Shown here: positions 1 through 61,248 of the stretch, in pieces | Position numbering within the stretch: position 1 is the stretch's first letter | Layout of the letters: each line of letters starts with the position of its first letter | Origin: Gammaproteobacteria bacterium | GTDB taxonomy: Bacteria > Pseudomonadota > Gammaproteobacteria > SZUA-229 | Direction: 5' to 3' | Assembly: GCA_029882215.1 (NCBI GenBank) | Contig: JAOULC010000019.1 | Span: 1-61,248 of the forward strand | Length of the DNA: 61,248 bases | Translations under genes and position numbers: made by a program | Notes under the pieces: model-generated | What the model saw: the letters and a program-made list of their open reading frames with translations, nothing else | What the model was told of the DNA's origin: nothing | The model's database searches: none

Positions 1-94
1 CTTTATCTTTATAAATATCAGGCTTAGGGATAAAGCAGACAACTAAAAATAAAAACAAGCTGACTAACAGCCAGCTTAATAATTTCTTATTCAT
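1..94 (-). CDS. pbpC: Probable penicillin-binding protein 1C, N-terminus only
   Basis: Only the first 31 codons lie in the window; the gene runs off the left edge. The peptide starts MNKKLLSWLLVSLFLFLVV, a short basic start followed by one hydrophobic segment, as expected for the membrane anchor of a bifunctional class A penicillin-binding protein. The identification rests mainly on position: in many gammaproteobacteria pbpC directly follows the alpha-2-macroglobulin gene yfhM, and here the ATG lies 5 bases after that stop. No catalytic domain is visible, so another inner-membrane protein cannot be excluded. Confidence 0.55.
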   Translation of the reverse strand, partial: MNKKLLSWLLVSLFLFLVVCFIPKPDIYKDK

Positions 95-99
95 AAAGT

Positions 100-3000
100 C
101 TATTTAACAGTGATTGATGAGCCCAGGCCCCGGTATATAACATTTCTGTCATACATGCCTTCTGCAAAAGCCGGGGGTACTGTGTAGCGTCCCTTATTGG
201 TTGATTTTATGCGGTAGATGTATTCCTGTACTTTTTTCTCAACGCTAGTGTATAAAATAATCCTGTCTTCTCTGACATCAAGGTAATCAAATGATGTATC
301 TGTGTTTTTTCGTGTGGCATCTCTGACAACTTCGAAACCGCCAGGCAAGAGATCGATAATTGCAATGTTGTAATGACTGTCATCTGATATAGAACGGTAT
401 TTAATATGTACATTAAATTCACTGCCCATTTCAGTTTCGCTGATGGTCTTGCCGTTGTCGTCTCTATACTCATGAAAAACTTCTATGCCTTTCTGAATTT
501 TAGTGGCTGGTAAGGAGCGATCAAAGCCTGATTCAGTCAGCTGGTAAAATACAGGCTGGTCGTTATCTGCACTCGTCAGAATCAGTTTTTTGATGGTGTC
601 GTCCGTAAGAGAAATGACCGGGAACTGATCTTCGGGTATGCGCAGTGGCTGCTTACCCGCGGATTTTGTAAGCGTTTGCAGCTGCGCACCTGATATGCTG
701 CTATTATTTTTTCTGTCGGCATAGGCGCTTAATGCAAGTATGCTATAGGCAGATGACAGGGTATTAAATTCGCCGTCATTAATAGGAGTGGTAATGCTCT
801 GCAGGGCGCTGGCATCTATTTTATTTACCCGCTCAGGGAAATGTCGGGACAAAATAAATAACAGCTGGGCATTATGAGAAAGGCTGTCGTAAAAGTTTCT
901 GTAGTCCTGTTGTATGGTTTCACCAAATTTCATATCCGATATTAAATCATCGGCTTTCTCATTAAGGTGTAACAGCTTGTAAGCGGCTGCCATATAAGCC
1001 CGGCTGATGTCATGATGCCATCTGTCAGGATAAAACTTATTCATCTGCTCATACATGTCATTCAGATAACGTGTAGTCACAATGCCCTGGGTTGTCAGCA
1101 GGTAAATAGCTGAAGCACGTATCCTCGCGCTTGCAAAATTATCGATAGAGATAGTGGCCTGAGCTGTGGCATATTGCAGTGCTGACTTAATCATTTTTTC
1201 CGGAATGATGAAATCTTTAGACTGAGCCTCAAGTAATATATGCAAAACATAGAGACTTTGTTTTGCGGATGAATAGGAATTAGCGGCCCAGAAACCAAAA
1301 GCCCCTTCACTGTTCTGCCGAGACCTGAGGATGTCAATAATATTATTGATCGCCGTCTGTGATTTTTGCGAATCATATCCAAAACCCGGTTTATCTTTTA
1401 GAGCAATTATCGGCAGGGCCTTGCTGATAAGCTGCTCGGTGCAGTAGTGAGGGTAACTATCAAGATAGCCAATTAAGCCTTTAGATAGTCCCAGAGGAAT
1501 GCTTGATAAACCTATTTTTCGATCCCTGAAGTCAGGGTACATATCACGGCTGAGAGGAATGTCAGCTTCGCTGTTTTGCACAAAGCCGCCTGACAGCTTT
1601 AACAGGCTGGTTAGGGCCGGGCGAACACTGATATCTACTGCGGTACTGGAGGTTTTACCAGCTGCTGTGGCAGTAAATCTGAGGCTTGATGAACCTAATG
1701 ATTTTTCGCTTGCACGTAAGCTAAAACGTACGCTCTTCTCATGGCCTTCGTCAATCATCAATTGCATAGTTTTTTCGCCAATAACCGTAAGCTGAGGCGC
1801 AGATTCAAGGCTGATACTGACCCTGGCATTTTTGCCTGAGCCTTCGACGTTATTAGCCACATTAAGGCTGATGCTAAATTCATCAGCTGGAGCAACGAAT
1901 GAGGGCGTGTTGGGGCTCAGTACAAAATGCCCGCGAGCTAATGATGTTTTTTGTGTGGCACCGACACTATCACTGGAAACGGCCACGGCCATAAAACGTA
2001 ATGCACCGTTAAAATAGTCCGGCACCTGATAATCAAGTTCACCTGTAGATGTCTGATCAACATCGAGAATACCTGACCAGTAAGCTACTGGTTTCTGAGT
2101 TCGTCGTTTAAACGGATTGAGATTTCGACTCTCGGCATCAGACATGCCACCCCCCGTGGCAGCATAGTCCTGCACCACGGAGAACTCAGGAAGTATCAGA
2201 TCCATTATCTGCGCGGTATTAACTTCAAGCGCTCTTTTTTGCAGAAAATGACTGAGTGGTCGGGGTGTCTTATAACCGGCAACCTGGAGAATACCTTCGT
2301 CAACAGCGAAGATAACGATCTTTCCCGGCCTGCTGGTTTTGTAACGAATTTTAGTCTGTTCGCCGGGACGCAGAAGATAAGGAACAAACAGTTCAACTTT
2401 ATTTCGCCGGCTGTCGCGGTTGATTGTAAACGGGGCAATACCGTAACTTAGCGGGCTCATGAAAATTTCGCGCGAGTTCAGGTTGCGTATAAAGCTTACA
2501 TTAATGTATGCATTACCCTCGAGTTCAGCTGGCAGTGTTATTTCCTGTATGCTACTGGTGGTATGGGTAGTGAACCATTTGTAATGATAAACTTTGTCAC
2601 GTTCTATTGTGATTAAGCCTGCACCGGTATAAGGCGCGGTGATGTTTATCTTAATATTTTCTCCAGGAAGATAATCTTTTTTGTTTAGCCTGACCTGTAA
2701 TTCTGCATTTTTCTCAAGACTGCGACCAAGGTTTGCTTCGCCGGCAACACTGAAATTAACTTTATTAAGTTCCTGGCCGGCCTGGTTTTTAACAAGGTAA
2801 ACATAGTCGCCGGGTTTGTCTGTCGGCAGGCGAAGATCAAGACCTTTAGCAGGTATCGTTAAAGACTCAGTTGTAATGCTTTTTTCTTTTAATACAGACT
2901 GATACTTAAAGCTACCATTGTCCTGCTTGACCAGCGCGGAAATATATTTACGCTCTATTAACTCAAGACTGAGATCATCAGTACGGGTTAACTGAAGAGC

Positions 3001-5775
3001 CGGATCGATGGCAATAAAGTGAACAGAACGCTCACTGTCTTTACTGACATAACTGAGCTCACCGTCAGGCTTATAACCAATGAGATAATCATTAGGTGAA
3101 ACCAGAATGCTGCGCTGAGTAGAGACACTTCTGCCGCCCTCGGCCTCAAAACCGTTGACATTAATATTGACACTGAAAGATGTGCTGGTAAAACGAGAAA
3201 GATTCAGTTCAATGCTGGCTTCACCCTGGTCATTTGTGGTGGTCTCAGCCAGCTGTTCTGTATATGGTTTTTTAAGCTGCAGCGGGTCGTAAAACTGAAA
3301 CGCTGAGTACTGCTGGAATACCGGACTATAAGGTGACAGCGACATACTCGAGGTCACTCTGCGCTGAGTGGCAGCAGTACCGTACAGGTTTTTAAGGTTA
3401 ACGCTGGCTGTTAACTTGTCAGGGTGAACCCATCCAAGTGCTCGCTCCTGTGAGAACCGGCTGCTAATTTTCATCCTGTCAGGCAGGAATTCTTCCAGCT
3501 TAAGTGAAGTGGAACCAAGCAGGCTGCGGCTGAATTTATCTTTTACAATATAAACATTAACTGAATACTCCCCCGTCGGTGAGTTTTCACGGGTTGAATA
3601 TTTAATTTCTTCAAAACCTGCTTCATTCAGGCTGATTTTAGCATTCTTAATAATCAGCCCGCGCGGATCTGTGATTACATATTCAAGAGGGATACCGGAT
3701 AAATCCTGTGACCAGCTGGACGACTTTATAATCATGCCGATATTAAAGTGATCGCCGGGACGGTAGATGCCGCGATCAGAAAAAAGAAAGGCACTTAACT
3801 TATCGGCTTCATTTCCCTGATGTATGCCGCCAATATCAAAACGTGATAAATCGATATCTCTGTCGTGCCGATTGAAAGCCAGAAAAGACATATCACCTGC
3901 AGCGTGAATAAAATATGCAACCGGTGAGTTTTCACGCTGATAATCTGTTAAGTCAGGTATCTTCACATGGCCGTTAATATCCGTTCTGGAACTAACCTGA
4001 GACTGGCCGTTTTTGCTGATGACTTTAACGCTGGCATTAGAGACGGGTTCGCCATCTTTGATCGACATCACAAAGACGTCCTGTGTGTTATCAGCATTTT
4101 TCTTTACTATTAAGCCCAGATCAGTGACGAGAATAAGGCGTTTGGCAGTAATACCTGTCCTGCGCTGATGATAAGCATCCCAGCTGTGAACTTTTACCAG
4201 AAAGACGCCGTTACGTCTTAGTGGTGTTGCGTTGAGGTATTTTGTCATATCAAAAGATGCAAACTGACTTTTACCGGCAGCAACGCTTTTCAAACGTCGT
4301 ACCTGGCTGAAACGTTCTGAAATATTATCTTCATTGAAAGTGTAGTTGTTGAAGTAAGGGTCCTGAAAGTCACCGCTGGTCTGGCTGACAAGATGCTGTA
4401 CCTGATCCGGAAGTATTCTTGCAATTTCGAGTTGCAAAGCAGTATTGCCGCGTGAAATCACAGATAAACGTTTATCACCACTAAGACTCAGAATGCTGCC
4501 CGTGCCCATGATTTCCACTTCCCGCGGATAAGCCGGGATGGCAGCGACTTTTTCAAAGTCTTTTGAGAGTATGTATCCGCCGGCAGATTCAATACCTTTA
4601 TTAACCCGCACAAATAATTTTCTGTTAGCCGGAGTATTTATTTTAAAGCTGTGAGTCTTTGTAAACTGTTGCGCAGCAGGAACAGCAGAAAGGGATACTT
4701 TATCCGAAAGCTGCAGTATCTCCGGTCCGATTTCTTCAGGACGGTACCAGCGGTAGTCTTTCACAGGCTTCATGCCGTTAACAGAAGGCTTATCATTAGG
4801 CAGTAAAAACACATCGAGACTTGAGATGATTTTCTCTTCATTAATGCTATCGCTAGTCTGGATAATCAATAGCTGTTCAGGATCGTTTGCATCGTTACGA
4901 ACCAGTTTGACACTGGCTGAAGAAACCCGGAAATAACTGTACATACCCGGAACGATAATTTTACTGACAAGCTGCTGGTCTGTTCTTGCGCCGCCATTTT
5001 TTGCACGCGCGTCATTATCTATCGTTAATTCAAGCTCGTGCTTCTGTAGCGGTATTGTGATTTCATCAGATGTTATATATGCCTCATTACCTGTTTTGTT
5101 AAAACTAACTTGAAACGGAAATTCAGTTCCCTTGTCTTTCAGGCGTTTGTCTGCATCTCTTTTAATTAATGTTATATGCTTTTTAAAATCAGACTGATCA
5201 ACCGCATGAGAAAAGCTGACAGTAGCGATCATTTTTTTTAGTTTCGGGTTTTGAGGGTCCTGATATATCTGTGTATTCGTTAATGAAGCCGAGAAGAGGG
5301 GGGTTTTAAAAGAGAAAGAATACTTTTCAAGCAGAACGTGAGCGGGAAACAGTTTTTGATCAAGTTCAATATCATAGTCTTTGCTGGCTGGCCAGTCACT
5401 TTCCGGTGTGAAGACCAGTTGTCTGTCTGATGCCCACTTCCATTGTCCCGGTATCTGTGGTGATAATGCAATTCCGCTAGTCACTTTCTTATCTATTTGC
5501 TTTAGCTGAGCTGCCGAGTCGCCGAAATCTATAATTAACGGATCTGGTTTTGGGGTTTTCTGACTCAAGTCGGTCAGCCCCGGACCCTGAATGCTGACAC
5601 TGATTGCATCGGCTGCTGGTAAGCCGAGGTACCAGTTGATAAATATCACAAACGCAATGATTAACGCGATGAGTTTCTTTGAATGATGCTTTAGAAAAGC
5701 TGTTGTCTTATTGTGTTTATTATTATTTGAATCAGAATTATTGTTATTATTGGAGTTCTGATGGCCGCTCATCAA
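100..5775 (-). CDS. yfhM: Alpha-2-macroglobulin family protein (YfhM type)
   Basis: A 1891-residue bacterial alpha-2-macroglobulin, the size of E. coli YfhM-type proteins. These are periplasmic, membrane-anchored traps for foreign proteases, thought to work with PBP1C in repairing or guarding the cell wall. The N-terminus is unusual in being rich in asparagine (residues about 8-23), then comes one hydrophobic anchor (about 35-55). The middle carries the MG domains, including a segment starting SDRGIYRPGDHF (about 665) typical of the MG3/MG4 area. A CTEQ thioester motif sits at residues 1445-1448, followed by the helical thioester-domain repeats, so the covalent trap chemistry looks intact. 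It forms a tight unit with the downstream pbpC start. The ATG-ATG start is not settled to one codon. Confidence 0.93.
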   Translation of the reverse strand: MMSGHQNSNNNNNSDSNNNKHNKTTAFLKHHSKKLIALIIAFVIFINWYLGLPAADAISVSIQGPGLTDLSQKTPKPDPLIIDFGDSAAQLKQIDKKVTSGIALSPQIPGQWKWASDRQLVFTPESDWPASKDYDIELDQKLFPAHVLLEKYSFSFKTPLFSASLTNTQIYQDPQNPKLKKMIATVSFSHAVDQSDFKKHITLIKRDADKRLKDKGTEFPFQVSFNKTGNEAYITSDEITIPLQKHELELTIDNDARAKNGGARTDQQLVSKIIVPGMYSYFRVSSASVKLVRNDANDPEQLLIIQTSDSINEEKIISSLDVFLLPNDKPSVNGMKPVKDYRWYRPEEIGPEILQLSDKVSLSAVPAAQQFTKTHSFKINTPANRKLFVRVNKGIESAGGYILSKDFEKVAAIPAYPREVEIMGTGSILSLSGDKRLSVISRGNTALQLEIARILPDQVQHLVSQTSGDFQDPYFNNYTFNEDNISERFSQVRRLKSVAAGKSQFASFDMTKYLNATPLRRNGVFLVKVHSWDAYHQRRTGITAKRLILVTDLGLIVKKNADNTQDVFVMSIKDGEPVSNASVKVISKNGQSQVSSRTDINGHVKIPDLTDYQRENSPVAYFIHAAGDMSFLAFNRHDRDIDLSRFDIGGIHQGNEADKLSAFLFSDRGIYRPGDHFNIGMIIKSSSWSQDLSGIPLEYVITDPRGLIIKNAKISLNEAGFEEIKYSTRENSPTGEYSVNVYIVKDKFSRSLLGSTSLKLEEFLPDRMKISSRFSQERALGWVHPDKLTASVNLKNLYGTAATQRRVTSSMSLSPYSPVFQQYSAFQFYDPLQLKKPYTEQLAETTTNDQGEASIELNLSRFTSTSFSVNINVNGFEAEGGRSVSTQRSILVSPNDYLIGYKPDGELSYVSKDSERSVHFIAIDPALQLTRTDDLSLELIERKYISALVKQDNGSFKYQSVLKEKSITTESLTIPAKGLDLRLPTDKPGDYVYLVKNQAGQELNKVNFSVAGEANLGRSLEKNAELQVRLNKKDYLPGENIKINITAPYTGAGLITIERDKVYHYKWFTTHTTSSIQEITLPAELEGNAYINVSFIRNLNSREIFMSPLSYGIAPFTINRDSRRNKVELFVPYLLRPGEQTKIRYKTSRPGKIVIFAVDEGILQVAGYKTPRPLSHFLQKRALEVNTAQIMDLILPEFSVVQDYAATGGGMSDAESRNLNPFKRRTQKPVAYWSGILDVDQTSTGELDYQVPDYFNGALRFMAVAVSSDSVGATQKTSLARGHFVLSPNTPSFVAPADEFSISLNVANNVEGSGKNARVSISLESAPQLTVIGEKTMQLMIDEGHEKSVRFSLRASEKSLGSSSLRFTATAAGKTSSTAVDISVRPALTSLLKLSGGFVQNSEADIPLSRDMYPDFRDRKIGLSSIPLGLSKGLIGYLDSYPHYCTEQLISKALPIIALKDKPGFGYDSQKSQTAINNIIDILRSRQNSEGAFGFWAANSYSSAKQSLYVLHILLEAQSKDFIIPEKMIKSALQYATAQATISIDNFASARIRASAIYLLTTQGIVTTRYLNDMYEQMNKFYPDRWHHDISRAYMAAAYKLLHLNEKADDLISDMKFGETIQQDYRNFYDSLSHNAQLLFILSRHFPERVNKIDASALQSITTPINDGEFNTLSSAYSILALSAYADRKNNSSISGAQLQTLTKSAGKQPLRIPEDQFPVISLTDDTIKKLILTSADNDQPVFYQLTESGFDRSLPATKIQKGIEVFHEYRDDNGKTISETEMGSEFNVHIKYRSISDDSHYNIAIIDLLPGGFEVVRDATRKNTDTSFDYLDVREDRIILYTSVEKKVQEYIYRIKSTNKGRYTVPPAFAEGMYDRNVIYRGLGSSITVK

Positions 5776-6014
5776 TGAGTCCTTTTTATATTGGTCGTTT
5801 TAACTGTGTTTGTCTGGCGATGTCTGTTATCGGTTCATCATAGCAAGCAGAAAGCATTTAATCGAGATAATTGGATGATTTTCAGGCGGACAGATTAAAC
5901 AGGCATCTGGCTTGTACTAACAGTCAGCCAGACGAACTATATTTATCTTCATCTTCCGGTTTTTTTTGAGCTGATCAGAATTTTGCCAAAGCAGGCGAGT
6001 ATAAGATGTGAAAT

Positions 6015-6043
6015 TCTCTGGCCAGAGCATTAATAGCCAGAGA
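6015..6043 (-). terminator. Possible terminator hairpin after the SPOR gene
   Basis: Inverted repeat TCTCTGGC/GCCAGAGA (8-bp arms, 13-nt spacer) in the gap after the leftward SPOR-domain gene. The T-tract on that strand is poor (AATTTC), so this is a weak intrinsic terminator or a processing hairpin. Confidence 0.35.
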
Positions 6044-6062
6044 GTAAAAAATAAAATAAGAC

Positions 6063-6653
6063 CTACTTCATTACCATGATCAAAGTCGGAATATCATTTT
6101 CTATTAACTGATCGCGTACTTTGTTTAATGCGCGCTTGCCCTGAATCGGCCCGACTTTTACCCGGTACCAGGTGTCGTTATTAATTTGTGCGGTCTGAAT
6201 GCTTGATGTAATACCCAGCAGAGCCAGTGTGGCACGTCTTTTGTCGGCATCGCTGTTAGCCTGAAAAGAACCGACCTGTAAAAAATAAGTTTTCTCATCT
6301 TTGATCACAGGAGCTTCAGGCTTACTGAGTGTCGTGTTGTCAGCTTTGTCATTTGTGATTTCTGATTCCGGAATAAACACCTCATAGTCTTTCAGAATGG
6401 TATAGAAATCAAACTTCGGCACAGTTTTATCCGGCGAACTTTGCTGCTGTTTTTTTACTTCTTTATGCTGCAGTGTTTTCTTTATTTCCTGATTAACAGC
6501 ATCGGAAAAACTGACCTTTGCTTTTGGCTGGGTTTGCAGGTAGGTTAAAAAAGCCACGAACAGGCCAATTGATAACCCTGCAAACAACCACAAGAGCCCG
6601 GACATGTTTTTCTTTTTCGGCTGCTCCATTCTGTTTTTCATATCTCCCGGCAT
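6063..6653 (-). CDS. SPOR-domain cell-division-type protein (FtsN-like)
   Basis: 196 residues: a short cytoplasmic start, one transmembrane segment (about residues 18-40), a charged low-complexity linker, and a C-terminal SPOR domain (about 122-196, from YFLQVGSFQ to LIMVMK). SPOR domains bind septal glycan strands lacking stem peptides. The architecture is that of FtsN or the small FtsN-like proteins often found beside argS. The ATG overlaps the argS stop by one base (TAATG), so translation is coupled. Whether it is the true essential FtsN cannot be decided from one locus. Confidence 0.85.
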   Translation of the reverse strand: MPGDMKNRMEQPKKKNMSGLLWLFAGLSIGLFVAFLTYLQTQPKAKVSFSDAVNQEIKKTLQHKEVKKQQQSSPDKTVPKFDFYTILKDYEVFIPESEITNDKADNTTLSKPEAPVIKDEKTYFLQVGSFQANSDADKRRATLALLGITSSIQTAQINNDTWYRVKVGPIQGKRALNKVRDQLIENDIPTLIMVMK

Positions 6654-8425
6654 TACATCGCCTCGGGTGCGCTGACACCTAACAGTTTTAAACCATTAGC
6701 AATGATCTGGCGACAGGCAATGATCAGATTCAGCCGTGCATCACGAATATTTTTATCGTCCACTATAAACTGGTGGGCGTTGTAGTAAGTGTGTAACTCA
6801 CTGGCCAGTTCACGCAGATAGTGAACCATTAAATGTGGTTCTGCTTTAATGGCTGCAGATTCCAGTGTACTGGTGTACTGATTAAGTTTTTTAACCAGTG
6901 ATATTTCATGCGGCTCGGTTAATAGTGGCAGGTTGCTCTGGCCATTATTTGTATCGTGTGTCAGGTTCTTTTCTTTGAGCTGACGCAGTACGCTGCAAAC
7001 GCGGGCATGAGCATACTGTATATAATAAACCGGGTTGTCATTACTTTGTGATTTGGCAAGATCCAGATCAAAGTCCAGATGCTGTTCACATTTACGCATT
7101 ACATAAAAGAAACGCGCAGCATCGTTGCCAACTTCTTCGCGCAATTCACGCAAAGTGACAAATGAACCGGAGCGTGTCGACATCTGTACTTTCTCGCCAC
7201 CGCGGAACAGGTTGGCAAACTGTACTAATAATACTTTTAGTTTATCCGCATCATCACCTAAGGCCTGCAGAGCTGCACGCACACGGGGTACGTAGCCGTG
7301 GTGATCAGCACCCCAGACATCAATCACGATGTCGTAACCACGTTCGATTTTTTCCATGTGGTAGGCGATGTCGGAAGCAAAATAAGTCGTCTGACCGTTG
7401 TCACGTTTTACCACCCGGTCTTTTTCATCACCGAAGTCGGTGCTGCGGAACCAGAGTGCGCCATCTTTTTCGTAAATGTGACCGGCTGTTTGTAAACGTT
7501 CAATGGCTTTCGAGACCAGGTTGCGGTCTTCCAGTGTGCGCTCTGAATACCAGTCCTGATACTCGATACCAAAATGTTTTAAGTCGTCACGGATATCACC
7601 GATGATAGAATTTAAACCGCTATCAAAAATGATCCTGTAACTGGCTTTGCCCAGCAATTCTTTGGCACGACTAATCAGTGCATCAATATGCAGTTCTTTA
7701 TCACCGCCATGAGGCTCATCGGCAGGGATACCGTTCATGAGTTCTTCATGGGTAAAGACAAATTTGTCTTCATACTCGGTTTCAATTTCGGTGGCGATGT
7801 CGTAAATATAATCACCTTTATAGCCGTTAACCGGAAACTCGAAGTCAATACCGCATTTTTCCAGATAGCGCAGCCAGATACTGGTACCCAGAATATCCAT
7901 CTGGCGACCGGCATCGTTCACATAATATTCACGGTGTACTTCATAACCGACGGCTTCATACAAATCCGCAACAGTTGCACCATAAGCGGCTCCCCGGCCA
8001 TGTCCCACGTGTAACGGACCAGTCGGATTAGCTGAGACAAACTCGACCTGAATTTTCTTGCCCTTACCGAGTTCGCTTAAGCCGAAATTTTCAGCCTGAT
8101 CGAGGATGTTCTTTACCACTGATAAGGTAGAGCCGGATTTAATAAAGAAATTAATAAATCCCGGGCCGGCAATATCCACTTTTTCAACCAGATCATTGGC
8201 TGGCAGGTTGTCGATAATTAGGGTCGCCATTTCACGCGGATTTTTTCCAGCCGGTTTGGCCAGCATCATCGCAAGATTAGTTGCCAGGTCACCATGAGAT
8301 GCATCTTTGGTATTGGTGATCTGGATATCAGGCTGCAAATCAGCAGGAATATGATTGTCAGCCTGCAGTTTCTCAACTGTCTGGCCAAGTAAAGCGATCA
8401 GAGTATCTTTCAAGGTCGGTTCCAC
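6653..8425 (-). CDS. argS: Arginyl-tRNA synthetase
   Basis: 590 residues, the usual length for bacterial class I ArgRS, which charges tRNA-Arg in the cytoplasm. Visible are the N-terminal tRNA-binding (Add-1) domain, the HIGH-type motif HVGHGRG near residue 138 within SANPTGPLHVGHGRG, the KMSK-equivalent VQMSTRSG near 415, and the C-terminal DALR anticodon-binding domain ending LLGVSAPEAM. It is the upstream partner of the SPOR-domain gene, sharing one base with it. priA, argS and a SPOR gene lie close together in many gammaproteobacteria; here priA is separated by a DUF2007 gene on the other strand. Confidence 0.97.
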   Translation of the reverse strand: MEPTLKDTLIALLGQTVEKLQADNHIPADLQPDIQITNTKDASHGDLATNLAMMLAKPAGKNPREMATLIIDNLPANDLVEKVDIAGPGFINFFIKSGSTLSVVKNILDQAENFGLSELGKGKKIQVEFVSANPTGPLHVGHGRGAAYGATVADLYEAVGYEVHREYYVNDAGRQMDILGTSIWLRYLEKCGIDFEFPVNGYKGDYIYDIATEIETEYEDKFVFTHEELMNGIPADEPHGGDKELHIDALISRAKELLGKASYRIIFDSGLNSIIGDIRDDLKHFGIEYQDWYSERTLEDRNLVSKAIERLQTAGHIYEKDGALWFRSTDFGDEKDRVVKRDNGQTTYFASDIAYHMEKIERGYDIVIDVWGADHHGYVPRVRAALQALGDDADKLKVLLVQFANLFRGGEKVQMSTRSGSFVTLRELREEVGNDAARFFYVMRKCEQHLDFDLDLAKSQSNDNPVYYIQYAHARVCSVLRQLKEKNLTHDTNNGQSNLPLLTEPHEISLVKKLNQYTSTLESAAIKAEPHLMVHYLRELASELHTYYNAHQFIVDDKNIRDARLNLIIACRQIIANGLKLLGVSAPEAM

Positions 8426-8732
8426 AAGAAGTGATAGAGGTATATTGTCTCATTTTACCCTGTGCGGATGTTTTGTTGAAGCGGTGATTAAGATCATTGG
8501 TGTGAGTGTGCAAATTAGCGGGTTCTTACAGGCAGATATGAAATCTGTTAAAACAATGCCGGTCTTTAAAATCATTCATCTGTTTGTGAGCATAGCGTTT
8601 ATAAAGTATATAGTATCATCAGACGATGATCTAACTGAGAGTATACAGCGAGAGGTCGCTGTTCAGAAAAATAGTGAGAATAGCGGCCTGGCGATTGTTG
8701 GTTAGCGCAGGTTATAGAAGGATGGGTAGGGG
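8426..8732. other. Intergenic stretch without recognised content
   Basis: About 300 bases between the divergent argS and DUF2007 genes. The promoters of both must lie here, but no convincing -35/-10 pair, hairpin or repeat stands out. A reading frame across it on the plus strand is an extension of antisense argS and is not credible as a gene. Confidence 0.5.
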
Positions 8733-9056
8733 ATGGTACTGATATACAGAGCACAGGACATTATAGAAGCGCATATTGTTGCCGGATTGTTAAATGCAGA
8801 GGGTATAGAGTCGCATGTCAGCGGACATTATTTACAGGGTGGTATTGGTGAAATATCGGTCGCCGGTTTTGCAAATGTTCATGTGCCGGATGATGAGCTG
8901 GAAAAAGCGCAGCAAGTGATAGCCAACTACGAACAAAATCTGAATAAAGCAGAGGTAAAAACAGCTGCAGAGGTAACTGTAGTGACAGCAAAATGGCTGC
9001 GTTATCTTGCTGCCATTTTGTTTGTTATTATCGTTAGTTTCTTACTAGCGTTATAA
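8733..9056 (+). CDS. DUF2007 small protein with C-terminal membrane anchor
   Basis: 107 residues. The first 70 match the DUF2007 (putative signal-transducing) pattern: an opening LIYRAQDIIEAHIVAGLL, a GI..HV central part, and a segment VHVPDDELEKAQQVI. Residues about 85-106 are a hydrophobic helix, so it is probably tail-anchored. Its function is unknown; the family has a PII-like ferredoxin-type fold. It faces priA tail to tail with 15 bases between the stops. Confidence 0.8.
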   Translation: MVLIYRAQDIIEAHIVAGLLNAEGIESHVSGHYLQGGIGEISVAGFANVHVPDDELEKAQQVIANYEQNLNKAEVKTAAEVTVVTAKWLRYLAAILFVIIVSFLLAL

Positions 9057-9071
9057 AGAGTTATAACGCAT

Positions 9072-11270
9072 TTAAAGCATCGATTGCGGATCGATATCAA
9101 TAGACCAGCGTACTTTATTGGCACCTGCCAAGTCATTTAAATGCGGAATCACCTTATTTAAGCACTGTTGTAATGCTGCACGGCTAGTAGCCTGAATCAG
9201 CAGTTGGTAGCGGTAACGACCGGCACGCCGTTCCATAGGTGACGGAAAAGGGCCGAACAGTTCTATTTTAGGCTGACACGGGCTGAAGCGTTCAAAGGCC
9301 TGTTCTAAAAACTGTACCGGCAGGTAAGCCTGAGTCGCTTCGGCGCGCAATAAAGCCAGCGAACTATAGGGCGGAAAGCAGGCCTGCTGGCGTTCTTCCA
9401 GTGCTTCTTTGGCAAAAGCCGGGTAACCATGGTGTAGCAATGTTTGTAATAACGGGTGTTCCGGGTGGTGAGTCTGGATGATTACCCGTCCTGATTTGTC
9501 TGCACGGCCGGCACGACCTGCAACCTGTATCAATTGCTGCGCCATGAATTCCGGCGCACGAAAATCACTGCTGAATAAACTGCCATCAACATCGAGAATA
9601 CCGACCAGTGTGACATGCGGAAAGTCATGGCCCTTGGCTAACATCTGCGTGCCGATGAGTATGTCAGATTTTCCACTGTGAGCATCAGCCAGCTTTTTAT
9701 CGAGACTACCCTTACGGCTGGTGGTGTCACTATCAATGCGTGAAATATCAGCATCTGGAAAAATGCTGTTCAAATACTTTTCCAGTCGCTCGGTACCGAT
9801 GCCGATATTGATTAATTCTTCACACTGGCATTCCGGGCAGCGCTTTGGTGGCCGTGTCTCATGACCGCAATGATGGCAGCGCATCAGTGTACGCTGATGA
9901 TGGTAAGTTAGCTTGGCATCACAGCGCGGGCAGGGCATCACCCAACCGCAGTCATGACACAGCAGTGCAGGTGCGTAGCCGCGGCGATTTAAAAACAGCA
10001 GCACCTGGGATTTTTGCTCGAGTGTCTGCCGGATCAGTTCGACCAAGTGATCAGACAGTCCTTCTTGCATGGGTTTACGACGGACATCCAGTAACTGTAT
10101 GTTGGGCGGATTAGCATTGCCGGCACGCTGCGTGAGTTTTATGCGTTGATAGCGCCCCTGCTGACTGTTAAATAGCGATTCCAGGGACGGTGTGGCGCTA
10201 CCCATTAATAACGGAATATCGAGTCGTTTGGCACGCACTAAGGCAAGATCTCGTGCCTGGTAGCGAAAGTTATCCTGTTGTTTATAAGAGCTGTCATGCT
10301 CTTCATCGACGATGATCAGCCCCGGATTTGCCAGTGGCGTGAAGAGTGCGGAACGGGTCCCGATGATGATGTTGACCTGATTGTCACGCGCCTGTTGCCA
10401 AGCCAGTAAGCGCTGGCTGTTATTAAGCCCGGAATGCAGCACCGCAATCGGTACAGAAAAACGCTCTTTAAAGCGACTGATCAGCTGCGGCGTCAGGTTG
10501 ATCTCAGGTACCAGTATCAGGCTCTGTTTATTGCTCAATAGCACCTGCTCAACCAGATGCAGATAGACTTCTGTTTTGCCGCTACCGGTAATGCCTTCTA
10601 ACAGAAAAGCTTGGTAATGATCGAGGCTGGCGGCCACGCTTGCGACGGCGCTTTGCTGCTGTTCATTTAATATCGGTTTGCAGCCGATACTGGGCTGGCA
10701 TTGAATTAATGCGCTGGCCTGACTCTGTGTCAGTCGCTTAACCAATTGTTTTTTCTCCAGCGAGCGCAGGCTGTCTCGCCAGTTGAAGCTGAGCAGATCG
10801 AGCTGCGCTTTATCCATACCCCCTTTATATAACTGTAACTGCCGTAATAACTCGGCTTGCCGGGGTGAGCGGGTTAATTCATCCGGGTTTTGTGCGAAGC
10901 CGACAGCGGTTAACTGCCAGAGGTTCGCCAGAACTTGCTTTTGATCGGCTTGCCGGAGTATAGCCGGCAGCGCATGATTGAGTGCTTCGCCGATCGGATG
11001 CTGGTAATAACTGGCGGCCCATTGTAAAAAATTGAGCAGTTCAGAGGGTAAGGGATGGGGTAACAGTTGTCTGACGGCCTTCAGTTTCTTCACAGGAACA
11101 TCTGATGATGCTTGTTCGCTGATAATAATGCCGACTAATTGCCGGTTGCCAAATTGCACAAGCACGCGTGTGCCCGCAATGATCGGACCTGTGCACTCAA
11201 CAGGTGCTAAATAGTCAAAGCACTTATAGAGTGGTACGGGAACGGCTATTTTTAGTATTTTGGCTGTCAT
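9072..11270 (-). CDS. priA: Primosomal replication-restart helicase PriA
   Basis: 732 residues, standard PriA length. PriA recognises stalled forks and reloads the replicative helicase. Visible are the N-terminal DNA-binding part, Walker A GITGSGKTEVYL (about residues 225-236), the DEEH box VDEEHDSSYK (about 321), and the zinc-binding insertion with cysteine pairs CHDCG, CPRC, CHHCG and CPEC (about 437-483). The helicase C-terminal lobe with QVAGRAGRADKSG follows. It borders the 2 kb DnaA-box-like repeat region, which lies directly upstream of its start. Confidence 0.97.
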   Translation of the reverse strand: MTAKILKIAVPVPLYKCFDYLAPVECTGPIIAGTRVLVQFGNRQLVGIIISEQASSDVPVKKLKAVRQLLPHPLPSELLNFLQWAASYYQHPIGEALNHALPAILRQADQKQVLANLWQLTAVGFAQNPDELTRSPRQAELLRQLQLYKGGMDKAQLDLLSFNWRDSLRSLEKKQLVKRLTQSQASALIQCQPSIGCKPILNEQQQSAVASVAASLDHYQAFLLEGITGSGKTEVYLHLVEQVLLSNKQSLILVPEINLTPQLISRFKERFSVPIAVLHSGLNNSQRLLAWQQARDNQVNIIIGTRSALFTPLANPGLIIVDEEHDSSYKQQDNFRYQARDLALVRAKRLDIPLLMGSATPSLESLFNSQQGRYQRIKLTQRAGNANPPNIQLLDVRRKPMQEGLSDHLVELIRQTLEQKSQVLLFLNRRGYAPALLCHDCGWVMPCPRCDAKLTYHHQRTLMRCHHCGHETRPPKRCPECQCEELINIGIGTERLEKYLNSIFPDADISRIDSDTTSRKGSLDKKLADAHSGKSDILIGTQMLAKGHDFPHVTLVGILDVDGSLFSSDFRAPEFMAQQLIQVAGRAGRADKSGRVIIQTHHPEHPLLQTLLHHGYPAFAKEALEERQQACFPPYSSLALLRAEATQAYLPVQFLEQAFERFSPCQPKIELFGPFPSPMERRAGRYRYQLLIQATSRAALQQCLNKVIPHLNDLAGANKVRWSIDIDPQSML

Positions 11271-11421
11271 TAATGGTTTATTAGTAAATTAGTGGTTTTA
11301 GTAAAGATAAGTGACATAGTTTGCTTGATTTTGTCATAAATATCTCGATAAAGTTTATTAATATTTGCGACTCATTCTAGACAAAACCGCTAAGTTATTC
11401 ATGTTATTAGAAAAAATGGTT

Positions 11422-11527
11422 TTATTCACAATTGCTGTGGATAACTTTGTGGATAAAGTCTTAAAAAGAGCCTGAAAAGCGCTAAAAGCGAGGACTTGTT
11501 ACAGTTTGGTTAAAAAATAACACGACC
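11422..11527 (+). repeat. Repeat core A with two perfect DnaA boxes
   Basis: The most diverged copy. It contains two perfect TGTGGATAA boxes at 11436 and 11448, 12 bases apart, then a tail resembling the other copies and ending AAAAAATAACACGACC. The other copies carry a degenerate box in the second position. Confidence 0.65.
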
Positions 11528-11783
11528 ACTAATGTTGTTATATTTCAGTAACTTACAGAGTTTTTATAGTGTTTGTATAGTTCTTTAAGATAAAAATAGC
11601 GCCCTGTTGCGGTGTTTGAGGGAGTTGTTAATAAGATCTGTAATAAAAAGCTAAAAAAGCGTTTTTTTTAGCTTGTATTTCTATTTGAAAGATGTTTGTC
11701 GGTGCTATTGGTTTGTTAGGATTTATGAATGCGCTAGAACAGAGCAAAATGTCGGATTTTTAGTCATTTTGTTAAAAATTTTT

Positions 11784-11880
11784 TTATTCACAAAAACTGT
11801 GGATAACTGTGTGAGTAAGCTGATGAAGTTTGTCTCAAAGCCAGACTGTAGCGGCATTTGTCAATTTAGATTAAAAGATA
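11784..11880 (+). repeat. Repeat core B
   Basis: TTATTCACAAAAACTGTGG opening, a perfect box at 11798, a degenerate TGTGAGTAA 12 bases later, the shared AAGCTGATGAA, a short GCC/GGC element, and a tail ending GATTAAAAGATA. The same length as copies C, D and E, with no indels. Confidence 0.7.
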
Positions 11881-12121
11881 GCTCATGTTGTTTTTTCTCA
11901 ATAAAACAATGACTTATAGTATTTCAATAGTGTTTTTTTAATTCTATCTGGTTCAGATCTCGGCCTGACAAGCTGTGTTGATAACTGCTGGTTTCTATTA
12001 AGAATTACTAAACTTCTAATTTAATAAAAGAGAAGGAAAGTTTAGGTTTTTGTCAACTACAAAAACGACTAACTAAGACTATTTTAAATTGTGTTATGTG
12101 ATTTAAAGAGCGTACCGATTT

Positions 12122-12247
12122 GGTTGCAGGCCGCCAGCTTTGAGGTGGCTTGATTATGTCATTAGCGCTGTAGGATTCAGGGCTTAAGTTGGCTGCACAT
12201 TGACGTTACTAAGGAATGTAATTAGTAACACGCAATGGCATGCAACC
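12122..12247. repeat. Possible small MITE-like element between repeat cores B and C
   Basis: GGTTGCAGGCC and GGCATGCAACC form imperfect 11-bp terminal inverted repeats (10 of 11 match) around 126 bases. The interior also holds GTTACT...AGTAAC. No coding capacity. The flanks share ACCGAT, partly inside the repeat, so a target duplication is uncertain. Confidence 0.35.
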
Positions 12248-12285
12248 GATAAAAACATATTGACTGGTCGTTTCTTATTTAAGTT

Positions 12286-12386
12286 TTACTCACATAAACT
12301 GTTAATAAGTGTGTTGGTAAGCTGATGAAAATAGTCAGCAGGCTATGCTCTAGAGGCTTTTGTCAGATTAGTATAAAAAACAACCC
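12286..12386 (+). repeat. Repeat core C
   Basis: Carries TGTTAATAA at 12300 in place of the perfect box, then GTGTTGGTAAGCTGATGAAAA and the GGCTTTTGTCAGATT tail. It shares length and register with copies B, D and E. Confidence 0.65.
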
Positions 12387-12596
12387 CGAACTTGCAAAAA
12401 CAAAAGCATCGAGATTTGCAGTCAGGCAGCTGTTTCTGCGCTACCGTCAAGCCGCTATATGAAAAGTTATGAATAAACTTTTTTGCTTGAAAGTTTAATT
12501 AAAAGCAATTGGCACGGGCGTTTGCTAGGGCTTGAAACAGGGCTACTTGGTAAGATGATAAGTAGTCTCTTTATTCATCGATTTATTAGTATGTTC

Positions 12597-12697
12597 TTAT
12601 TAACAAAAGCTGTGGATAACTGTGTTAGTAAGCTGATGAAAATGCTCGTCAGGCCACGCCACTGCGGCTTTTGTGAGATTCGATTAAAAAACAAACT
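12597..12697 (+). repeat. Repeat core D
   Basis: The copy closest to a consensus: TTATTAACAAAAGCTGTGG, a perfect TGTGGATAA at 12611, GTGTTAGTAAGCTGATGAAAA, then GGCTTTTGTGAGATTCGATT. The later TGTTGATAA element is at 12790. Confidence 0.7.
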
Positions 12698-13021
12698 CTG
12701 ACTTTATATGTAATAAAATCATAAACTTAGCGTATTTATATAGTGTTGGTTTGGTGTGGTGGTATACAAAGCGCGGCCTGATAATGCTTTGTTGATAAGT
12801 GATATTAATTATCATATTAGTTGATTTTCTAATGTGCCTTAGGTGCTGGAATTTCCAGTTGTATTTGCGGGGTTTAAAAACGGCAAGCACCGCCATTGTG
12901 ACGTGGCTTTTTTTCAAATATAAAGATAACAGCGGTTGCAGAGGCTGTCAGGCTATGTTGAGTCAGATGTTGATAAAGAGCGGATAATTCTGCTGCTTTT
13001 TAACGTGTATTAGGTGACTTG

Positions 13022-13120
13022 TTATTAACAAAAGCTGTGGGTAAGTGTGTTAGTAAGCTGATGAAAATAGCCGAAAAGCCATGCTGTAAGGGTTTTTGTG
13101 AGATTCGATTATAAAACGAC
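13022..13120 (+). repeat. Repeat core E
   Basis: Nearly identical to copy D in the first 45 bases except TGTGGGTAA (13036) for the box. The tail GGTTTTTGTGAGATTCGATT also matches. The late element TGTTGATAACTGCT is at 13214. Confidence 0.7.
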
Positions 13121-13344
13121 CTTTTGCTTTATAAATAAAAAAATCAATAGGTTAGCTGGCTTTTGTAGTGTGGGTTTAGTTTTTCGTTGTTTCTAGCGGA
13201 GCCGGGCGGGCTGTGTTGATAACTGCTACTTTTTATGAGTATTAGTGGCGACTACTAATCGCATTCAGGCAAAAGGAAGGTTTGAGTGTTTGTGGTGATA
13301 GAAATCGGCAGCGGGTGCCGATTTGGGGTGGGTATTGGTGTGAT

Positions 13345-13815
13345 TTAGCCGCGTGACGGATCGAGTTGCTCGGGCCGCAGATTTGATGCAAAGAAAGTAT
13401 CGCCATCTTCAGGGTCTATTTCATTACCGTGCATATCAAATAATGGCAGATCCGATTCATTCCAGCCGCGCAGGCCGGTTTTTAGGGAGTGCACTTTCTC
13501 AAAGCCCATTTGCTTCATGGTATATGCCGCCAATAAGCTGCGGTTACCTGAGCGGCAGATAACCAAGATTTCCTGTTTACGGCCTGCAGCCAGTGCTGGT
13601 ATGGTTTCATCAAAATCAAATTCGCAGCAGGTTTCAAGTACGCCGCGAGGTGCCAGTATGGAGTTTGCAATATGCATGGCATCGTATTCATGGGGTTCGC
13701 GAACATCAACCAGTATAAGTTCAGGGTTAGCAAGTTGCATGTCTTCAACGTCCCAGGGGAAGACCTCGTTGATATGTGGTTTGCACTCTTCTATCAGTTC
13801 TATAAAGCGTTTCAT
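13345..13815 (-). CDS. Rhodanese-domain sulfurtransferase
   Basis: 156 residues with a single rhodanese domain (about residues 22-125). The active-site loop is CRSGNR with the persulfide cysteine at C87, preceded by LILVDVREPHEYDAMHI. Six-residue loops of this kind act on sulfane sulfur. Its place next to the sensor pair and the dsr operon makes a role in feeding sulfur to DsrE/TusA plausible, but no TusA gene is in the window. A Cys-Cys at 63-64 is extra. It is read in the same direction as the regulator genes, 50 bases downstream of them, and could share their transcript. Confidence 0.88.
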   Translation of the reverse strand: MKRFIELIEECKPHINEVFPWDVEDMQLANPELILVDVREPHEYDAMHIANSILAPRGVLETCCEFDFDETIPALAAGRKQEILVICRSGNRSLLAAYTMKQMGFEKVHSLKTGLRGWNESDLPLFDMHGNEIDPEDGDTFFASNLRPEQLDPSRG

Positions 13816-13866
13816 TTGATATCTATCTGTTTTCTTTATGAGTTTTTTATGGGGGAGCAGAGGGGT

Positions 13867-14517
13867 TTAGGCTGATTTATTGTAGCGTAAGCCTTTTTCT
13901 ACAGCGATCACAGCGGCTTCAACGCGAGAATGAATGTTCAGTTTACGTAGAATGGCTTTAACATGTAGTTTGACCGTGCCGTCAGAAATACCGAGATTAC
14001 GGGCAATGACTTTATTGCTTTGACCTTCTGCCAGTAAACGCAAGATTTCAGTTTCACGCGGGGTTAGTTCAGCAAAGGCGGAGTCGGTTTTGCTTTCTGT
14101 GGCCTTTCCCTGAGCCATGCGGGTTAAAACATCGGTCATGTTTTGCGCCACCACGTTTTTACCTTTGACGATATCGCGCAATGCACCGACCAGTTCGTCG
14201 GGTTCCATATCTTTTAGCAGGTAGCCCTGAGCGCCGCGCTCCAGCGCTTCACGTAAATCCTGTTCTTCGTTTGAGGTGGTCAGTATGGTGACCGGAATAT
14301 CGATATTGCTATCGCGAATTTTGCTGAGAATGTCGAGGCCGCTGTTGTCCGGCATACGCAAGTCGAGCAATATCACGTCTGGTTTTTCTTTTATGGCAAG
14401 GCGTATGCCTTCATCGCCATCGGCAATTGCTGCGATAACTTCTATGTTGCGTTGTTCTAGCAAACCCTGCAGGCCTACCCGGAACAAGGCGTGGTCATCT
14501 ATCATTATTACGCGCAT
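13867..14517 (-). CDS. NarL/FixJ-type response regulator, candidate dsr regulator
   Basis: 216 residues starting MRVIMIDDHALFRVG. A longer reading frame exists, but the residues before this Met do not resemble a receiver. Receiver domain: acidic pocket DD at 7-8, phosphoacceptor D52 (LLDLRMPD), and the conserved lysine in GYLLKDMEPDEL. The C-terminal LuxR-type helix-turn-helix contains LTPRETEILRLLAEGQSNK and DGTVKLHVKAILRKL. It lies 40 bases after its kinase. NarL-family proteins bind paired heptamers, and heptamer-like inverted repeats occur upstream of dsrA, so direct control of dsr is a reasonable inference. Confidence 0.92.
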   Translation of the reverse strand: MRVIMIDDHALFRVGLQGLLEQRNIEVIAAIADGDEGIRLAIKEKPDVILLDLRMPDNSGLDILSKIRDSNIDIPVTILTTSNEEQDLREALERGAQGYLLKDMEPDELVGALRDIVKGKNVVAQNMTDVLTRMAQGKATESKTDSAFAELTPRETEILRLLAEGQSNKVIARNLGISDGTVKLHVKAILRKLNIHSRVEAAVIAVEKGLRYNKSA

Positions 14518-14557
14518 GAATATTAAATCCGTTGTTTTATTGAGACAATGTGTTGCT

Positions 14558-16015
14558 TTAGGCAGTTGCCCCAAGTTTAATCTGTGGTTCATCATTGTAA
14601 TGAAAATTGACTTCGATGCGAGTGCCTTCTTCAGGGTCGCTTTCCAGGTCCAGTTCACCGCCAAGGTGTTTGGCTCGCTCCTTCATGATCGTCAGGCCGA
14701 TGTGCTCGCCCTTGTGGTTGCTGGTCTGTGGCTGATCAAAGCCTTTGCCGTCATTCTCGATCAGTATGCGATATTCGCCGTGAATATCGGCATATAAAAG
14801 CACCCGTACATTATTGGCGAGGCTGTGTTTTCGAATATTGGTCAGTGCTTCCTGTACTATTCTATATATATGCATTTCCATATTAGCCGGTAGTCGGGCG
14901 TTGCCCCATTCATTTTGTAGCAATATGTGAATATCGGTTTCTTTACGAAAGCGCGAGATGAGTTTTTCGATGCTGTTAACAACTCCTTGTTCAGCGATAG
15001 GTGTGCGGCAGTGTGCGATCAGTTCACGCAAGTCGGTATAGGCTTCATCAAGGCTGTGCTCAACCTGTTCAATGCCATGAATTGACTGGTATTCGCCGCT
15101 TTGTTGCAAGGTTTCATCTAAAACCCGGACCTGGAAGCGTAAACTGGCCAGTGTTTGTGCCAGTGAGTCATGTAATTCATTGGCGATCATGGTGCGCTCG
15201 TGCATCACCAGTACACGACGGGCTTTTTCTTCCAGATTGGTTTTTTCGATGGCGGTTCCCAGGTGATTACCGACCAAAGAGAGTAAATTTTGCGTGTTTT
15301 CGCTGATGAAGTGATCGGAAGAGTTGACGAATAGATTATAAACACCGACCACCTTGTCCTGGAATCTCAGTGGCACAGCAATGTGACTGGCTTCGGTGTT
15401 ATCGAGCAGATTATGACCGATAGCTTGCTGGCAGGGAGCGGTGTTATTTACGATGCGAATTTGCCCGGCTGAAATGACACTGCCACAGATACTGCAGTCG
15501 GCTGGCCTGTTGCGCTCACTTTCTACGGCTTCGGGAGAAAGGCCGATGCTGGCTACCAGTTCCATTGTGCCGTCTTCCTTTAGCAGGCGTACGGCTGCGG
15601 CGTCAGCTTTAGCGATATCTTTAAGAATTAAAACGAAGCGACTGAGCAGGTCTTTGACATTAGAGGAGGCGTTAATATTGGTCGCAACATCGTAAAGGAT
15701 TTCCAGTGAGCGAGTTTGTTCCTGTAGTTCACTGGTATCAATGGGGTCGATGCCGGGTGTCGGGTGGGTTTTGTATTCGATATTGAGATAAGGATCGACT
15801 TTATTGACTTTAACTAGCCAAAATAACCGGGCCGCGAGGGCAAAGCTAATGAGCCAGGCGATGGCGCTCGAGAAATAGACGGCAAGGAAAGTGTTGTCTG
15901 AGAGATTAATCCAGAAGGTAGTTACCAGTAAAATAGTCAGGCTAAGCAAAAGTGATAGCAGCAAGTTTTGACAGTTGGGATTGCTGGATGGTGTGGAAGA
16001 GGTATTATCTGGCAT
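14558..16015 (-). CDS. NarX/NreB-type sensor histidine kinase with GAF domain
   Basis: 485 residues: two N-terminal membrane helices (about 17-37 and 42-67), a GAF domain (about 105-258), a HisKA_3 dimerisation helix with phospho-acceptor H282 (NELHDSLAQT), and a HATPase domain ending near residue 475 (GIGL-type box GEHIGLTIMKERA). The GAF domain carries CSIC (174-177) plus C195, cysteines also met in NarX-like GAF domains, where metal or redox sensing is possible but unproven. It is the partner of the NarL-type regulator downstream and diverges from dsrA across a 506-base gap. Its signal is unknown. Confidence 0.9.
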   Translation of the reverse strand: MPDNTSSTPSSNPNCQNLLLSLLLSLTILLVTTFWINLSDNTFLAVYFSSAIAWLISFALAARLFWLVKVNKVDPYLNIEYKTHPTPGIDPIDTSELQEQTRSLEILYDVATNINASSNVKDLLSRFVLILKDIAKADAAAVRLLKEDGTMELVASIGLSPEAVESERNRPADCSICGSVISAGQIRIVNNTAPCQQAIGHNLLDNTEASHIAVPLRFQDKVVGVYNLFVNSSDHFISENTQNLLSLVGNHLGTAIEKTNLEEKARRVLVMHERTMIANELHDSLAQTLASLRFQVRVLDETLQQSGEYQSIHGIEQVEHSLDEAYTDLRELIAHCRTPIAEQGVVNSIEKLISRFRKETDIHILLQNEWGNARLPANMEMHIYRIVQEALTNIRKHSLANNVRVLLYADIHGEYRILIENDGKGFDQPQTSNHKGEHIGLTIMKERAKHLGGELDLESDPEEGTRIEVNFHYNDEPQIKLGATA

Positions 16016-16312
16016 AGGGTGCCCCGGCTATTCTATACGGTCTTTCAAATATACCAGAGTTAGCAAATGCTTATGTAAAAAAACATGCCAGCTATGCTGA
16101 TTATTTGAAGTTTGAATGGAATCAGCTATGTTAGTAAGTTGTTTGTATTTTTTGAGCGCTAAAACTGGTACATTATGTACCCCCTCTAGGACAGTGCAGT
16201 GAGTGGTTATTTCGATTTGTTGCTAAGTGTTTGATTTATGGTGAATAAATCCAATTCTGGTGGCAGGGTGAATATAACTGAGCTGATGAGTTTTAAATGG
16301 ATTAAGAAGTAT

Positions 16313-16330
16313 CTATCCCATATGGGATAG
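16313..16330. promoter_or_regulatory. Perfect 18-bp palindrome, likely operator
   Basis: CTATCCCATATGGGATAG is self-complementary over all 18 bases. The inner TATCCCA-TA-TGGGATA has the 7-2-7 layout of NarL-family sites. It lies about 190 bases before the dsrA start and 56 bases before the predicted -10, so it could be an upstream site for the same regulator as the box at 16347. Confidence 0.6.
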
Positions 16331-16346
16331 TGCGGGTATATGTGAA

Positions 16347-16391
16347 CACCCCATAGGTAGGATGTTCGGGTTGATAAGTGGGCCCTAAAAT
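16347..16391 (+). promoter_or_regulatory. Predicted dsrA promoter: CCCC-ATA-GG box plus -10
   Basis: Box CACCCCATAGGTAGGA (16347-16362) followed by TAAAAT (16386-16391), with no recognisable -35. From box start to -10 start is 39 bases, the same layout as at 31396 (38) and 48543 leftward (39). The predicted start near 16398 puts the box centre at about -43, the usual place for a class II activator. Confidence 0.55.
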
Positions 16392-16521
16392 AGCCGCACT
16401 AAAAGATTTGGCGGCGCGCCATACTGATCAGTTAGATTAGGTGGATGCGTCAAATTTTAAGAATTTTTATAAAACAGTCGGTGTTACCGTACTGTCGATC
16501 AAATACTAAGGAGATCGCCCC

Positions 16522-17775
16522 ATGGCTACTAAGCATGTAACCCCGATGCTCGACGAACTAGAAACAGGCCCGTGGCCGAGTTTCATTTCGGGTTTCAAAC
16601 GTCTGCGTGATGACCATCCAGATGCTCGTATTAACGGTTTGGCAAACGGCCTGCTGGGTCAGTTAGAGCACTCTTACGAAACTCGTAAAGGTTACTGGAA
16701 AGGCGGTACTGTTTCTGTATTCGGTTACGGCGGCGGTATCATTCCACGTTTCTCAGAAGTCGGTCATGCCTTCACTGAGTCAAAAGAATTCCATACTGTG
16801 CGTGTTCAGCCACCTGCATCTAACTTCTACACAACTGATATGTTGCGTCAGCTAGGTGATTCGTGGGAGAAGCATGGTTCTGGTCTTGTTACTTTCCATG
16901 GTCAGACTGGTAACATTATGTTTATCGGTACTGATACTTCACGTATCCAGCACTTCTTTGATGAAATCAATGAGTACGGTTTTGACTTGGGTGGTGCGGG
17001 TCCATGTGTACGTACTGCTATGTCATGCATCGGTTCAGCGCGCTGTGAAATGTCTTGCTACAACGAGCAGGCCGCACACCGTCATCTGGTAAACAACTTT
17101 ACTGATGATGTTCACCGCCCGGCATTGCCATACAAGTTTAAGTTCAAGTTCTCTGGTTGCCCGAATGACTGTCAGAATGCTATCGAGCGTGCGGATTTCG
17201 CAGTAATTGGTACGTGGCGTGATGATATGCGTGTTGATCAGGCAGAATTCAAAGCAGCGATGGAAAAGAAAGGTCGTCAGTATATTATCGACAACGTTAT
17301 TACTCGTTGCCCGACTCAGGCGCTTTCATTAAATGATGATGACACGATTGCTGTTGATAATCGCAACTGTGTTCGTTGTATGCACTGCCTGAATGTGTTG
17401 CCTAAGGCGCTGGGTGTTGGTAATGACAAGGGTGTAACTATCCTGATTGGTGGTAAACGTACACTGAAAATTGGTGACTTGATGGGTACTGTAGTGGTTC
17501 CTTTCATGAAGCTGCGCACTGAAGAAGATTTCGAACGTATCGTTGAAATGGCTGAAGAAGTTGTTGATTTCTGGGCTGAAAATGGTCTGGAGCACGAGCG
17601 TACTGGTGAAATGATCGAGCGTATCGGTCTGGTTAACTTCCTTGAAGGCATCGGTATTGATGTTGACCCGAATATGGTTAGCAATCCTCGTCAAAGTTCA
17701 TACATTCGTATGGATGGCTGGGATGAAGCAGCTGTTGAATGGTTCGAGAAGAAAGCTGAGAAAGCAGCTAGTTAA
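16522..17775 (+). CDS. dsrA: Reverse-type dissimilatory sulfite reductase, alpha subunit
   Basis: 417 residues. DsrAB is a cytoplasmic alpha2beta2 siroheme enzyme which, in sulfur oxidizers, oxidises DsrC-bound sulfur towards sulfite. The siroheme/[4Fe-4S] ligand motifs are present: C-x5-C at 169-175 (CIGSARC) and C-x3-C at 213-217 (CPNDC). A ferredoxin-type cluster domain has CVRCMHC at 283-289 plus C263. Codon use is markedly biased to cgt, ggt and ctg, a sign of high expression. A strong AAGGAG precedes the ATG. First gene of the operon. Confidence 0.98.
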   Translation: MATKHVTPMLDELETGPWPSFISGFKRLRDDHPDARINGLANGLLGQLEHSYETRKGYWKGGTVSVFGYGGGIIPRFSEVGHAFTESKEFHTVRVQPPASNFYTTDMLRQLGDSWEKHGSGLVTFHGQTGNIMFIGTDTSRIQHFFDEINEYGFDLGGAGPCVRTAMSCIGSARCEMSCYNEQAAHRHLVNNFTDDVHRPALPYKFKFKFSGCPNDCQNAIERADFAVIGTWRDDMRVDQAEFKAAMEKKGRQYIIDNVITRCPTQALSLNDDDTIAVDNRNCVRCMHCLNVLPKALGVGNDKGVTILIGGKRTLKIGDLMGTVVVPFMKLRTEEDFERIVEMAEEVVDFWAENGLEHERTGEMIERIGLVNFLEGIGIDVDPNMVSNPRQSSYIRMDGWDEAAVEWFEKKAEKAAS

Positions 17776-17797
17776 TTAATTTGTTTATTTTGTATCT

Positions 17798-17824
17798 AAA
17801 GCGGGTGAGTTTGTTCCCCGCTTT
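17798..17824 (+). other. Intercistronic hairpin between dsrA and dsrB
   Basis: AAAGCGGG and CCCGCTTT form an 8-bp stem with an 11-nt loop in the 72-base gap. There is no long T-run, so it is more likely a stabilising or processing element than a full terminator. Confidence 0.5.
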
Positions 17825-17847
17825 ATTCATAATTTGAGGAAGATACG

Positions 17848-18924
17848 ATGGCTTTAGAAGATATGAGACCACCTATTGAAACAGGTTGTCCTGATGGTTT
17901 TCAATACATGCACCCAATGTTGCGTAGAAACTTTGGTCTGTGGGCTTATCATGAAGATCCACAGCCAGGTGTTTTATTGCACGTAGCGAAAAGTGGTGAA
18001 AAAGTTTGGACTGTTCGCGCTGGTACTCAGCGTATTTTAGATATTTTCACGCTGCGTAAGTTGTGTGATATCGGTGATCAGCAAGCTGATGGTTATGTTC
18101 ATTTTACTATCCGTTCAAATATCGAGTATTTTGTAACTGACGAAGCAAAAGTGCAGCCATTAATTGATGCGCTGACTGAAGCGGGTTTTATTGTTGGTGG
18201 TACGCGTAACTCTGTTGCGATGATGTCACACACACAGGGTTGGTTGCACTGCGATATCCCTGGTACTGATGCATCGGGTGTTGTTAAGGCGATGATGGAT
18301 GAGCTGATTACAGAGTTTAAAGAGTGGAACATGCCTAACCGTGTTCACTTAACAACTTCATGTTGTCAGATTAACTGTGGTGGTCAGGGCGACATCGCGA
18401 TCAACGTGCAGCACACTAAGCCACCTAAGATTAATCATGATCTGGTTGCTAATGTCTGTGAGCGTCCTTCGGTTGTTGCTCGTTGCCCGGTAGCTGCGAT
18501 TCGTCCTGCACTGGTTAATGGTAAGCCATCTCTGGAAGTTGATGAGAAGAAATGTATCTGTTGTGGTGCATGTTTCCCGCCATGTCCTCCAATGATGATT
18601 AACGATGCTGAGCATTCTAAACTGGCTGTTTGGGTTGGTGGTAACCACTCAAATGCACGTGGCAAGCCTACGTTCCAGAAATTAGTTGCTGCTGGTATTC
18701 CTAATAATCCTCCACGCTGGCCTGAAGCAACTGCTGTTGTTAAGAATATTCTTAATGCTTACAAAGCAGATGCTCGTGACTGGGAGCGTGTAGGTGAGTG
18801 GGTTGAGCGTATTGGCTGGCCACGTTTCTTTGAAATTACTAACCTGCCTTTCACCAAGTACCATGTGGATACTTGGAAAGGTGCGCGTAACAGCCTGAAC
18901 GCTTCTACGCATATCCGTTTCTAA
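17848..18924 (+). CDS. dsrB: Reverse-type dissimilatory sulfite reductase, beta subunit
   Basis: 358 residues, usual DsrB length. Cofactor motif TSCCQINCGG (C172, C173, C177) and a ferredoxin domain with CICCGAC beginning at C236 and a further C246. It pairs with DsrA, carrying the catalytic siroheme at the subunit interface. GAGGAAG precedes the ATG. Like dsrA it uses codons typical of highly expressed genes. Confidence 0.98.
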   Translation: MALEDMRPPIETGCPDGFQYMHPMLRRNFGLWAYHEDPQPGVLLHVAKSGEKVWTVRAGTQRILDIFTLRKLCDIGDQQADGYVHFTIRSNIEYFVTDEAKVQPLIDALTEAGFIVGGTRNSVAMMSHTQGWLHCDIPGTDASGVVKAMMDELITEFKEWNMPNRVHLTTSCCQINCGGQGDIAINVQHTKPPKINHDLVANVCERPSVVARCPVAAIRPALVNGKPSLEVDEKKCICCGACFPPCPPMMINDAEHSKLAVWVGGNHSNARGKPTFQKLVAAGIPNNPPRWPEATAVVKNILNAYKADARDWERVGEWVERIGWPRFFEITNLPFTKYHVDTWKGARNSLNASTHIRF

Positions 18925-18939
18925 GATAGGGTTTTTGAT

Positions 18940-19332
18940 ATGAAATTTGGTATACAGGTAAATGAAGGTCCTTATACCCATGAAGCTTCTGTAACAGCGA
19001 TTAACTTTGTTAAATCTGCTGTTGCAAAAGGTCATGAGGTGTTCCGAGTGTTCTTTTATCATGATGGTGTTAATAACGGTACTCGTTATGCTAAGCCGCC
19101 ACAGGATGATATCAATATTCAGAAGACCTGGTCTGAGCTGGCTAAAGAGCACAATATAGATTTAGTTATCTGTGTTGCTGCTGCCCAGCGGCGTGGTCTT
19201 GCTGATGAAGGTGAGCAAGAACGTAATGGTCTGGATGGTAATAACATCATGGACGGTTTCCGGATTTCTGGCTTAGGCCAGTTGATCGAAGCCGGTATTG
19301 AATGTGACCGTCTGGTAGTTTTCGGCGACTAA
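18940..19332 (+). CDS. dsrE: Sulfur relay protein DsrE
   Basis: 130 residues, DsrE/TusD family. With DsrF and DsrH it forms an alpha2beta2gamma2 cytoplasmic complex that hands persulfide sulfur to DsrC. The persulfide-carrying cysteine is present at C78 (LVICVAAAQRRG), the same number as in A. vinosum DsrE, which separates it from TusD of sulfur-relay tRNA modification. It starts 15 bases after dsrB. Confidence 0.97.
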   Translation: MKFGIQVNEGPYTHEASVTAINFVKSAVAKGHEVFRVFFYHDGVNNGTRYAKPPQDDINIQKTWSELAKEHNIDLVICVAAAQRRGLADEGEQERNGLDGNNIMDGFRISGLGQLIEAGIECDRLVVFGD

Positions 19333-19348
19333 TTTAAGGGTCTTTGTA

Positions 19349-19756
19349 ATGTCTAACGTAAAGAAATTTATGTATATCAACAACAAGGCTCCTTACGGCA
19401 CGATTTACGCGTGGGAGTCTCTGGAAGTTGTTTTGATTGGTGCTGCTTTTGATCAGGAAGTTAGTCTGATGTTCACTGGTGACGGTGTATATCAGTTAAT
19501 GAAAGGTCAGGATACTAAAGAAGTAGGCATCAAAAACTTTTCACCAACTTATGCGGCATTAGGTGACTACGATATCAACAAAATTTATGTTGAAAAAGAG
19601 TCTCTGGATGCGCGCGGTTTAACTGTTGATGATCTAATGCACCTGGTTTGGGAAGATGAAGATGCTGATTGGGAAGAAAAAGACTCAATCCGTGTAGTGA
19701 CTTCTGCTGAGCTGGCTGAAATCCTTGATCAACAAGATGTAGTATTGAGCTTCTAA
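19349..19756 (+). CDS. dsrF: Sulfur relay protein DsrF
   Basis: 135 residues, DsrF/TusC family, with the usual opening KKFMYINNKAPYGTIYAWESLE. There is no cysteine at all, as expected for DsrF, which has a structural role in the DsrEFH hexamer. It lies between dsrE and dsrH with gaps of 16 and 11 bases. Confidence 0.97.
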   Translation: MSNVKKFMYINNKAPYGTIYAWESLEVVLIGAAFDQEVSLMFTGDGVYQLMKGQDTKEVGIKNFSPTYAALGDYDINKIYVEKESLDARGLTVDDLMHLVWEDEDADWEEKDSIRVVTSAELAEILDQQDVVLSF

Positions 19757-19767
19757 GGAGATTTGAG

Positions 19768-20076
19768 ATGTCTATTTTACACACAGTAAATAAATCGCCT
19801 ACTGATCGCAATACACTTGAAAGCTGTCTGAAGCTGACTGTTAAGGGTGCTTCAGTGCTTTTGATCGAAGATGGTGTTTATGGTGCAGTATCTGGAGCAG
19901 TTAGCTCACAGATGGTGCAAGATGCAATGGGCAATGTATCCGTTTATGTGCTTGGTCCAGACTTAAAGGCGCGCGGTGTTGATGAGTCGCGTTTAATCGA
20001 CGGTGTAAAAGTTGTTGATTACGATGGTTTTGTTGATCTGGCGACAGACAATGACACTGTTAGTGCTTGGGTTTAA
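19768..20076 (+). CDS. dsrH: Sulfur relay protein DsrH
   Basis: 102 residues, DsrH/TusB family, third part of the DsrEFH complex. The conserved cysteine is C20 (LESCLKL), matching the active DsrH cysteine described in A. vinosum. A GGAG precedes the ATG. Confidence 0.97.
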   Translation: MSILHTVNKSPTDRNTLESCLKLTVKGASVLLIEDGVYGAVSGAVSSQMVQDAMGNVSVYVLGPDLKARGVDESRLIDGVKVVDYDGFVDLATDNDTVSAWV

Positions 20077-20120
20077 TTTTTTTAGTATTTAATTAGCGAT
20101 AATCCGTAGAGGAAAAAATC

Positions 20121-20456
20121 ATGGCTGCTATTGAGTTTGAAGGTAAAAGTTACGAAGTTGATGAAGAAGGTTATTTGGTTGATCTGACCCAGTGGGTTCC
20201 GGGTCTGGCTCAAATCATGGCAAATGACGAAGATGCTGTTTTGACTGATGCTCACTGGGAAGTTCTGAACTTCTTACGTGAATACTACGAAGAGTATCAG
20301 ATTGCTCCTGCAGTACGTGTACTGACTAAGGCAATTGGTAAAAAACTGGGTAAAGACAAAGGCAACAGTAAGTACCTGTATGAACTGTTCCCATACGGCC
20401 CTGGTAAGCAAGCATGTAAATATGCTGGTCTGCCAAAGCCAACTGGTTGCGTATAA
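20121..20456 (+). CDS. dsrC: Sulfur carrier DsrC
   Basis: 111 residues, the mobile sulfur carrier that links DsrEFH, DsrAB and the DsrK subunit of the membrane complex. The flexible C-terminal arm ends KYAGLPKPTGCV and has both redox cysteines, C99 and the penultimate C110 (equivalent to CysB and CysA). These form the persulfide/trisulfide and disulfide states. It is followed by a stem-loop, in line with dsrC being expressed at a higher level than the genes after it. Confidence 0.98.
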   Translation: MAAIEFEGKSYEVDEEGYLVDLTQWVPGLAQIMANDEDAVLTDAHWEVLNFLREYYEEYQIAPAVRVLTKAIGKKLGKDKGNSKYLYELFPYGPGKQACKYAGLPKPTGCV

Positions 20457-20481
20457 TCGCACGCAGTTGTTTTGATCTGCG

Positions 20482-20500
20482 AGGAGGCTATATGCCTCCT
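20482..20500 (+). other. Stem-loop after dsrC
   Basis: AGGAGGC-TATAT-GCCTCCT, a 7-bp GC-rich stem, followed by TGTATTTAATTT. It may protect the dsrC mRNA 3' end or terminate part of the transcripts before dsrM. Confidence 0.6.
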
Positions 20501-20555
20501 TGTATTTAATTTCGAAGTATTTAAATCCGGAAGCATTAGACGGAGTTAGGTGAAA

Positions 20556-21293
20556 ATGTCTTTTTTACTGTTAATAGCGCTTGTTGTATTTATTGTTGGT
20601 GTTGGTTTAAAAATTAAACAATACGCTCAGACGCCTGCGCCACTAAAAATCCCTACTACGCCTGCACCTGTAACGCAGACTGGTGTTGTCTTCCGTATGG
20701 CACGTGAAGTCGTGCTTTTTGAAAGTCTGTTTAAATCGAATAAGTGGATCTGGGTCTTTGGCTGGATGTTTCACGTGTCTTTGTTGCTGGCATTCTTCCG
20801 TCACCTGCGTTATGTGGTGAGCCCTGATAGTTTTATGTGGCCGCTAGTTAGTAATGTCATTGTTCAGAGCTTTGGTCAGTATGCAGGCTTCGCGATGGTT
20901 ATCGGTCTGTTAGGTTTGCTGGCCCGTCGCTTCCTGGTAGAGCGCATACGTTATATTTCTTCTCCTTCAGATTATTTAATGCTGGTGATGCTGATTGTGA
21001 TCGGTGTCAGTGGTTTAATGATGAGCTTTGTATCGCACATTGATATAGTGCAGTTAAAAATGTTTGTGATGGGCTTGTTTGGTTTTGATTTCCAGAACTT
21101 ACCTGAAAGCACGGCTTTAATAGTTCATTTGCTTTTAGTTGTTGTGTTGCTGCTGATCTTCCCGTTCAGTAAGTTATTGCACGCACCGGGTGTGTTCTTT
21201 AGTCCAACGCGTAATCAGGTTGATAACCCGCGTGAAAAACGTCACCTGTCTGCATGGGCTGCTGAAAAATACAACGATCACGTAGATAAGTAA
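20556..21293 (+). CDS. dsrM: DsrM, cytochrome b subunit of the DsrMKJOP complex
   Basis: About 245 residues, a NarI-like membrane protein with five or six transmembrane helices. It should carry haem b and exchange electrons between quinone and DsrK. Candidate haem ligands include H in GWMFHVSLLLAFFRHLRY and in the later helix around IVHLLLVV. The ATG is preferred over the GTG two codons earlier because GGAG lies 10 bases ahead of it. Confidence 0.95.
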   Translation: MSFLLLIALVVFIVGVGLKIKQYAQTPAPLKIPTTPAPVTQTGVVFRMAREVVLFESLFKSNKWIWVFGWMFHVSLLLAFFRHLRYVVSPDSFMWPLVSNVIVQSFGQYAGFAMVIGLLGLLARRFLVERIRYISSPSDYLMLVMLIVIGVSGLMMSFVSHIDIVQLKMFVMGLFGFDFQNLPESTALIVHLLLVVVLLLIFPFSKLLHAPGVFFSPTRNQVDNPREKRHLSAWAAEKYNDHVDK

Positions 21294-21348
21294 AAATATT
21301 CACTACGTAATAACTGATAACGATTAACTTTAATCTAGGAAGTAAGTT

Positions 21349-22884
21349 GTGGCTGATTTCGAGACACCAGAAATTAAAGAGTTTATAGGCATTCCTGCAC
21401 TGCAGGAAGGCTCAATGGCGCATAGTTCACCATTTATAGCGTATACCGATCATCAGGAGGCATTAGGCTATCCAGGTGAACTGGTAGAGAACTGGCAGCA
21501 GGTTGCGCTGGATAAAATGGATGACTTGCGTAGCCGTTATCGTTCGTTTCAGGTGTTTCTTGATTCATGTGTAAAGTGCGGTGCCTGTACCGATAAATGC
21601 CATTACTTCCTCGGTACCTCTGATCCTAAAAACATGCCGGTTGCACGTCAGGATTTGCTGCGAAAAGTGTATCGCCGTTATTTTACTTTTGCTGGCAAAT
21701 ACTTCCCGAAACTGGTTGGTGCTGAAGATTTAACAGAAGCGGTACTGGATGACTGGTACAGCTATTTCCATCAGTGTTCGCAGTGTCGCCGTTGTTCAGT
21801 GTTTTGCCCGTACGGTATAGACACAGCGGAAATCTCAATGGCTGCCCGAGAAATTATGGATGCTGTTGGTAAAGGCCAAAAATACTGTAACGAAATTATC
21901 GGCAAAGTATTTACAGTCGGTAATAACCTGGGATTGCCGGGTAAAGCACTGGCGAATGTTCTTGAAGGTCTTGAAGAAGACGTTGAAGACGATACCGGTG
22001 TAGCCGTTAAATTCCCGCTTGATGTGAAAGGTGCTGATATTTTATTAGTGACACCTTCTGCTGATTTCTTTGCAGAGCCTCACATTGATGGTCTGATCGG
22101 TTACGCAAAAGTATTTCATGAAACTGGCGCTAGCTGGACCTTAAGTACCACCGCTTCTGAAGCGGGTAACTTTGGTATGTTTATAGGCTCTTACGAAAAC
22201 ATGCGTCGCGTATCCATGCGGATTCGTGATGCGGCTAAAGAATTAGGTGTTAAACGCATCATCTTTGGTGAGTGTGGTCATGCATGGCGTATAGCGTACA
22301 GCTTCCTAAACACGCTGGTTGGTCCTTTTGATTTTCTTGATCAGAGCTATCCGATTCCTCAGCACATCCTTGAGTACACCTGGGGCGAGTTAGAGAAAGG
22401 TACCTTACGCATCAACAAAGAAGAAAATGATCACATGACGCTGACATTTCATGATTCATGTAATGTGGCGCGTGGTTCACGCATGGGTGATTACCCGGGC
22501 GGTCAGTTCGATTATCCGCGTAATGTTATTAAAGCAGTTTGTAATAATTACGTCGACATGGATCCAAAAACAACGAAAGAAGCAACTTTCTGCTGCGGTG
22601 GCGGCGGTGGTCTTCTGACAGATGATTTAATGGAGATCCGTGTTAAGGGTGTTTTGCCTCGTGCAACAGCGCTGAAGAGCGTTGTTGAAAATGAAGGCGT
22701 AACCCACATGGCAGCGATTTGTGCAATCTGTAAGAGTCAGTTCACAAAAACGTTACCTTATTATGGCTTCACTATGGATCAAATAGTGAGTGTCCACCAG
22801 TTAGTTAGTGAAGCGCTGGTCATGAAAGGTTCTGAGCAAGAAGCAGAACTTGATGGCACCGACGGCGACGACACCGAAGAATAA
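21349..22884 (+). CDS. dsrK: DsrK, HdrD-like iron-sulfur subunit
   Basis: 511 residues. DsrK resembles the catalytic HdrD subunit of heterodisulfide reductases and is thought to reduce or oxidise the DsrC disulfide. Two ferredoxin motifs are CVKCGACTDKC and CSQCRRCSVFC (near residues 70-155). C-terminal cysteine-rich CCG segments include TFCCGGGGG and the earlier DSCNVARGS, which bind the unusual [4Fe-4S] centre. Start codon is GTG with AGGA 8 bases upstream; dsrK starts with ATG in many relatives. Confidence 0.97.
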   Translation: MADFETPEIKEFIGIPALQEGSMAHSSPFIAYTDHQEALGYPGELVENWQQVALDKMDDLRSRYRSFQVFLDSCVKCGACTDKCHYFLGTSDPKNMPVARQDLLRKVYRRYFTFAGKYFPKLVGAEDLTEAVLDDWYSYFHQCSQCRRCSVFCPYGIDTAEISMAAREIMDAVGKGQKYCNEIIGKVFTVGNNLGLPGKALANVLEGLEEDVEDDTGVAVKFPLDVKGADILLVTPSADFFAEPHIDGLIGYAKVFHETGASWTLSTTASEAGNFGMFIGSYENMRRVSMRIRDAAKELGVKRIIFGECGHAWRIAYSFLNTLVGPFDFLDQSYPIPQHILEYTWGELEKGTLRINKEENDHMTLTFHDSCNVARGSRMGDYPGGQFDYPRNVIKAVCNNYVDMDPKTTKEATFCCGGGGGLLTDDLMEIRVKGVLPRATALKSVVENEGVTHMAAICAICKSQFTKTLPYYGFTMDQIVSVHQLVSEALVMKGSEQEAELDGTDGDDTEE

Positions 22885-22924
22885 ACATATTTTTGTAATA
22901 TAGATTACATCTGGAGATATACAC

Positions 22925-24883
22925 ATGGCTACTTCAAAAGACGAGATGCAAAACAGCGGTTTAACTTTCCGCCGTTTTGAAGATGGTGACCACACATGGG
23001 GTTCAATGCATGACAAGATCTTCAATGAAGATACTTCTTATAAATGCCCTACATATGTTCACCGTACGCCGCCTTGTCAGGGTTCATGCCCTTCAGGTGA
23101 GGATATCCGTGGTTGGTTAGATATCGTACGTGGTATAGAAAAGCCTCAAGGTGATGTGAGCTGGCAGGAATATGCATTCCAGCGCTCTACGACTGCAAAC
23201 CCGTTCCCGTCAATGATGGGCCGTGTCTGCCCGGCTCCTTGTCAGGACGGCTGTAACCGTAATGACGTTGAAGACTTCGTGGGTATCAATGCAGTTGAGC
23301 AGTTCATCGGTGATACTGCGTTTAAAGAAGGTTTTAAATTTGCAGCACCGGCATGTGGCGATAAAAAAGTAGCGATTATTGGTGGTGGTCCAGCTGGCAT
23401 GGCAGCAGCTTACCAGTTACGCCTTAAAGGTATTGGCAGCACAATATTTGATGACCACGCTGAGCTGGGTGGCATGATGCGTTATGGTATCCCTGGCTAC
23501 CGTACACCACGTGAGCAACTGAATCACGAGTGTCAGCGTATAATTGATATGGGTAACATCGAACTGAAGATGAATACTCGCGTAGGTAAAGACGTTGCCG
23601 TTGCTGATCTTGAAAAAGAGTACGATGCGGTTTTATGGGCACTAGGTTGCAAAACTGGTCGTGGTTTATTCCTTGATGATTTCGCAGCAACGCCAAACTG
23701 TGTAACGGCTGTTGATTTTCTAGAGCAATTCAACAAAGGTGACATGAAGTACACTGCCAACAAAGTATTATGTGTGGGTGGTGGTGATACTTCGATCGAC
23801 GTTGTTTCTGTATCACGTCGTATTGGTACATTAAAAGATCTGCAAGAAAATCCTGAAGATGCGGCAACGGGTGTAACAACACACGGTGATGTTGCAGACT
23901 CTGACAAGAAAGCCTGTGACAGCGTTGTCTTAACTGCACTGTTTGCACAAGACCAAATGACGGCAGCAGAGCACGAAGTAAATGATGCGCTACAAGAAGG
24001 CGTTATCATCATGAATGAAGTAATGCCGGTAGAAATCATTAAAGATGCCAGCGGTCGTGCAACGGCTCTGAAACTGGTTGATAGCAAATTTGAAGGCAAT
24101 ATGCCGGTTGCTGTTGAAGGCGGAAAAGAGTATGTCGTTGAGTGTGATCTGATTGTATCTGCAATCGGTCAGACCGGTGATATGACAGGCGTTGAAGACT
24201 TTGATAATGGTCGTGGTCTGATTGATTCAGATAAAAACTTCCAGGTCCCTGGTAAAACGGGTCACTTTGTCTGTGGTGATATAATCCGACCTCACTTGTT
24301 AACAACAGCGATTGGTCAGGCGTCTAAAGCAGCTGATAGCATTGAGGCATTCATCAATAAAGTTGAACTCGGTAAGCGTCCTAAAGTTGATGTTCACCAT
24401 TTCAGTCTGATGAATAAGCTGAATGAAGTCGGTAAAACACCTGAGAAATATGATGCAAGTCTGGGTGACTTACGTGGTACATCATTCGCTAAGTTTGCGG
24501 TACATAACTTTGAAGACCGCTCTAACGCACAGGTGATCTCAACAGACCAAATGTTTTTAGGTCACTTCGAGCAGAAGAACCGTAACCTGCGTACTGAAGA
24601 TGTGCCAAATGCCGATCAGGTACTGGGCCACTTTGCAGAACGTATGAACAGCTATGATGAAGCGACTGCACAGGCTGAAGCTGAGCGTTGCATGAGCTGT
24701 GGTATGTGCTTTGAATGTGATAACTGTGTTATCTACTGCCCGCAAGATGCCGTCTTTAAAGTAAATAAAGCCGAGGCTTCAACTGGTCGTTATGTTGATA
24801 CTGACTATGCAAAATGTGTTGGTTGTCATATCTGTTCAGACGTTTGTCCTACTGGCTACATCGACATGGCTCTGGGCGAATAA
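22925..24883 (+). CDS. dsrL: DsrL, NAD(P)-linked flavoprotein partner of DsrAB
   Basis: 652 residues, GltD-like iron-sulfur flavoprotein, needed for sulfur oxidation in A. vinosum. N-terminal cluster cysteines CQGSCPSGED and CPAPCQDGC; FAD site IGGGPAGMAAAYQLR (about residue 150); NAD(P)-binding site CVGGGDTSIDVVS (about 283). A C-terminal ferredoxin domain has CMSCGMCFECDNC and CVGCHICSDVC, giving two further clusters. It accepts electrons from DsrAB and passes them to NAD(P)+. Confidence 0.97.
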   Translation: MATSKDEMQNSGLTFRRFEDGDHTWGSMHDKIFNEDTSYKCPTYVHRTPPCQGSCPSGEDIRGWLDIVRGIEKPQGDVSWQEYAFQRSTTANPFPSMMGRVCPAPCQDGCNRNDVEDFVGINAVEQFIGDTAFKEGFKFAAPACGDKKVAIIGGGPAGMAAAYQLRLKGIGSTIFDDHAELGGMMRYGIPGYRTPREQLNHECQRIIDMGNIELKMNTRVGKDVAVADLEKEYDAVLWALGCKTGRGLFLDDFAATPNCVTAVDFLEQFNKGDMKYTANKVLCVGGGDTSIDVVSVSRRIGTLKDLQENPEDAATGVTTHGDVADSDKKACDSVVLTALFAQDQMTAAEHEVNDALQEGVIIMNEVMPVEIIKDASGRATALKLVDSKFEGNMPVAVEGGKEYVVECDLIVSAIGQTGDMTGVEDFDNGRGLIDSDKNFQVPGKTGHFVCGDIIRPHLLTTAIGQASKAADSIEAFINKVELGKRPKVDVHHFSLMNKLNEVGKTPEKYDASLGDLRGTSFAKFAVHNFEDRSNAQVISTDQMFLGHFEQKNRNLRTEDVPNADQVLGHFAERMNSYDEATAQAEAERCMSCGMCFECDNCVIYCPQDAVFKVNKAEASTGRYVDTDYAKCVGCHICSDVCPTGYIDMALGE

Positions 24884-24915
24884 GCTCGGGCTCTGGCGAA
24901 TTAGTGGAGAATATC

Positions 24916-25401
24916 ATGGTGTTATGGTTTCGAAAAAACCTTCAGAACATAATGCTGGCAGCGATAGCTATGCTGCTGGCAACTTCTGTAAATGTTAATG
25001 CTGAAGTTGTAGCCCCTGTCGTACCGAAAGGCAAGGGTGAACAATGTGTTGAGCCAACTGATGTGATGCGCAAGAATCACATGGAGATGCTAAAGCACCA
25101 GCGGGATGAAACCATGCATAATGGTATTCGCACTAAAAAACATGCTCTTAAAGAGTGTATCGCCTGCCACGTACAGGAAGATGAAAAAGGTCAGGTCGCA
25201 CGTTTTGGCGATGACGGGCACTTCTGTAGTTCGTGCCATAACTATGCCGGTGTTAATGTTGACTGCTTCCAGTGTCATGCTGATCGTCCGCAAGAGTTGA
25301 TTGGTAAAGGTCATAAAATCAAGCCTCATCACACGGCAGACTTTAAAGATAAAGCTATCAATAAAGAAGCGCTGCAAGCTTTAACGGAGGTATCAAAATG
25401 A
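24916..25401 (+). CDS. dsrJ: DsrJ, periplasmic trihaem cytochrome c
   Basis: 161 residues starting MVLWFRKNLQNIML, chosen because GGAG lies 6 bases ahead and a signal anchor follows at once; longer readings extend into dsrL. Three haem-binding motifs are visible: CIACH, CSSCH and CFQCH, as in characterised DsrJ. A signal peptide or uncleaved anchor covers residues about 8-35. Periplasmic electron-transfer subunit of DsrMKJOP. Its stop overlaps the dsrO start (ATGA). Confidence 0.96.
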   Translation: MVLWFRKNLQNIMLAAIAMLLATSVNVNAEVVAPVVPKGKGEQCVEPTDVMRKNHMEMLKHQRDETMHNGIRTKKHALKECIACHVQEDEKGQVARFGDDGHFCSSCHNYAGVNVDCFQCHADRPQELIGKGHKIKPHHTADFKDKAINKEALQALTEVSK

Positions 25402-26135
25402 AAACAGTAAATACAACTGATACTTCAAAACGTAAGTTTTTAGGTGGTGCCGCTGCAGTTGCCGGTATTGCTATTGCGCCGGGCGTACTTTTACAAACGG
25501 TAAATGCCAAGCCTGATAACGAAGCAGTAAGCAATAAAGTCCGCTGGGGCATGCTGATTGACACCAACAAGTGTGGCGATGGTTGTACTGATTGTGTGAC
25601 AGCCTGTAATACTGAAAATGGCTTAACCGGTTTTGAACGCCCTGAAACTGATTCACAGTGGATTCGTAAACTGACATTAAAAGATAAACAAACGGGTCAC
25701 GTACAAACACTACCTGTTATGTGTCAGCATTGTGAAACGGCCCCTTGCGTTGATGTCTGCCCGACCGGTGCATCATTTAAGCGTGAAGACGGTATTGTAC
25801 TTGTAGACAAGCATATTTGTATTGGCTGTCGTTACTGCATGATGGCTTGCCCGTATAAAGCGCGTAGCTTCGTACATGAAGATTTACAGGATCAAAAAGA
25901 TCATGCACCACGTGGTAAAGGTACTGTTGAATCCTGCACTATGTGTGTACACAAAGTTGATAACGGAGAGAACCCGGCTTGTGTAACTGCCTGTAATAAA
26001 GAACATAAAGCCATGTACTTTGGTGATCTTAATGACGCAAACAGCGAAATCTCTAAACGCCTTAAGCAGTATGGTGGTAAGCAGATTCGTGCGGACTTAG
26101 GTCTGAATCCTGGCGTACGTTACCAGGGCGTTTAA
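25398..26135 (+). CDS. dsrO: DsrO, periplasmic ferredoxin subunit
   Basis: 245 residues with an N-terminal Tat-like signal in which the twin arginine is KR (SKRKFLGGAAAVAG). Four ferredoxin-type motifs are present, among them CGDGCTDCVTAC, CQHCETAPCVDVC, CIGCRYCMMAC and CTMCVHK. It passes electrons between DsrJ and the membrane subunit DsrP. It overlaps dsrJ by four bases, so translation is coupled. Confidence 0.96.
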   Translation: MKTVNTTDTSKRKFLGGAAAVAGIAIAPGVLLQTVNAKPDNEAVSNKVRWGMLIDTNKCGDGCTDCVTACNTENGLTGFERPETDSQWIRKLTLKDKQTGHVQTLPVMCQHCETAPCVDVCPTGASFKREDGIVLVDKHICIGCRYCMMACPYKARSFVHEDLQDQKDHAPRGKGTVESCTMCVHKVDNGENPACVTACNKEHKAMYFGDLNDANSEISKRLKQYGGKQIRADLGLNPGVRYQGV

Positions 26136-26159
26136 GATAAAAACGAGAGTAGATAGACT

Positions 26160-27368
26160 ATGAAATTAATTAGATTCGCTTCAATTGATGGAAACAGCAA
26201 CGGCTATTGGGGCTTGATGGCGTTGCTTGCAGCTTTTATTCTTGCTGCCCTGGGTTCGTCGTATTACATGGAACACCACGGTCATCATGTGACAGGCATG
26301 ACTAACCAGATCGTCTGGGGCTTACCACATGTGTTTGCGGTATTCTTAATCGTTGCGGCTTCCGGTGCGCTTAACATTGCATCGATTGCCTCGGTCTTTA
26401 ACAAGAAGGCCTATAAACCTCTGGCGCGTCTATCAGCAGTGCTGGCACTGGCTTTACTGGCCGGTGGTCTTATGATTCTGGTTCTGGATCTTGGCCGGCC
26501 TGATCGCTTGATCATTGCGGCTACAATTTATAACTTCAAATCTATTTTTGCCTGGAACATGATCCTCTATTCTGGTTTTATGGGAATAGTCGGTGTTTAT
26601 ATCTGGACAATGATGGATGAAACCGTGGGCCGCTTTAATCGTCTTGCAGGGATCTCTGCATTCATCTGGCGTATAATGCTGACAACGGGTACCGGTTCTA
26701 TCTTTGGTTTTCTTGTTGCGCGTCAGGGTTATGATGCGGCTATCATGGCACCAATGTTCATCATCATGTCTTTCGCATTTGGTCTTGCTATCTTTAACCT
26801 GGTTTTGTTTGCTGCATATAACGGTACTAGACGTGAATTAGGTGATGCAATTGTTAAGCGTTTAAGAAATTTGTTAGGCGTGTTTGTTGCTGCGATTATG
26901 TACTTTGTCGTGGTCTTTCATTTAACAAACTTATATGCAACAGAACATCACGGTGTTGAAGCATTTATTTTGCGTGACGGTGGTATCTTTACCCAGCTAT
27001 TCTGGATTGGTCAGGTTGTTATCGGTGGTTTAATCCCGTTAGCACTATTGTACGCGCCGCAGTTACAAGGTTGCCGTAAATCAATGGCGCTGGCATCTGT
27101 ACTAATCGTACTGGGTGGCCTTGCACAAATGTATGTGATCATCATCGGTGGTCAGGCTTATCCGCTGCAGTTGTTCCCGGGCATGGAAGTAAGCAGTTCA
27201 TTCTTTGACGGAGTGGTGAATTCATACACACCTACTTTAGCGGAATTAATGCTTGGTCTGGGTGGTGTTGCAGTTTCTTTAATTGTTGTCACACTGGCTC
27301 TTAAAGCGCTGCATTTGCTACCGATTAGTCTTGCTGACGCTGTTGCTGATCCGCATCATAAAGACTAA
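26160..27368 (+). CDS. dsrP: DsrP, NrfD-like integral membrane subunit
   Basis: 402 residues with about ten transmembrane helices, NrfD/PsrC family. It is the second quinone-interacting membrane subunit of DsrMKJOP, with no haem motif expected. Typical segments are LDLGRPDRL (about residue 104) and LYAPQLQG. A stem-loop follows before dsrN. Confidence 0.96.
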   Translation: MKLIRFASIDGNSNGYWGLMALLAAFILAALGSSYYMEHHGHHVTGMTNQIVWGLPHVFAVFLIVAASGALNIASIASVFNKKAYKPLARLSAVLALALLAGGLMILVLDLGRPDRLIIAATIYNFKSIFAWNMILYSGFMGIVGVYIWTMMDETVGRFNRLAGISAFIWRIMLTTGTGSIFGFLVARQGYDAAIMAPMFIIMSFAFGLAIFNLVLFAAYNGTRRELGDAIVKRLRNLLGVFVAAIMYFVVVFHLTNLYATEHHGVEAFILRDGGIFTQLFWIGQVVIGGLIPLALLYAPQLQGCRKSMALASVLIVLGGLAQMYVIIIGGQAYPLQLFPGMEVSSSFFDGVVNSYTPTLAELMLGLGGVAVSLIVVTLALKALHLLPISLADAVADPHHKD

Positions 27369-27387
27369 TCGTTAGATGATGTCTTAA

Positions 27388-27414
27388 AGCTGTCGGTCAT
27401 TCTTACCGACAGCT
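27388..27414 (+). other. Stem-loop between dsrP and dsrN
   Basis: AGCTGTCGGT / ACCGACAGCT, a perfect 10-bp stem with a 7-nt loop, followed by ACTCCCAAATT without a T-run. This suggests mRNA processing or partial attenuation between the electron-transfer genes and the cofactor genes. Confidence 0.6.
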
Positions 27415-27447
27415 ACTCCCAAATTATCTGTTCAAAGGTGGCTACAT

Positions 27448-28836
27448 TTGTCACATCTCCTGATTTCTGCAGCTCATAAATCGTCTGGTAAAACCACTAT
27501 CAGTATCGGACTGTGCGCGGCGTTAACGGCCAGAGGAAATATTGTTCAGCCATTTAAAAAAGGCCCGGATTATATCGATCCTTTATGGCTGGGCAGAGCA
27601 ACGGGCCGGGCCTGTCACAATCTTGATTTTTATACGATGGACCGTGACGAGATTAAACATGAATTTGTACAGCAATCTGCAGGCTCAGATATCCAGCTGA
27701 TTGAAGGTAATAAGGGGCTCTATGACGGGCTTGATCTCGATGGCAGTAACAGCAATGCTGCGCTGGCAAATTTGCTGAATGCGCCTGTTGTACTGGTTAT
27801 TGATGCCAGAGGTATGACCCGTGGTATTGCACCTTTGATTTTAGGTTATCAGGCATTTGATCGCGATATTCGTATTGGTGGCGTTATTCTCAATCAGGTG
27901 GGTGGCTCGCGTCATGAATCAAAACTAAGAAATGTTATTGAGTACTATACCGACGTAAAGGTACTGGGTGCTGTACAGCGTGATGAGCGTTTAAACATTG
28001 ATGAACGCCATTTAGGCCTGATGCCAAGCAATGAATTTAAGCAGGTATCACAGAAGATAGAATTGTTATCGACGGCAGTTAAAGATCAGGTTGATCTTGA
28101 CCGTGTTATCGGGCTTGCCGCAACAGCCGCACCGGTTGCTGAAGATAATGTTATTGATATGATAGCCGGGTTTAAGGCTGACAATATAAAAATTGGTATT
28201 GTTAAGAATGAGGCATTCGGGTTTTATTATCCGGGCGACATTGAAGCATTTCAACACTGTGGTGTTGAAATTGTTGAGATCGACACTATCGTAGATAGCA
28301 GTTTAGCCGAAATAGACGGTTTATTCATTGGTGGCGGCTTTCCGGAAACCATGCTTGATGAGCTGGAAGCTAACCAGTCGATGCGGCAAGATATTAAATG
28401 CGCAATCGATGACGGTTTGCCTGTCTATGCTGAATGTGGCGGGCTGATGTATCTCGCCAGAAATATATCCTGGCAAGGCAAAAGCGCTAAAATGGTGGGC
28501 TGTATTCCGGCTGATGTGGTAATGAATGATAAACCACAGGGCAGAGGTTATGTGCAGTTAGCTGTGACGGAAAATTTCGACTGGCCGATAGATAGCACTG
28601 AAAGAGAGCGTGTTATCAGTGCGCATGAGTTTCACTACTCATCATTGCATGGCTTGCCCGGGGACAGTAAGTTCGCTTTTGATGTGAAGCGTGGCGTTGG
28701 CATAACAGGTAACAAAGATGGTTATCGTTACAAGAACCTGCTGGCATGTTATAGCCATATGAGGGACAGCCGTCAGAATCACTGGGTAACACGATTTGTA
28801 CAGTATGTGTCTGAATGTAAAGAGAGAAAAAAATGA
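27448..28836 (+). CDS. dsrN: DsrN, siroheme amidase (cobyrinate diamide synthase-like)
   Basis: 462 residues of the CbiA/CobB glutamine amidotransferase family. In A. vinosum, DsrN makes the siro(haem)amide cofactor of DsrAB. N-terminal P-loop ISAAHKSSGKTT, and the C-terminal glutaminase-type domain with AECGGLMYL (nucleophile Cys near residue 331) and the late EFHYSSLHG. The start is TTG, with AAAGGTGG a few bases ahead; no ATG fits. The stop overlaps the dsrR start. Confidence 0.95.
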   Translation: MSHLLISAAHKSSGKTTISIGLCAALTARGNIVQPFKKGPDYIDPLWLGRATGRACHNLDFYTMDRDEIKHEFVQQSAGSDIQLIEGNKGLYDGLDLDGSNSNAALANLLNAPVVLVIDARGMTRGIAPLILGYQAFDRDIRIGGVILNQVGGSRHESKLRNVIEYYTDVKVLGAVQRDERLNIDERHLGLMPSNEFKQVSQKIELLSTAVKDQVDLDRVIGLAATAAPVAEDNVIDMIAGFKADNIKIGIVKNEAFGFYYPGDIEAFQHCGVEIVEIDTIVDSSLAEIDGLFIGGGFPETMLDELEANQSMRQDIKCAIDDGLPVYAECGGLMYLARNISWQGKSAKMVGCIPADVVMNDKPQGRGYVQLAVTENFDWPIDSTERERVISAHEFHYSSLHGLPGDSKFAFDVKRGVGITGNKDGYRYKNLLACYSHMRDSRQNHWVTRFVQYVSECKERKK

Positions 28837-29141
28837 TTACGATTACCGAAGCAGCAGCAAATCAGATCAAGGAATCAGCAAAGCAAGGCAAAATCGAAGG
28901 GCTTGCACTGCGTATTGCATGTACTAAGCAGCAAGACGGTAGCCTGCACTACGGCATGGGGTTTGATGAGAAGACCGAAGAGGACCAGCTATTTATGTCG
29001 AATGATATAGAACTGATCGTCGCCCCTGTCAGTCTGGGGTTACTCAGCGGAACAGTTCTTGATTTTGTTGAGCTGGAAGCAGGTAAGCCGGATTTTATTT
29101 TCCAGAACCCTAACGACCCAGATCATCAGCCGGTTAAGTAA
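28833..29141 (+). CDS. dsrR: DsrR, A-type scaffold-like protein
   Basis: 102 residues, IscA/A-type fold family. The first part holds C30 (RIACTKQQ), but the C-terminal CxC pair that binds iron-sulfur clusters in IscA is missing, as known for DsrR of A. vinosum. A regulatory or chaperone-like role has been suggested there. It overlaps dsrN by four bases. Confidence 0.94.
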   Translation: MITITEAAANQIKESAKQGKIEGLALRIACTKQQDGSLHYGMGFDEKTEEDQLFMSNDIELIVAPVSLGLLSGTVLDFVELEAGKPDFIFQNPNDPDHQPVK

Positions 29142-29143
29142 CA

Positions 29144-30094
29144 ATGATGATGACAGACGCCAATACGCTTGAATTATCACAGCAGTATGCAAATCCATTC
29201 GATTTAGATAATGATGAAGCGTATCAAAAGTGGCGTGACATAAAGCTGAAGGACTACCCTGCGTCTGTTGATGATCTTATTGTTCGTATCAGCGATGTGA
29301 ATTATCTGGCTGAGGCTGAAATCAGAGCGCTAAAACAACTGATAGGTCACTATAACCTGGTGATCTATGAGCTGGCAGATAAAACCGCGACTAAAGCACA
29401 AATCAGGCAGTTTGCACGCGCTGTGGGGCTGGATCAGATTGATAATAATATTTGTTCTGATGAGGATAGTATTACGGCCTTACAAGTCTCTGAAGAAGGC
29501 CAAAAGAAACTCTACATCCCCTATACAAACCGCCGCTTAAGCTGGCATGCCGATGGCTATTACAATACTTTAGACCAGCAAATACGTGGCATGCTGCTGC
29601 ATTGCGTGACACCGGCTGTTAAAGGTGGTGAAAACATGCTGCTTGATCATGAAATGCTGTATATTCAGCTTCGCGATGAAAATCCTGCGCTCATACGCGC
29701 TCTTATGCATGAACAGGCTATGACTATTCCGGCCAATAATGAAGGTGCTGAGGGACAAGAAATCAGGCCTGAGCAGACGGGCCCGGTTTTTTCAGTCGAG
29801 AAAAATACTGGTAGCCTGCATATGAGGTATTCAGCCCGTACACGTAATATTATCTGGCGTGATGATCCGATAACCGCTCAGGCATGTGAGAAAATCAGCG
29901 GCTATTTATCATCCAGCCCCTACATTTTGAGATATAGGCTTAAGGCTGGACAAGGTGTAATCTGTAACAATGTGCTGCATAATCGTACCGCTTTTGAAGA
30001 CAGTGATAGCCAGCATCGATTGTTATACCGGGCCCGTTTTTATGATCGGGTCGCTGAAACCGGCGTGGCTGGCATAATGAATCAGGTGAATTAG
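29144..30094 (+). CDS. TauD/TfdA-family Fe(II)/2-oxoglutarate dioxygenase in the dsr operon
   Basis: 316 residues. The iron site is visible as H135-A-D137 (LSWHADGYY) and distal H279 (VLHNRTAFED), with the 2-oxoglutarate arginine probably in RLLYRARFYDR. This family opens C-H bonds next to sulfonates, carboxylates or amines; the substrate here is unknown. It starts 2 bases after dsrR and is followed immediately by a small gene, so it sits firmly in the operon. Taurine-type sulfonate cleavage would release sulfite, which fits a sulfur locus, but that is inference. Three consecutive ATGs make the exact start uncertain. Confidence 0.8.
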   Translation: MMMTDANTLELSQQYANPFDLDNDEAYQKWRDIKLKDYPASVDDLIVRISDVNYLAEAEIRALKQLIGHYNLVIYELADKTATKAQIRQFARAVGLDQIDNNICSDEDSITALQVSEEGQKKLYIPYTNRRLSWHADGYYNTLDQQIRGMLLHCVTPAVKGGENMLLDHEMLYIQLRDENPALIRALMHEQAMTIPANNEGAEGQEIRPEQTGPVFSVEKNTGSLHMRYSARTRNIIWRDDPITAQACEKISGYLSSSPYILRYRLKAGQGVICNNVLHNRTAFEDSDSQHRLLYRARFYDRVAETGVAGIMNQVN

Positions 30095-30283
30095 ATGTTG
30101 TATCTCAGTGAAGTGTTAATGAAAAACCATGAAATGAGCTCATTTGAAGAGCTAAAAGTTGCTCTAAAAGGTGAGGCCCGGCAGGGTCAAATGTTCTTTG
30201 AAATGGATGTGAAACCGGGATTTACAGATACACCAACAGACTGGCAAGACCAGTGTGAGGCTGCTTTTACAAGCAGGGACTAG
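30095..30283 (+). CDS. Small unknown protein between the dioxygenase and the Cas6-like gene
   Basis: 62 residues; a second possible start (MKNHEMSS) lies 24 bases later. No cysteine, no signal peptide, acidic, with the segment FFEMDVKPGFTDTPTDWQDQ. Not recognised. Its ATG follows the dioxygenase stop without a gap, and its stop is one base before the Cas6-like ATG, so all three are likely translated together. It is credible as a gene because of this packing. Confidence 0.6.
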   Translation: MLYLSEVLMKNHEMSSFEELKVALKGEARQGQMFFEMDVKPGFTDTPTDWQDQCEAAFTSRD

Positions 30284-30284
30284 T

Positions 30285-31001
30285 ATGTTCTGGAACGAAG
30301 ATGAAAAACAGAAGCCTTATCAGGTGCCTGAAGATATCGTCGATGTCGGCTTCAAAGTCATCAGTCAATCGTTACCACTGGAGCATGCGCATGAGTTATA
30401 TGAAGCCTTGCATAATGTTCTGCCCTGGCTAAATGATGAAAAGCTCATTGGTATTCATCAGATTCACGGTGCAGAGTCCGGCAATGGCTGGATGCGCCCT
30501 GAAGACACAGAAAATGAATTATTGTATTTGTCGCGCAGGGCGCGGCTGTATATAAGAACGCCGGATCACCGCTTAGCGGCTATACAAGCTCTGAGTGGGC
30601 AGATACTGGATATTGCTGGACATAAGCTGGAGCTCGGCTCGTCAATCATTAAACCGCTCAGTACCCAGACAGAGCAATTCTCACGATATGTAATCGTTGA
30701 AGAAGGCGAAGAGAGCGAGGCTGATTTTTTAAAGCGTGTAGTGGCAGAGCTCAATGAGTCTCTGGATACCAGTATACGCAAGATTATGTGTGGAAAACCT
30801 CACATGATTCGGTTACCGGAAGAAGACATCAGAACGCGCAGTATAATGGTGGCTGATCTGGATCCGAAAATTGCTGTGAAGTTACAACAGCAGGGTGTTG
30901 GCCGTGGAAGACGATATGGCTGTGGCCTGTTCTTACCACATAAAGGCATTAAGGCGGTTGGTGAAACGGAAGACAAAACCCATTTTACCGGTGCCAGATA
31001 A
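30285..31001 (+). CDS. Cas6/Cmx6-like (subtype I-MYXAN) RNA-processing-type protein
   Basis: 238 residues. The start PEDIVDVGFKVISQSLP, then LEHAHELYEAL, GIHQIHG (H58, H61) and the C-terminal glycine-rich loop GVGRGRRYGCG (204-214) match my recollection of the Cas6/Cmx6 family of repeat-cleaving endoribonucleases (RAMP fold). The start is the ATG one base after the preceding stop. There is no CRISPR array and no other cas gene in the window; instead it lies between dsr genes and an RspA-type DsrC homologue. Possible roles are processing of the long dsr mRNA or another RNA, or a non-nuclease RAMP. Family call fairly sure, function unknown. Confidence 0.72.
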   Translation: MFWNEDEKQKPYQVPEDIVDVGFKVISQSLPLEHAHELYEALHNVLPWLNDEKLIGIHQIHGAESGNGWMRPEDTENELLYLSRRARLYIRTPDHRLAAIQALSGQILDIAGHKLELGSSIIKPLSTQTEQFSRYVIVEEGEESEADFLKRVVAELNESLDTSIRKIMCGKPHMIRLPEEDIRTRSIMVADLDPKIAVKLQQQGVGRGRRYGCGLFLPHKGIKAVGETEDKTHFTGAR

Positions 31002-31055
31002 AATTTAATTTTAAATTGTAATATTGACTATTAAGAAATGAAATAGAGGTGAAGT

Positions 31056-31370
31056 ATGAGTGTTGAAAAAACAGAAAACGGTTACCTGGTAAACGCAAGT
31101 GACTGGACAAAGGAAATTGCTGAAGAAATTTTCGCAGAAGAAGGTATCACACCTACCGAAGAGCACTGGGATGTAATTGATTACATGCGCGAGCAGGTGC
31201 TAGATGAAGGTGCTGAGCCAAATGAGCGCGGCATCATGAAAGCAATGGAAAAGAAATGGGGTAAAAAACTAACGTCTAAGTACATGTATGAGTTATTCCC
31301 TATGATGCCTTCAAAGCAAGGCCTGAAAATCGGTGGATTACCTCAATCTACCCGTAAGGGCGGCTACTAA
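31056..31370 (+). CDS. DsrC-family protein lacking both redox cysteines (RspA type)
   Basis: 104 residues, clearly DsrC/TusE family along its length (EEHWDVIDYMREQ, SKYMYELFPMMPSKQG). The C-terminal arm ends LKIGGLPQSTRKGGY. Compared with DsrC in this window, both cysteines are replaced (Leu at the CysB place, Lys at the CysA place). It therefore cannot carry a persulfide or form the DsrC disulfide. Such proteins have been named RspA and are proposed to be regulatory. Last gene of the extended dsr operon. Basic in the tail, where DsrC contacts DsrAB. Confidence 0.88.
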   Translation: MSVEKTENGYLVNASDWTKEIAEEIFAEEGITPTEEHWDVIDYMREQVLDEGAEPNERGIMKAMEKKWGKKLTSKYMYELFPMMPSKQGLKIGGLPQSTRKGGY

Positions 31371-31395
31371 GCTAGGTTAAGTTCGCTGGCTCGCA

Positions 31396-31439
31396 TACCC
31401 CTATTGGGATAAAGGAGTCCGCGAATATTGTGCTATAAT
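31396..31439 (+). promoter_or_regulatory. Promoter with CCCC-TAT-GGG box for the 67-aa gene
   Basis: Box TACCCCTATTGGGATA (31396-31411) and an extended -10 TGCTATAAT (31431-31439), 38 bases from box start to TATAAT. The predicted start is near 31446, box centre about -42, no recognisable -35: the layout of an activator-dependent class II promoter, matching the one before dsrA. Confidence 0.65.
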
Positions 31440-31491
31440 CTGGCATTAAATGCAGATTTAGTTATCCAAAACACGAATTAAGGTGATGGAC

Positions 31492-31695
31492 ATGAGCGAC
31501 AAGCAAGAAATGATCAAGAAAATGATCGAAATGCAGAAAAAATTCCAAGAGTATGAGACTGCAAATGGTGTAGATCCAGAAGATTACTTCACACCTAAGT
31601 CAGGTCATGAACTTGATGGCTACCGTCAAGAGTATGCCGATCTGGCAGCCGCTGTTAATGCAGCAGCACATTCAGAAGTTGGTTCTAAGCCTTAA
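31492..31695 (+). CDS. 67-aa unknown protein behind a dsr-like promoter
   Basis: MSDKQEMIKKMIEMQKKFQ..., a soluble, helical, cysteine-free protein. The N-terminal 20 residues are an amphipathic helix rich in Lys, Glu and Met; the middle has GVDPEDYFTPKSG. The ATG is chosen because AAGGTG lies about 6 bases ahead; GTG and ATG codons just upstream are alternatives. It has its own box-type promoter and a strong terminator, so it forms a single-gene unit. Not recognised. The codon choice and clean regulatory signals suggest an abundant protein. Confidence 0.82.
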   Translation: MSDKQEMIKKMIEMQKKFQEYETANGVDPEDYFTPKSGHELDGYRQEYADLAAAVNAAAHSEVGSKP

Positions 31696-31710
31696 TTTTT
31701 AAGTTTTAGA

Positions 31711-31756
31711 CACAAAAAAGCCGCCCGTGGTTGTCGACCGGGGCGGCTTTTTTGTG
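31711..31756. terminator. Strong intrinsic terminator, probably bidirectional
   Basis: CACAAAAAAGCCGCCC / GGGCGGCTTTTTTGTG, a 16-bp perfect stem with a 14-nt loop and T6 on the plus strand and on the complement. It ends the 67-aa gene and probably also the leftward PiuC-like gene. Confidence 0.92.
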
Positions 31757-31873
31757 CCTGGAAGAAAGTGTGTGGTTGAAAGTGTTCGGTTTGATGTAAA
31801 AACGTTAGAATCTGATAGCTATTTAATGAATCGGTTTCAAGTAGGTTTTTTTGCCCGCTTCCCTCTATTATCC

Positions 31874-32548
31874 TTATAACTCAGCCCACATACGAACAAG
31901 ATTAATATAGGTAGTATCGACTTGTGCGGTTTCATCGGCATCAGGTGATGATTGCATTAACACTTCACGTGCCTGATTAAGGTTATAGAGCAGTTCTCGT
32001 TTAGCTGGATCACGGATCATGCTCTGGCACCAGGTTACAGCAACCAGTCTTTCACCGCGCGTCACTTTAGCAACATGGTGTAAGGTACCGGATGGATACA
32101 TAATGGCATGTCCGGCCGGCAGCTTGAACTGCTGGGTACCAAAGCTGGTGTTGATTGAAAGCTCTCCGCCATCATAGTCTTGCGGGTTATTTAGAAAGAC
32201 AGTGATTGAGACATCGGTCCGGTAGCTTGCGCCAGGAGGCCCCATGATCGGGTCGTCTATGTGGTCGCCATATGCCATACCGGAGCCATAACGGGCATAA
32301 AATGCGGTAGCAATACGATGCGGCAAGGCCGCGTTTTGATAGACCTTGTTTTGCACCAGTGAGCCCATTACCGTGTTATTAAGCTCATTAAGCATACGGT
32401 CATTTGCGGCTAGTTCCTGGTTGTTTTTAACCCGCCCGGCATGTTTACCTGCAGATAATTTTCCGTCGATAAAGTTTGCTTGCTTTAAGATCTGTTGCAC
32501 GCGGGAGAGCTGTTCTGGCGTTAGCACATCTGGAATAGTTATAAGCAT
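31874..32548 (-). CDS. PiuC/YbiX-type Fe(II)-dependent PKHD hydroxylase
   Basis: 224 residues, the usual length of the PKHD-type hydroxylase PiuC/YbiX. Iron ligands H96 and D98 (GDHIDDP) and distal H157/H158 (TLHHVAKV), then RGERLVAVTW for 2-oxoglutarate. In other bacteria the gene accompanies TonB siderophore receptors; none is present here, and the substrate is unknown. It is read towards the terminator shared with the 67-aa gene. Confidence 0.9.
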   Translation of the reverse strand: MLITIPDVLTPEQLSRVQQILKQANFIDGKLSAGKHAGRVKNNQELAANDRMLNELNNTVMGSLVQNKVYQNAALPHRIATAFYARYGSGMAYGDHIDDPIMGPPGASYRTDVSITVFLNNPQDYDGGELSINTSFGTQQFKLPAGHAIMYPSGTLHHVAKVTRGERLVAVTWCQSMIRDPAKRELLYNLNQAREVLMQSSPDADETAQVDTTYINLVRMWAEL

Positions 32549-32672
32549 GATTGAATCACTATTAAGGGTTGGTCAATAAGGTTGATGATATAATAGCCGT
32601 TAAATTGGTATTGATTATAACGTGTTTTATCCATTTATCATTGTAAGTCAGTAAATAGTGTTGAGATGTCCT

Positions 32673-33005
32673 ATGAAACTTAAAATTTATGTAGAAGACC
32701 GCGTCGAAGAGTTTGAAATCCCTGGGCAACTAGTTGAGCAAGGAGAAGATTTTTTTAACAAAATGGATGCGGATTTAGACAAGGGCTGGCAAATGAGCCA
32801 TGTCTGGGTTGATAAACCCAATCAGTTACAGCGCTGTCAGATTGCAGCGGATAAGATGATGTCTGCTATTCATAATGAAAATGAAAAGATGTTCATGCTG
32901 ATGGGAGCCTATATTCTAAAAAACAAACCGGGTACAGAAGAAATTCATCTTGATAATACCGGTGAAATACACACGATAGACTTTATTGAAAAGAAAAATG
33001 CCTGA
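32673..33005 (+). CDS. Unknown 110-aa protein, first of a three-gene unit
   Basis: MKLKIYVEDRVEEFEIPGQL... to FIEKKNA. No signal peptide or membrane helix; one cysteine (QLQRCQIAAD). Looks like a small alpha/beta cytoplasmic protein with a final helix-strand part. Not recognised. The second gene overlaps its stop by 8 bases, and rlmG follows that, so the three are probably co-transcribed. The start is the internal ATG before KLKIYVED rather than a TTG five codons earlier. Confidence 0.7.
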   Translation: MKLKIYVEDRVEEFEIPGQLVEQGEDFFNKMDADLDKGWQMSHVWVDKPNQLQRCQIAADKMMSAIHNENEKMFMLMGAYILKNKPGTEEIHLDNTGEIHTIDFIEKKNA

Positions 33006-33348
33006 TCTGTTCTCAATGAAAAGACCGCTCGCTGTTAACTATGCGAGCGGCGACAAGACGGTGATGGTAGCTTATTATCCGCATGCAGACGGCCTGGTGT
33101 TTTTACCGCCGTTCTGGGAACAGCGTGAAGAAGGTAATAAAGCCGTGCTGATTAAAGGTGAAATAACAGGCAATGGTCCCTGGAAAATTGCCGATGCAGT
33201 TATCTCACTGGTGGGTTGTCAGGGTACAGATTCTGAACTGGCACAAATGCTGGCAGAATGGGAGTTTCATGTGCAAAGCCTGCCCCAGGAATACTTTCAG
33301 CCTGAAGATATAAGACGCCTGGCAAGAGAATACGGTGCGATTATATAA
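32998..33348 (+). CDS. Unknown 116-aa protein before rlmG
   Basis: MPDLFSMKRPLAVNYASGDK... ending REYGAII. Soluble, one cysteine (LVGCQGTDSE), ordinary composition. Its ATG overlaps the previous gene's stop by 8 bases (ATGCCTGA), and its own stop is 2 bases before the rlmG ATG. Not recognised; the packing makes it a real gene. Confidence 0.68.
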   Translation: MPDLFSMKRPLAVNYASGDKTVMVAYYPHADGLVFLPPFWEQREEGNKAVLIKGEITGNGPWKIADAVISLVGCQGTDSELAQMLAEWEFHVQSLPQEYFQPEDIRRLAREYGAII

Positions 33349-33350
33349 AA

Positions 33351-34487
33351 ATGACTAATATCATGCAGGTACCACAAGGCGAATTCAAATTAAACCGCTA
33401 TCCTTTTATCAGGCGCGAATCTTTGCGGGCATGGGATGCGGCTGATGAATATTTATTGAAATATATAAGTGAAAATATCTCAGCAGAAAAACCATTAAAA
33501 ATACTGGTTGTGAACGATAATTTTGGTGCACTGGTGTTACCACTGCTGGCGGCTAATGATGTGACACTGTGGTCGGATTCATATCTGTCGCAGCAGGGCG
33601 TAAAGGAAAACCTGAAAGAAAATGCAATAAAGAATGTGCGCTATACATTTTTAAATAGCACAGAAACACCTGCTGAACACTTTGATGTAATTCTACTAAA
33701 AGTTCCTAAAAGTAATGCCTTGCTAGAGGATCAGTTGTGCCGATTAGTGGAAATAGTCAGTGAAAAAACGATTTTTATTTCAGCTGCAATGGCTAAAAAT
33801 ATTCATACATCAACATTAAATTATTTTGAAAATATTATTGGCGAGACTAAAACTTCGCTGGCGCTGAAGAAAGCGCGTCTGATTTTTACCCGGACAGATT
33901 ATCCCGCTAAAAATATAGACAACCCTTATCCAAAGAGCTATCAGTTTGATGGCTTTGATTACATGATTTGCAATCATTCTAATGTTTTTTCACGGGATAA
34001 ACTGGATATCGGTACCCGTTTTCTTTTAGGGTTTATACCGGTGACTGACAATTATAAAACAATCGTCGATATGGGCTGTGGTAACGGTTTGGTAGGGCTG
34101 GCTGCAGCTGCAAAGAATCCAGCAGCAGCAGTTGTTTTTGCTGATGAGTCATTCATGGCGGTTGATTCAGCGAAAACTAACTTTGAAACATCAGGCTTAA
34201 AGAATAAGGCTGAATTTCATGCAATGGATTGTTTAAAAAATTTAGCTGCAGACTCAGCAGATTTGATTTTAAATAACCCGCCTTTTCATCAGCAGCATGC
34301 AATAGGAGATTCTGTTGCATGGCGAATGTTTAATGATGCCAGAAACGTATTACGAAAAGGCGGAGAAATGCTGGTTGTCAGTAACCGTCACCTTGGTTAT
34401 CACAGCAAGCTAAAAAAAATATTTGATAACTGTGAACAAATTGCCAGCAATCAGAAATTTGTGATTTTAAAGGTCAGGAAAAAATAG
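33351..34487 (+). CDS. rlmG: 23S rRNA m2G1835 methyltransferase RlmG
   Basis: 378 residues, close to E. coli RlmG (YgjO) in length and sequence. N-terminal degenerate methyltransferase domain, with the shared stretches LRAWDAADEYLL and KVPKSNALLEDQL. C-terminal catalytic domain with SAM motif VDMGCGNGLVGLAA (about residue 241) and catalytic NPPFHQQHA (about 309). It methylates the guanine N2 at 1835 of 23S rRNA in the large subunit. Confidence 0.94.
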   Translation: MTNIMQVPQGEFKLNRYPFIRRESLRAWDAADEYLLKYISENISAEKPLKILVVNDNFGALVLPLLAANDVTLWSDSYLSQQGVKENLKENAIKNVRYTFLNSTETPAEHFDVILLKVPKSNALLEDQLCRLVEIVSEKTIFISAAMAKNIHTSTLNYFENIIGETKTSLALKKARLIFTRTDYPAKNIDNPYPKSYQFDGFDYMICNHSNVFSRDKLDIGTRFLLGFIPVTDNYKTIVDMGCGNGLVGLAAAAKNPAAAVVFADESFMAVDSAKTNFETSGLKNKAEFHAMDCLKNLAADSADLILNNPPFHQQHAIGDSVAWRMFNDARNVLRKGGEMLVVSNRHLGYHSKLKKIFDNCEQIASNQKFVILKVRKK

Positions 34488-34607
34488 CGGTGATGCTGAG
34501 GGCCTGACAGAATGGGGTGGTGGGATCATCCCCGTTTTCTATCAGAGCTAGTTTTAGAGGGCGGCGCTGTTAGTGGTCTGAAACCGGCTGAGATAAGGGT
34601 CGGATTC

Positions 34608-34970
34608 TCAGCCTAATAAAGTAGCTATTTTAGCCAGTAGCTCTTTATCGTTGGCAGGTTTAACAATATAGTCTTTGGCACCCTGACGCTCGGCCCACAC
34701 TCGATCGGTCTCCTGATCTTTACTGGTAAGCATGATGACAGGTATATCTTTTGTGGTTTCATGGTTAACAATATGACGTGTAGCCTGAAAGCCATTAAGG
34801 CCCGGCATGACGACATCCATAAGTATTAAATCAGGCATTTCAGAGCGAGCCATATCGACGCCCTGTTGACCGTCTTCAGCAATGATAATGTCAAAATTAT
34901 TCTTTTTTAGTATGTTAATCAAAGCTTGACGCTGAGTAGGTGAATCATCAACGATTAATATCTTGGACAT
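34608..34970 (-). CDS. Stand-alone receiver protein (PilH/CheY-like)
   Basis: 120 residues, a single receiver domain starting MSKILIVDDSPTQRQAL. Acidic pocket DD at 8-9, phosphoacceptor D in LILMDVVMPGLNG (about 52), and conserved K in YIVKPAND. Closest in feel to PilH/PilG receivers of twitching motility, but no other pil gene lies nearby, so the pathway is open. A GGCTGAGA/TCTCAGCC hairpin overlaps its 3' end and may terminate it. Confidence 0.88.
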   Translation of the reverse strand: MSKILIVDDSPTQRQALINILKKNNFDIIIAEDGQQGVDMARSEMPDLILMDVVMPGLNGFQATRHIVNHETTKDIPVIMLTSKDQETDRVWAERQGAKDYIVKPANDKELLAKIATLLG

Positions 34971-35067
34971 ATAAAGCAATACCTATAAGAGCGACAATAA
35001 TTGTTGTTAATATAGTCCATTTTGATCTAAATAGCTGCTTAAATCTCCATTTTAAAGCGATTTGATG

Positions 35068-35448
35068 CTACTCAGAGTGCGCTGTAAAGCTACATTCTGC
35101 AGTTGATTTGTTAATAATAATCAAAAATTCACAATAATTGCTGGAATCTATGGGATCATCATGACAATTACAGCCCCCAATAATCTCTATAAAAAAGAAA
35201 CCCGCTTTAATTTGTAGGTTTATGTCATCCTCGTGATGAGAAAGGACCATAAGGTCGATATTGTCATTATCTACGTGTCCACCCTGAGTACAGACTTGCT
35301 GAAGAGGAACAGAGCCGGGAGCTAATGCCAGCACTTCGTTTCTGAAAGCGTGAATAAAAGAGTCTGAATGCCAGTGTTTAAGTGATATGGGAAGAGTAAT
35401 CATTAGAAAATAGTCTAAGGAAGTTGTCACCGGTTGTAAATAAGCCAT
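35068..35448 (-). CDS. Unknown cysteine-containing protein
   Basis: About 126 residues from MAYLQPVTTSLDY; a longer reading starting 14 codons earlier is possible. No signal peptide. The segment GHVDNDNIDLMVLSHHEDDINLQIKAGFFFIEIIGGCNCHDD has a C-x-C and several acidic residues and histidines, which could bind metal. Ends with a C-containing tail FTAHSE. Not recognised with confidence; it resembles small proteins I have seen annotated as hypothetical. No clear ribosome-binding site. Confidence 0.55.
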   Translation of the reverse strand: MAYLQPVTTSLDYFLMITLPISLKHWHSDSFIHAFRNEVLALAPGSVPLQQVCTQGGHVDNDNIDLMVLSHHEDDINLQIKAGFFFIEIIGGCNCHDDPIDSSNYCEFLIIINKSTAECSFTAHSE

Positions 35449-35704
35449 GAGGATAAGTCGATGCCTGTTTGCATGACCTCGAGACATCAAAGAGCACCAA
35501 GCTTTAACACTGTTTTATGCCTAAAGGTGAGACTCGAGTGATTTCGTCAAAACGCTACTGTTTTAAGACTTTATCTGATATAGGGGAGTCGTATAGCCTA
35601 TTAATGGCAGCGGTGACTCATTCTATGGTGTTAGGTTTAATGACAAAAAATTGTTAACAGTAATCAGTTGTGCGAAGCTGTAGAAATGGTGCTTTGCTCA
35701 AGAA

Positions 35705-36826
35705 CTAAAAATAGTAGCTAAGCAGTAGGTTTAATGAGTTACTGTCCTCCTGCTCAGTAGTGTAGTAGTGGCTGAGAGCAGTGCTTAAAACAAGGTTCTG
35801 CTTCAGGTTATATATGAGACTTGTAATCAGCGAAGTAGTATTATTATCTATGTCCTGAATGAGTGTAGGAGCAAGGCTTAGCAAAGGGTGTAGTTCGATA
35901 GTCAGACCGCCGGCCAGATAGTTTCTGAAAAGCATAAATATTTCACCGCGCTGGATTCTCGAATTTAAATTTATATTGTCAATTGAGATCGTATCTTTGT
36001 TGCCAAAGCCATTATGGTAGAGCTCTAAAAAACCATAAATGTTTCTGCCCAGAAAAACCCATGAGTAATCTATGTTTGTTACCAGCGTCGTGATATTTGC
36101 GTTGTCACGTGTTTGTGTGTGAGTGAGATCAAGCCGCCATAAACTGTCGGCAACGGCATGGCTGATACCAAGCCCAAAAACATTGTCGTCATAGTGGTAT
36201 GCCAGCATAATGTCGATCTCGGTATCGCTGATAATACTATGGTATTTAACAGCAGTAGATGACTCATGTGAACTGATATCTCCGCTGTCATTGCGCCGGG
36301 GTAAATAGATAAGTTGCCAGTCATCACCACGATTATCTAGTGCCTGAAAGTAAATCATGTCATCACCGGTTTTGTATTCTTTGTCCAGAGATAAAGGTGA
36401 GAAAGGGTTAAAAATATCGATATTATTGAACACAAAGCCGTTGCCCCATGTCACTGCCTGGCGGCCAATCCTGCTGATTGTGTTTGACGTTTTATAAGTT
36501 AGGAAGAAACGATCAAGACGGTGAAAGCTAAGCCTGTCGTTGCTGCTGTCAAGTGTGTCACTGAGGTTAAATAGTCGGTGCTTGTCAATGTCTGCATAAA
36601 TTCCACCAGAGTTGTTGATCGTGTTGAGTTCATAATTTGCAACAGCGCTAAAGTCATTTGAGGTTTCTGATGCATTCAGCCTGTATGAAAAAATACTGAA
36701 TGATTGTCCTGTATTAACAGCTGTTGAGGAATTGTTGCCAAAATATTTTAATTGTTGAGTAAAGTCGCCAGCCAGTGCCTGTTGAAAACAAATGAAAACA
36801 GAGCAGTATAAAAAAAATTTAAACAT
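35705..36826 (-). CDS. Outer-membrane beta-barrel-type protein of the LolA/ABC operon
   Basis: 373 residues with a Sec signal peptide ([20 protein letters not shown]), then alternating polar/hydrophobic strands and an aromatic C-terminal residue (LLLSYYF), as in outer-membrane barrels. It holds motifs such as RIGRQAVTWGNGFVFNNIDIF, which recalls DUF1302-like or porin-type proteins. It overlaps the preceding ATPase gene by 8 bases, so it is the last gene of that operon and probably the outer-membrane part of the same transport system. Confidence 0.72.
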   Translation of the reverse strand: MFKFFLYCSVFICFQQALAGDFTQQLKYFGNNSSTAVNTGQSFSIFSYRLNASETSNDFSAVANYELNTINNSGGIYADIDKHRLFNLSDTLDSSNDRLSFHRLDRFFLTYKTSNTISRIGRQAVTWGNGFVFNNIDIFNPFSPLSLDKEYKTGDDMIYFQALDNRGDDWQLIYLPRRNDSGDISSHESSTAVKYHSIISDTEIDIMLAYHYDDNVFGLGISHAVADSLWRLDLTHTQTRDNANITTLVTNIDYSWVFLGRNIYGFLELYHNGFGNKDTISIDNINLNSRIQRGEIFMLFRNYLAGGLTIELHPLLSLAPTLIQDIDNNTTSLITSLIYNLKQNLVLSTALSHYYTTEQEDSNSLNLLLSYYF

Positions 36827-37532
36827 TATTTTTTTGAATAATATTGTCGATGATTTTTCCATCATGCAATTTAACCAGTTTTTTTGAACGTTGCATGATC
36901 ATAGGGTCGTGAGTGGAAATAATGAAAGTTGTATTGTGAAGCTCATTCATCTGTAGCATCAGATCGATAAGTTTACTTGCGGTTAGTGAATCAAGATTGG
37001 CTGTAGGTTCGTCTGCAAGCACCAGGCTGGGACGGGAAACAATTGCACGAGCTACAGCAATACGCTGTTGCTGTCCGCCGGAAAGTTCAGTAGGCTTTCT
37101 GTTTTCAAGACCGCCGAGCCCTACCTCCTGTAAAATATTCAACGACTTATGATGGCGTTCATTTTTAGAAACCCCCTGCATTTGCATGACCATTTCAATG
37201 TTTTCCTGAGCAGTCAGTACGGGAATCAGGTTATAAGCCTGAAATACAAAACCAATCTTATGTAAGCGCATGTCAGCCAGTTCAGACTTATTGAGTTTGT
37301 CAATTTCTTCACCATCAATATAAACTTTACCGCTGGAAGGTGTGTCAAGACCGCCGATCATATTGAGCAGAGTCGATTTACCTGAGCCTGAAGGACCTGA
37401 CAAACAGATGAATTCACCTTTATTTACTTCGAAATTTATATTGCTAAGAGCGTGAACTTGAATGAGTCCTTGCTGATATGTCTTGCTGAGGTCAGTACAG
37501 ATAACAACAGTTTGATTGTCTGTATTTTGCAT
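36819..37532 (-). CDS. ABC transporter ATPase, LolD/MacB type
   Basis: 237 residues starting [22 protein letters not shown], chosen because AGGA precedes it and the prior permease stops one base earlier. Walker [11 protein letters not shown]-loop [11 protein letters not shown], signature LSGGQQQR, Walker [10 protein letters not shown], and H-switch STHD. It is of the LolD/MacB/FtsE group that works with FtsX-type permeases. It would power the two permeases encoded just upstream. Confidence 0.93.
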
Positions 37533-37533
37533 A

Positions 37534-38760
37534 CTAAATCCTAGTGATGGCATCTGCCGGTACAAGCTGAGAAGCTTTCCAGGCAGGGTAGAGGCTGGTT
37601 AAAAGGCCAAGCGCAATGACGATGATATTCGCCAGTAATAAATCCTCAAACAATATAACGAAGGGGATAATGTTCGACATTTGTGCCAGTTCCATACCCT
37701 GAGAAAATGCTGAAACATCAATACCATCACCGGTAGTCATCACAGTGAGCCATGAAACGAAATTGCCAATAAATAGTGCGATTGTCAGCATAAAAAGTGC
37801 TTCAGTCCAGACCTGAACAAGAATAAAGCCGGGCTTGAGTCCGAGGGCCTGAAACAGCCCGAACTCACGTGTGCGTTCATAAATGGTCATTAATAGTGTA
37901 TTGATAATACCAAAGCTCATGGCAAGAAAAACAATCAGATGCCAGACGTATTGGAAGTCACTGTACATTTCGACTACCAGTTTTGTATAGGGCTGAAGGC
38001 TGGACCAGTCCTGAATATCGAGTTCAGGGTTTTTTGCTGCTAAATTTTTTTGTACAGATAATACAGTATCAAGTGAGCGTGTAATAACTGCGATTTCAGA
38101 TGATAAGCCGGTGCTATCCAGTAGTTGTTCTGCTGCTCGTTTAGTGATAAAAATAAAATCGGTCTCCATGCCTTCACCGGAAGTGTCATAAATGCCGCTG
38201 ATGCGGTAACCACTGTCAGCTATTTCATTTTTAGTGTTCTGAGACATGACAACGACCCGTTTACCGAGTCTGGTTTCAAGGTTTTGAGCGAGCTTTTTGC
38301 CGATGATAATACCGTTCTCATCGTTGCTGCTAAAGTATTGTCCTTCGGTGATGGCATTTTTTAAAAATGAAATATTTGCTTCAGCCTCAGGCTCAATCGC
38401 AAGCAGTACAACACCTCTGGTTTCCCGCTCGCTACTGATAACGGCAGGTACACGAATTCTGCTGGACCAGTGAATGATGTCCGGCAGTTTAAGAGTATTT
38501 AGTAATGCTGTGTCATTACCGAAAAATGAATTTTCTATGACCGGATCATCAAGGTAGTTTTTATGGTGGATCTGGATATGTCCGGTCAGATTGTTGACCG
38601 TATCATCTAGCATTTGTATTGCCATGCCGCGCATAAAAGCAGCCGTTACAATCATGGCCCAGACACCCAGAACCATGGCAAATAAAATAACCATTGTGCG
38701 CCGCTTGTTGCGCCACAGATTGCGCCAGGCAAGTGATGTAATAAGAGGAAGACTGCGCAT
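37534..38760 (-). CDS. FtsX/LolCE-type ABC permease, second of pair
   Basis: 408 residues: one N-terminal transmembrane helix, a large periplasmic MacB-PCD domain (about 45-240), then three helices in the FtsX-type region (ETRTREFGLFQALG equivalent at TIYERTREFGLFQALG). The ATG overlaps the stop of the other permease by one base (TGATG). Ends SQLVPADAITRI, a typical C-terminus of this family. Mechanotransmission-type lipoprotein or lipid extraction is likely. Confidence 0.9.
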   Translation of the reverse strand: MRSLPLITSLAWRNLWRNKRRTMVILFAMVLGVWAMIVTAAFMRGMAIQMLDDTVNNLTGHIQIHHKNYLDDPVIENSFFGNDTALLNTLKLPDIIHWSSRIRVPAVISSERETRGVVLLAIEPEAEANISFLKNAITEGQYFSSNDENGIIIGKKLAQNLETRLGKRVVVMSQNTKNEIADSGYRISGIYDTSGEGMETDFIFITKRAAEQLLDSTGLSSEIAVITRSLDTVLSVQKNLAAKNPELDIQDWSSLQPYTKLVVEMYSDFQYVWHLIVFLAMSFGIINTLLMTIYERTREFGLFQALGLKPGFILVQVWTEALFMLTIALFIGNFVSWLTVMTTGDGIDVSAFSQGMELAQMSNIIPFVILFEDLLLANIIVIALGLLTSLYPAWKASQLVPADAITRI

Positions 38761-39989
38761 CAGATCTTTCTCATGGCTTCAACCGGCTGAAGGTGGCGAA
38801 TTTTCATAGCCGGGTAAAGTGCAGATAAAATGGTGAAGATAAATATTACCAGCGGACCTATTAAAATGCTTTCAAAGGTAATCTGCGGGTGCAGGGTGGC
38901 TGACATATTATACATCTGCGCAATTTCTTCCATGCCCTCAAAAGTGAGACCGTAAACGGCAAAATAAACATTGATGGCAAGGCCAGCTAAGGTCCCCAGT
39001 GTCAGTGCAAAAAAAGTTAATATTAAAGCCTCCAGCATCACCAGTTTAGCAATGTTAAATGGTTTGTAGCCAAGCGCCAGCATGATGCCGAATTCTCTGC
39101 TGCGTTCGAGTACCGACATTAAAAAAGTATTCAGAATGCTTAAGGTGATGATCGCAACCAGAACCAGATACATAAACCAGCCGGAAGAATAATCCAGTTC
39201 TATGGCCTGTTTGATGCCGGGCTGAAGCTGATCCCAGCTCAGTGTCAGCAGCTGATTATTATCAGCGATTAGCTGTTGCAATTGTTGGCGGAAAAAATGC
39301 TCTTTTTTTATCTCATCATGATAAAAAATAAGCGCATGACCGGCATTGCCCATGCTGAAAACTTCCTGAAATGTTTTTATTGGTATCTGAATCAGGTTGC
39401 GATCAAGCTCTTTTGAACCTGAGTCATAAATCCCGCTAACCGGTAATATGGTTGCAGCGATAGAGCCGTCACGACCACTGCCCATCAGTGTTAGCTCATC
39501 TCCTGTTTTGATGCGCAAGTTATTTGCAAGGCTTTTGCCGATAATGACCTCATGAGAATCATCAGATAACAAATATCTGCCTTCTTTGATGGTGCCTGGG
39601 ATACTGGAAACCAGCTTTTCATATTCGGGTTCTACGCCCGTTATCAATGTACCATAGCTGCGTTGTTCTGATGATACCAGTGCAAATCCATTAGCACGTG
39701 CTGTTATTGATTTTATACCGGTTTTGTCGCGGATAGTTCTGGCGAGATTTTGTATGTCTTTTATATCGTTACGAATTTTTGGTTCGTCAAGATAGCCTTT
39801 TTTTTGAACCTGCAATAAACCCTGATAAATACTGATACTGCCTTTTATCATCAGGTCATATTGTCCGAGCTGTAAGCCGATACTAAACACCAGTAAGGCT
39901 GCACCAAAAGCAATGGCCAGCATGGTTAAAATCGTGCGTCGGGGATGACGCCAGATATTTCTCCATGCAAAGTTGAGTGTCGTGTTCAT
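38760..39989 (-). CDS. FtsX/LolCE-type ABC permease, first of pair
   Basis: 409 residues with the same layout as its neighbour: TM1, MacB-type periplasmic domain, and three C-terminal helices with SVLERSREFGIMLALG. N-terminus FAWRNIWRHPRRTILTMLA has the classical RNIWRHPRRT motif. The two permeases probably form a heterodimer as LolC/LolE do. The preceding LolA-like gene ends 12 bases ahead. Confidence 0.9.
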   Translation of the reverse strand: MNTTLNFAWRNIWRHPRRTILTMLAIAFGAALLVFSIGLQLGQYDLMIKGSISIYQGLLQVQKKGYLDEPKIRNDIKDIQNLARTIRDKTGIKSITARANGFALVSSEQRSYGTLITGVEPEYEKLVSSIPGTIKEGRYLLSDDSHEVIIGKSLANNLRIKTGDELTLMGSGRDGSIAATILPVSGIYDSGSKELDRNLIQIPIKTFQEVFSMGNAGHALIFYHDEIKKEHFFRQQLQQLIADNNQLLTLSWDQLQPGIKQAIELDYSSGWFMYLVLVAIITLSILNTFLMSVLERSREFGIMLALGYKPFNIAKLVMLEALILTFFALTLGTLAGLAINVYFAVYGLTFEGMEEIAQMYNMSATLHPQITFESILIGPLVIFIFTILSALYPAMKIRHLQPVEAMRKI

Positions 39990-40001
39990 GGTGTCTGATG
40001 T

Positions 40002-40754
40002 TTATCCCGGGTTTCTTAAATTAGCAAGCGTGAAGGTGTTTTTATCATGTTTGATATTAAATTTTATCAGCGTAGTATAAAATTCTGTCCATTCATTATC
40101 GCGGCCATTTTTTTGCATACGCTGGCGCAAGGAAATGCGTTTGCCATCGATCAGTTTAATTTCATCAGCAGTCAGGGTTTTAATCAGTATATTGTCCTGA
40201 TCATAAAACTCATGCCTTAAGAAAACATGGTCCTCAGTAACGGTAACAATTTCTTTGCCCCAGACAACGGGTGCATTCTCGTGCGGGACGGACTCAATAG
40301 TAAATATTTTTACCCTGTCCTGAAGTCTGCTGTCAATGATACGGTGAGTGTAATTGTCGATGATATCATCTGCGCGGGCGATGTCATTGTTAGAAAAATC
40401 TGAACCCATCCAGCTTTGGTTAGACATGCTGGCTGGGATTTTTATCACACGGTTAATTTTTGGTGCATAACTCCACATCTTGTCAGCAATCAGCAAGGTG
40501 CCGCCATTCTTGTCTTTTTTCGGCGCAGTGATACGTACCAGTGATTTATCCAGACCCTCTGTCCATGCCTGCATGGACATAACCCGTTCCCAGTCCGGGC
40601 GATGTATCGTCATCGTGGCTTCTGAATAAGAGGTGATGCCGCGATAGTTGTCAATCGCTTGTCTGATCAGTTGCTTCGCTGATTCTGCCTGAACCGGTGC
40701 AGATAAACTTAAGGAAAGCAGTATCAACAATATAAGCATTGCACGCTGTGGCAT
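40002..40754 (-). CDS. LolA-like outer-membrane lipoprotein-sorting protein
   Basis: 250 residues with a cleaved signal peptide (to about residue 23, VQAESAKQ). The body matches the outer-membrane lipoprotein-sorting family that accompanies FtsX-type ABC operons (SYSEATMTIHRPDWERVM, MWSYAPKINRVIKIP). It is probably a periplasmic carrier with a half-open beta barrel, moving a hydrophobic cargo from the ABC transporter to the outer membrane. First gene of the five-gene operon. This is a paralogue, not the housekeeping lolA. Confidence 0.85.
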   Translation of the reverse strand: MPQRAMLILLILLSLSLSAPVQAESAKQLIRQAIDNYRGITSYSEATMTIHRPDWERVMSMQAWTEGLDKSLVRITAPKKDKNGGTLLIADKMWSYAPKINRVIKIPASMSNQSWMGSDFSNNDIARADDIIDNYTHRIIDSRLQDRVKIFTIESVPHENAPVVWGKEIVTVTEDHVFLRHEFYDQDNILIKTLTADEIKLIDGKRISLRQRMQKNGRDNEWTEFYTTLIKFNIKHDKNTFTLANLRNPG

Positions 40755-40925
40755 GATTTATATCCTGCGATGTTTGAACAGATACAAAGTATACCTGTTC
40801 TAAAAAAGATGCCAATGAGACGGATCAATATAGGAGGTAAAAACGAAAAAAGTGGTTAATTATATCTATAAAAGTGCTATATATATTCTATGTTTTAAAG
40901 ACATTGATTTAACCGGGGTATATGG

Positions 40926-41891
40926 ATGTTAGTAATGAGGTGGCAGTTGCGTCTGCTTATCGCCGTCATCGCGTTGTTTTTATCAGCCTGTTCTGAAGAA
41001 CCCGAGCAGGCGATTCGCATTGGCAGCAGTCCATGGCCGGGTTATGAACCCTTATATCTGGCGCGTGATCTGGGTTATTTTGATCATAATCGTGTGAGTT
41101 TGTTTGAGCTGCCTTCCGCGGATATCACATTAGAGTCATTTCGTAATCATTCAGTTGATATAGCAAGCCTGCCGCTTGATTCTGTATTGGAGCTGATACA
41201 AGAAGGCTCACAAATTAAAATAATACTGATAATGAATATATCCCACGGCGGTGATGTGGTCCTGGTTAAGCCGGATATTAAACATTTAACAGATATCAAA
41301 GGTAAGCGAGTTGCAGCGGTAAATATCCCGCTGGGTTTATATATGCTGAGCCGTTTACTGGACAGGGCTGGTTTAGAAAAAAAAGATATAGAGCTGAGCT
41401 TAATGTCTGAAACAGAGCAGGAGGCTTTTTATAAAAGCGGTCAGGCAGATGTGGTGATTACCTATGACCCGGTAAAAACGGCACTGCAGAAAGCCGGTAT
41501 GAAAACTATTTTCGACAGTACTGATATACCGAATGAGATTTTTGATATTCTGGTAGTACATGAGTCGGTCTATCTTTCGCACAAGAAAGATGTTTGTGAG
41601 GTCGTCAATCAGTGGTTTGAGACACTGGATTACATACATGAAAATCAGCAGGATGCTGCCGTAAAAATCAGTCGTCGACTCGGTGTCAGTGAGAGCGATT
41701 ACCATCAGATGTTAAAAGGAATTATTATTCCGGATAAAAAGACAGTGAAAGCAATGCTGGGTGGTGAAAAGCCTGAGTTAGTGCCAGCTGCAAACCGTTT
41801 AGCCTCTATTTTACAAAAGGAGAGACTGATCAAAGATTTTGCGGATGTAAGCGGGGCTATCGATACAGATTTTGTCAGTTGCATTAACTAA
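40926..41891 (+). CDS. Solute-binding lipoprotein (NrtA/TauA/SsuA-like)
   Basis: 321 residues with a lipoprotein signal: LLIAVIALFLSAC with the lipobox Cys near residue 22. The body is a periplasmic binding fold (IRIGSSPWPGYEPLYLARDLGYF), the pattern of proteins that bind nitrate, taurine, aliphatic sulfonates or thiamine precursors. No permease or ATPase is adjacent. The stop is followed directly by a hybrid histidine kinase ATG, which suggests that the binding protein serves as a sensor module. The start could be the Met three codons later. Confidence 0.85.
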   Translation: MLVMRWQLRLLIAVIALFLSACSEEPEQAIRIGSSPWPGYEPLYLARDLGYFDHNRVSLFELPSADITLESFRNHSVDIASLPLDSVLELIQEGSQIKIILIMNISHGGDVVLVKPDIKHLTDIKGKRVAAVNIPLGLYMLSRLLDRAGLEKKDIELSLMSETEQEAFYKSGQADVVITYDPVKTALQKAGMKTIFDSTDIPNEIFDILVVHESVYLSHKKDVCEVVNQWFETLDYIHENQQDAAVKISRRLGVSESDYHQMLKGIIIPDKKTVKAMLGGEKPELVPAANRLASILQKERLIKDFADVSGAIDTDFVSCIN

Positions 41892-44288
41892 ATGAAAATC
41901 CGGTTAACGATCTTAATTCCGCTGCTGCTGATAGTTTCCGTACTGTTTAGCAGTTCACTGATATTTTACTGGCAAACACAGTCAGCTGATGAATCAATCC
42001 GTCGTGATGCTCGTCATCAGCTAAATCTGGATATTACTCGTTTACAAAATGTGTTGTATAACAGCATGATCGAAGGCGATGTGGCCTCTGCCAGGCTGAG
42101 TCTATCCGTCTCGGCTATGGATCAGTCAGTTAAAACACTGTTACTAACGGATGGTGAAAGTAAAATACTTCTGGCTAACCGCTATAGCTGGCAGGGAGCC
42201 AGTGTTACACAGATAAAAACCTTCGATAGTAAGATTGCTGCCGGTGTAAAAGTAAATAATAAACCCGTGTTCTTTTATCCCGCCGATAATAATGAAATAT
42301 TAACAGTCTATTCTCCCGTGATATTAAAGCTGGAAAATCAGTCGGGATATCAGCTAAAAAAAACCGGTGTTTTATTTGCTGAGTACAGTATTCATGGCAA
42401 GCTGATTGCGGCATATCAAAATGCCATTCGTTTATCGACGAATTTCTTTTTGCTTATGTTGCTCGCTACCATTGCAGTGGCTTTGTTATTACATTTTCTG
42501 GTTTCAAAACGGCTGGCAGCGCTAACGGACGCTTCAAAATCACTGGCTGAAGGCAATATGGATGTACAGGTGCTAATTTCAGGTCAGGATGAGCTGGCGG
42601 TACTGGCCGGCTCATTTAATGAAATGGCGCAGCATATCAGGTCAAGTTTCAAAAGCCTTGAAAAAGCTGAGCATCAGTTAGTTAATATGAACGAGACACT
42701 CGAACATCAGGTCGCAAGCCGGACAGCTTTACTGAGTGAGGCCCAGCGAATTGCCGGTATGGGTAACTGGGTTTTGTACCTGAATAAAAAGCAGGTTTTC
42801 TGGTCGGATGAAATTTACCGGATTTTAGCTCTGGATGAAAATAAAGAAGAAGCAAGTTTTAATCAGCTGCAGCAGATGATTCACCCGGATGATAGAGTTC
42901 AGTTTGATGCGGCCTATCAAAAGAGCTTACAAAGCACAGAAAAACAGATAACTGAGTTTCGACTGATACGAGCAGACAGCAGCCAGTGCTGGGTTCGTTG
43001 CGAAATGCTGGCTTTGTTTGATGAGGATAATAAAGCCTATACTATTAAAGGCATTATTCAGGATATTAGTGAAAGAAAGCTGGAAAAAGAACGTCATGAT
43101 GTTCTCGAAAAACAGTTACAACAAACGCAAAAGATGGAGTCACTGGGGCAGTTAACCGGTGGTATCGCTCATGATTTTAATAATATGCTGGCAGCAATTA
43201 TTGGTTTTACTGAGCTGGCCCAGGGGCTTGAGGTAGAGGATAAATCAGGTAAGTTAAATAAATATCTGGATATCATTATGCAGAGTAGTGAGCGGGCGAA
43301 AGATCTGGTTTCCCAGATGCTGACGTTTAGTCGCTCTCTGGAAAGCATGGATCATAAAGAAAAATTAAGTCTTAATGCTGTAATAAAGGAGACACTCTCC
43401 TTATTAACACCGATTCTGCCGAGTTCAATCAATCTGAAGCTGGAAATGGCGGATGGAGATTACGAAATTCTCGCAAATAATGTCATGCTAGGACAGGTCT
43501 TTATGAATCTGTGTGTTAATGCGCGTGATGCAATGCAAAACTCGCAAGGACAAATCACTATCAAAGTCTTGAAAGAGCATTTCACCGCTGTTGTATGTAA
43601 TTCATGCCATAACCCTGTCACGGGTGAGTTTGTAAAGGTGGGTATCAGTGACAGTGGTGCCGGCATGTCGGCAGCCGTAATTGAACATATATTTGAGCCA
43701 TTCTTTACCACTAAAAATGTAGGCAAGGGCACGGGGATGGGGCTTGCCATGGTGCACGGTATTATGCATAAACACGGTGGCCATATTCTTGTTGATTCGG
43801 CTGTTGATGGCGGCACAACATTTAATTTACTATTTCCCGCGCTGCTCAGGGATGAACAAAAGGAAGGTCGTGTTGTGATTGAGCATCAACAGATTACACA
43901 GGGGCAGGGTGAAAGAATAGTGATTGTAGATGATGAAGTGGCGATCACGCTTTTTATGGAAGATTACCTGTCAGCTAAAGGTTATCAGGTCATCAGTATG
44001 AATGACAGCCGGCAGGCGCTGAAATACGTTATGGAAAATATAGATAATATTGATCTGCTGATAACAGATTATACCATGCCGGGAATAACAGGCATGCAGC
44101 TGGCGATTGCGATACTGGAAAAAGCCCCGGATTTTCCGGTGGTGATGTGCACCGGCTACAGTGATTATATTGATGAGGTCGAAGCGCTTGAGAATAACCT
44201 TAAAGGCTTTCTGCATAAGCCGATTGATATGGGTAAACTGCTGCTATACATTAAGCAATATGCCAGAAGAGTGCAGCAGTCTGCTTAG
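41892..44288 (+). CDS. Hybrid histidine kinase with PAS and receiver domains
   Basis: 798 residues: N-terminal helix, periplasmic sensing domain (about 30-170), second helix (about 180-202), HAMP, PAS with a YRILALDEN-type segment (about 290-395), HisKA with H427 (GGIAHDFNNML), HATPase with GKGTGMGLAMVHGIMHKHGG, and a C-terminal receiver with phosphoacceptor D726 (LLITDYTMPG). It begins with no gap after the binding-protein stop. The periplasmic domain probably reads the state of that lipoprotein; its ligand is unknown. No DNA-binding output regulator is adjacent. Confidence 0.92.
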   Translation: MKIRLTILIPLLLIVSVLFSSSLIFYWQTQSADESIRRDARHQLNLDITRLQNVLYNSMIEGDVASARLSLSVSAMDQSVKTLLLTDGESKILLANRYSWQGASVTQIKTFDSKIAAGVKVNNKPVFFYPADNNEILTVYSPVILKLENQSGYQLKKTGVLFAEYSIHGKLIAAYQNAIRLSTNFFLLMLLATIAVALLLHFLVSKRLAALTDASKSLAEGNMDVQVLISGQDELAVLAGSFNEMAQHIRSSFKSLEKAEHQLVNMNETLEHQVASRTALLSEAQRIAGMGNWVLYLNKKQVFWSDEIYRILALDENKEEASFNQLQQMIHPDDRVQFDAAYQKSLQSTEKQITEFRLIRADSSQCWVRCEMLALFDEDNKAYTIKGIIQDISERKLEKERHDVLEKQLQQTQKMESLGQLTGGIAHDFNNMLAAIIGFTELAQGLEVEDKSGKLNKYLDIIMQSSERAKDLVSQMLTFSRSLESMDHKEKLSLNAVIKETLSLLTPILPSSINLKLEMADGDYEILANNVMLGQVFMNLCVNARDAMQNSQGQITIKVLKEHFTAVVCNSCHNPVTGEFVKVGISDSGAGMSAAVIEHIFEPFFTTKNVGKGTGMGLAMVHGIMHKHGGHILVDSAVDGGTTFNLLFPALLRDEQKEGRVVIEHQQITQGQGERIVIVDDEVAITLFMEDYLSAKGYQVISMNDSRQALKYVMENIDNIDLLITDYTMPGITGMQLAIAILEKAPDFPVVMCTGYSDYIDEVEALENNLKGFLHKPIDMGKLLLYIKQYARRVQQSA

Positions 44289-44300
44289 CTAAAAATTAAT

Positions 44301-44684
44301 ATGGTCAACTGTATGCCTGTGCAATATAAAATTTATCCTGAAGATGAGCTGATTATTGTAAGCTACTCAGGTGATCTGAAAATCACAGAAATATTAGAAG
44401 CGCGCAGTGCAATCGTACAGGATGCGGATTTTAATTCGCTTTTTAATGTGCTCGATGATATCAGGGAAGTAGTTGAATCATCGATTCATTTCAGTGACCT
44501 TGAAGCAATTGCCGGTAAAAGTGCTGTACAAACCGGTGTTAAAAGAGCTCTGGTGGCCGAGTCTGATTTTCAGTTCGGAATGGCGCGTATGTATCAGTTG
44601 TTAAGCGAAGCTTCCGGTTATGCTTTTAAAGTTTTCAGAGTATATGATGAGGCTTTGCTATGGATTAATAGTCAGCCGGACTAA
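44301..44684 (+). CDS. STAS/SpoIIAA-like small protein after the hybrid kinase
   Basis: 127 residues (or 123 from the Met at codon 5). Opens PVQYKIYPEDELIIVSYSGDLKITEILEARSAI, a beta-rich start followed by a helix as in STAS-like SpoIIAA proteins, and ends LLWINSQPD. No signal peptide. It starts 12 bases after the kinase stop, so it is probably its downstream partner or a regulator. The family call is tentative. Confidence 0.6.
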   Translation: MVNCMPVQYKIYPEDELIIVSYSGDLKITEILEARSAIVQDADFNSLFNVLDDIREVVESSIHFSDLEAIAGKSAVQTGVKRALVAESDFQFGMARMYQLLSEASGYAFKVFRVYDEALLWINSQPD

Positions 44685-44700
44685 CCGTCTTTTCAGTAAA

Positions 44701-45138
44701 CTAATTCAGTTGTTTGCTCATTTTGAAGTGCCGGATCTCGCCATACAATGTATGTGCATCAGCTACAATATTGAAACCATTTTTTTTGTAAAATATCAGC
44801 GCATTTTCCCTGGCATTTAAAACCATGAACTGAGCCTTTTGCTTCCGTGCCTGATTTTCCAGATCAGCCAGCAGGCGTCGTCCCAGTCCCAGTCGACGGT
44901 ATGCTTCCGCTACCGCCATATAACGTACCAGCGCTTCATTTTGTGCGGAGAAATGCAGGCGGGCAACAGCAATGACCTTGTCGTCAAAAGTGACCATCCG
45001 GTGAATACTGATCTCTTCCAGTTCATCTTTTTCACTGCCGCGTACTTGCTGCCAGGGCTGACGTAATATCCGCCAGCGCAGATCATAATACTGAGCCCAC
45101 TCCTGCTGAGTGTGCGGAGATCTGATACTGATTTGCAT
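44701..45138 (-). CDS. GNAT-family acetyltransferase
   Basis: 145 residues, a single GNAT domain. Acetyl-CoA-binding motif A is visible as VAEAYRRLGLGRRLLADLE, and the C-terminal part has NARENALIFYKKNGF. The substrate is unknown; N-terminal RSPHTQQEWAQYYDLRWRI resembles the ElaA/YjcF group. It starts 2 bases after the dioxygenase stop, so the two form an operon. Confidence 0.88.
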   Translation of the reverse strand: MQISIRSPHTQQEWAQYYDLRWRILRQPWQQVRGSEKDELEEISIHRMVTFDDKVIAVARLHFSAQNEALVRYMAVAEAYRRLGLGRRLLADLENQARKQKAQFMVLNARENALIFYKKNGFNIVADAHTLYGEIRHFKMSKQLN

Positions 45139-45140
45139 GC

Positions 45141-45746
45141 TCAGGCAAATACAACCCAGGTCGTTGCAATGTATTTGATGCCTTTTTTCAGTGTGACACC
45201 GCGGTGTTCATGCGTCCAGAAAGGCGGGAATAAGACCAGCTTACCCTGTTCAGGTTTTACTTTAACATCCTGAAATAAGAATTCGGTTTCACCGCCCGGG
45301 CCCTCAACATCATTCAAATACCAGACAGCAACCAGCTGACGAAATGCAAAGTCGTGACTGCCACCGTCAATATGCCAGTGATAATGTTCGCCGGGATCGG
45401 TGCGCTGAACAGCGTAACCGTTGTCCTTGAACGGGCCTTTGAAATAACTATACGTTTCACGAAACTCAGCAATGGCTTTACCCAGCGACTGAAATAATAG
45501 CTTATCGATATCCTTCCAGTTTTCTTTATCGGACACTACAAGATCAGTGGATTTTTTGATGCTGGTCTCTTCTGTGAACTGCTGGCCTATACGGCCTAAA
45601 TACTGGTCTTGCGGGCTGGCTTCAAAACGGCGGATGATCTCTTTGCAGACATCAGCGGGCAAGGCCTTGTCTTTGGTGAAAATAAAAGTCCCGGGTTTGA
45701 CTTCTTTGATACTAGTTAAAGGAACTTGCAGCGATGTGGAATCCAT
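45141..45746 (-). CDS. 2OG-Fe(II) oxygenase, prolyl-4-hydroxylase-like
   Basis: 201 residues. Iron site H125-I-D127 (HYHWHIDGG) and a distal His at 179 or 181 (THEHRG), with K191 (GIKYIATTW) as likely 2-oxoglutarate contact. Similar to small 2OG-Fe(II) oxygenases that hydroxylate protein side chains. It is the third oxygenase of this superfamily in the window, unlike PiuC in sequence. Co-transcribed with the GNAT gene. Confidence 0.87.
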   Translation of the reverse strand: MDSTSLQVPLTSIKEVKPGTFIFTKDKALPADVCKEIIRRFEASPQDQYLGRIGQQFTEETSIKKSTDLVVSDKENWKDIDKLLFQSLGKAIAEFRETYSYFKGPFKDNGYAVQRTDPGEHYHWHIDGGSHDFAFRQLVAVWYLNDVEGPGGETEFLFQDVKVKPEQGKLVLFPPFWTHEHRGVTLKKGIKYIATTWVVFA

Positions 45747-45790
45747 AATCTGTGAGCCTGACGAAAAAAGATAAGAGTATTTTACCGCAG

Positions 45791-46843
45791 TTAGTGGCAG
45801 GCTCCCAGTTTGTTTTCTTTAACTAAGGCTTCAATCGGTGTAGCGCATTCAGTACCATGGTGTTCATATATATCGAGAATATCGCGGGCAATGTCAAACC
45901 AGTGTTCTCTGGACTGATTAACCGCAGAGAGCAGCTTTGCATAATCGCGATCATTGTCCCACTGCTGATAAGCTTGTAATAAACCTGCTGACAGCTCTTT
46001 TCTCATGTGCGTGAAATTAGCAAAATAAAAATGAATGGATGCCTCATCGCGGTTATTAATGAGAACCGGTAGCGTTGAAATGGCATCGGCTAAAAGGTCT
46101 TTAATTGCTCTGGCCATTATCTCTGCCTGTGACGGTGGAAGTTCAGTGATCATTTGTTGCCAGTTGCCAAGCTCTTGTGCCGATTTTATTTCACCGATCT
46201 CATGTAAAATGACATTGTTGATTTCGTTAGCTGTCATTTTATTAATAGCTTCATCGGCTTGTGCCGAAAAGTCGTAAAAATTCATGGCTCTGAACATGGC
46301 GTTTTTGTTGCGATGCCAGCCCCATTCCACGGTTTTTTCCCAAACCATCCGCTGTAATGACTCACGGCGAATATAGATATTATTTTGCTGTGACATCGCC
46401 ACCGGTGCGGTTAAGTCCCGTGCAAGTTCTTTACCGGAGATATAAACAGTGAAGCCGTCCTGTAAAATTTGCTGTTCCAGCTCGGCGATGTAGAAAATGG
46501 CCTTGGATTTTGCGCCATAACCGGCGCTATATATATAGCCCTGCGGTATTAACTGCTGATTAATTGCATCACTATCAAAGGCGTTATACGGAGTTTGTGA
46601 GGGCTCGATGACTGAGAAATCACTGTCACCGAGCTCGTCCCACAGTGCCTCGCGCTCAGTCAACCAGCCGCCAATCTCATCAGAGCTAAGCTCATCATTA
46701 AAACCAAGGTGCTTTTCCCAGCGATAGAATTCTCGCATTTTTAACAGATAAATACACAAAGTGTAATCACCGGCGTGATGTGCATCGGAGATATGACAGT
46801 TTTTCTGTACGGTATTGATGATCGCCTGAAGTTGATTATTCAT
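45791..46843 (-). CDS. Sfum_1244-family protein, function unknown
   Basis: 350 residues, cytoplasmic, no signal peptide. I recall this pattern (NCHISDAHHAGDYTLCIYLLKMREFYRWE, then YIYSAGYGAKSKAIFYIAELEQ, and VILHEIGEIKSAQELG) as the Sfum_1244 family, conserved in sulfate reducers and sulfur oxidizers. The HEIGE stretch near residue 214 with further histidines could bind metal, though it is not the HExxH of a peptidase. Read leftward, 44 bases before the oxygenase start. Family name from memory only. Confidence 0.62.
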   Translation of the reverse strand: MNNQLQAIINTVQKNCHISDAHHAGDYTLCIYLLKMREFYRWEKHLGFNDELSSDEIGGWLTEREALWDELGDSDFSVIEPSQTPYNAFDSDAINQQLIPQGYIYSAGYGAKSKAIFYIAELEQQILQDGFTVYISGKELARDLTAPVAMSQQNNIYIRRESLQRMVWEKTVEWGWHRNKNAMFRAMNFYDFSAQADEAINKMTANEINNVILHEIGEIKSAQELGNWQQMITELPPSQAEIMARAIKDLLADAISTLPVLINNRDEASIHFYFANFTHMRKELSAGLLQAYQQWDNDRDYAKLLSAVNQSREHWFDIARDILDIYEHHGTECATPIEALVKENKLGACH

Positions 46844-46959
46844 CTCAAGAAGTTAAATCCATTATAATATTCACTGAAATCCGCTAGGTGACTTAGTATA
46901 CAATTCGTCAATCTAAAGTTTTTGATATCAAACAAATTGTTATAACAAAAGAGGTTGTT

Positions 46960-47532
46960 GTGCGTTTAAAGACTAAATGGGCCAATAAAAACAAAGAACG
47001 TTCACTGTCCGAACTGGCAGGAGCACTGGGTTTTACTCTCTGGCGTATAACGGCAAAGAACTTGCTAAACCTTGAAAATGAAGACTATCAAACCGAGACT
47101 CAGTCACAACGGCTGAATGTGATGGCAGAATTTGCCGCCTTTTTGGTTGCGGTATGTGATCGCATCGTGGCAGAGAGCTTTAGTGATGATGAACGGCAGG
47201 AGTTTATTGTCGCTCTGGCACTGAAACTGGCCGATACCATGCAGGAAAACCGAGAGGACTGTGAGGGTCGCGGGCATGATTACAAACAACCGTTTATCGA
47301 CTTTCTGAATCAGCGTATGGCAGAGTATGCAGAGCATTCATTTAAAGACATGGAGCCAGGCTACGGTTTCAAACGTCATTTAGGAAATTCACTGACTGGC
47401 GTGATGGGGGAGCGGCATGAAAAATGGCTGTCAGCACAGGTCATTGAAATTGAGGTGCCAGAAGCAATGGGAACGCTGAAAAGAGCGATGAAAAGCCTGC
47501 TTGGGATAGAGTTTGACGCAACGCCGAATTAA
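46960..47532 (+). CDS. Unknown 190-aa cytoplasmic protein
   Basis: Begins with GTG, with GAGG 5 bases ahead: MRLKTKWANKNKERSLSELAG. The first 60 residues contain an XRE-like run (SLSELAGALGFTLWRITAKNLLNLENEDY) that may be coincidental. The rest is helical, with FSDDERQEFIVALALKLADTMQENREDC. Not recognised. It is divergent from the Sfum_1244-like gene and has no close partner downstream. Confidence 0.68.
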   Translation: MRLKTKWANKNKERSLSELAGALGFTLWRITAKNLLNLENEDYQTETQSQRLNVMAEFAAFLVAVCDRIVAESFSDDERQEFIVALALKLADTMQENREDCEGRGHDYKQPFIDFLNQRMAEYAEHSFKDMEPGYGFKRHLGNSLTGVMGERHEKWLSAQVIEIEVPEAMGTLKRAMKSLLGIEFDATPN

Positions 47533-47632
47533 AGTGCAGTCTTTTGCTATAGTGGTTTTATTGATCAGTACTTGATGGTTATTGAGGAATCATTAAGCTA
47601 ATACAATTCTAAAAGTTTAAGACAGGGACCCG

Positions 47633-47995
47633 ATGTTACTCAAAAGTTTACTGATGGCTTTTCTGCTGCTCACAGCTTGTGAGCGCAGTCCCGATACACT
47701 GACAGCAAGCCTCATTATTAATAATATGACGGACCTGAGGGTACTGCCGGCAGTGCCTTTATCTATCTGGTCTGTTTATATAACCGCGGCGAATTCTACC
47801 GCGCCTGCGCTGGAGCGTAGTGTTGACTTATTGGCCAGCGAGGCTTTGCAGGCTGGTGAAAGTATTACATTAACGATTGATACCTGTGGTCAGCCTCTGG
47901 AAATACAGGTTATTTTTTCTGAGGGTAGTGAGCAGTTGTTTAACAGTATGACAGCGGTGGAGTGCAACAGCAGCTATTCGCAGGATGTATTATAA
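47633..47995 (+). CDS. Small predicted lipoprotein
   Basis: 120 residues. Signal peptide with lipobox LLLTAC, Cys near residue 16. The mature part is beta-strand-like with two further cysteines (DTCGQP, VECNSS) that could form a disulfide. Not recognised. AGGGA precedes the ATG. It ends 187 bases before the convergent 63-aa gene, with a terminator between. Confidence 0.72.
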   Translation: MLLKSLLMAFLLLTACERSPDTLTASLIINNMTDLRVLPAVPLSIWSVYITAANSTAPALERSVDLLASEALQAGESITLTIDTCGQPLEIQVIFSEGSEQLFNSMTAVECNSSYSQDVL

Positions 47996-48131
47996 GCATT
48001 CAAGGATAGAAGAAAATTTGCGCTCAACAGTGTGCAGTTTTCAGTAAACTCAAAAGATCTGCAACAAAGAGTTGACGGCTTAGCGCAAAAAATAGAATTT
48101 TTTGCCAACTGCCAGTTTTTCCTTCAGGCAT

Positions 48132-48161
48132 AAAAAAAGCGGATACAAGATCCGCTTTTTT
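48132..48161. terminator. Intrinsic terminator shared by convergent genes
   Basis: AAAAAAGCGGAT-acaag-ATCCGCTTTTTT, perfect stem with T-runs on both strands. It ends the leftward 63-aa gene and can also stop rightward transcription from the lipoprotein. Confidence 0.92.
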
Positions 48162-48181
48162 CGTAACTGAGTTAAAAGGAA

Positions 48182-48373
48182 TTACTTCCAGTTAGCAAAG
48201 TTATCCATATTTTGTGCTGCACCGTCTTCGTGACCTGCTTCATAAGCTTCGTTTACACGCTGCTCTTCACGAATTGGGTTACAAATGTAGCCGCCCTGCC
48301 AACCAGTAATATACTCTGGGTTTACGCCAGCTTCTTCCATTTTTACAGTGAAATCGTAATATGCTTGATCCAT
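48182..48373 (-). CDS. 63-aa unknown protein with GWQGGY motif behind a dsr-like promoter
   Basis: MDQAYYDFTVKMEEAGVN..., acidic, soluble, one cysteine (GGYICNPIREEQR), with a strongly patterned middle YITGWQGGYICNP and a tail HEDGAAQNMDNFANWK. GGAGAG precedes the ATG. It is a single-gene unit with its own terminator and a promoter box like the one before dsrA. I believe close relatives occur in other sulfur oxidizers, but I cannot name a family. No transmembrane segment. Confidence 0.85.
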   Translation of the reverse strand: MDQAYYDFTVKMEEAGVNPEYITGWQGGYICNPIREEQRVNEAYEAGHEDGAAQNMDNFANWK

Positions 48374-48498
48374 AACTCTCTCCTAAATACAGTAAAGTTA
48401 ATGTCTGTTGAAATAAATCGAGAAGAGCGGTGAACCGATTCTCTTAAATAACCTGAGTAGCTTAATAGCACTCAAGTTAGCATTAGCAAATTCCGCAC

Positions 48499-48549
48499 AT
48501 TATACAGATGAGATATAGTGCTCAATATACCCCCATAGGGAGGGTATAT
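48499..48549 (-). promoter_or_regulatory. Box-type promoter of the 63-aa gene (leftward)
   Basis: On the minus strand, a box reading CCTCCCTATGGGGGTA (48543-48528) and TATAAT at 48504-48499, 39 bases apart start to start. The box is embedded in an 8-bp-arm inverted repeat ATATACCC...GGGTATAT (48525-48549). Predicted start near 48492, leader about 119 nt. The rest of the gap to the Sel1 gene (48374-48701) shows nothing else clear. Confidence 0.6.
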
Positions 48550-48701
48550 ATCCTAAATGCCCGTTTATATACAGAATACCGGCACATTTATAGGGTCGAT
48601 TACCTTACGCTTTTGCATTAATATTGTCCATTGATATTTTAACGAGTACTTATACATCGCCCCCAGGCAGCATAAGTGTGGATAACCAGATAGGTATAAA
48701 A

Positions 48702-49127
48702 ATGAGAGATGATCTAGATATGGACTATTCCAGTGGTCTGGCAGCCTTTGAAGCTAAAAACTTTGCTCAGGCAATGATGTTCCTGTCACCCCTGGCAGAA
48801 GCCGGTAATCCCGATGCCATGCACCGCTGCGCCATTATGTATCAAAACGGACTGGGCGTGGTACAAAGTAACCAGCGCGCCTATGACATGATGAAAAAGT
48901 CAGCCGATCTGGGTTATGCCATTGCGCAGCACGGGCTGGGTTTTATGTATATGATGGGCGAATGCACTGATCAGGACTACCCAAAAGCCATTGAATACTT
49001 CGAGAAAGCCGCCGAGCAAGGTCTGGTGGGGTCGATGACCACGCTGGCGATGATGTATGAAGAAGGCAATGGGGTGGAGAAAGACCCGGTTAAAGCCAAA
49101 GAACTATACGCCAAAGCCGGTTTTTAG
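48702..49127 (+). CDS. Sel1-like repeat protein
   Basis: 141 residues from MRDDLDMDYSSGLAAF; AGG lies 7 bases ahead, and the upstream TTG is less likely. Three Sel1/TPR-like repeats cover most of the chain (AMHRCAIMYQNGLGV, AQHGLGFMYMMGE, SMTTLAMMYEEGNGV). No signal peptide, so it is probably a cytoplasmic scaffold for protein-protein contacts. It precedes the MoxR gene by 180 bases. Confidence 0.85.
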   Translation: MRDDLDMDYSSGLAAFEAKNFAQAMMFLSPLAEAGNPDAMHRCAIMYQNGLGVVQSNQRAYDMMKKSADLGYAIAQHGLGFMYMMGECTDQDYPKAIEYFEKAAEQGLVGSMTTLAMMYEEGNGVEKDPVKAKELYAKAGF

Positions 49128-49161
49128 CGTCGCTGATGGCCGATACGGCGCTGAAGGTAAA

Positions 49162-49203
49162 ATTTTAAATGCTCACTTACTTGAGTAAGCTCCGCTTTAA
49201 AAT
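49162..49203. repeat. REP-like palindromic repeat
   Basis: ATTTTAAATGC ... GCTTTAAAAT arms (one-base bulge) around a central CTTACT-TG-AGTAAG. It lies between the Sel1 gene and the MoxR gene and looks like an extragenic palindromic repeat; it could also act as an mRNA hairpin. Confidence 0.55.
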
Positions 49204-49309
49204 GTCACCATCGCCCTGTCTCGCCCTCATCAGCAACACTAAAAAATAGATTCTCAATGAAGATTTAAATTTATCACTTAAAGTACAGATGTAATTACCC
49301 GGATTAACT

Positions 49310-50350
49310 ATGCGCCCTGCACAAATTAGCCAGATTCTAAATAAAGAATTTGAAAGCACCGAACACGGCTATCATACCCCCGTGATGATCTGGGGCCCAC
49401 CGGGTGTCGGTAAATCTCAGATTGTGGCGCAGGTGGCTTCGCGCCATGAAGTGCCGGCGATTGATATTCGTCTGTCGCAGATGGAGCCCAGTGATTTGCG
49501 TGGCATTCCGTTCCGGGTTGATGACAAAGTGGAATGGGCGCTGCCTTCTATGCTGCCTGATGCCGAGCGCCATGGTCCGGCTGGTATATTGTTTCTGGAT
49601 GAAATCACCTCGGCGCCACCAAGTGTATCCGCGGCGGCGTATCAGTTAATTCTGGACCGTAAATTAGGTGACTATGAAGTACCGGATGGCTGGGCGATAT
49701 TTGCAGCCGGTAACCGTCAGGGTGACCGTGGTGTGACCTATACCATGCCGGCACCGCTGGCCAATCGCTTCCAGCATTACGAACTGGAAGTTAATCTGGA
49801 TGACTGGGTGGCCTGGGCATATGCCTGTGAAATTGATGAGCGCATTATTGCTTTTTTACGCTTTCGACCTGAATTGCTGTTTGATTTTGATCCGGCGCAT
49901 AACCCGGTGGCTTTCCCGTCACCGCGTTCCTGGGAGTTCACCCACAATGCGCTGCAGAAATTTTCTGATCATCCGGAATTATTTCAAGGCTCATTGCAGG
50001 CCTGTGTTGGCCCGGCAGCCGGTATTGAGCTGAATGCATTCATCCAGAACATGGAAAACATGCCGGATCTGGATGCGATTATTGCCGGTGAAGAGGTGGC
50101 CGCACCGAAAGAAATTGACCTGCAATATGCCACGGCGACTGCATTAGTGGGCCGCGCAATCCGCGCCAAAGACACCGCGGAGGCAGTACATGTATATGGC
50201 CGCATACTGGATTTTGCAAGGCGTTTTCCGCAACGCGAAATGGGTGTGATGCTGGTGTCGGATATGCATCGCGCCATTGGCGAGGATCTCTTCGAGGTAC
50301 CGGAGTTTGCCGGCTGGGCCGATGCCATCGCTGACATCATGCTTTATTAA
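49310..50350 (+). CDS. MoxR-family AAA+ ATPase
   Basis: 346 residues. Walker A GPPGVGKSQ (residues about 28-36), Walker B GILFLDEIT (about 92-100), sensor GNRQGDRG and an arginine-finger segment MPAPLANRF. MoxR ATPases act with VWA-domain partners as chaperones that insert metals or remodel enzymes (as CbbQ/CbbO, NorQ/NorD). Its VWA partner is the next gene, and DsrS follows. The C-terminal half is helical, with repeats of alanine and glutamate. Confidence 0.93.
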   Translation: MRPAQISQILNKEFESTEHGYHTPVMIWGPPGVGKSQIVAQVASRHEVPAIDIRLSQMEPSDLRGIPFRVDDKVEWALPSMLPDAERHGPAGILFLDEITSAPPSVSAAAYQLILDRKLGDYEVPDGWAIFAAGNRQGDRGVTYTMPAPLANRFQHYELEVNLDDWVAWAYACEIDERIIAFLRFRPELLFDFDPAHNPVAFPSPRSWEFTHNALQKFSDHPELFQGSLQACVGPAAGIELNAFIQNMENMPDLDAIIAGEEVAAPKEIDLQYATATALVGRAIRAKDTAEAVHVYGRILDFARRFPQREMGVMLVSDMHRAIGEDLFEVPEFAGWADAIADIMLY

Positions 50351-50425
50351 ATCAGTAGGGAGTCTAAAGCTGCTAGTCTGTAATCGGCTTTTGATGTTGG
50401 ACTAAAGACGATAGCCTTTCTTAAT

Positions 50426-51742
50426 ATGTCAGAAGAAATTGAAACCAAACTTGGTGCCGCGCGAACCAGACTTATTTTAGATAAGCCCTTTCTCGGTGCG
50501 CTGGTGTTACGTCTGCCGGTGGTGAAAGCGAAACCCGACTGGTGCCCGACAACCTTCACTGATGCAAAAAAGTTTTATTACAACGAAGAATACATCGACA
50601 CCATCAGTTCTGATCATGTGCAGTTTGTGATGGCGCGTGAAGCGCTGCACTGTGGGCTTTCGCATTTTGCCCGTCGTGGTCATCGCATTAAACACCTGTG
50701 GGAGTTGGCCTGTGAATTTGCGATCAATCCGATTCTGGTCGCAGAGGGCTTAGTACCACCGCCCGATGTAATTGTAATGCAGCAATATGACAATATGACG
50801 GCTGAAGAAATTTATCCGCTACTGGAAGAAAACGAAAATAATCGTGACCGCGATTTGCAGGATAACCAGAAAGACGACAGCAGCGAAGACGGTAAAAAAG
50901 ATCAGGCGAAAAATAACCAGGGCAAGAATAAGCAAACCGGCCAGGGTGGTGGCAAGCCAGAAGAAGAAAATAAAAACAAGGATGACGGTCAGGGGGGTAG
51001 TGGCAAACAGGAACAACAGTCTTCATACGGCGGTGAGACGAAGAATGAGCAGCCTGATATCGATGGCAGTCAGGGTGCCGATGAGCCACAGCCGCTGAGT
51101 GAATCTGAAAAAGAGTCTTTAAATATACTCTGGCAACAGCGCCTGGCCGGTGCCGCGCAGTCGGCAATGACAGCCGGCAAGCTGGGCGACTCGATGATGC
51201 GGCTGGTAGACTTTATGCTGCAGCCAAAACTGCCGTGGCGCAGTTTGCTGGCACAATACATGACGGCCATCGCACGAGACGACTACTCCTATTCGCGGCC
51301 GTCATCACGCCGTGGTGATCCTGCATTATTCCCTAGCCTGCGCAGTGCGCAGCTAAATGTTACCGTGGCGCTCGATACCAGTGGTTCGATCAGTGATAAA
51401 GAAATTAATGAATTCGTGGCAGAAATCGACGCAATAAAAAGCATGCTGCGTGCAAAAATAACGCTGCAGGCCTGTGATGCACAACTGGCCGAAGGCGGGC
51501 CATGGACGTTTGAACCATGGGATGAATTCAACCGCGATGCGATTAAATTAAAAGGCGGTGGTGGCACCAGTTTTATACCGGTGTTTGACTGGGTGAATGC
51601 ACAGGATAGCATGCCGGATCTGCTGTTATACTTTACCGATGCGGAAGGTAAATTCCCTGAAACAGAACCTGCCTGTCAGGTTATCTGGTTAGTCAAAGGA
51701 AAAAAGAAAGTACCGTTTGGGCGGCGCATACAGTTGAATTAA
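50426..51742 (+). CDS. VWA-like DUF2201 protein, partner of the MoxR ATPase
   Basis: 438 residues. N-terminal DUF2201 metallopeptidase-like part with AREALHCGLSHFARR (about 72-82), where a true HExxH is missing. A long highly charged, repetitive linker (about 135-220, rich in K, D, E, N, Q, G). C-terminal VWA-like domain with the MIDAS motif DTSGS (about 317). These proteins pair with MoxR ATPases. It begins 75 bases after the ATPase stop. Confidence 0.9.
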   Translation: MSEEIETKLGAARTRLILDKPFLGALVLRLPVVKAKPDWCPTTFTDAKKFYYNEEYIDTISSDHVQFVMAREALHCGLSHFARRGHRIKHLWELACEFAINPILVAEGLVPPPDVIVMQQYDNMTAEEIYPLLEENENNRDRDLQDNQKDDSSEDGKKDQAKNNQGKNKQTGQGGGKPEEENKNKDDGQGGSGKQEQQSSYGGETKNEQPDIDGSQGADEPQPLSESEKESLNILWQQRLAGAAQSAMTAGKLGDSMMRLVDFMLQPKLPWRSLLAQYMTAIARDDYSYSRPSSRRGDPALFPSLRSAQLNVTVALDTSGSISDKEINEFVAEIDAIKSMLRAKITLQACDAQLAEGGPWTFEPWDEFNRDAIKLKGGGGTSFIPVFDWVNAQDSMPDLLLYFTDAEGKFPETEPACQVIWLVKGKKKVPFGRRIQLN

Positions 51743-51750
51743 GGGATTGC

Positions 51751-51875
51751 TTTTCCGCAAAAGTACGCAAATCAACGCAAATACTTTATTGGTTTTGTGT
51801 CAGTGGCACAGCCCAGCGGGGCAGTAAGAAATCTTTATGTTTTGTTCACATGTATTTGCGTTCATTCGCGGAAAA
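51751..51875. repeat. Palindromic element between the VWA gene and dsrS
   Basis: Outer arms TTTTCCGC/GCGGAAAA and inner arms AACGCAAATAC/GTATTTGCGTT enclose about 67 bases. The ACGCAAAT motif recurs inside the left arm. It looks like a REP doublet or tiny MITE. It interrupts an otherwise close gene row. Confidence 0.65.
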
Positions 51876-51914
51876 TAAATATTTATACGATTAGATAATG
51901 TAGTTAAAAATAAT

Positions 51915-53042
51915 ATGGCCTTATCCCCCGAAGACAGTTTACGACTAAATGTAATGATGAAGCAGGCAGTGAAAGCCGTGCGCATCGATGAATCCAAAAT
52001 GAGTGTGCATGCGCTGACTGAAAAAGGTGAAGCCAAAGCGCAGCTCAACCCTAACTGCAAAGATGAAAAATACCTGAAGCAGGTGCGCGAAATGTTGTCG
52101 ACCATCGTGCTGGGTTCGCCAAAAGGTTATCCGGTGTTTTTAAGCCGCTGGACACGGATGGGGCAGGCGAAAGATGAAAGTCTCGATCGTTTATTGTTAC
52201 TGGGTGAACCGGAAGCGGTGACAGCTCTGGTGCATGCTCCGGGTTTAACGGCATTGCAGGCGCGGCATGCATGGTGGTGCATGCCAACCGCAGAGACTGC
52301 ACGGCGTATGCTGGAAAAAGACTGCGTGGTGGAGGATGAGCTGGGTAAAGAGCTGGCGGCATTTTTACTTGAGTTTTTACCGTTTGAAGAAGACCAGCGG
52401 GCGATGATCGAATCGGTGATGCTGGTGTTGAAGCCGGGACTGATCAGTGAAGAGGAGCGCCAGAAACTCTGGCTTAAGGCCAAATCCAAATCCAGTTTTT
52501 ATGTGGGTTTTCTGGCAACCGTGCCTAACGATTTGCCTGATCAGCAGGCAGCACATCCTTTATATGACGGATTAAAAGCCTCATTGTCAGATTTAACTCA
52601 AAACCCGTTGGCGCAAATGCTGGTGCAAATACACAGTGCGCAGGGGCAAAGTCTTTTATATACCGTACAGGCGGCTTTTAAACGGCCGAACAATCAGGAT
52701 GTGGTGGTGGCGTTAATCAACAGCGTGGCAAATTATTTCAACGATGTGGCGATTCCTGCGCCCAGTCAGAATGTGCAGGAAATCATCTGCTATGTTGATA
52801 CGGTTTGCGCGGATACCTCGCAGCCTGTCGCGCAATATCTGGCAGAAGTGAAAGTGGTCTCTAAAGAGCTGACTGTTGATCTGGATCAGCGCATTAAAGC
52901 CATGCTGATATTATCCTGTCTTGATGAGAAAGTAGTGGATCCTATCTTTGCGCTAACCACGGCGATTGGTACGGTGATGCGTAAAAAACTGGAACCGGTC
53001 AGCGGGCCTTTATTGCAGCAAATTAAGCTGCTGAGGCAGTAA
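51915..53042 (+). CDS. dsrS: DsrS, sulfur-oxidation protein of unknown mechanism
   Basis: 375 residues, cytoplasmic. Stretches such as LSPEDSLRLNVMM, GSPKGYPVFLSRWTRMGQ, LLLLGEPEAVTALVHAPGL and HAWWCMPTAETARRMLE match my memory of DsrS. In A. vinosum dsrS is the last dsr gene, of uncertain function. Here it is about 22 kb away from dsrR and follows MoxR and VWA genes. A helical all-alpha repeat fold is likely. It is followed after one base by an unknown gene. Confidence 0.85.
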   Translation: MALSPEDSLRLNVMMKQAVKAVRIDESKMSVHALTEKGEAKAQLNPNCKDEKYLKQVREMLSTIVLGSPKGYPVFLSRWTRMGQAKDESLDRLLLLGEPEAVTALVHAPGLTALQARHAWWCMPTAETARRMLEKDCVVEDELGKELAAFLLEFLPFEEDQRAMIESVMLVLKPGLISEEERQKLWLKAKSKSSFYVGFLATVPNDLPDQQAAHPLYDGLKASLSDLTQNPLAQMLVQIHSAQGQSLLYTVQAAFKRPNNQDVVVALINSVANYFNDVAIPAPSQNVQEIICYVDTVCADTSQPVAQYLAEVKVVSKELTVDLDQRIKAMLILSCLDEKVVDPIFALTTAIGTVMRKKLEPVSGPLLQQIKLLRQ

Positions 53043-53043
53043 A

Positions 53044-53610
53044 ATGGCCGAAGTGCGCCTGCGGCGGTATCTGCTGACGCTAAGGGTAAGGCTGGCTGAA
53101 GAGCTGGTGTTGCAGCATTCGGCATCCTCTCCGGTGGTGATTGGACATGAGCTGGCAGCACAGATTCACGATGTGGTTAAACAGCAGCAGATGGGGTATT
53201 ACCCGCCACTGGAGTTTTTTTATGGCCGTCATTTTGCTGGCCATAGTGGGCTGGACCCTGAACTGATGGAAGCCGCGGATGGCATCTCCTGGCTGCTTTG
53301 CAGGCTGGTCAGGAATGAGCTGCAAAGTAAGCTCAGGCAGGTTTTCTCAAGCGTAAAGTTTCAGAGCGTGCAAACAATGGCTTATACTATGCCGCCTGTA
53401 CGCTATGGCGCGAATAACGCGCTGTATGATCTGGCTCAGCATTACACGCCATTGAGCGTAAAGCTTGAAATAATGCTGTCGATGATTAGTAAAAATCAGC
53501 CTGCAGAAGGGGCTGAAGCGTTTATTAGCAACACCACGCATCGATGGTTAAAGGATTCATTTGAATCGATAGAAGTCAGTAGTGTGACGGAGGTAAGTCC
53601 TTCTGATTAG
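53044..53610 (+). CDS. Unknown 188-aa protein coupled to dsrS
   Basis: MAEVRLRRYLLTLRVRLAEELVLQHS... Cytoplasmic and helical, with one cysteine (WLLCRLVRN). Not recognised. The ATG lies one base after the dsrS stop, so translation is coupled and a joint function with DsrS is likely. The C-terminus is short of hydrophobic residues (SSVTEVSPSD). Confidence 0.72.
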   Translation: MAEVRLRRYLLTLRVRLAEELVLQHSASSPVVIGHELAAQIHDVVKQQQMGYYPPLEFFYGRHFAGHSGLDPELMEAADGISWLLCRLVRNELQSKLRQVFSSVKFQSVQTMAYTMPPVRYGANNALYDLAQHYTPLSVKLEIMLSMISKNQPAEGAEAFISNTTHRWLKDSFESIEVSSVTEVSPSD

Positions 53611-53661
53611 CTTAAATACTGACGGCAGTTATTCCAGAACTCTATTGGGGAGAGTAAGTAA

Positions 53662-53937
53662 ATGTCCAATCCGCATATCCGTATGTATTGCACCAGTTTT
53701 TGTCCGTATTGCACACGTGCCAGTACGCTATTAAAAAATAAAGGCGTTGAGTTTGAAAAAATAGATGCCAGCACGGCAGAAGTCTGGCGACAAATGGAAG
53801 TGGAGAGTAACCAGAGTACCGTACCGCAAATTTTTGTTGGTGAACTGCATCTGGGTGGCTGTGATGATATCTATGCCTTAGAAAGAGCAGGTCAGTTGGA
53901 TGCGATACTCAGTGGCGAAGTCACAACACTTGAGTAG
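53662..53937 (+). CDS. grxC: Glutaredoxin 3-type GrxC
   Basis: 91 residues, standard GrxC length. Dithiol active site C14-P-Y-C17 (TSFCPYCTRA) and glutathione-binding STVPQIFVGELHLGGCDD. It reduces disulfides and glutathionylated proteins with GSH. In a sulfur oxidizer it could also act on persulfides. AGAG precedes the ATG. Last gene before the cysG leader. Confidence 0.95.
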   Translation: MSNPHIRMYCTSFCPYCTRASTLLKNKGVEFEKIDASTAEVWRQMEVESNQSTVPQIFVGELHLGGCDDIYALERAGQLDAILSGEVTTLE

Positions 53938-53950
53938 CTGGCTGAGCGGC

Positions 53951-53965
53951 TACCCTTAAGGGGTA
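53951..53965. promoter_or_regulatory. TACCC-N5-GGGTA inverted repeat before cysG
   Basis: TACCCTTAAGGGGTA, related to the boxes before dsrA and the two small genes. A -10-like TATATC lies 37 bases from its start, but the intrinsic terminator at 54004 follows at once, so a promoter here would be attenuated. Confidence 0.4.
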
Positions 53966-54003
53966 TTGTTGCTAGCTCGTATATTATTATATCCTTATAA
54001 ACT

Positions 54004-54026
54004 GGCCGTGTGAAAACGGCTTTTTT
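54004..54026 (+). terminator. Short intrinsic terminator between grxC and cysG
   Basis: GCCGT-gtgaaa-ACGGC followed by TTTTTT. Short five-base GC-rich stem with T6. It ends grxC transcripts and lies inside the potential cysG leader. Confidence 0.75.
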
Positions 54027-54086
54027 GTAGAAAAGCATCTAAGCTATCAACCATTAAATTTGTCCTGGCTCGTTAAGGAGTATCCG

Positions 54087-55490
54087 GTGGATTATTTACC
54101 CATATTTATGAATCTGAAGCAGACTTCCTGTCTGGTGGTCGGCGGTGGTGGTATTGCAGCGCGCAAAGTCTCGTTGCTGCTAAAAGCCGATGCCGAGGTC
54201 ACGGTGGTGTCTCCGCAGTTATCTGATGAGTTAGCCAGATGGGTGGCTGACGGTAAAGTCTCGCATCAGGCACGTGAATTTCAGGATAGTGATGTTGAAA
54301 ATCGCCGGGTTATTATCGCCGCGACCGATGTTTCCGCTGTCAATGTCCGGGTTTCCGAGCTGGCACACGCCCTCAATGTGCCGGTTAATGTGGTTGACCA
54401 TCCGGAACTTTGCAGTTTTATCATGCCATCGATTATCGATCGCTCACCGGTTCAAATTGCCATTTCTACCGGCGGTACTTCACCGGTACTGGCGCGCCTG
54501 ATTCGCACCGAGCTGGAGGGTCGTATTCCTGCTCAGTATGGTCAGCTGGGTACGCTGGTTGAAAATTATCGTTCAGACGTTAAAAAAACCTTTGCTGATG
54601 TTGAGCAGCGCCGCGACTTCTGGGAACAGGTATTAAACGGGCCGATTGCAGAGCATGTGTTTGCTGGCAAAATGGATAAAGCCAAAGCCGCTCTTGAAAA
54701 AGCCATCGAAGCCGGTAAATCACAACCAAGCTTTGAAGGTGAAGTGTATCTGGTCGGTGCCGGCCCCGGTGATCCGGATCTGCTGACTTTCCGTGCGCTG
54801 CGTTTAATGCAGCAAGCCGATGTGGTGGTTTACGACCGTCTGGTATCACCGGCGATTATGGAGCTGGTACGGCGCGATGCGGAATGTATTTATGTTGGCA
54901 AAGAGCGTGATAATCATGCCGTGCCGCAGGAAGGTATTAACCAGTTATTGGTAAAACACGCGAAAGAAGGTAAAAGGGTGTTACGCCTGAAGGGTGGTGA
55001 TCCGTTTATATTTGGTCGCGGTGGAGAGGAAATCGATACCCTGGCTGATGAAGGCGTGGCTTTTCAAGTGGTGCCGGGCATTACCGCAGCGGCCGGCTGT
55101 TCAACCTATTCCGGTATTCCGTTAACGCACCGTGATTATGCACAGTCCGTTGTGTTTGTAACAGGCAATCTGAAAAACAACACTGTTGACCTGAACTGGA
55201 AAGGTTTAGCGATTCCGAATCAGACCATTGTTTTTTACATGGGGCTGCGCGGTGTTAATGAAATCTGCCGACAGCTGGTGGCTCATGGTCTGCCGGCATC
55301 TACTCCGGCGGCGCTGGTATCACAAGGGACTACTCCTAATCATCAAACCCTGATTGGTGACTTGTCATCATTACCATCCATCGTAGAAAACAACGAATTA
55401 AAAGCGCCTACCTTAATTATTGTAGGAGAAGTGGTGTCTCTGCATAACAAACTCAAGTGGTTTGAATCCGAATCCGAACATCGTTCCTGA
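54087..55490 (+). CDS. cysG: Siroheme synthase CysG
   Basis: 467 residues starting with GTG (VDYLPIFMNLKQ), because AAGGAG lies 6 bases upstream and E. coli CysG begins at the same point; an upstream TTG is less likely. N-terminal precorrin-2 dehydrogenase/ferrochelatase (NAD site LVVGGGGIAARKVSLLL) and C-terminal uroporphyrinogen-III methyltransferase (VYLVGAGPGDPDLLT, LKGGDPFIFGRGGEE). It makes siroheme from uroporphyrinogen III, the precursor of the DsrAB cofactor. A multi-enzyme of usual length, intact. Confidence 0.96.
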   Translation: MDYLPIFMNLKQTSCLVVGGGGIAARKVSLLLKADAEVTVVSPQLSDELARWVADGKVSHQAREFQDSDVENRRVIIAATDVSAVNVRVSELAHALNVPVNVVDHPELCSFIMPSIIDRSPVQIAISTGGTSPVLARLIRTELEGRIPAQYGQLGTLVENYRSDVKKTFADVEQRRDFWEQVLNGPIAEHVFAGKMDKAKAALEKAIEAGKSQPSFEGEVYLVGAGPGDPDLLTFRALRLMQQADVVVYDRLVSPAIMELVRRDAECIYVGKERDNHAVPQEGINQLLVKHAKEGKRVLRLKGGDPFIFGRGGEEIDTLADEGVAFQVVPGITAAAGCSTYSGIPLTHRDYAQSVVFVTGNLKNNTVDLNWKGLAIPNQTIVFYMGLRGVNEICRQLVAHGLPASTPAALVSQGTTPNHQTLIGDLSSLPSIVENNELKAPTLIIVGEVVSLHNKLKWFESESEHRS

Positions 55491-55680
55491 TAGCATGTGT
55501 CTATAAATGATGAGTTTAAAAAAGTGAATCTAATGATTCATTTTTTTATGACCGCGGGTAAATCACAGTAGCCAGCTGAGATAGTAAAGCTTTACATAGT
55601 GGTCTAGACTCTATAAAACACATTGTATTCAGAGCCTATGATGTGGTGATTAATACAAATCTCTCGGAGGATGAGTTTGA

Positions 55681-56868
55681 ATGCGTAAAGTGTGGGTTTT
55701 CATATCAGTCATTGTATTTTTTTCTTCTCTGGGCACGGTTCAGGCGGCGGACAAAAAAGCCGTCATCATTGCACTGGATGCAGAGTTTAGTCTGCTTAAC
55801 AGTACCTCTGCTCAGTCAATCAAACTCGGAATTGATACCGCTATCGCTGAAATAAATTCGGCAGGCGGCGTATTAAACGGCAGACCGCTTAAACTGATAA
55901 GTAAAGATAACCGCTCGATGCCGGCCCGTGGTATTCATAACATTCGTGAGCTAGCCAAAGTCAAAGACCTGGTTGCCGTGTTCAGTGGACGGTTCAGTCC
56001 GGTGGTGCTGGAAACAATACCGATGCTTCAGCAGACGCAGATGATAAATCTGGCGCCCTGGTCATCGGCCGATGGGGTGACAGAAAACAGCATGTCACCG
56101 AATTATATATTCCGCCTGTCGTTAAAAGACCGTTACGCCATGCCTGCCATGCTGAAGTTTGCAGCAGACAACGGCGCGAATAAAATAGGCCTGTTATTAA
56201 CCAATACCTCATGGGGGCGGAGTAATCTTAAAGCGGCTGAACGCTATCTGCAAAAAACCGGCAGTCCGTTGTCGGTTGGTACGGCCTGGTATAACTGGCG
56301 TGATAAAACATTGATGCAGGAATATCAGATTCTTCTTAAAGCCGGTGCACAAGCGATCATCCTGGTTGCCAACGATGATGAAGGAGCCAGTCTGGTATCA
56401 GAAATGGTATCGCTGCCAAAAGATCAGCGTCTTCCCATTATTAGTCACTGGGGAGTGACGGGAGGCGACTTTATTGGTCAGATGAAAACTGCGGATGCGC
56501 TGGATCAGATTAATTTTTCTGTCGTGCAAACGTTCAGTCTGTTTTCTGCAAAGCAGGATAAAGTGGCAGACGTCATGCAGACAGTAAGGCGTATATCAAC
56601 AATCAATAATGTTGAGCAAATTGATGCGCCGGTTGGCTTTGGTCATGCCTATGATCTGACTCATATCTTAGCTAAGGCGATCAATCTGGCAGGAACTACT
56701 GAGCGGAAAGTTATCCGTGACAAGCTGGAGCAGGTGAGGGATTACGACGGCATTGTTAAATATTTTAAGCGGCCTTTTTCTGCTCAAAACCATGATGCTT
56801 TAATATTAGAAGATGTCTTTATGGCACGTTATCATGCAGATGGAACAATACGACCAATAAAAAAATAA
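55681..56868 (+). CDS. Branched-chain-amino-acid-type periplasmic binding protein
   Basis: 395 residues with a cleaved signal peptide (to about residue 22, GTVQAAD). Peripla_BP_6/LivJ fold: SAQSIKLGIDTAIAEINSAGGVLNGRPL, and FSGRFSPVVLETIPML. No LivHMGF transporter genes are nearby. A histidine kinase follows after 41 bases, so it is probably a sensory binding protein. GGAGG lies upstream with a long spacing. Confidence 0.88.
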   Translation: MRKVWVFISVIVFFSSLGTVQAADKKAVIIALDAEFSLLNSTSAQSIKLGIDTAIAEINSAGGVLNGRPLKLISKDNRSMPARGIHNIRELAKVKDLVAVFSGRFSPVVLETIPMLQQTQMINLAPWSSADGVTENSMSPNYIFRLSLKDRYAMPAMLKFAADNGANKIGLLLTNTSWGRSNLKAAERYLQKTGSPLSVGTAWYNWRDKTLMQEYQILLKAGAQAIILVANDDEGASLVSEMVSLPKDQRLPIISHWGVTGGDFIGQMKTADALDQINFSVVQTFSLFSAKQDKVADVMQTVRRISTINNVEQIDAPVGFGHAYDLTHILAKAINLAGTTERKVIRDKLEQVRDYDGIVKYFKRPFSAQNHDALILEDVFMARYHADGTIRPIKK

Positions 56869-56909
56869 CGAAACAGAAATAAATATCAGTGAAAAAAATA
56901 TAAACATAA

Positions 56910-58703
56910 ATGATCGATACTATTCTCAAGGCGTTTCAACGCAAGACATCCTTTCGTGTTGCCGCCGCAGCGTCACTGCCTTCCTTAGTGTTTCTGGTTT
57001 TGATTGGAAGTTTTTCATTCTGGCAGATTTATGAAAGTACATATAATCAGGTTAAATCTGCACTGGAATATGATGGTTATGTGGATGCTCGCAGAATTGG
57101 CGAAACATTTAATACAATTGATGCCACTATCACAACCCTGTCAGAAAATCCGACGATAGCGAATGGCTTAATCGATAGTGCAGGAAGAGAAACCTATTTA
57201 ACGCCGCTGTTAGAAAGTTTTTCGGTGATTCAGAATGTTAAGTTTGATTTAGTACTGACTGATTTTATCGGTAACTCTATTGCCTATAGTGGAAACACTT
57301 TTCATATTGACAGGTTCAGCCAGTTAATCGCTGCTGCAATTACAAAAGGGAAATCTGTCTTTTATATCAAAGAAATAGAAGATGAGAAATACTTGCTGGG
57401 TATAAATGTCATTATCTATTCGCGAACTCAGACCGGCGAAGGAGCACTGGTATATCTCGTCAGTCTGGATGAAATATTTGTATCGCTATTGGAAGGCGAT
57501 AAACAAAAAACATCGCAGATAATTTACAATATAAAAAAACCTGTGAATAAAGTAATGGATACAATTGATGCAGATGGCATCACGCATATAGTGACACCGA
57601 TTCCTTTACTGTCCGAATTGTCTGAGCTTGGGATTGCCCTTGATCAGGAAATAAAACTGGATGAGATGTTTCTGCCTTTAAGACGTATATCACTGGTATA
57701 TATTCTGGGGAGTGTTGTCTGCTTTATTATTATAGTTTTTATCAGTTTGTGGCTAGGACGACAAATTACACGGCCATTGAAAGCACTGGAAAACTCGGTC
57801 ATAGATTTACTGGTTAATGCAGATCCTGTGCCACCTGAGTTACTTCAGAGGCGGGATGAAATTGGTTCATTGGCAAGCAGCTTTGACTGGGTTATCGGTG
57901 AGTTGCGTGAAATGAACCATACACTGGAAAACAAAGTTGAAGAGCGGACAAGAGATTTACTGCTAGCAAGGGATGAAGCTGTGAATGCAAACCTGGCTAA
58001 AACACGATTCCTGTCTTCTATGAGTCACGAGCTGCGCACACCACTCACTGCCATACTCGGTTTTGGGCAGATGATGGAACTGGTTTCAGATGAAAAGCTG
58101 GTAAAAGAAAAGAAAAAATATGTGCATGAGATTATGCTGGCAGGAAAACAGTTGCTGTCTTTAATAGATGAAGTACTCGAATTAAATCAGATCGAAGCCG
58201 GTAAGTTATCTGTAAGCTTCTCAAATGTTGCTGTCGATGAGCTTATTCAGGAAACCCTTAGTATGAACCGCATGCTGGCAGATACTCATGGCATTGATCT
58301 GATTGATCAGACAAAGGCAGCAGAGCAGAGACCGTTATGGACGGATGCATCCCGTCTTAAGCAAGTACTGAATAATTTAATATCCAATGCCATTAAATAT
58401 AACCGGGAGTCAGGCTCTGTCACCTTGTTATGTGAACAACTGGCGGATGATAAGCTGCGAATCAGTGTGCAGGATGTCGGTGAGGGTTTGCATAAGGATC
58501 AATTTGATAAATTATTTATACCGTTTGAGCGCCTGGGTCGTGAGGCTGGTGTTATTGAAGGTACTGGTATTGGTCTGACTATCACCAGGCAGGTCGTGAA
58601 CTTGTTGGGCGGAAAAATGGATTTCACCAGCGAACCAGGTAAGGGCAGTATCTTCTGGGTTGATATTCCGCTGAGTCGTCAGACAGTACAGGGAAACACG
58701 TAA
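56910..58703 (+). CDS. Sensor histidine kinase paired with the binding protein
   Basis: 597 residues: TM1 (about 18-42), periplasmic domain (about 43-265), TM2 (about 268-290), HAMP, HisKA with H373 (FLSSMSHELRTPLTAILGF), and HATPase ending GGKMDFTSEPGKGSIFWVDIPL. N box NNLISNAIKYN and G1/G2 boxes GTGIGLTI. No receiver domain of its own, and no intact response regulator adjacent, only a possible remnant. The ligand is probably presented by the preceding binding protein. Confidence 0.92.
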   Translation: MIDTILKAFQRKTSFRVAAAASLPSLVFLVLIGSFSFWQIYESTYNQVKSALEYDGYVDARRIGETFNTIDATITTLSENPTIANGLIDSAGRETYLTPLLESFSVIQNVKFDLVLTDFIGNSIAYSGNTFHIDRFSQLIAAAITKGKSVFYIKEIEDEKYLLGINVIIYSRTQTGEGALVYLVSLDEIFVSLLEGDKQKTSQIIYNIKKPVNKVMDTIDADGITHIVTPIPLLSELSELGIALDQEIKLDEMFLPLRRISLVYILGSVVCFIIIVFISLWLGRQITRPLKALENSVIDLLVNADPVPPELLQRRDEIGSLASSFDWVIGELREMNHTLENKVEERTRDLLLARDEAVNANLAKTRFLSSMSHELRTPLTAILGFGQMMELVSDEKLVKEKKKYVHEIMLAGKQLLSLIDEVLELNQIEAGKLSVSFSNVAVDELIQETLSMNRMLADTHGIDLIDQTKAAEQRPLWTDASRLKQVLNNLISNAIKYNRESGSVTLLCEQLADDKLRISVQDVGEGLHKDQFDKLFIPFERLGREAGVIEGTGIGLTITRQVVNLLGGKMDFTSEPGKGSIFWVDIPLSRQTVQGNT

Positions 58704-58902
58704 TATGGCATCAGAGTTGATGATACGGCATAACAGCGACAGCGCTGAAAAAATTCAGGAGTTAAGTTGCAGCAAATTCCTGTTATCGCCATCCGTATAG
58801 AAGAGAGAATATGGCGGCTTTTTACTCTGTAATACCAGTCTGCTGGATGAAATGTTGTATGTCATTGAGCAGGCTGTAGAGTCAGACGTGTGTTTGTCGT
58901 GA
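58704..58902 (+). pseudogene. Possible remnant of a receiver-domain gene
   Basis: After the kinase, a reading frame starting MASELMIRHNSDSAEKIQE stops early. Broken pieces in other frames read KLQQIPVIAI, like the beta-4 strand of a receiver, and YGGFLLCNTSLLDEMLYVIEQ, like its final helix. It is too short for a complete receiver. This could be the decayed partner of the kinase, or chance; confidence is low. Confidence 0.3.
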
Positions 58903-58935
58903 TAAGTAGTCCCCTATTATCGGTACTGGTAAAGC

Positions 58936-59226
58936 ATGAAAAATCTGCCAATAATACTTTTGTCTGTGTTATTACTGTAGAACTTTTTATTCCGCTGTCT
59001 CATTCCCTGAAAGAAAAACGAAAACAGGTTAAGGCTTTAAAAGATCGTTTTGGGGGCGCTTTAATGCTTCGGTTGCCGAGATAGCATACCTGGATGAATG
59101 GCAACACTCAGTGCCGGGAGTCTGTATGATAAATAATATCTGCAAAAACAATGCAGCGCGATAGAACAACTCACTCTTGAATTCAGAGCAGTTGAGCTGA
59201 TAAATAGTGAAATTGAATGGTTGTAG
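58936..59226 (+). pseudogene. Frameshifted DUF503 (YlxP-like) gene
   Basis: Pieces in three frames join into one DUF503 protein: FVCVITVELFIPLSHSLKEKR, then RFNASVAEIAYLDEWQHS, then IEQLTLEFRAVELINSEIEW. Three single-base shortfalls explain it: an A5 run after the ATG at 58936, a G5 run near 59052, and an A5 run near 59144. With one base added to each, the frame would be open for 97 codons, the family's normal length. Since all three lie in homopolymers, sequencing error is as likely as true decay. DUF503 proteins are small, of unknown or ribosome-related function. Confidence 0.7.
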
Positions 59227-59237
59227 ACGGGAAAGAT

Positions 59238-59834
59238 ATGTCCGGGTGTGATTGTGAGTTTGAAATAAAAAATAAACAGCAGAAAACTGTTTTAAAACAG
59301 TTGTTGATTATTAATGCTGTTATGTTTTTTCTTGAAATTTCTTTAGGGGTGATTGCCCAGTCGACTGCGTTAATCGCAGATTCACTTGATATGCTGGCAG
59401 ATGCCTCGGTTTATGGAATTGGTCTGTATGCTGTGGGGCGTTCTGCCAGCGTTAAACGACTTGCAGCGAGACTGAGTGGTGTATTGCAAATAACACTTGG
59501 AATAGCTGTTGTTGTAGATGTGACCAGACGTTACTTCTATGGTAGTGAGCCTGATCACTGGCTGATGATGGTAGTAGGTATGGTGGCACTGATAGCAAAC
59601 CTGATGTGTCTGAAATTGTTATCGAAGCACCGTGACGGTGAAGTACACATGCGAGCCAGCTGGATTTTTTCAAAGAATGATGTGATTGCGAATATCGGAA
59701 TTATATTGAGCGGCATTATTGTATTTTTCAGCGGACAGGCACTGCCGGACCTGGTTATAGGTTTGATAATTTCACTGGTCGTTATTCGCGGTGGTTTTGC
59801 AATTCTGAATCAGGTGAAGCAGGAAACCTGCTAA
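59238..59834 (+). CDS. Small cation diffusion facilitator-type transporter
   Basis: 198 residues starting MSGCDCEFEIKN (GGGAAAG ahead; an earlier ATG overlaps the DUF503 piece). Six transmembrane helices in the CDF pattern, with IADSLDMLADASVYGIGLYAVG, where the usual metal-site His/Asp are Asp residues, and KNDVIANIGIILSG in place of the second site. It lacks the long cytoplasmic C-terminal domain of ZitB. It probably exports a divalent metal. An N-terminal CDC is notable. Confidence 0.82.
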   Translation: MSGCDCEFEIKNKQQKTVLKQLLIINAVMFFLEISLGVIAQSTALIADSLDMLADASVYGIGLYAVGRSASVKRLAARLSGVLQITLGIAVVVDVTRRYFYGSEPDHWLMMVVGMVALIANLMCLKLLSKHRDGEVHMRASWIFSKNDVIANIGIILSGIIVFFSGQALPDLVIGLIISLVVIRGGFAILNQVKQETC

Positions 59835-59862
59835 GTCGAAAGAATAAAAAGGAGTAACTATA

Positions 59863-61248
59863 ATTCAGACCTTAAGTATTATTTTTCAGGTGTCAGGTGG
59901 TTTAGGTGTGTTTCTTTTAGGCATGATCATCATGACAGGCGGGCTGAAATCTCTGGCCGGAGATTATATGCGTGCTGTGATTATGAGATTCACGCATAAC
60001 CCTGCAACCGGTGCTGTTACCGGTGCGGTGACAACAGCAGTTTTACAGTCCTCGAGTGCAACCACTGTTGCTGCTGTTGGTTTTGTTGGTACGGGTCTTC
60101 TGACCTTCAGTGAGTCTCTGGGTATAATTTTTGGTGCAAATATCGGCACCACGATAACTGGCTGGCTGGTAGTGCTGCTTGGTTTTAAATTAGATTTAGC
60201 CAATGTCATGTTGCCGGTGATTCTGCTGGGGGTTGTCTTTAAGTTATTCGGCAATAAAAAACTGGCAATGCTGGGGCTGTCACTGGCGGGCTTCGCACTG
60301 ATTTTTGTTGGTATTGGTTTAATGCAGACAGCAATGACATCGGTAAGCGAAGTTATAACCCCGGATGTGTTTCCGGACAGCAGCTGGAGTGGTCGTCTGC
60401 AGTTATTTTTACTCGGTGTTGTAATTACGGTAATTACGCAGTCATCGAGTGCCGGTGTTGCTATCGCATTAACTGCGTTGTTTGCCGGTGCTGTAGAGTT
60501 TGAACAGGCAGCGGCAATAGTGATAGGGATGGATGTGGGAACAACTTCGACCGCTGCACTTGCAGTAGTGGGCGGAAATGTCAGTGCAAAACGCACAGGC
60601 TTGTCACATGTGATTTATAACCTGATGACAGGCTGTGGTGCATTACTATTGCTGTCGCCTTATATCTATTTATGGGAAGCTGCTTCGGCTACTGCTATAA
60701 CAGAAAATGCAGAACTGGCGCTGGTTGCTTTTCATAGTGTTTTTAATGTACTTGGCGTGTTGCTGATATTGCCTTTCGTTAGTCAGTTTTCAAATCTTGT
60801 AAAGAAACTGATTGCGGAAAAAGAATCACCCTATACATCCGGACTTGATAACTCTTTGCTTAGAGATAATGCAGTGGCCATTGCGGCATTAAGTGCATCA
60901 ATGCAAAGAGAAACTCTGGCGTTATTACGGCATTTACGGCATTTATTAGGGGATGTAAGAGACGTTAAGGCGGTGGATCTTGAGGAGCTGCAGCAGGCAT
61001 TAAATACAACACATGTGTTTGCTGATCTTATACACATAAAAGATGAAAAAGAAAAATATCGTGTACAGCTGCTGGCATTAATTCATATGCTAGATCATAT
61101 GCAGCGTTTGCATGAACGGCTGGATGAAGACGCTGTGCGCGCAGAAACGGTTCTTTTTTTAAATATACTAGATGAACCAAGAATAAAACTTAAACGTTTT
61201 GTCAGTGTTTTTTCCGCGGATGATTTATCACTGATAGATACCGGTTCC
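59863..61248 (+). CDS. Na/Pi cotransporter family protein, C-terminus outside window
   Basis: 462 codons without a stop to the right edge. Two Na/Pi-cotransporter repeats with the QSSSA motif (TAVLQSSSATT near residue 65; ITQSSSAGVAI near 195), GGLGVFLLGM at the start, and a following helical PhoU-like part from about 325. No ATG, GTG or TTG lies near the expected start: AAGGAG (59849-59854) is followed 8 bases later by ATT (59863), with ATA at 59860 and GTG at 59890 as alternatives. It would transport phosphate or a related anion with sodium. Confidence 0.88.
   Translation, partial: MQTLSIIFQVSGGLGVFLLGMIIMTGGLKSLAGDYMRAVIMRFTHNPATGAVTGAVTTAVLQSSSATTVAAVGFVGTGLLTFSESLGIIFGANIGTTITGWLVVLLGFKLDLANVMLPVILLGVVFKLFGNKKLAMLGLSLAGFALIFVGIGLMQTAMTSVSEVITPDVFPDSSWSGRLQLFLLGVVITVITQSSSAGVAIALTALFAGAVEFEQAAAIVIGMDVGTTSTAALAVVGGNVSAKRTGLSHVIYNLMTGCGALLLLSPYIYLWEAASATAITENAELALVAFHSVFNVLGVLLILPFVSQFSNLVKKLIAEKESPYTSGLDNSLLRDNAVAIAALSASMQRETLALLRHLRHLLGDVRDVKAVDLEELQQALNTTHVFADLIHIKDEKEKYRVQLLALIHMLDHMQRLHERLDEDAVRAETVLFLNILDEPRIKLKRFVSVFSADDLSLIDTGS

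Follow-up and report, generated by a model that had tools for sequence, protein, structure and literature searches.

Why does a gene of the Cas6 family, whose usual job is the trimming of CRISPR guide RNAs, lie at the end of an operon for sulfur oxidation? The question is raised by a 61,248-nucleotide stretch of a gammaproteobacterial contig (JAOULC010000019.1, positions 1 to 61,248; hereafter the window). The rDsr pathway is the main cytoplasmic route by which stored sulfur is oxidized in many Gammaproteobacteria, and to our knowledge the regulation of its genes is poorly understood. In the window, a cassette containing the Cas6-like gene continues the dsrA-R run on the same strand without a break, at its 3' end:

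16522-29141, + strand: dsrA-B-E-F-H-C-M-K-L-J-O-P-N-R run, upstream of the cassette
29144-30094, + strand: TauD/TfdA-type Fe(II)/2-oxoglutarate dioxygenase of the cassette (PF02668, 1.6e-23)
30095-30283, + strand: conserved 62-aa protein (sm62) without known family, kept together with the TauD-like gene
30285-31001, + strand: dsr-linked Cas6-family protein, 238 aa, assigned from sequence matches and fold and as the sole genome copy
31056-31370, + strand: RspA, a DsrC/TusE-family protein without cysteines (PF04358, 5.1e-28)
31483-31695, + strand: conserved 70-aa protein (p70) that closes the cassette, with a terminator-like hairpin after it

The tight packing of TauD-like gene, small gene, Cas6 and then RspA, described originally from the DNA letters, holds at the level of single bases: the ATG of the 62-aa gene directly abuts the stop of the TauD-like gene, the Cas6 ATG lies one base past the stop of the 62-aa gene, and RspA starts at 31056.

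Family, fold and CRISPR context

By sequence and predicted fold, the 238-aa product is a Cas6 protein. The protein matches PF09559 (Cas6, Pfam) at E = 1e-55, its 189 bits exceeding the 26.7 required, and TIGR02807 (cas6_cmx6, NCBIfam) at 121 bits, where 98.85 are required, which bears out the Cas6/Cmx6-like identity proposed at the outset; the Cas6 models of PADLOC also match, with E-values down to 4.7e-55. The gene is present in a single copy in the genome (98% complete, 144 contigs). The closest sequence among solved structures is the Cas6 of a type I-B CAST complex (8fcj_B, 1.7e-16). An AlphaFold model made from 32 relatives (mean pLDDT 84.5) has the double RRM (RAMP) fold of Cas6 that had been anticipated, aligning with 8fcj_B at Z 24.8 over 198 residues (rmsd 1.9) and with P. 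furiosus Cas6 bound to its RNA (3pkm) at Z 15.3. The C-terminal glycine-rich loop is retained as well, residues G204, G206, G212 and G214 being kept in 98-99 of 100 dsr-linked proteins.

With the type I-MYXAN/I-B Cas6 proteins (TIGR02807 and PF09559, including 8fcj) the dsr-linked proteins share the two RRM-like domains, the glycine-rich loop, R134 and Q201, at 27-29% identity. They differ from them in lacking CRISPR and cas genes, in the loss of the histidine of the P-x-[LI]-H-[DE] motif, in the gain of an NGWxRP segment (in the gammaproteobacterial proteins) and in their placement within a TauD-sm62-RspA cassette beside dsrA. As was first noted, no CRISPR-like direct repeats occur within the window and no cas genes lie near Cas6 at the locus; with neither repeats nor neighboring cas genes, the gene does not qualify as a component of a type I-MYXAN CRISPR-Cas system, in contrast to L083, where such a system is genuine. 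A CRISPR-Cas locus elsewhere in the genome, in need of this Cas6, was one of the objections foreseen; the 98% complete genome contains no Cas1, and its only matches to Cas3 are helicases below the cut-off.

Co-inheritance with dsrA across Gammaproteobacteria

The proposed tie to sulfur oxidation extends across the class Gammaproteobacteria, which in the GTDB sense includes the former Betaproteobacteria. Among 274 genomes spread over the class, with Cas6 scored as PF09559, the family was detected in 91, dsrA in 94 and both in 87 (odds ratio 547, Fisher p = 2e-57). Cas1, on the other hand, is not significantly associated with Cas6 (42 of the 91 Cas6 genomes vs. 62 of the 183 others; p = 0.06) and is missing from 49 of those 91. 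Eleven genomes are discordant, seven having only dsrA and four only Cas6. In most of the former the contig stops just upstream of dsrA; in L107 it stops inside the cassette right after sm62, and in G263 dsrA is split, with one piece at the start of a contig. In the four with only Cas6, the contig either stops just past the TauD-like gene or is not long enough to decide. Given these contig ends and partial dsrA genes where the partner would lie, no sampled genome clearly has one gene alone.

On shared contigs, Cas6 and dsrA are typically about 1.7 kb apart (usual range 1-3 kb) and are divergent in 65 of 66 cases. The usual arrangement is a cassette of TauD, small protein, Cas6 and RspA beside dsrA. 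The window departs from this pattern, as does L002, its nearest relative: there the cassette follows the operon at its 3' end. Cas6 lies outside the cassette in two members of a family with small genomes (1.4-1.6 Mb; L088, L089, L116); the complete 1.45-Mb genome L088 keeps it 41 kb from dsrA. Genomes of 1.0-1.1 Mb (L091-L093) still carry Cas6. The cassette also takes in other genes: several lineages have a conserved protein of 230-260 aa between sm62 and Cas6 (L003:7755-8438, L080:679-1440, L103:7220-7927), with no Pfam match in the two scanned, and in some genomes a rhodanese gene joins Cas6 and RspA (L080:2648-3502, by Pfam; L135:10211-11062, by sequence). Where a genome with a complete dsr operon has a further dsrAB copy (L111-L114), that copy comes without the Cas6 cassette.

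A scan of genome contigs returned Cas6 relatives from gammaproteobacterial records (one bears just the title Proteobacteria); where a record extends far enough for neighbors to be visible, dsr genes mostly lie beside the match. For 48 non-gammaproteobacterial dsrA genomes drawn from elsewhere in the phylum, a first pass with TIGR02807 was followed by a search with an alignment-built profile, because TIGR02807 is less sensitive here than PF09559; this search, which had no positive control of its own, gave no Cas6 profile match in the 48. Some of these non-gammaproteobacterial loci (L150, L152-L154) have TauD-sm62 divergent from dsrA without Cas6 and RspA there, and sm62 and the TauD-like gene are present together in alpha-type dsr loci that lack Cas6. 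Thus, Cas6 and RspA look like additions to an older TauD-sm62 pair, made in a lineage that includes L135-L137, three further members of the class that we take to be betaproteobacteria.

We regard it as very nearly certain that the protein belongs to the Cas6 family, that it is without CRISPR and that it is a partner of dsr; on this the original prediction was right, and the case is stronger than first stated. Within the class, a PF09559 match is commonly labeled CRISPR Cas6 but for the most part points to sulfur oxidation, not immunity, and the gene is a near-universal, overlooked and directly testable rDsr partner from an RNA-processing family. With Cas6 as a standard dsr companion without CRISPR, an RNA-handling step may belong to sulfur oxidation in these bacteria. 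A literature search of partial coverage, with few subscription papers, found no description of the link, and an earlier one could exist; the accessible part of a review of CRISPR exaptation (PMC6452270) leaves it unmentioned, and neither Cas6 nor CRISPR occurs in the text of a 2024 survey of Dsr evolution (PMC11406059). The closest parallels within the pathway are dsrR and dsrS, which are also auxiliary rDsr-linked genes and not part of the enzymes, but belong to unrelated families; dsrR has been implicated in the regulation of sulfur oxidation (PMC11406059).

Probable RNA binding and candidate targets

Of nine comparison Cas6 proteins, most of them encoded beside other cas genes or taken from a CAST structure, six carry the P-x-[LI]-H-[DE] histidine, which we take to correspond to His46 of P. 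furiosus Cas6 by sequence motif and alignment and not by superposed coordinates. In the dsr-linked set this canonical active-site histidine is missing: the column is variable, and the stretch contains a histidine in just 1 of 100 proteins (L056). RNA cutting is therefore doubtful, and judged by sequence the activity has likely been lost. The loss is put no higher than that because the Sulfolobus solfataricus Cas6 cuts without the canonical histidine (PMC3652601). That protein (Sso1437) resembles the dsr-linked Cas6 in having the Cas6 fold without the histidine, a likeness that leaves aside its basic residues, but it works on CRISPR RNA, whereas the dsr-linked protein is without CRISPR. Other positions are conserved among the dsr-linked proteins but not among the CRISPR ones, namely W48, H58 (96 of 100 proteins), N67, W69, R71, P72, R85 (100 of 100), K166 and R185. 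The NGWxRP segment is an insertion in the gammaproteobacterial dsr-linked proteins that is missing from CRISPR Cas6 and from L135-L137.

The explanation that we favor, with a probability of roughly 55%, is that the protein is a domesticated Cas6 acting as an RNA-binding regulator of dsr expression. One Cas6 lineage would have left CRISPR and become a co-inherited partner of the rDsr pathway in Gammaproteobacteria, as a stand-alone protein encoded beside dsrA within the TauD-sm62-Cas6-RspA cassette. Through its pair of RRM-like domains and its glycine-rich loop it would still bind a short RNA stem-loop, probably without cutting it efficiently, and with RspA as partner it would tune dsr gene expression after transcription, a leader RNA upstream of dsrA being one candidate target. 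Sequence and model make RNA binding quite likely, and the protein is probably an RNA-binding protein rather than a standard nuclease. A role in regulating dsr expression, to which the fold, the RNA-loop residues, gene order and co-inheritance point, has somewhat better than even odds. Of the repurposed RNA-binding or RNA-cutting protein originally proposed, the domesticated Cas6 thus stands, and the cutting is in doubt with the histidine gone.

The link to expression rests on neighborhood and co-inheritance, and the same pattern would be expected if the protein took part in sulfur relay or in protein assembly. The RRM folds could instead serve, in a role not involving RNA, as a protein scaffold for enzyme assembly or sulfur relay together with RspA or DsrEFH/DsrC; the NGWxRP insertion and the other dsr-only residues could then be the interface. 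RspA does lie within 1.3 kb downstream of Cas6 on the same strand in 83 of the 104 loci with room for it, but it is missing at that place in the other 21, and the loop GxGxxRxxGxG and R134, common to RNA-processing Cas6, stay conserved in the dsr-linked proteins. We therefore consider a scaffold unlikely, if worth keeping in mind.

The intercistronic hairpins of the dsr messenger were the target suggested at the outset, and hairpins are indeed found in the spacers of the window, as had been claimed:

17798-17824, + strand: dsrA-dsrB intercistronic hairpin (a strong hairpin occurs in this spacer in 24 of 53 loci)
20479-20503, + strand: dsrC-dsrM intercistronic hairpin (40 of 48 loci, median z -2.3)
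27388-27414, + strand: dsrP-dsrN intercistronic hairpin

If the protein were an active, structure-specific RNase, cutting dsr mRNA at the dsrA-B and dsrC-M hairpins and thereby setting protein ratios, this would fit the gathering of strong hairpins in exactly these two spacers, above all dsrC-M, with strong hairpins rare in the other dsr spacers. It would fit, too, the G-rich 5' arm of 35 of the 40 dsrC-M hairpins and the ability of Cas6 enzymes to cut without the histidine. However, the hairpins vary in sequence between species, and their similarity is no higher within a genome than between genomes (p = 0.48); dsrA-B hairpins are present in dsr operons that lack Cas6 (L150-L154); and hairpins are missing from the small genomes L091-L093, which keep Cas6. 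Thus, there is no sign that the hairpins are the Cas6 target, the suggested action on them is not supported, and with the canonical histidine also lost we judge such an RNase distinctly improbable. The dsrC-dsrM hairpin is a near-universal feature of the messenger, apparently independent of Cas6.

Leaders offered little structure, the signal being weak for dsrA (median z -0.9) and absent for TauD (median z -0.1), and an Rfam scan of the dsr region gave only weak, chance-like matches, one of them over the terminator after p70. Upstream of dsrA there is nevertheless a conserved bipartite element, TATCCC-N4-GGGATA followed about 16 bases later by ACACCCCAnGGTAGG:

16314-16329, no strand assigned: palindrome TATCCC-N4-GGGATA preceding dsrA, a conserved feature of dsr loci in Gammaproteobacteria
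16346-16361, + strand: second conserved block ACACCCCATAGGTAGG, after the palindrome

The first part, with no more than two mismatches, occurs in 35 of 41 loci vs. 1 of 205 shuffles, and the copy at 16314-16329 is the only exact one in the genome. The palindrome accompanies dsrA even in L116, where the Cas6 gene is unlinked, and is missing from the Cas6-less loci checked; it is also missing from three betaproteobacterial loci and from L092/L093, all of which have Cas6. Its arms vary both with and without pairing kept. This variation, together with the absence from some Cas6 loci, makes an ordinary operator more likely than a Cas6 target; by sequence, the element may serve the dsr regulon as an operator, or could form a six-pair leader hairpin should it be transcribed. 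A sharper version of regulation, in which Cas6 is a dedicated post-transcriptional regulator that binds one dsrA-leader hairpin, possibly UAUCCC-N4-GGGAUA, and jointly with RspA reports the sulfur state to control the dsr genes, is speculative and in our view has little chance of being correct.

Descent and purifying selection

The dsr-linked Cas6 is under purifying selection. Between the window protein and its nearest relative (L002), dN is 0.107 and dS 1.86, a dN/dS of about 0.06 that is rough because dS is near saturation. Distances between Cas6 proteins correlate with those between the DsrA proteins (r = 0.65, reached in 0 of 2,000 permutations). A passive hitchhiker beside dsr, without function, would also be found nearly always near dsr where linkage is visible, but it is a very remote prospect given this selection and the retention of Cas6 in reduced genomes of 1.0-1.4 Mb and also where it lies apart from dsr.

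A conventional role in CRISPR, with the crRNA of another CRISPR locus being processed in trans, is what the family models would suggest in naming the protein a type I-MYXAN Cas6; it is rejected as very unlikely, given a genome without Cas1 or above-cut-off Cas3, the lack of association with Cas1 over the 274 genomes, and a separate clade with conserved dsr neighbors. In that phylogeny, the dsr-linked proteins and the nine comparison Cas6 proteins form two groups (support 100/98). One member of the comparison set, a Cas6/Cmx6 of a Gloeobacter plasmid (L128:2974-3765), is again found in unusual surroundings: it has no effector cas genes in view and adjoins a gene of the PAPS-reductase family and a cupin.
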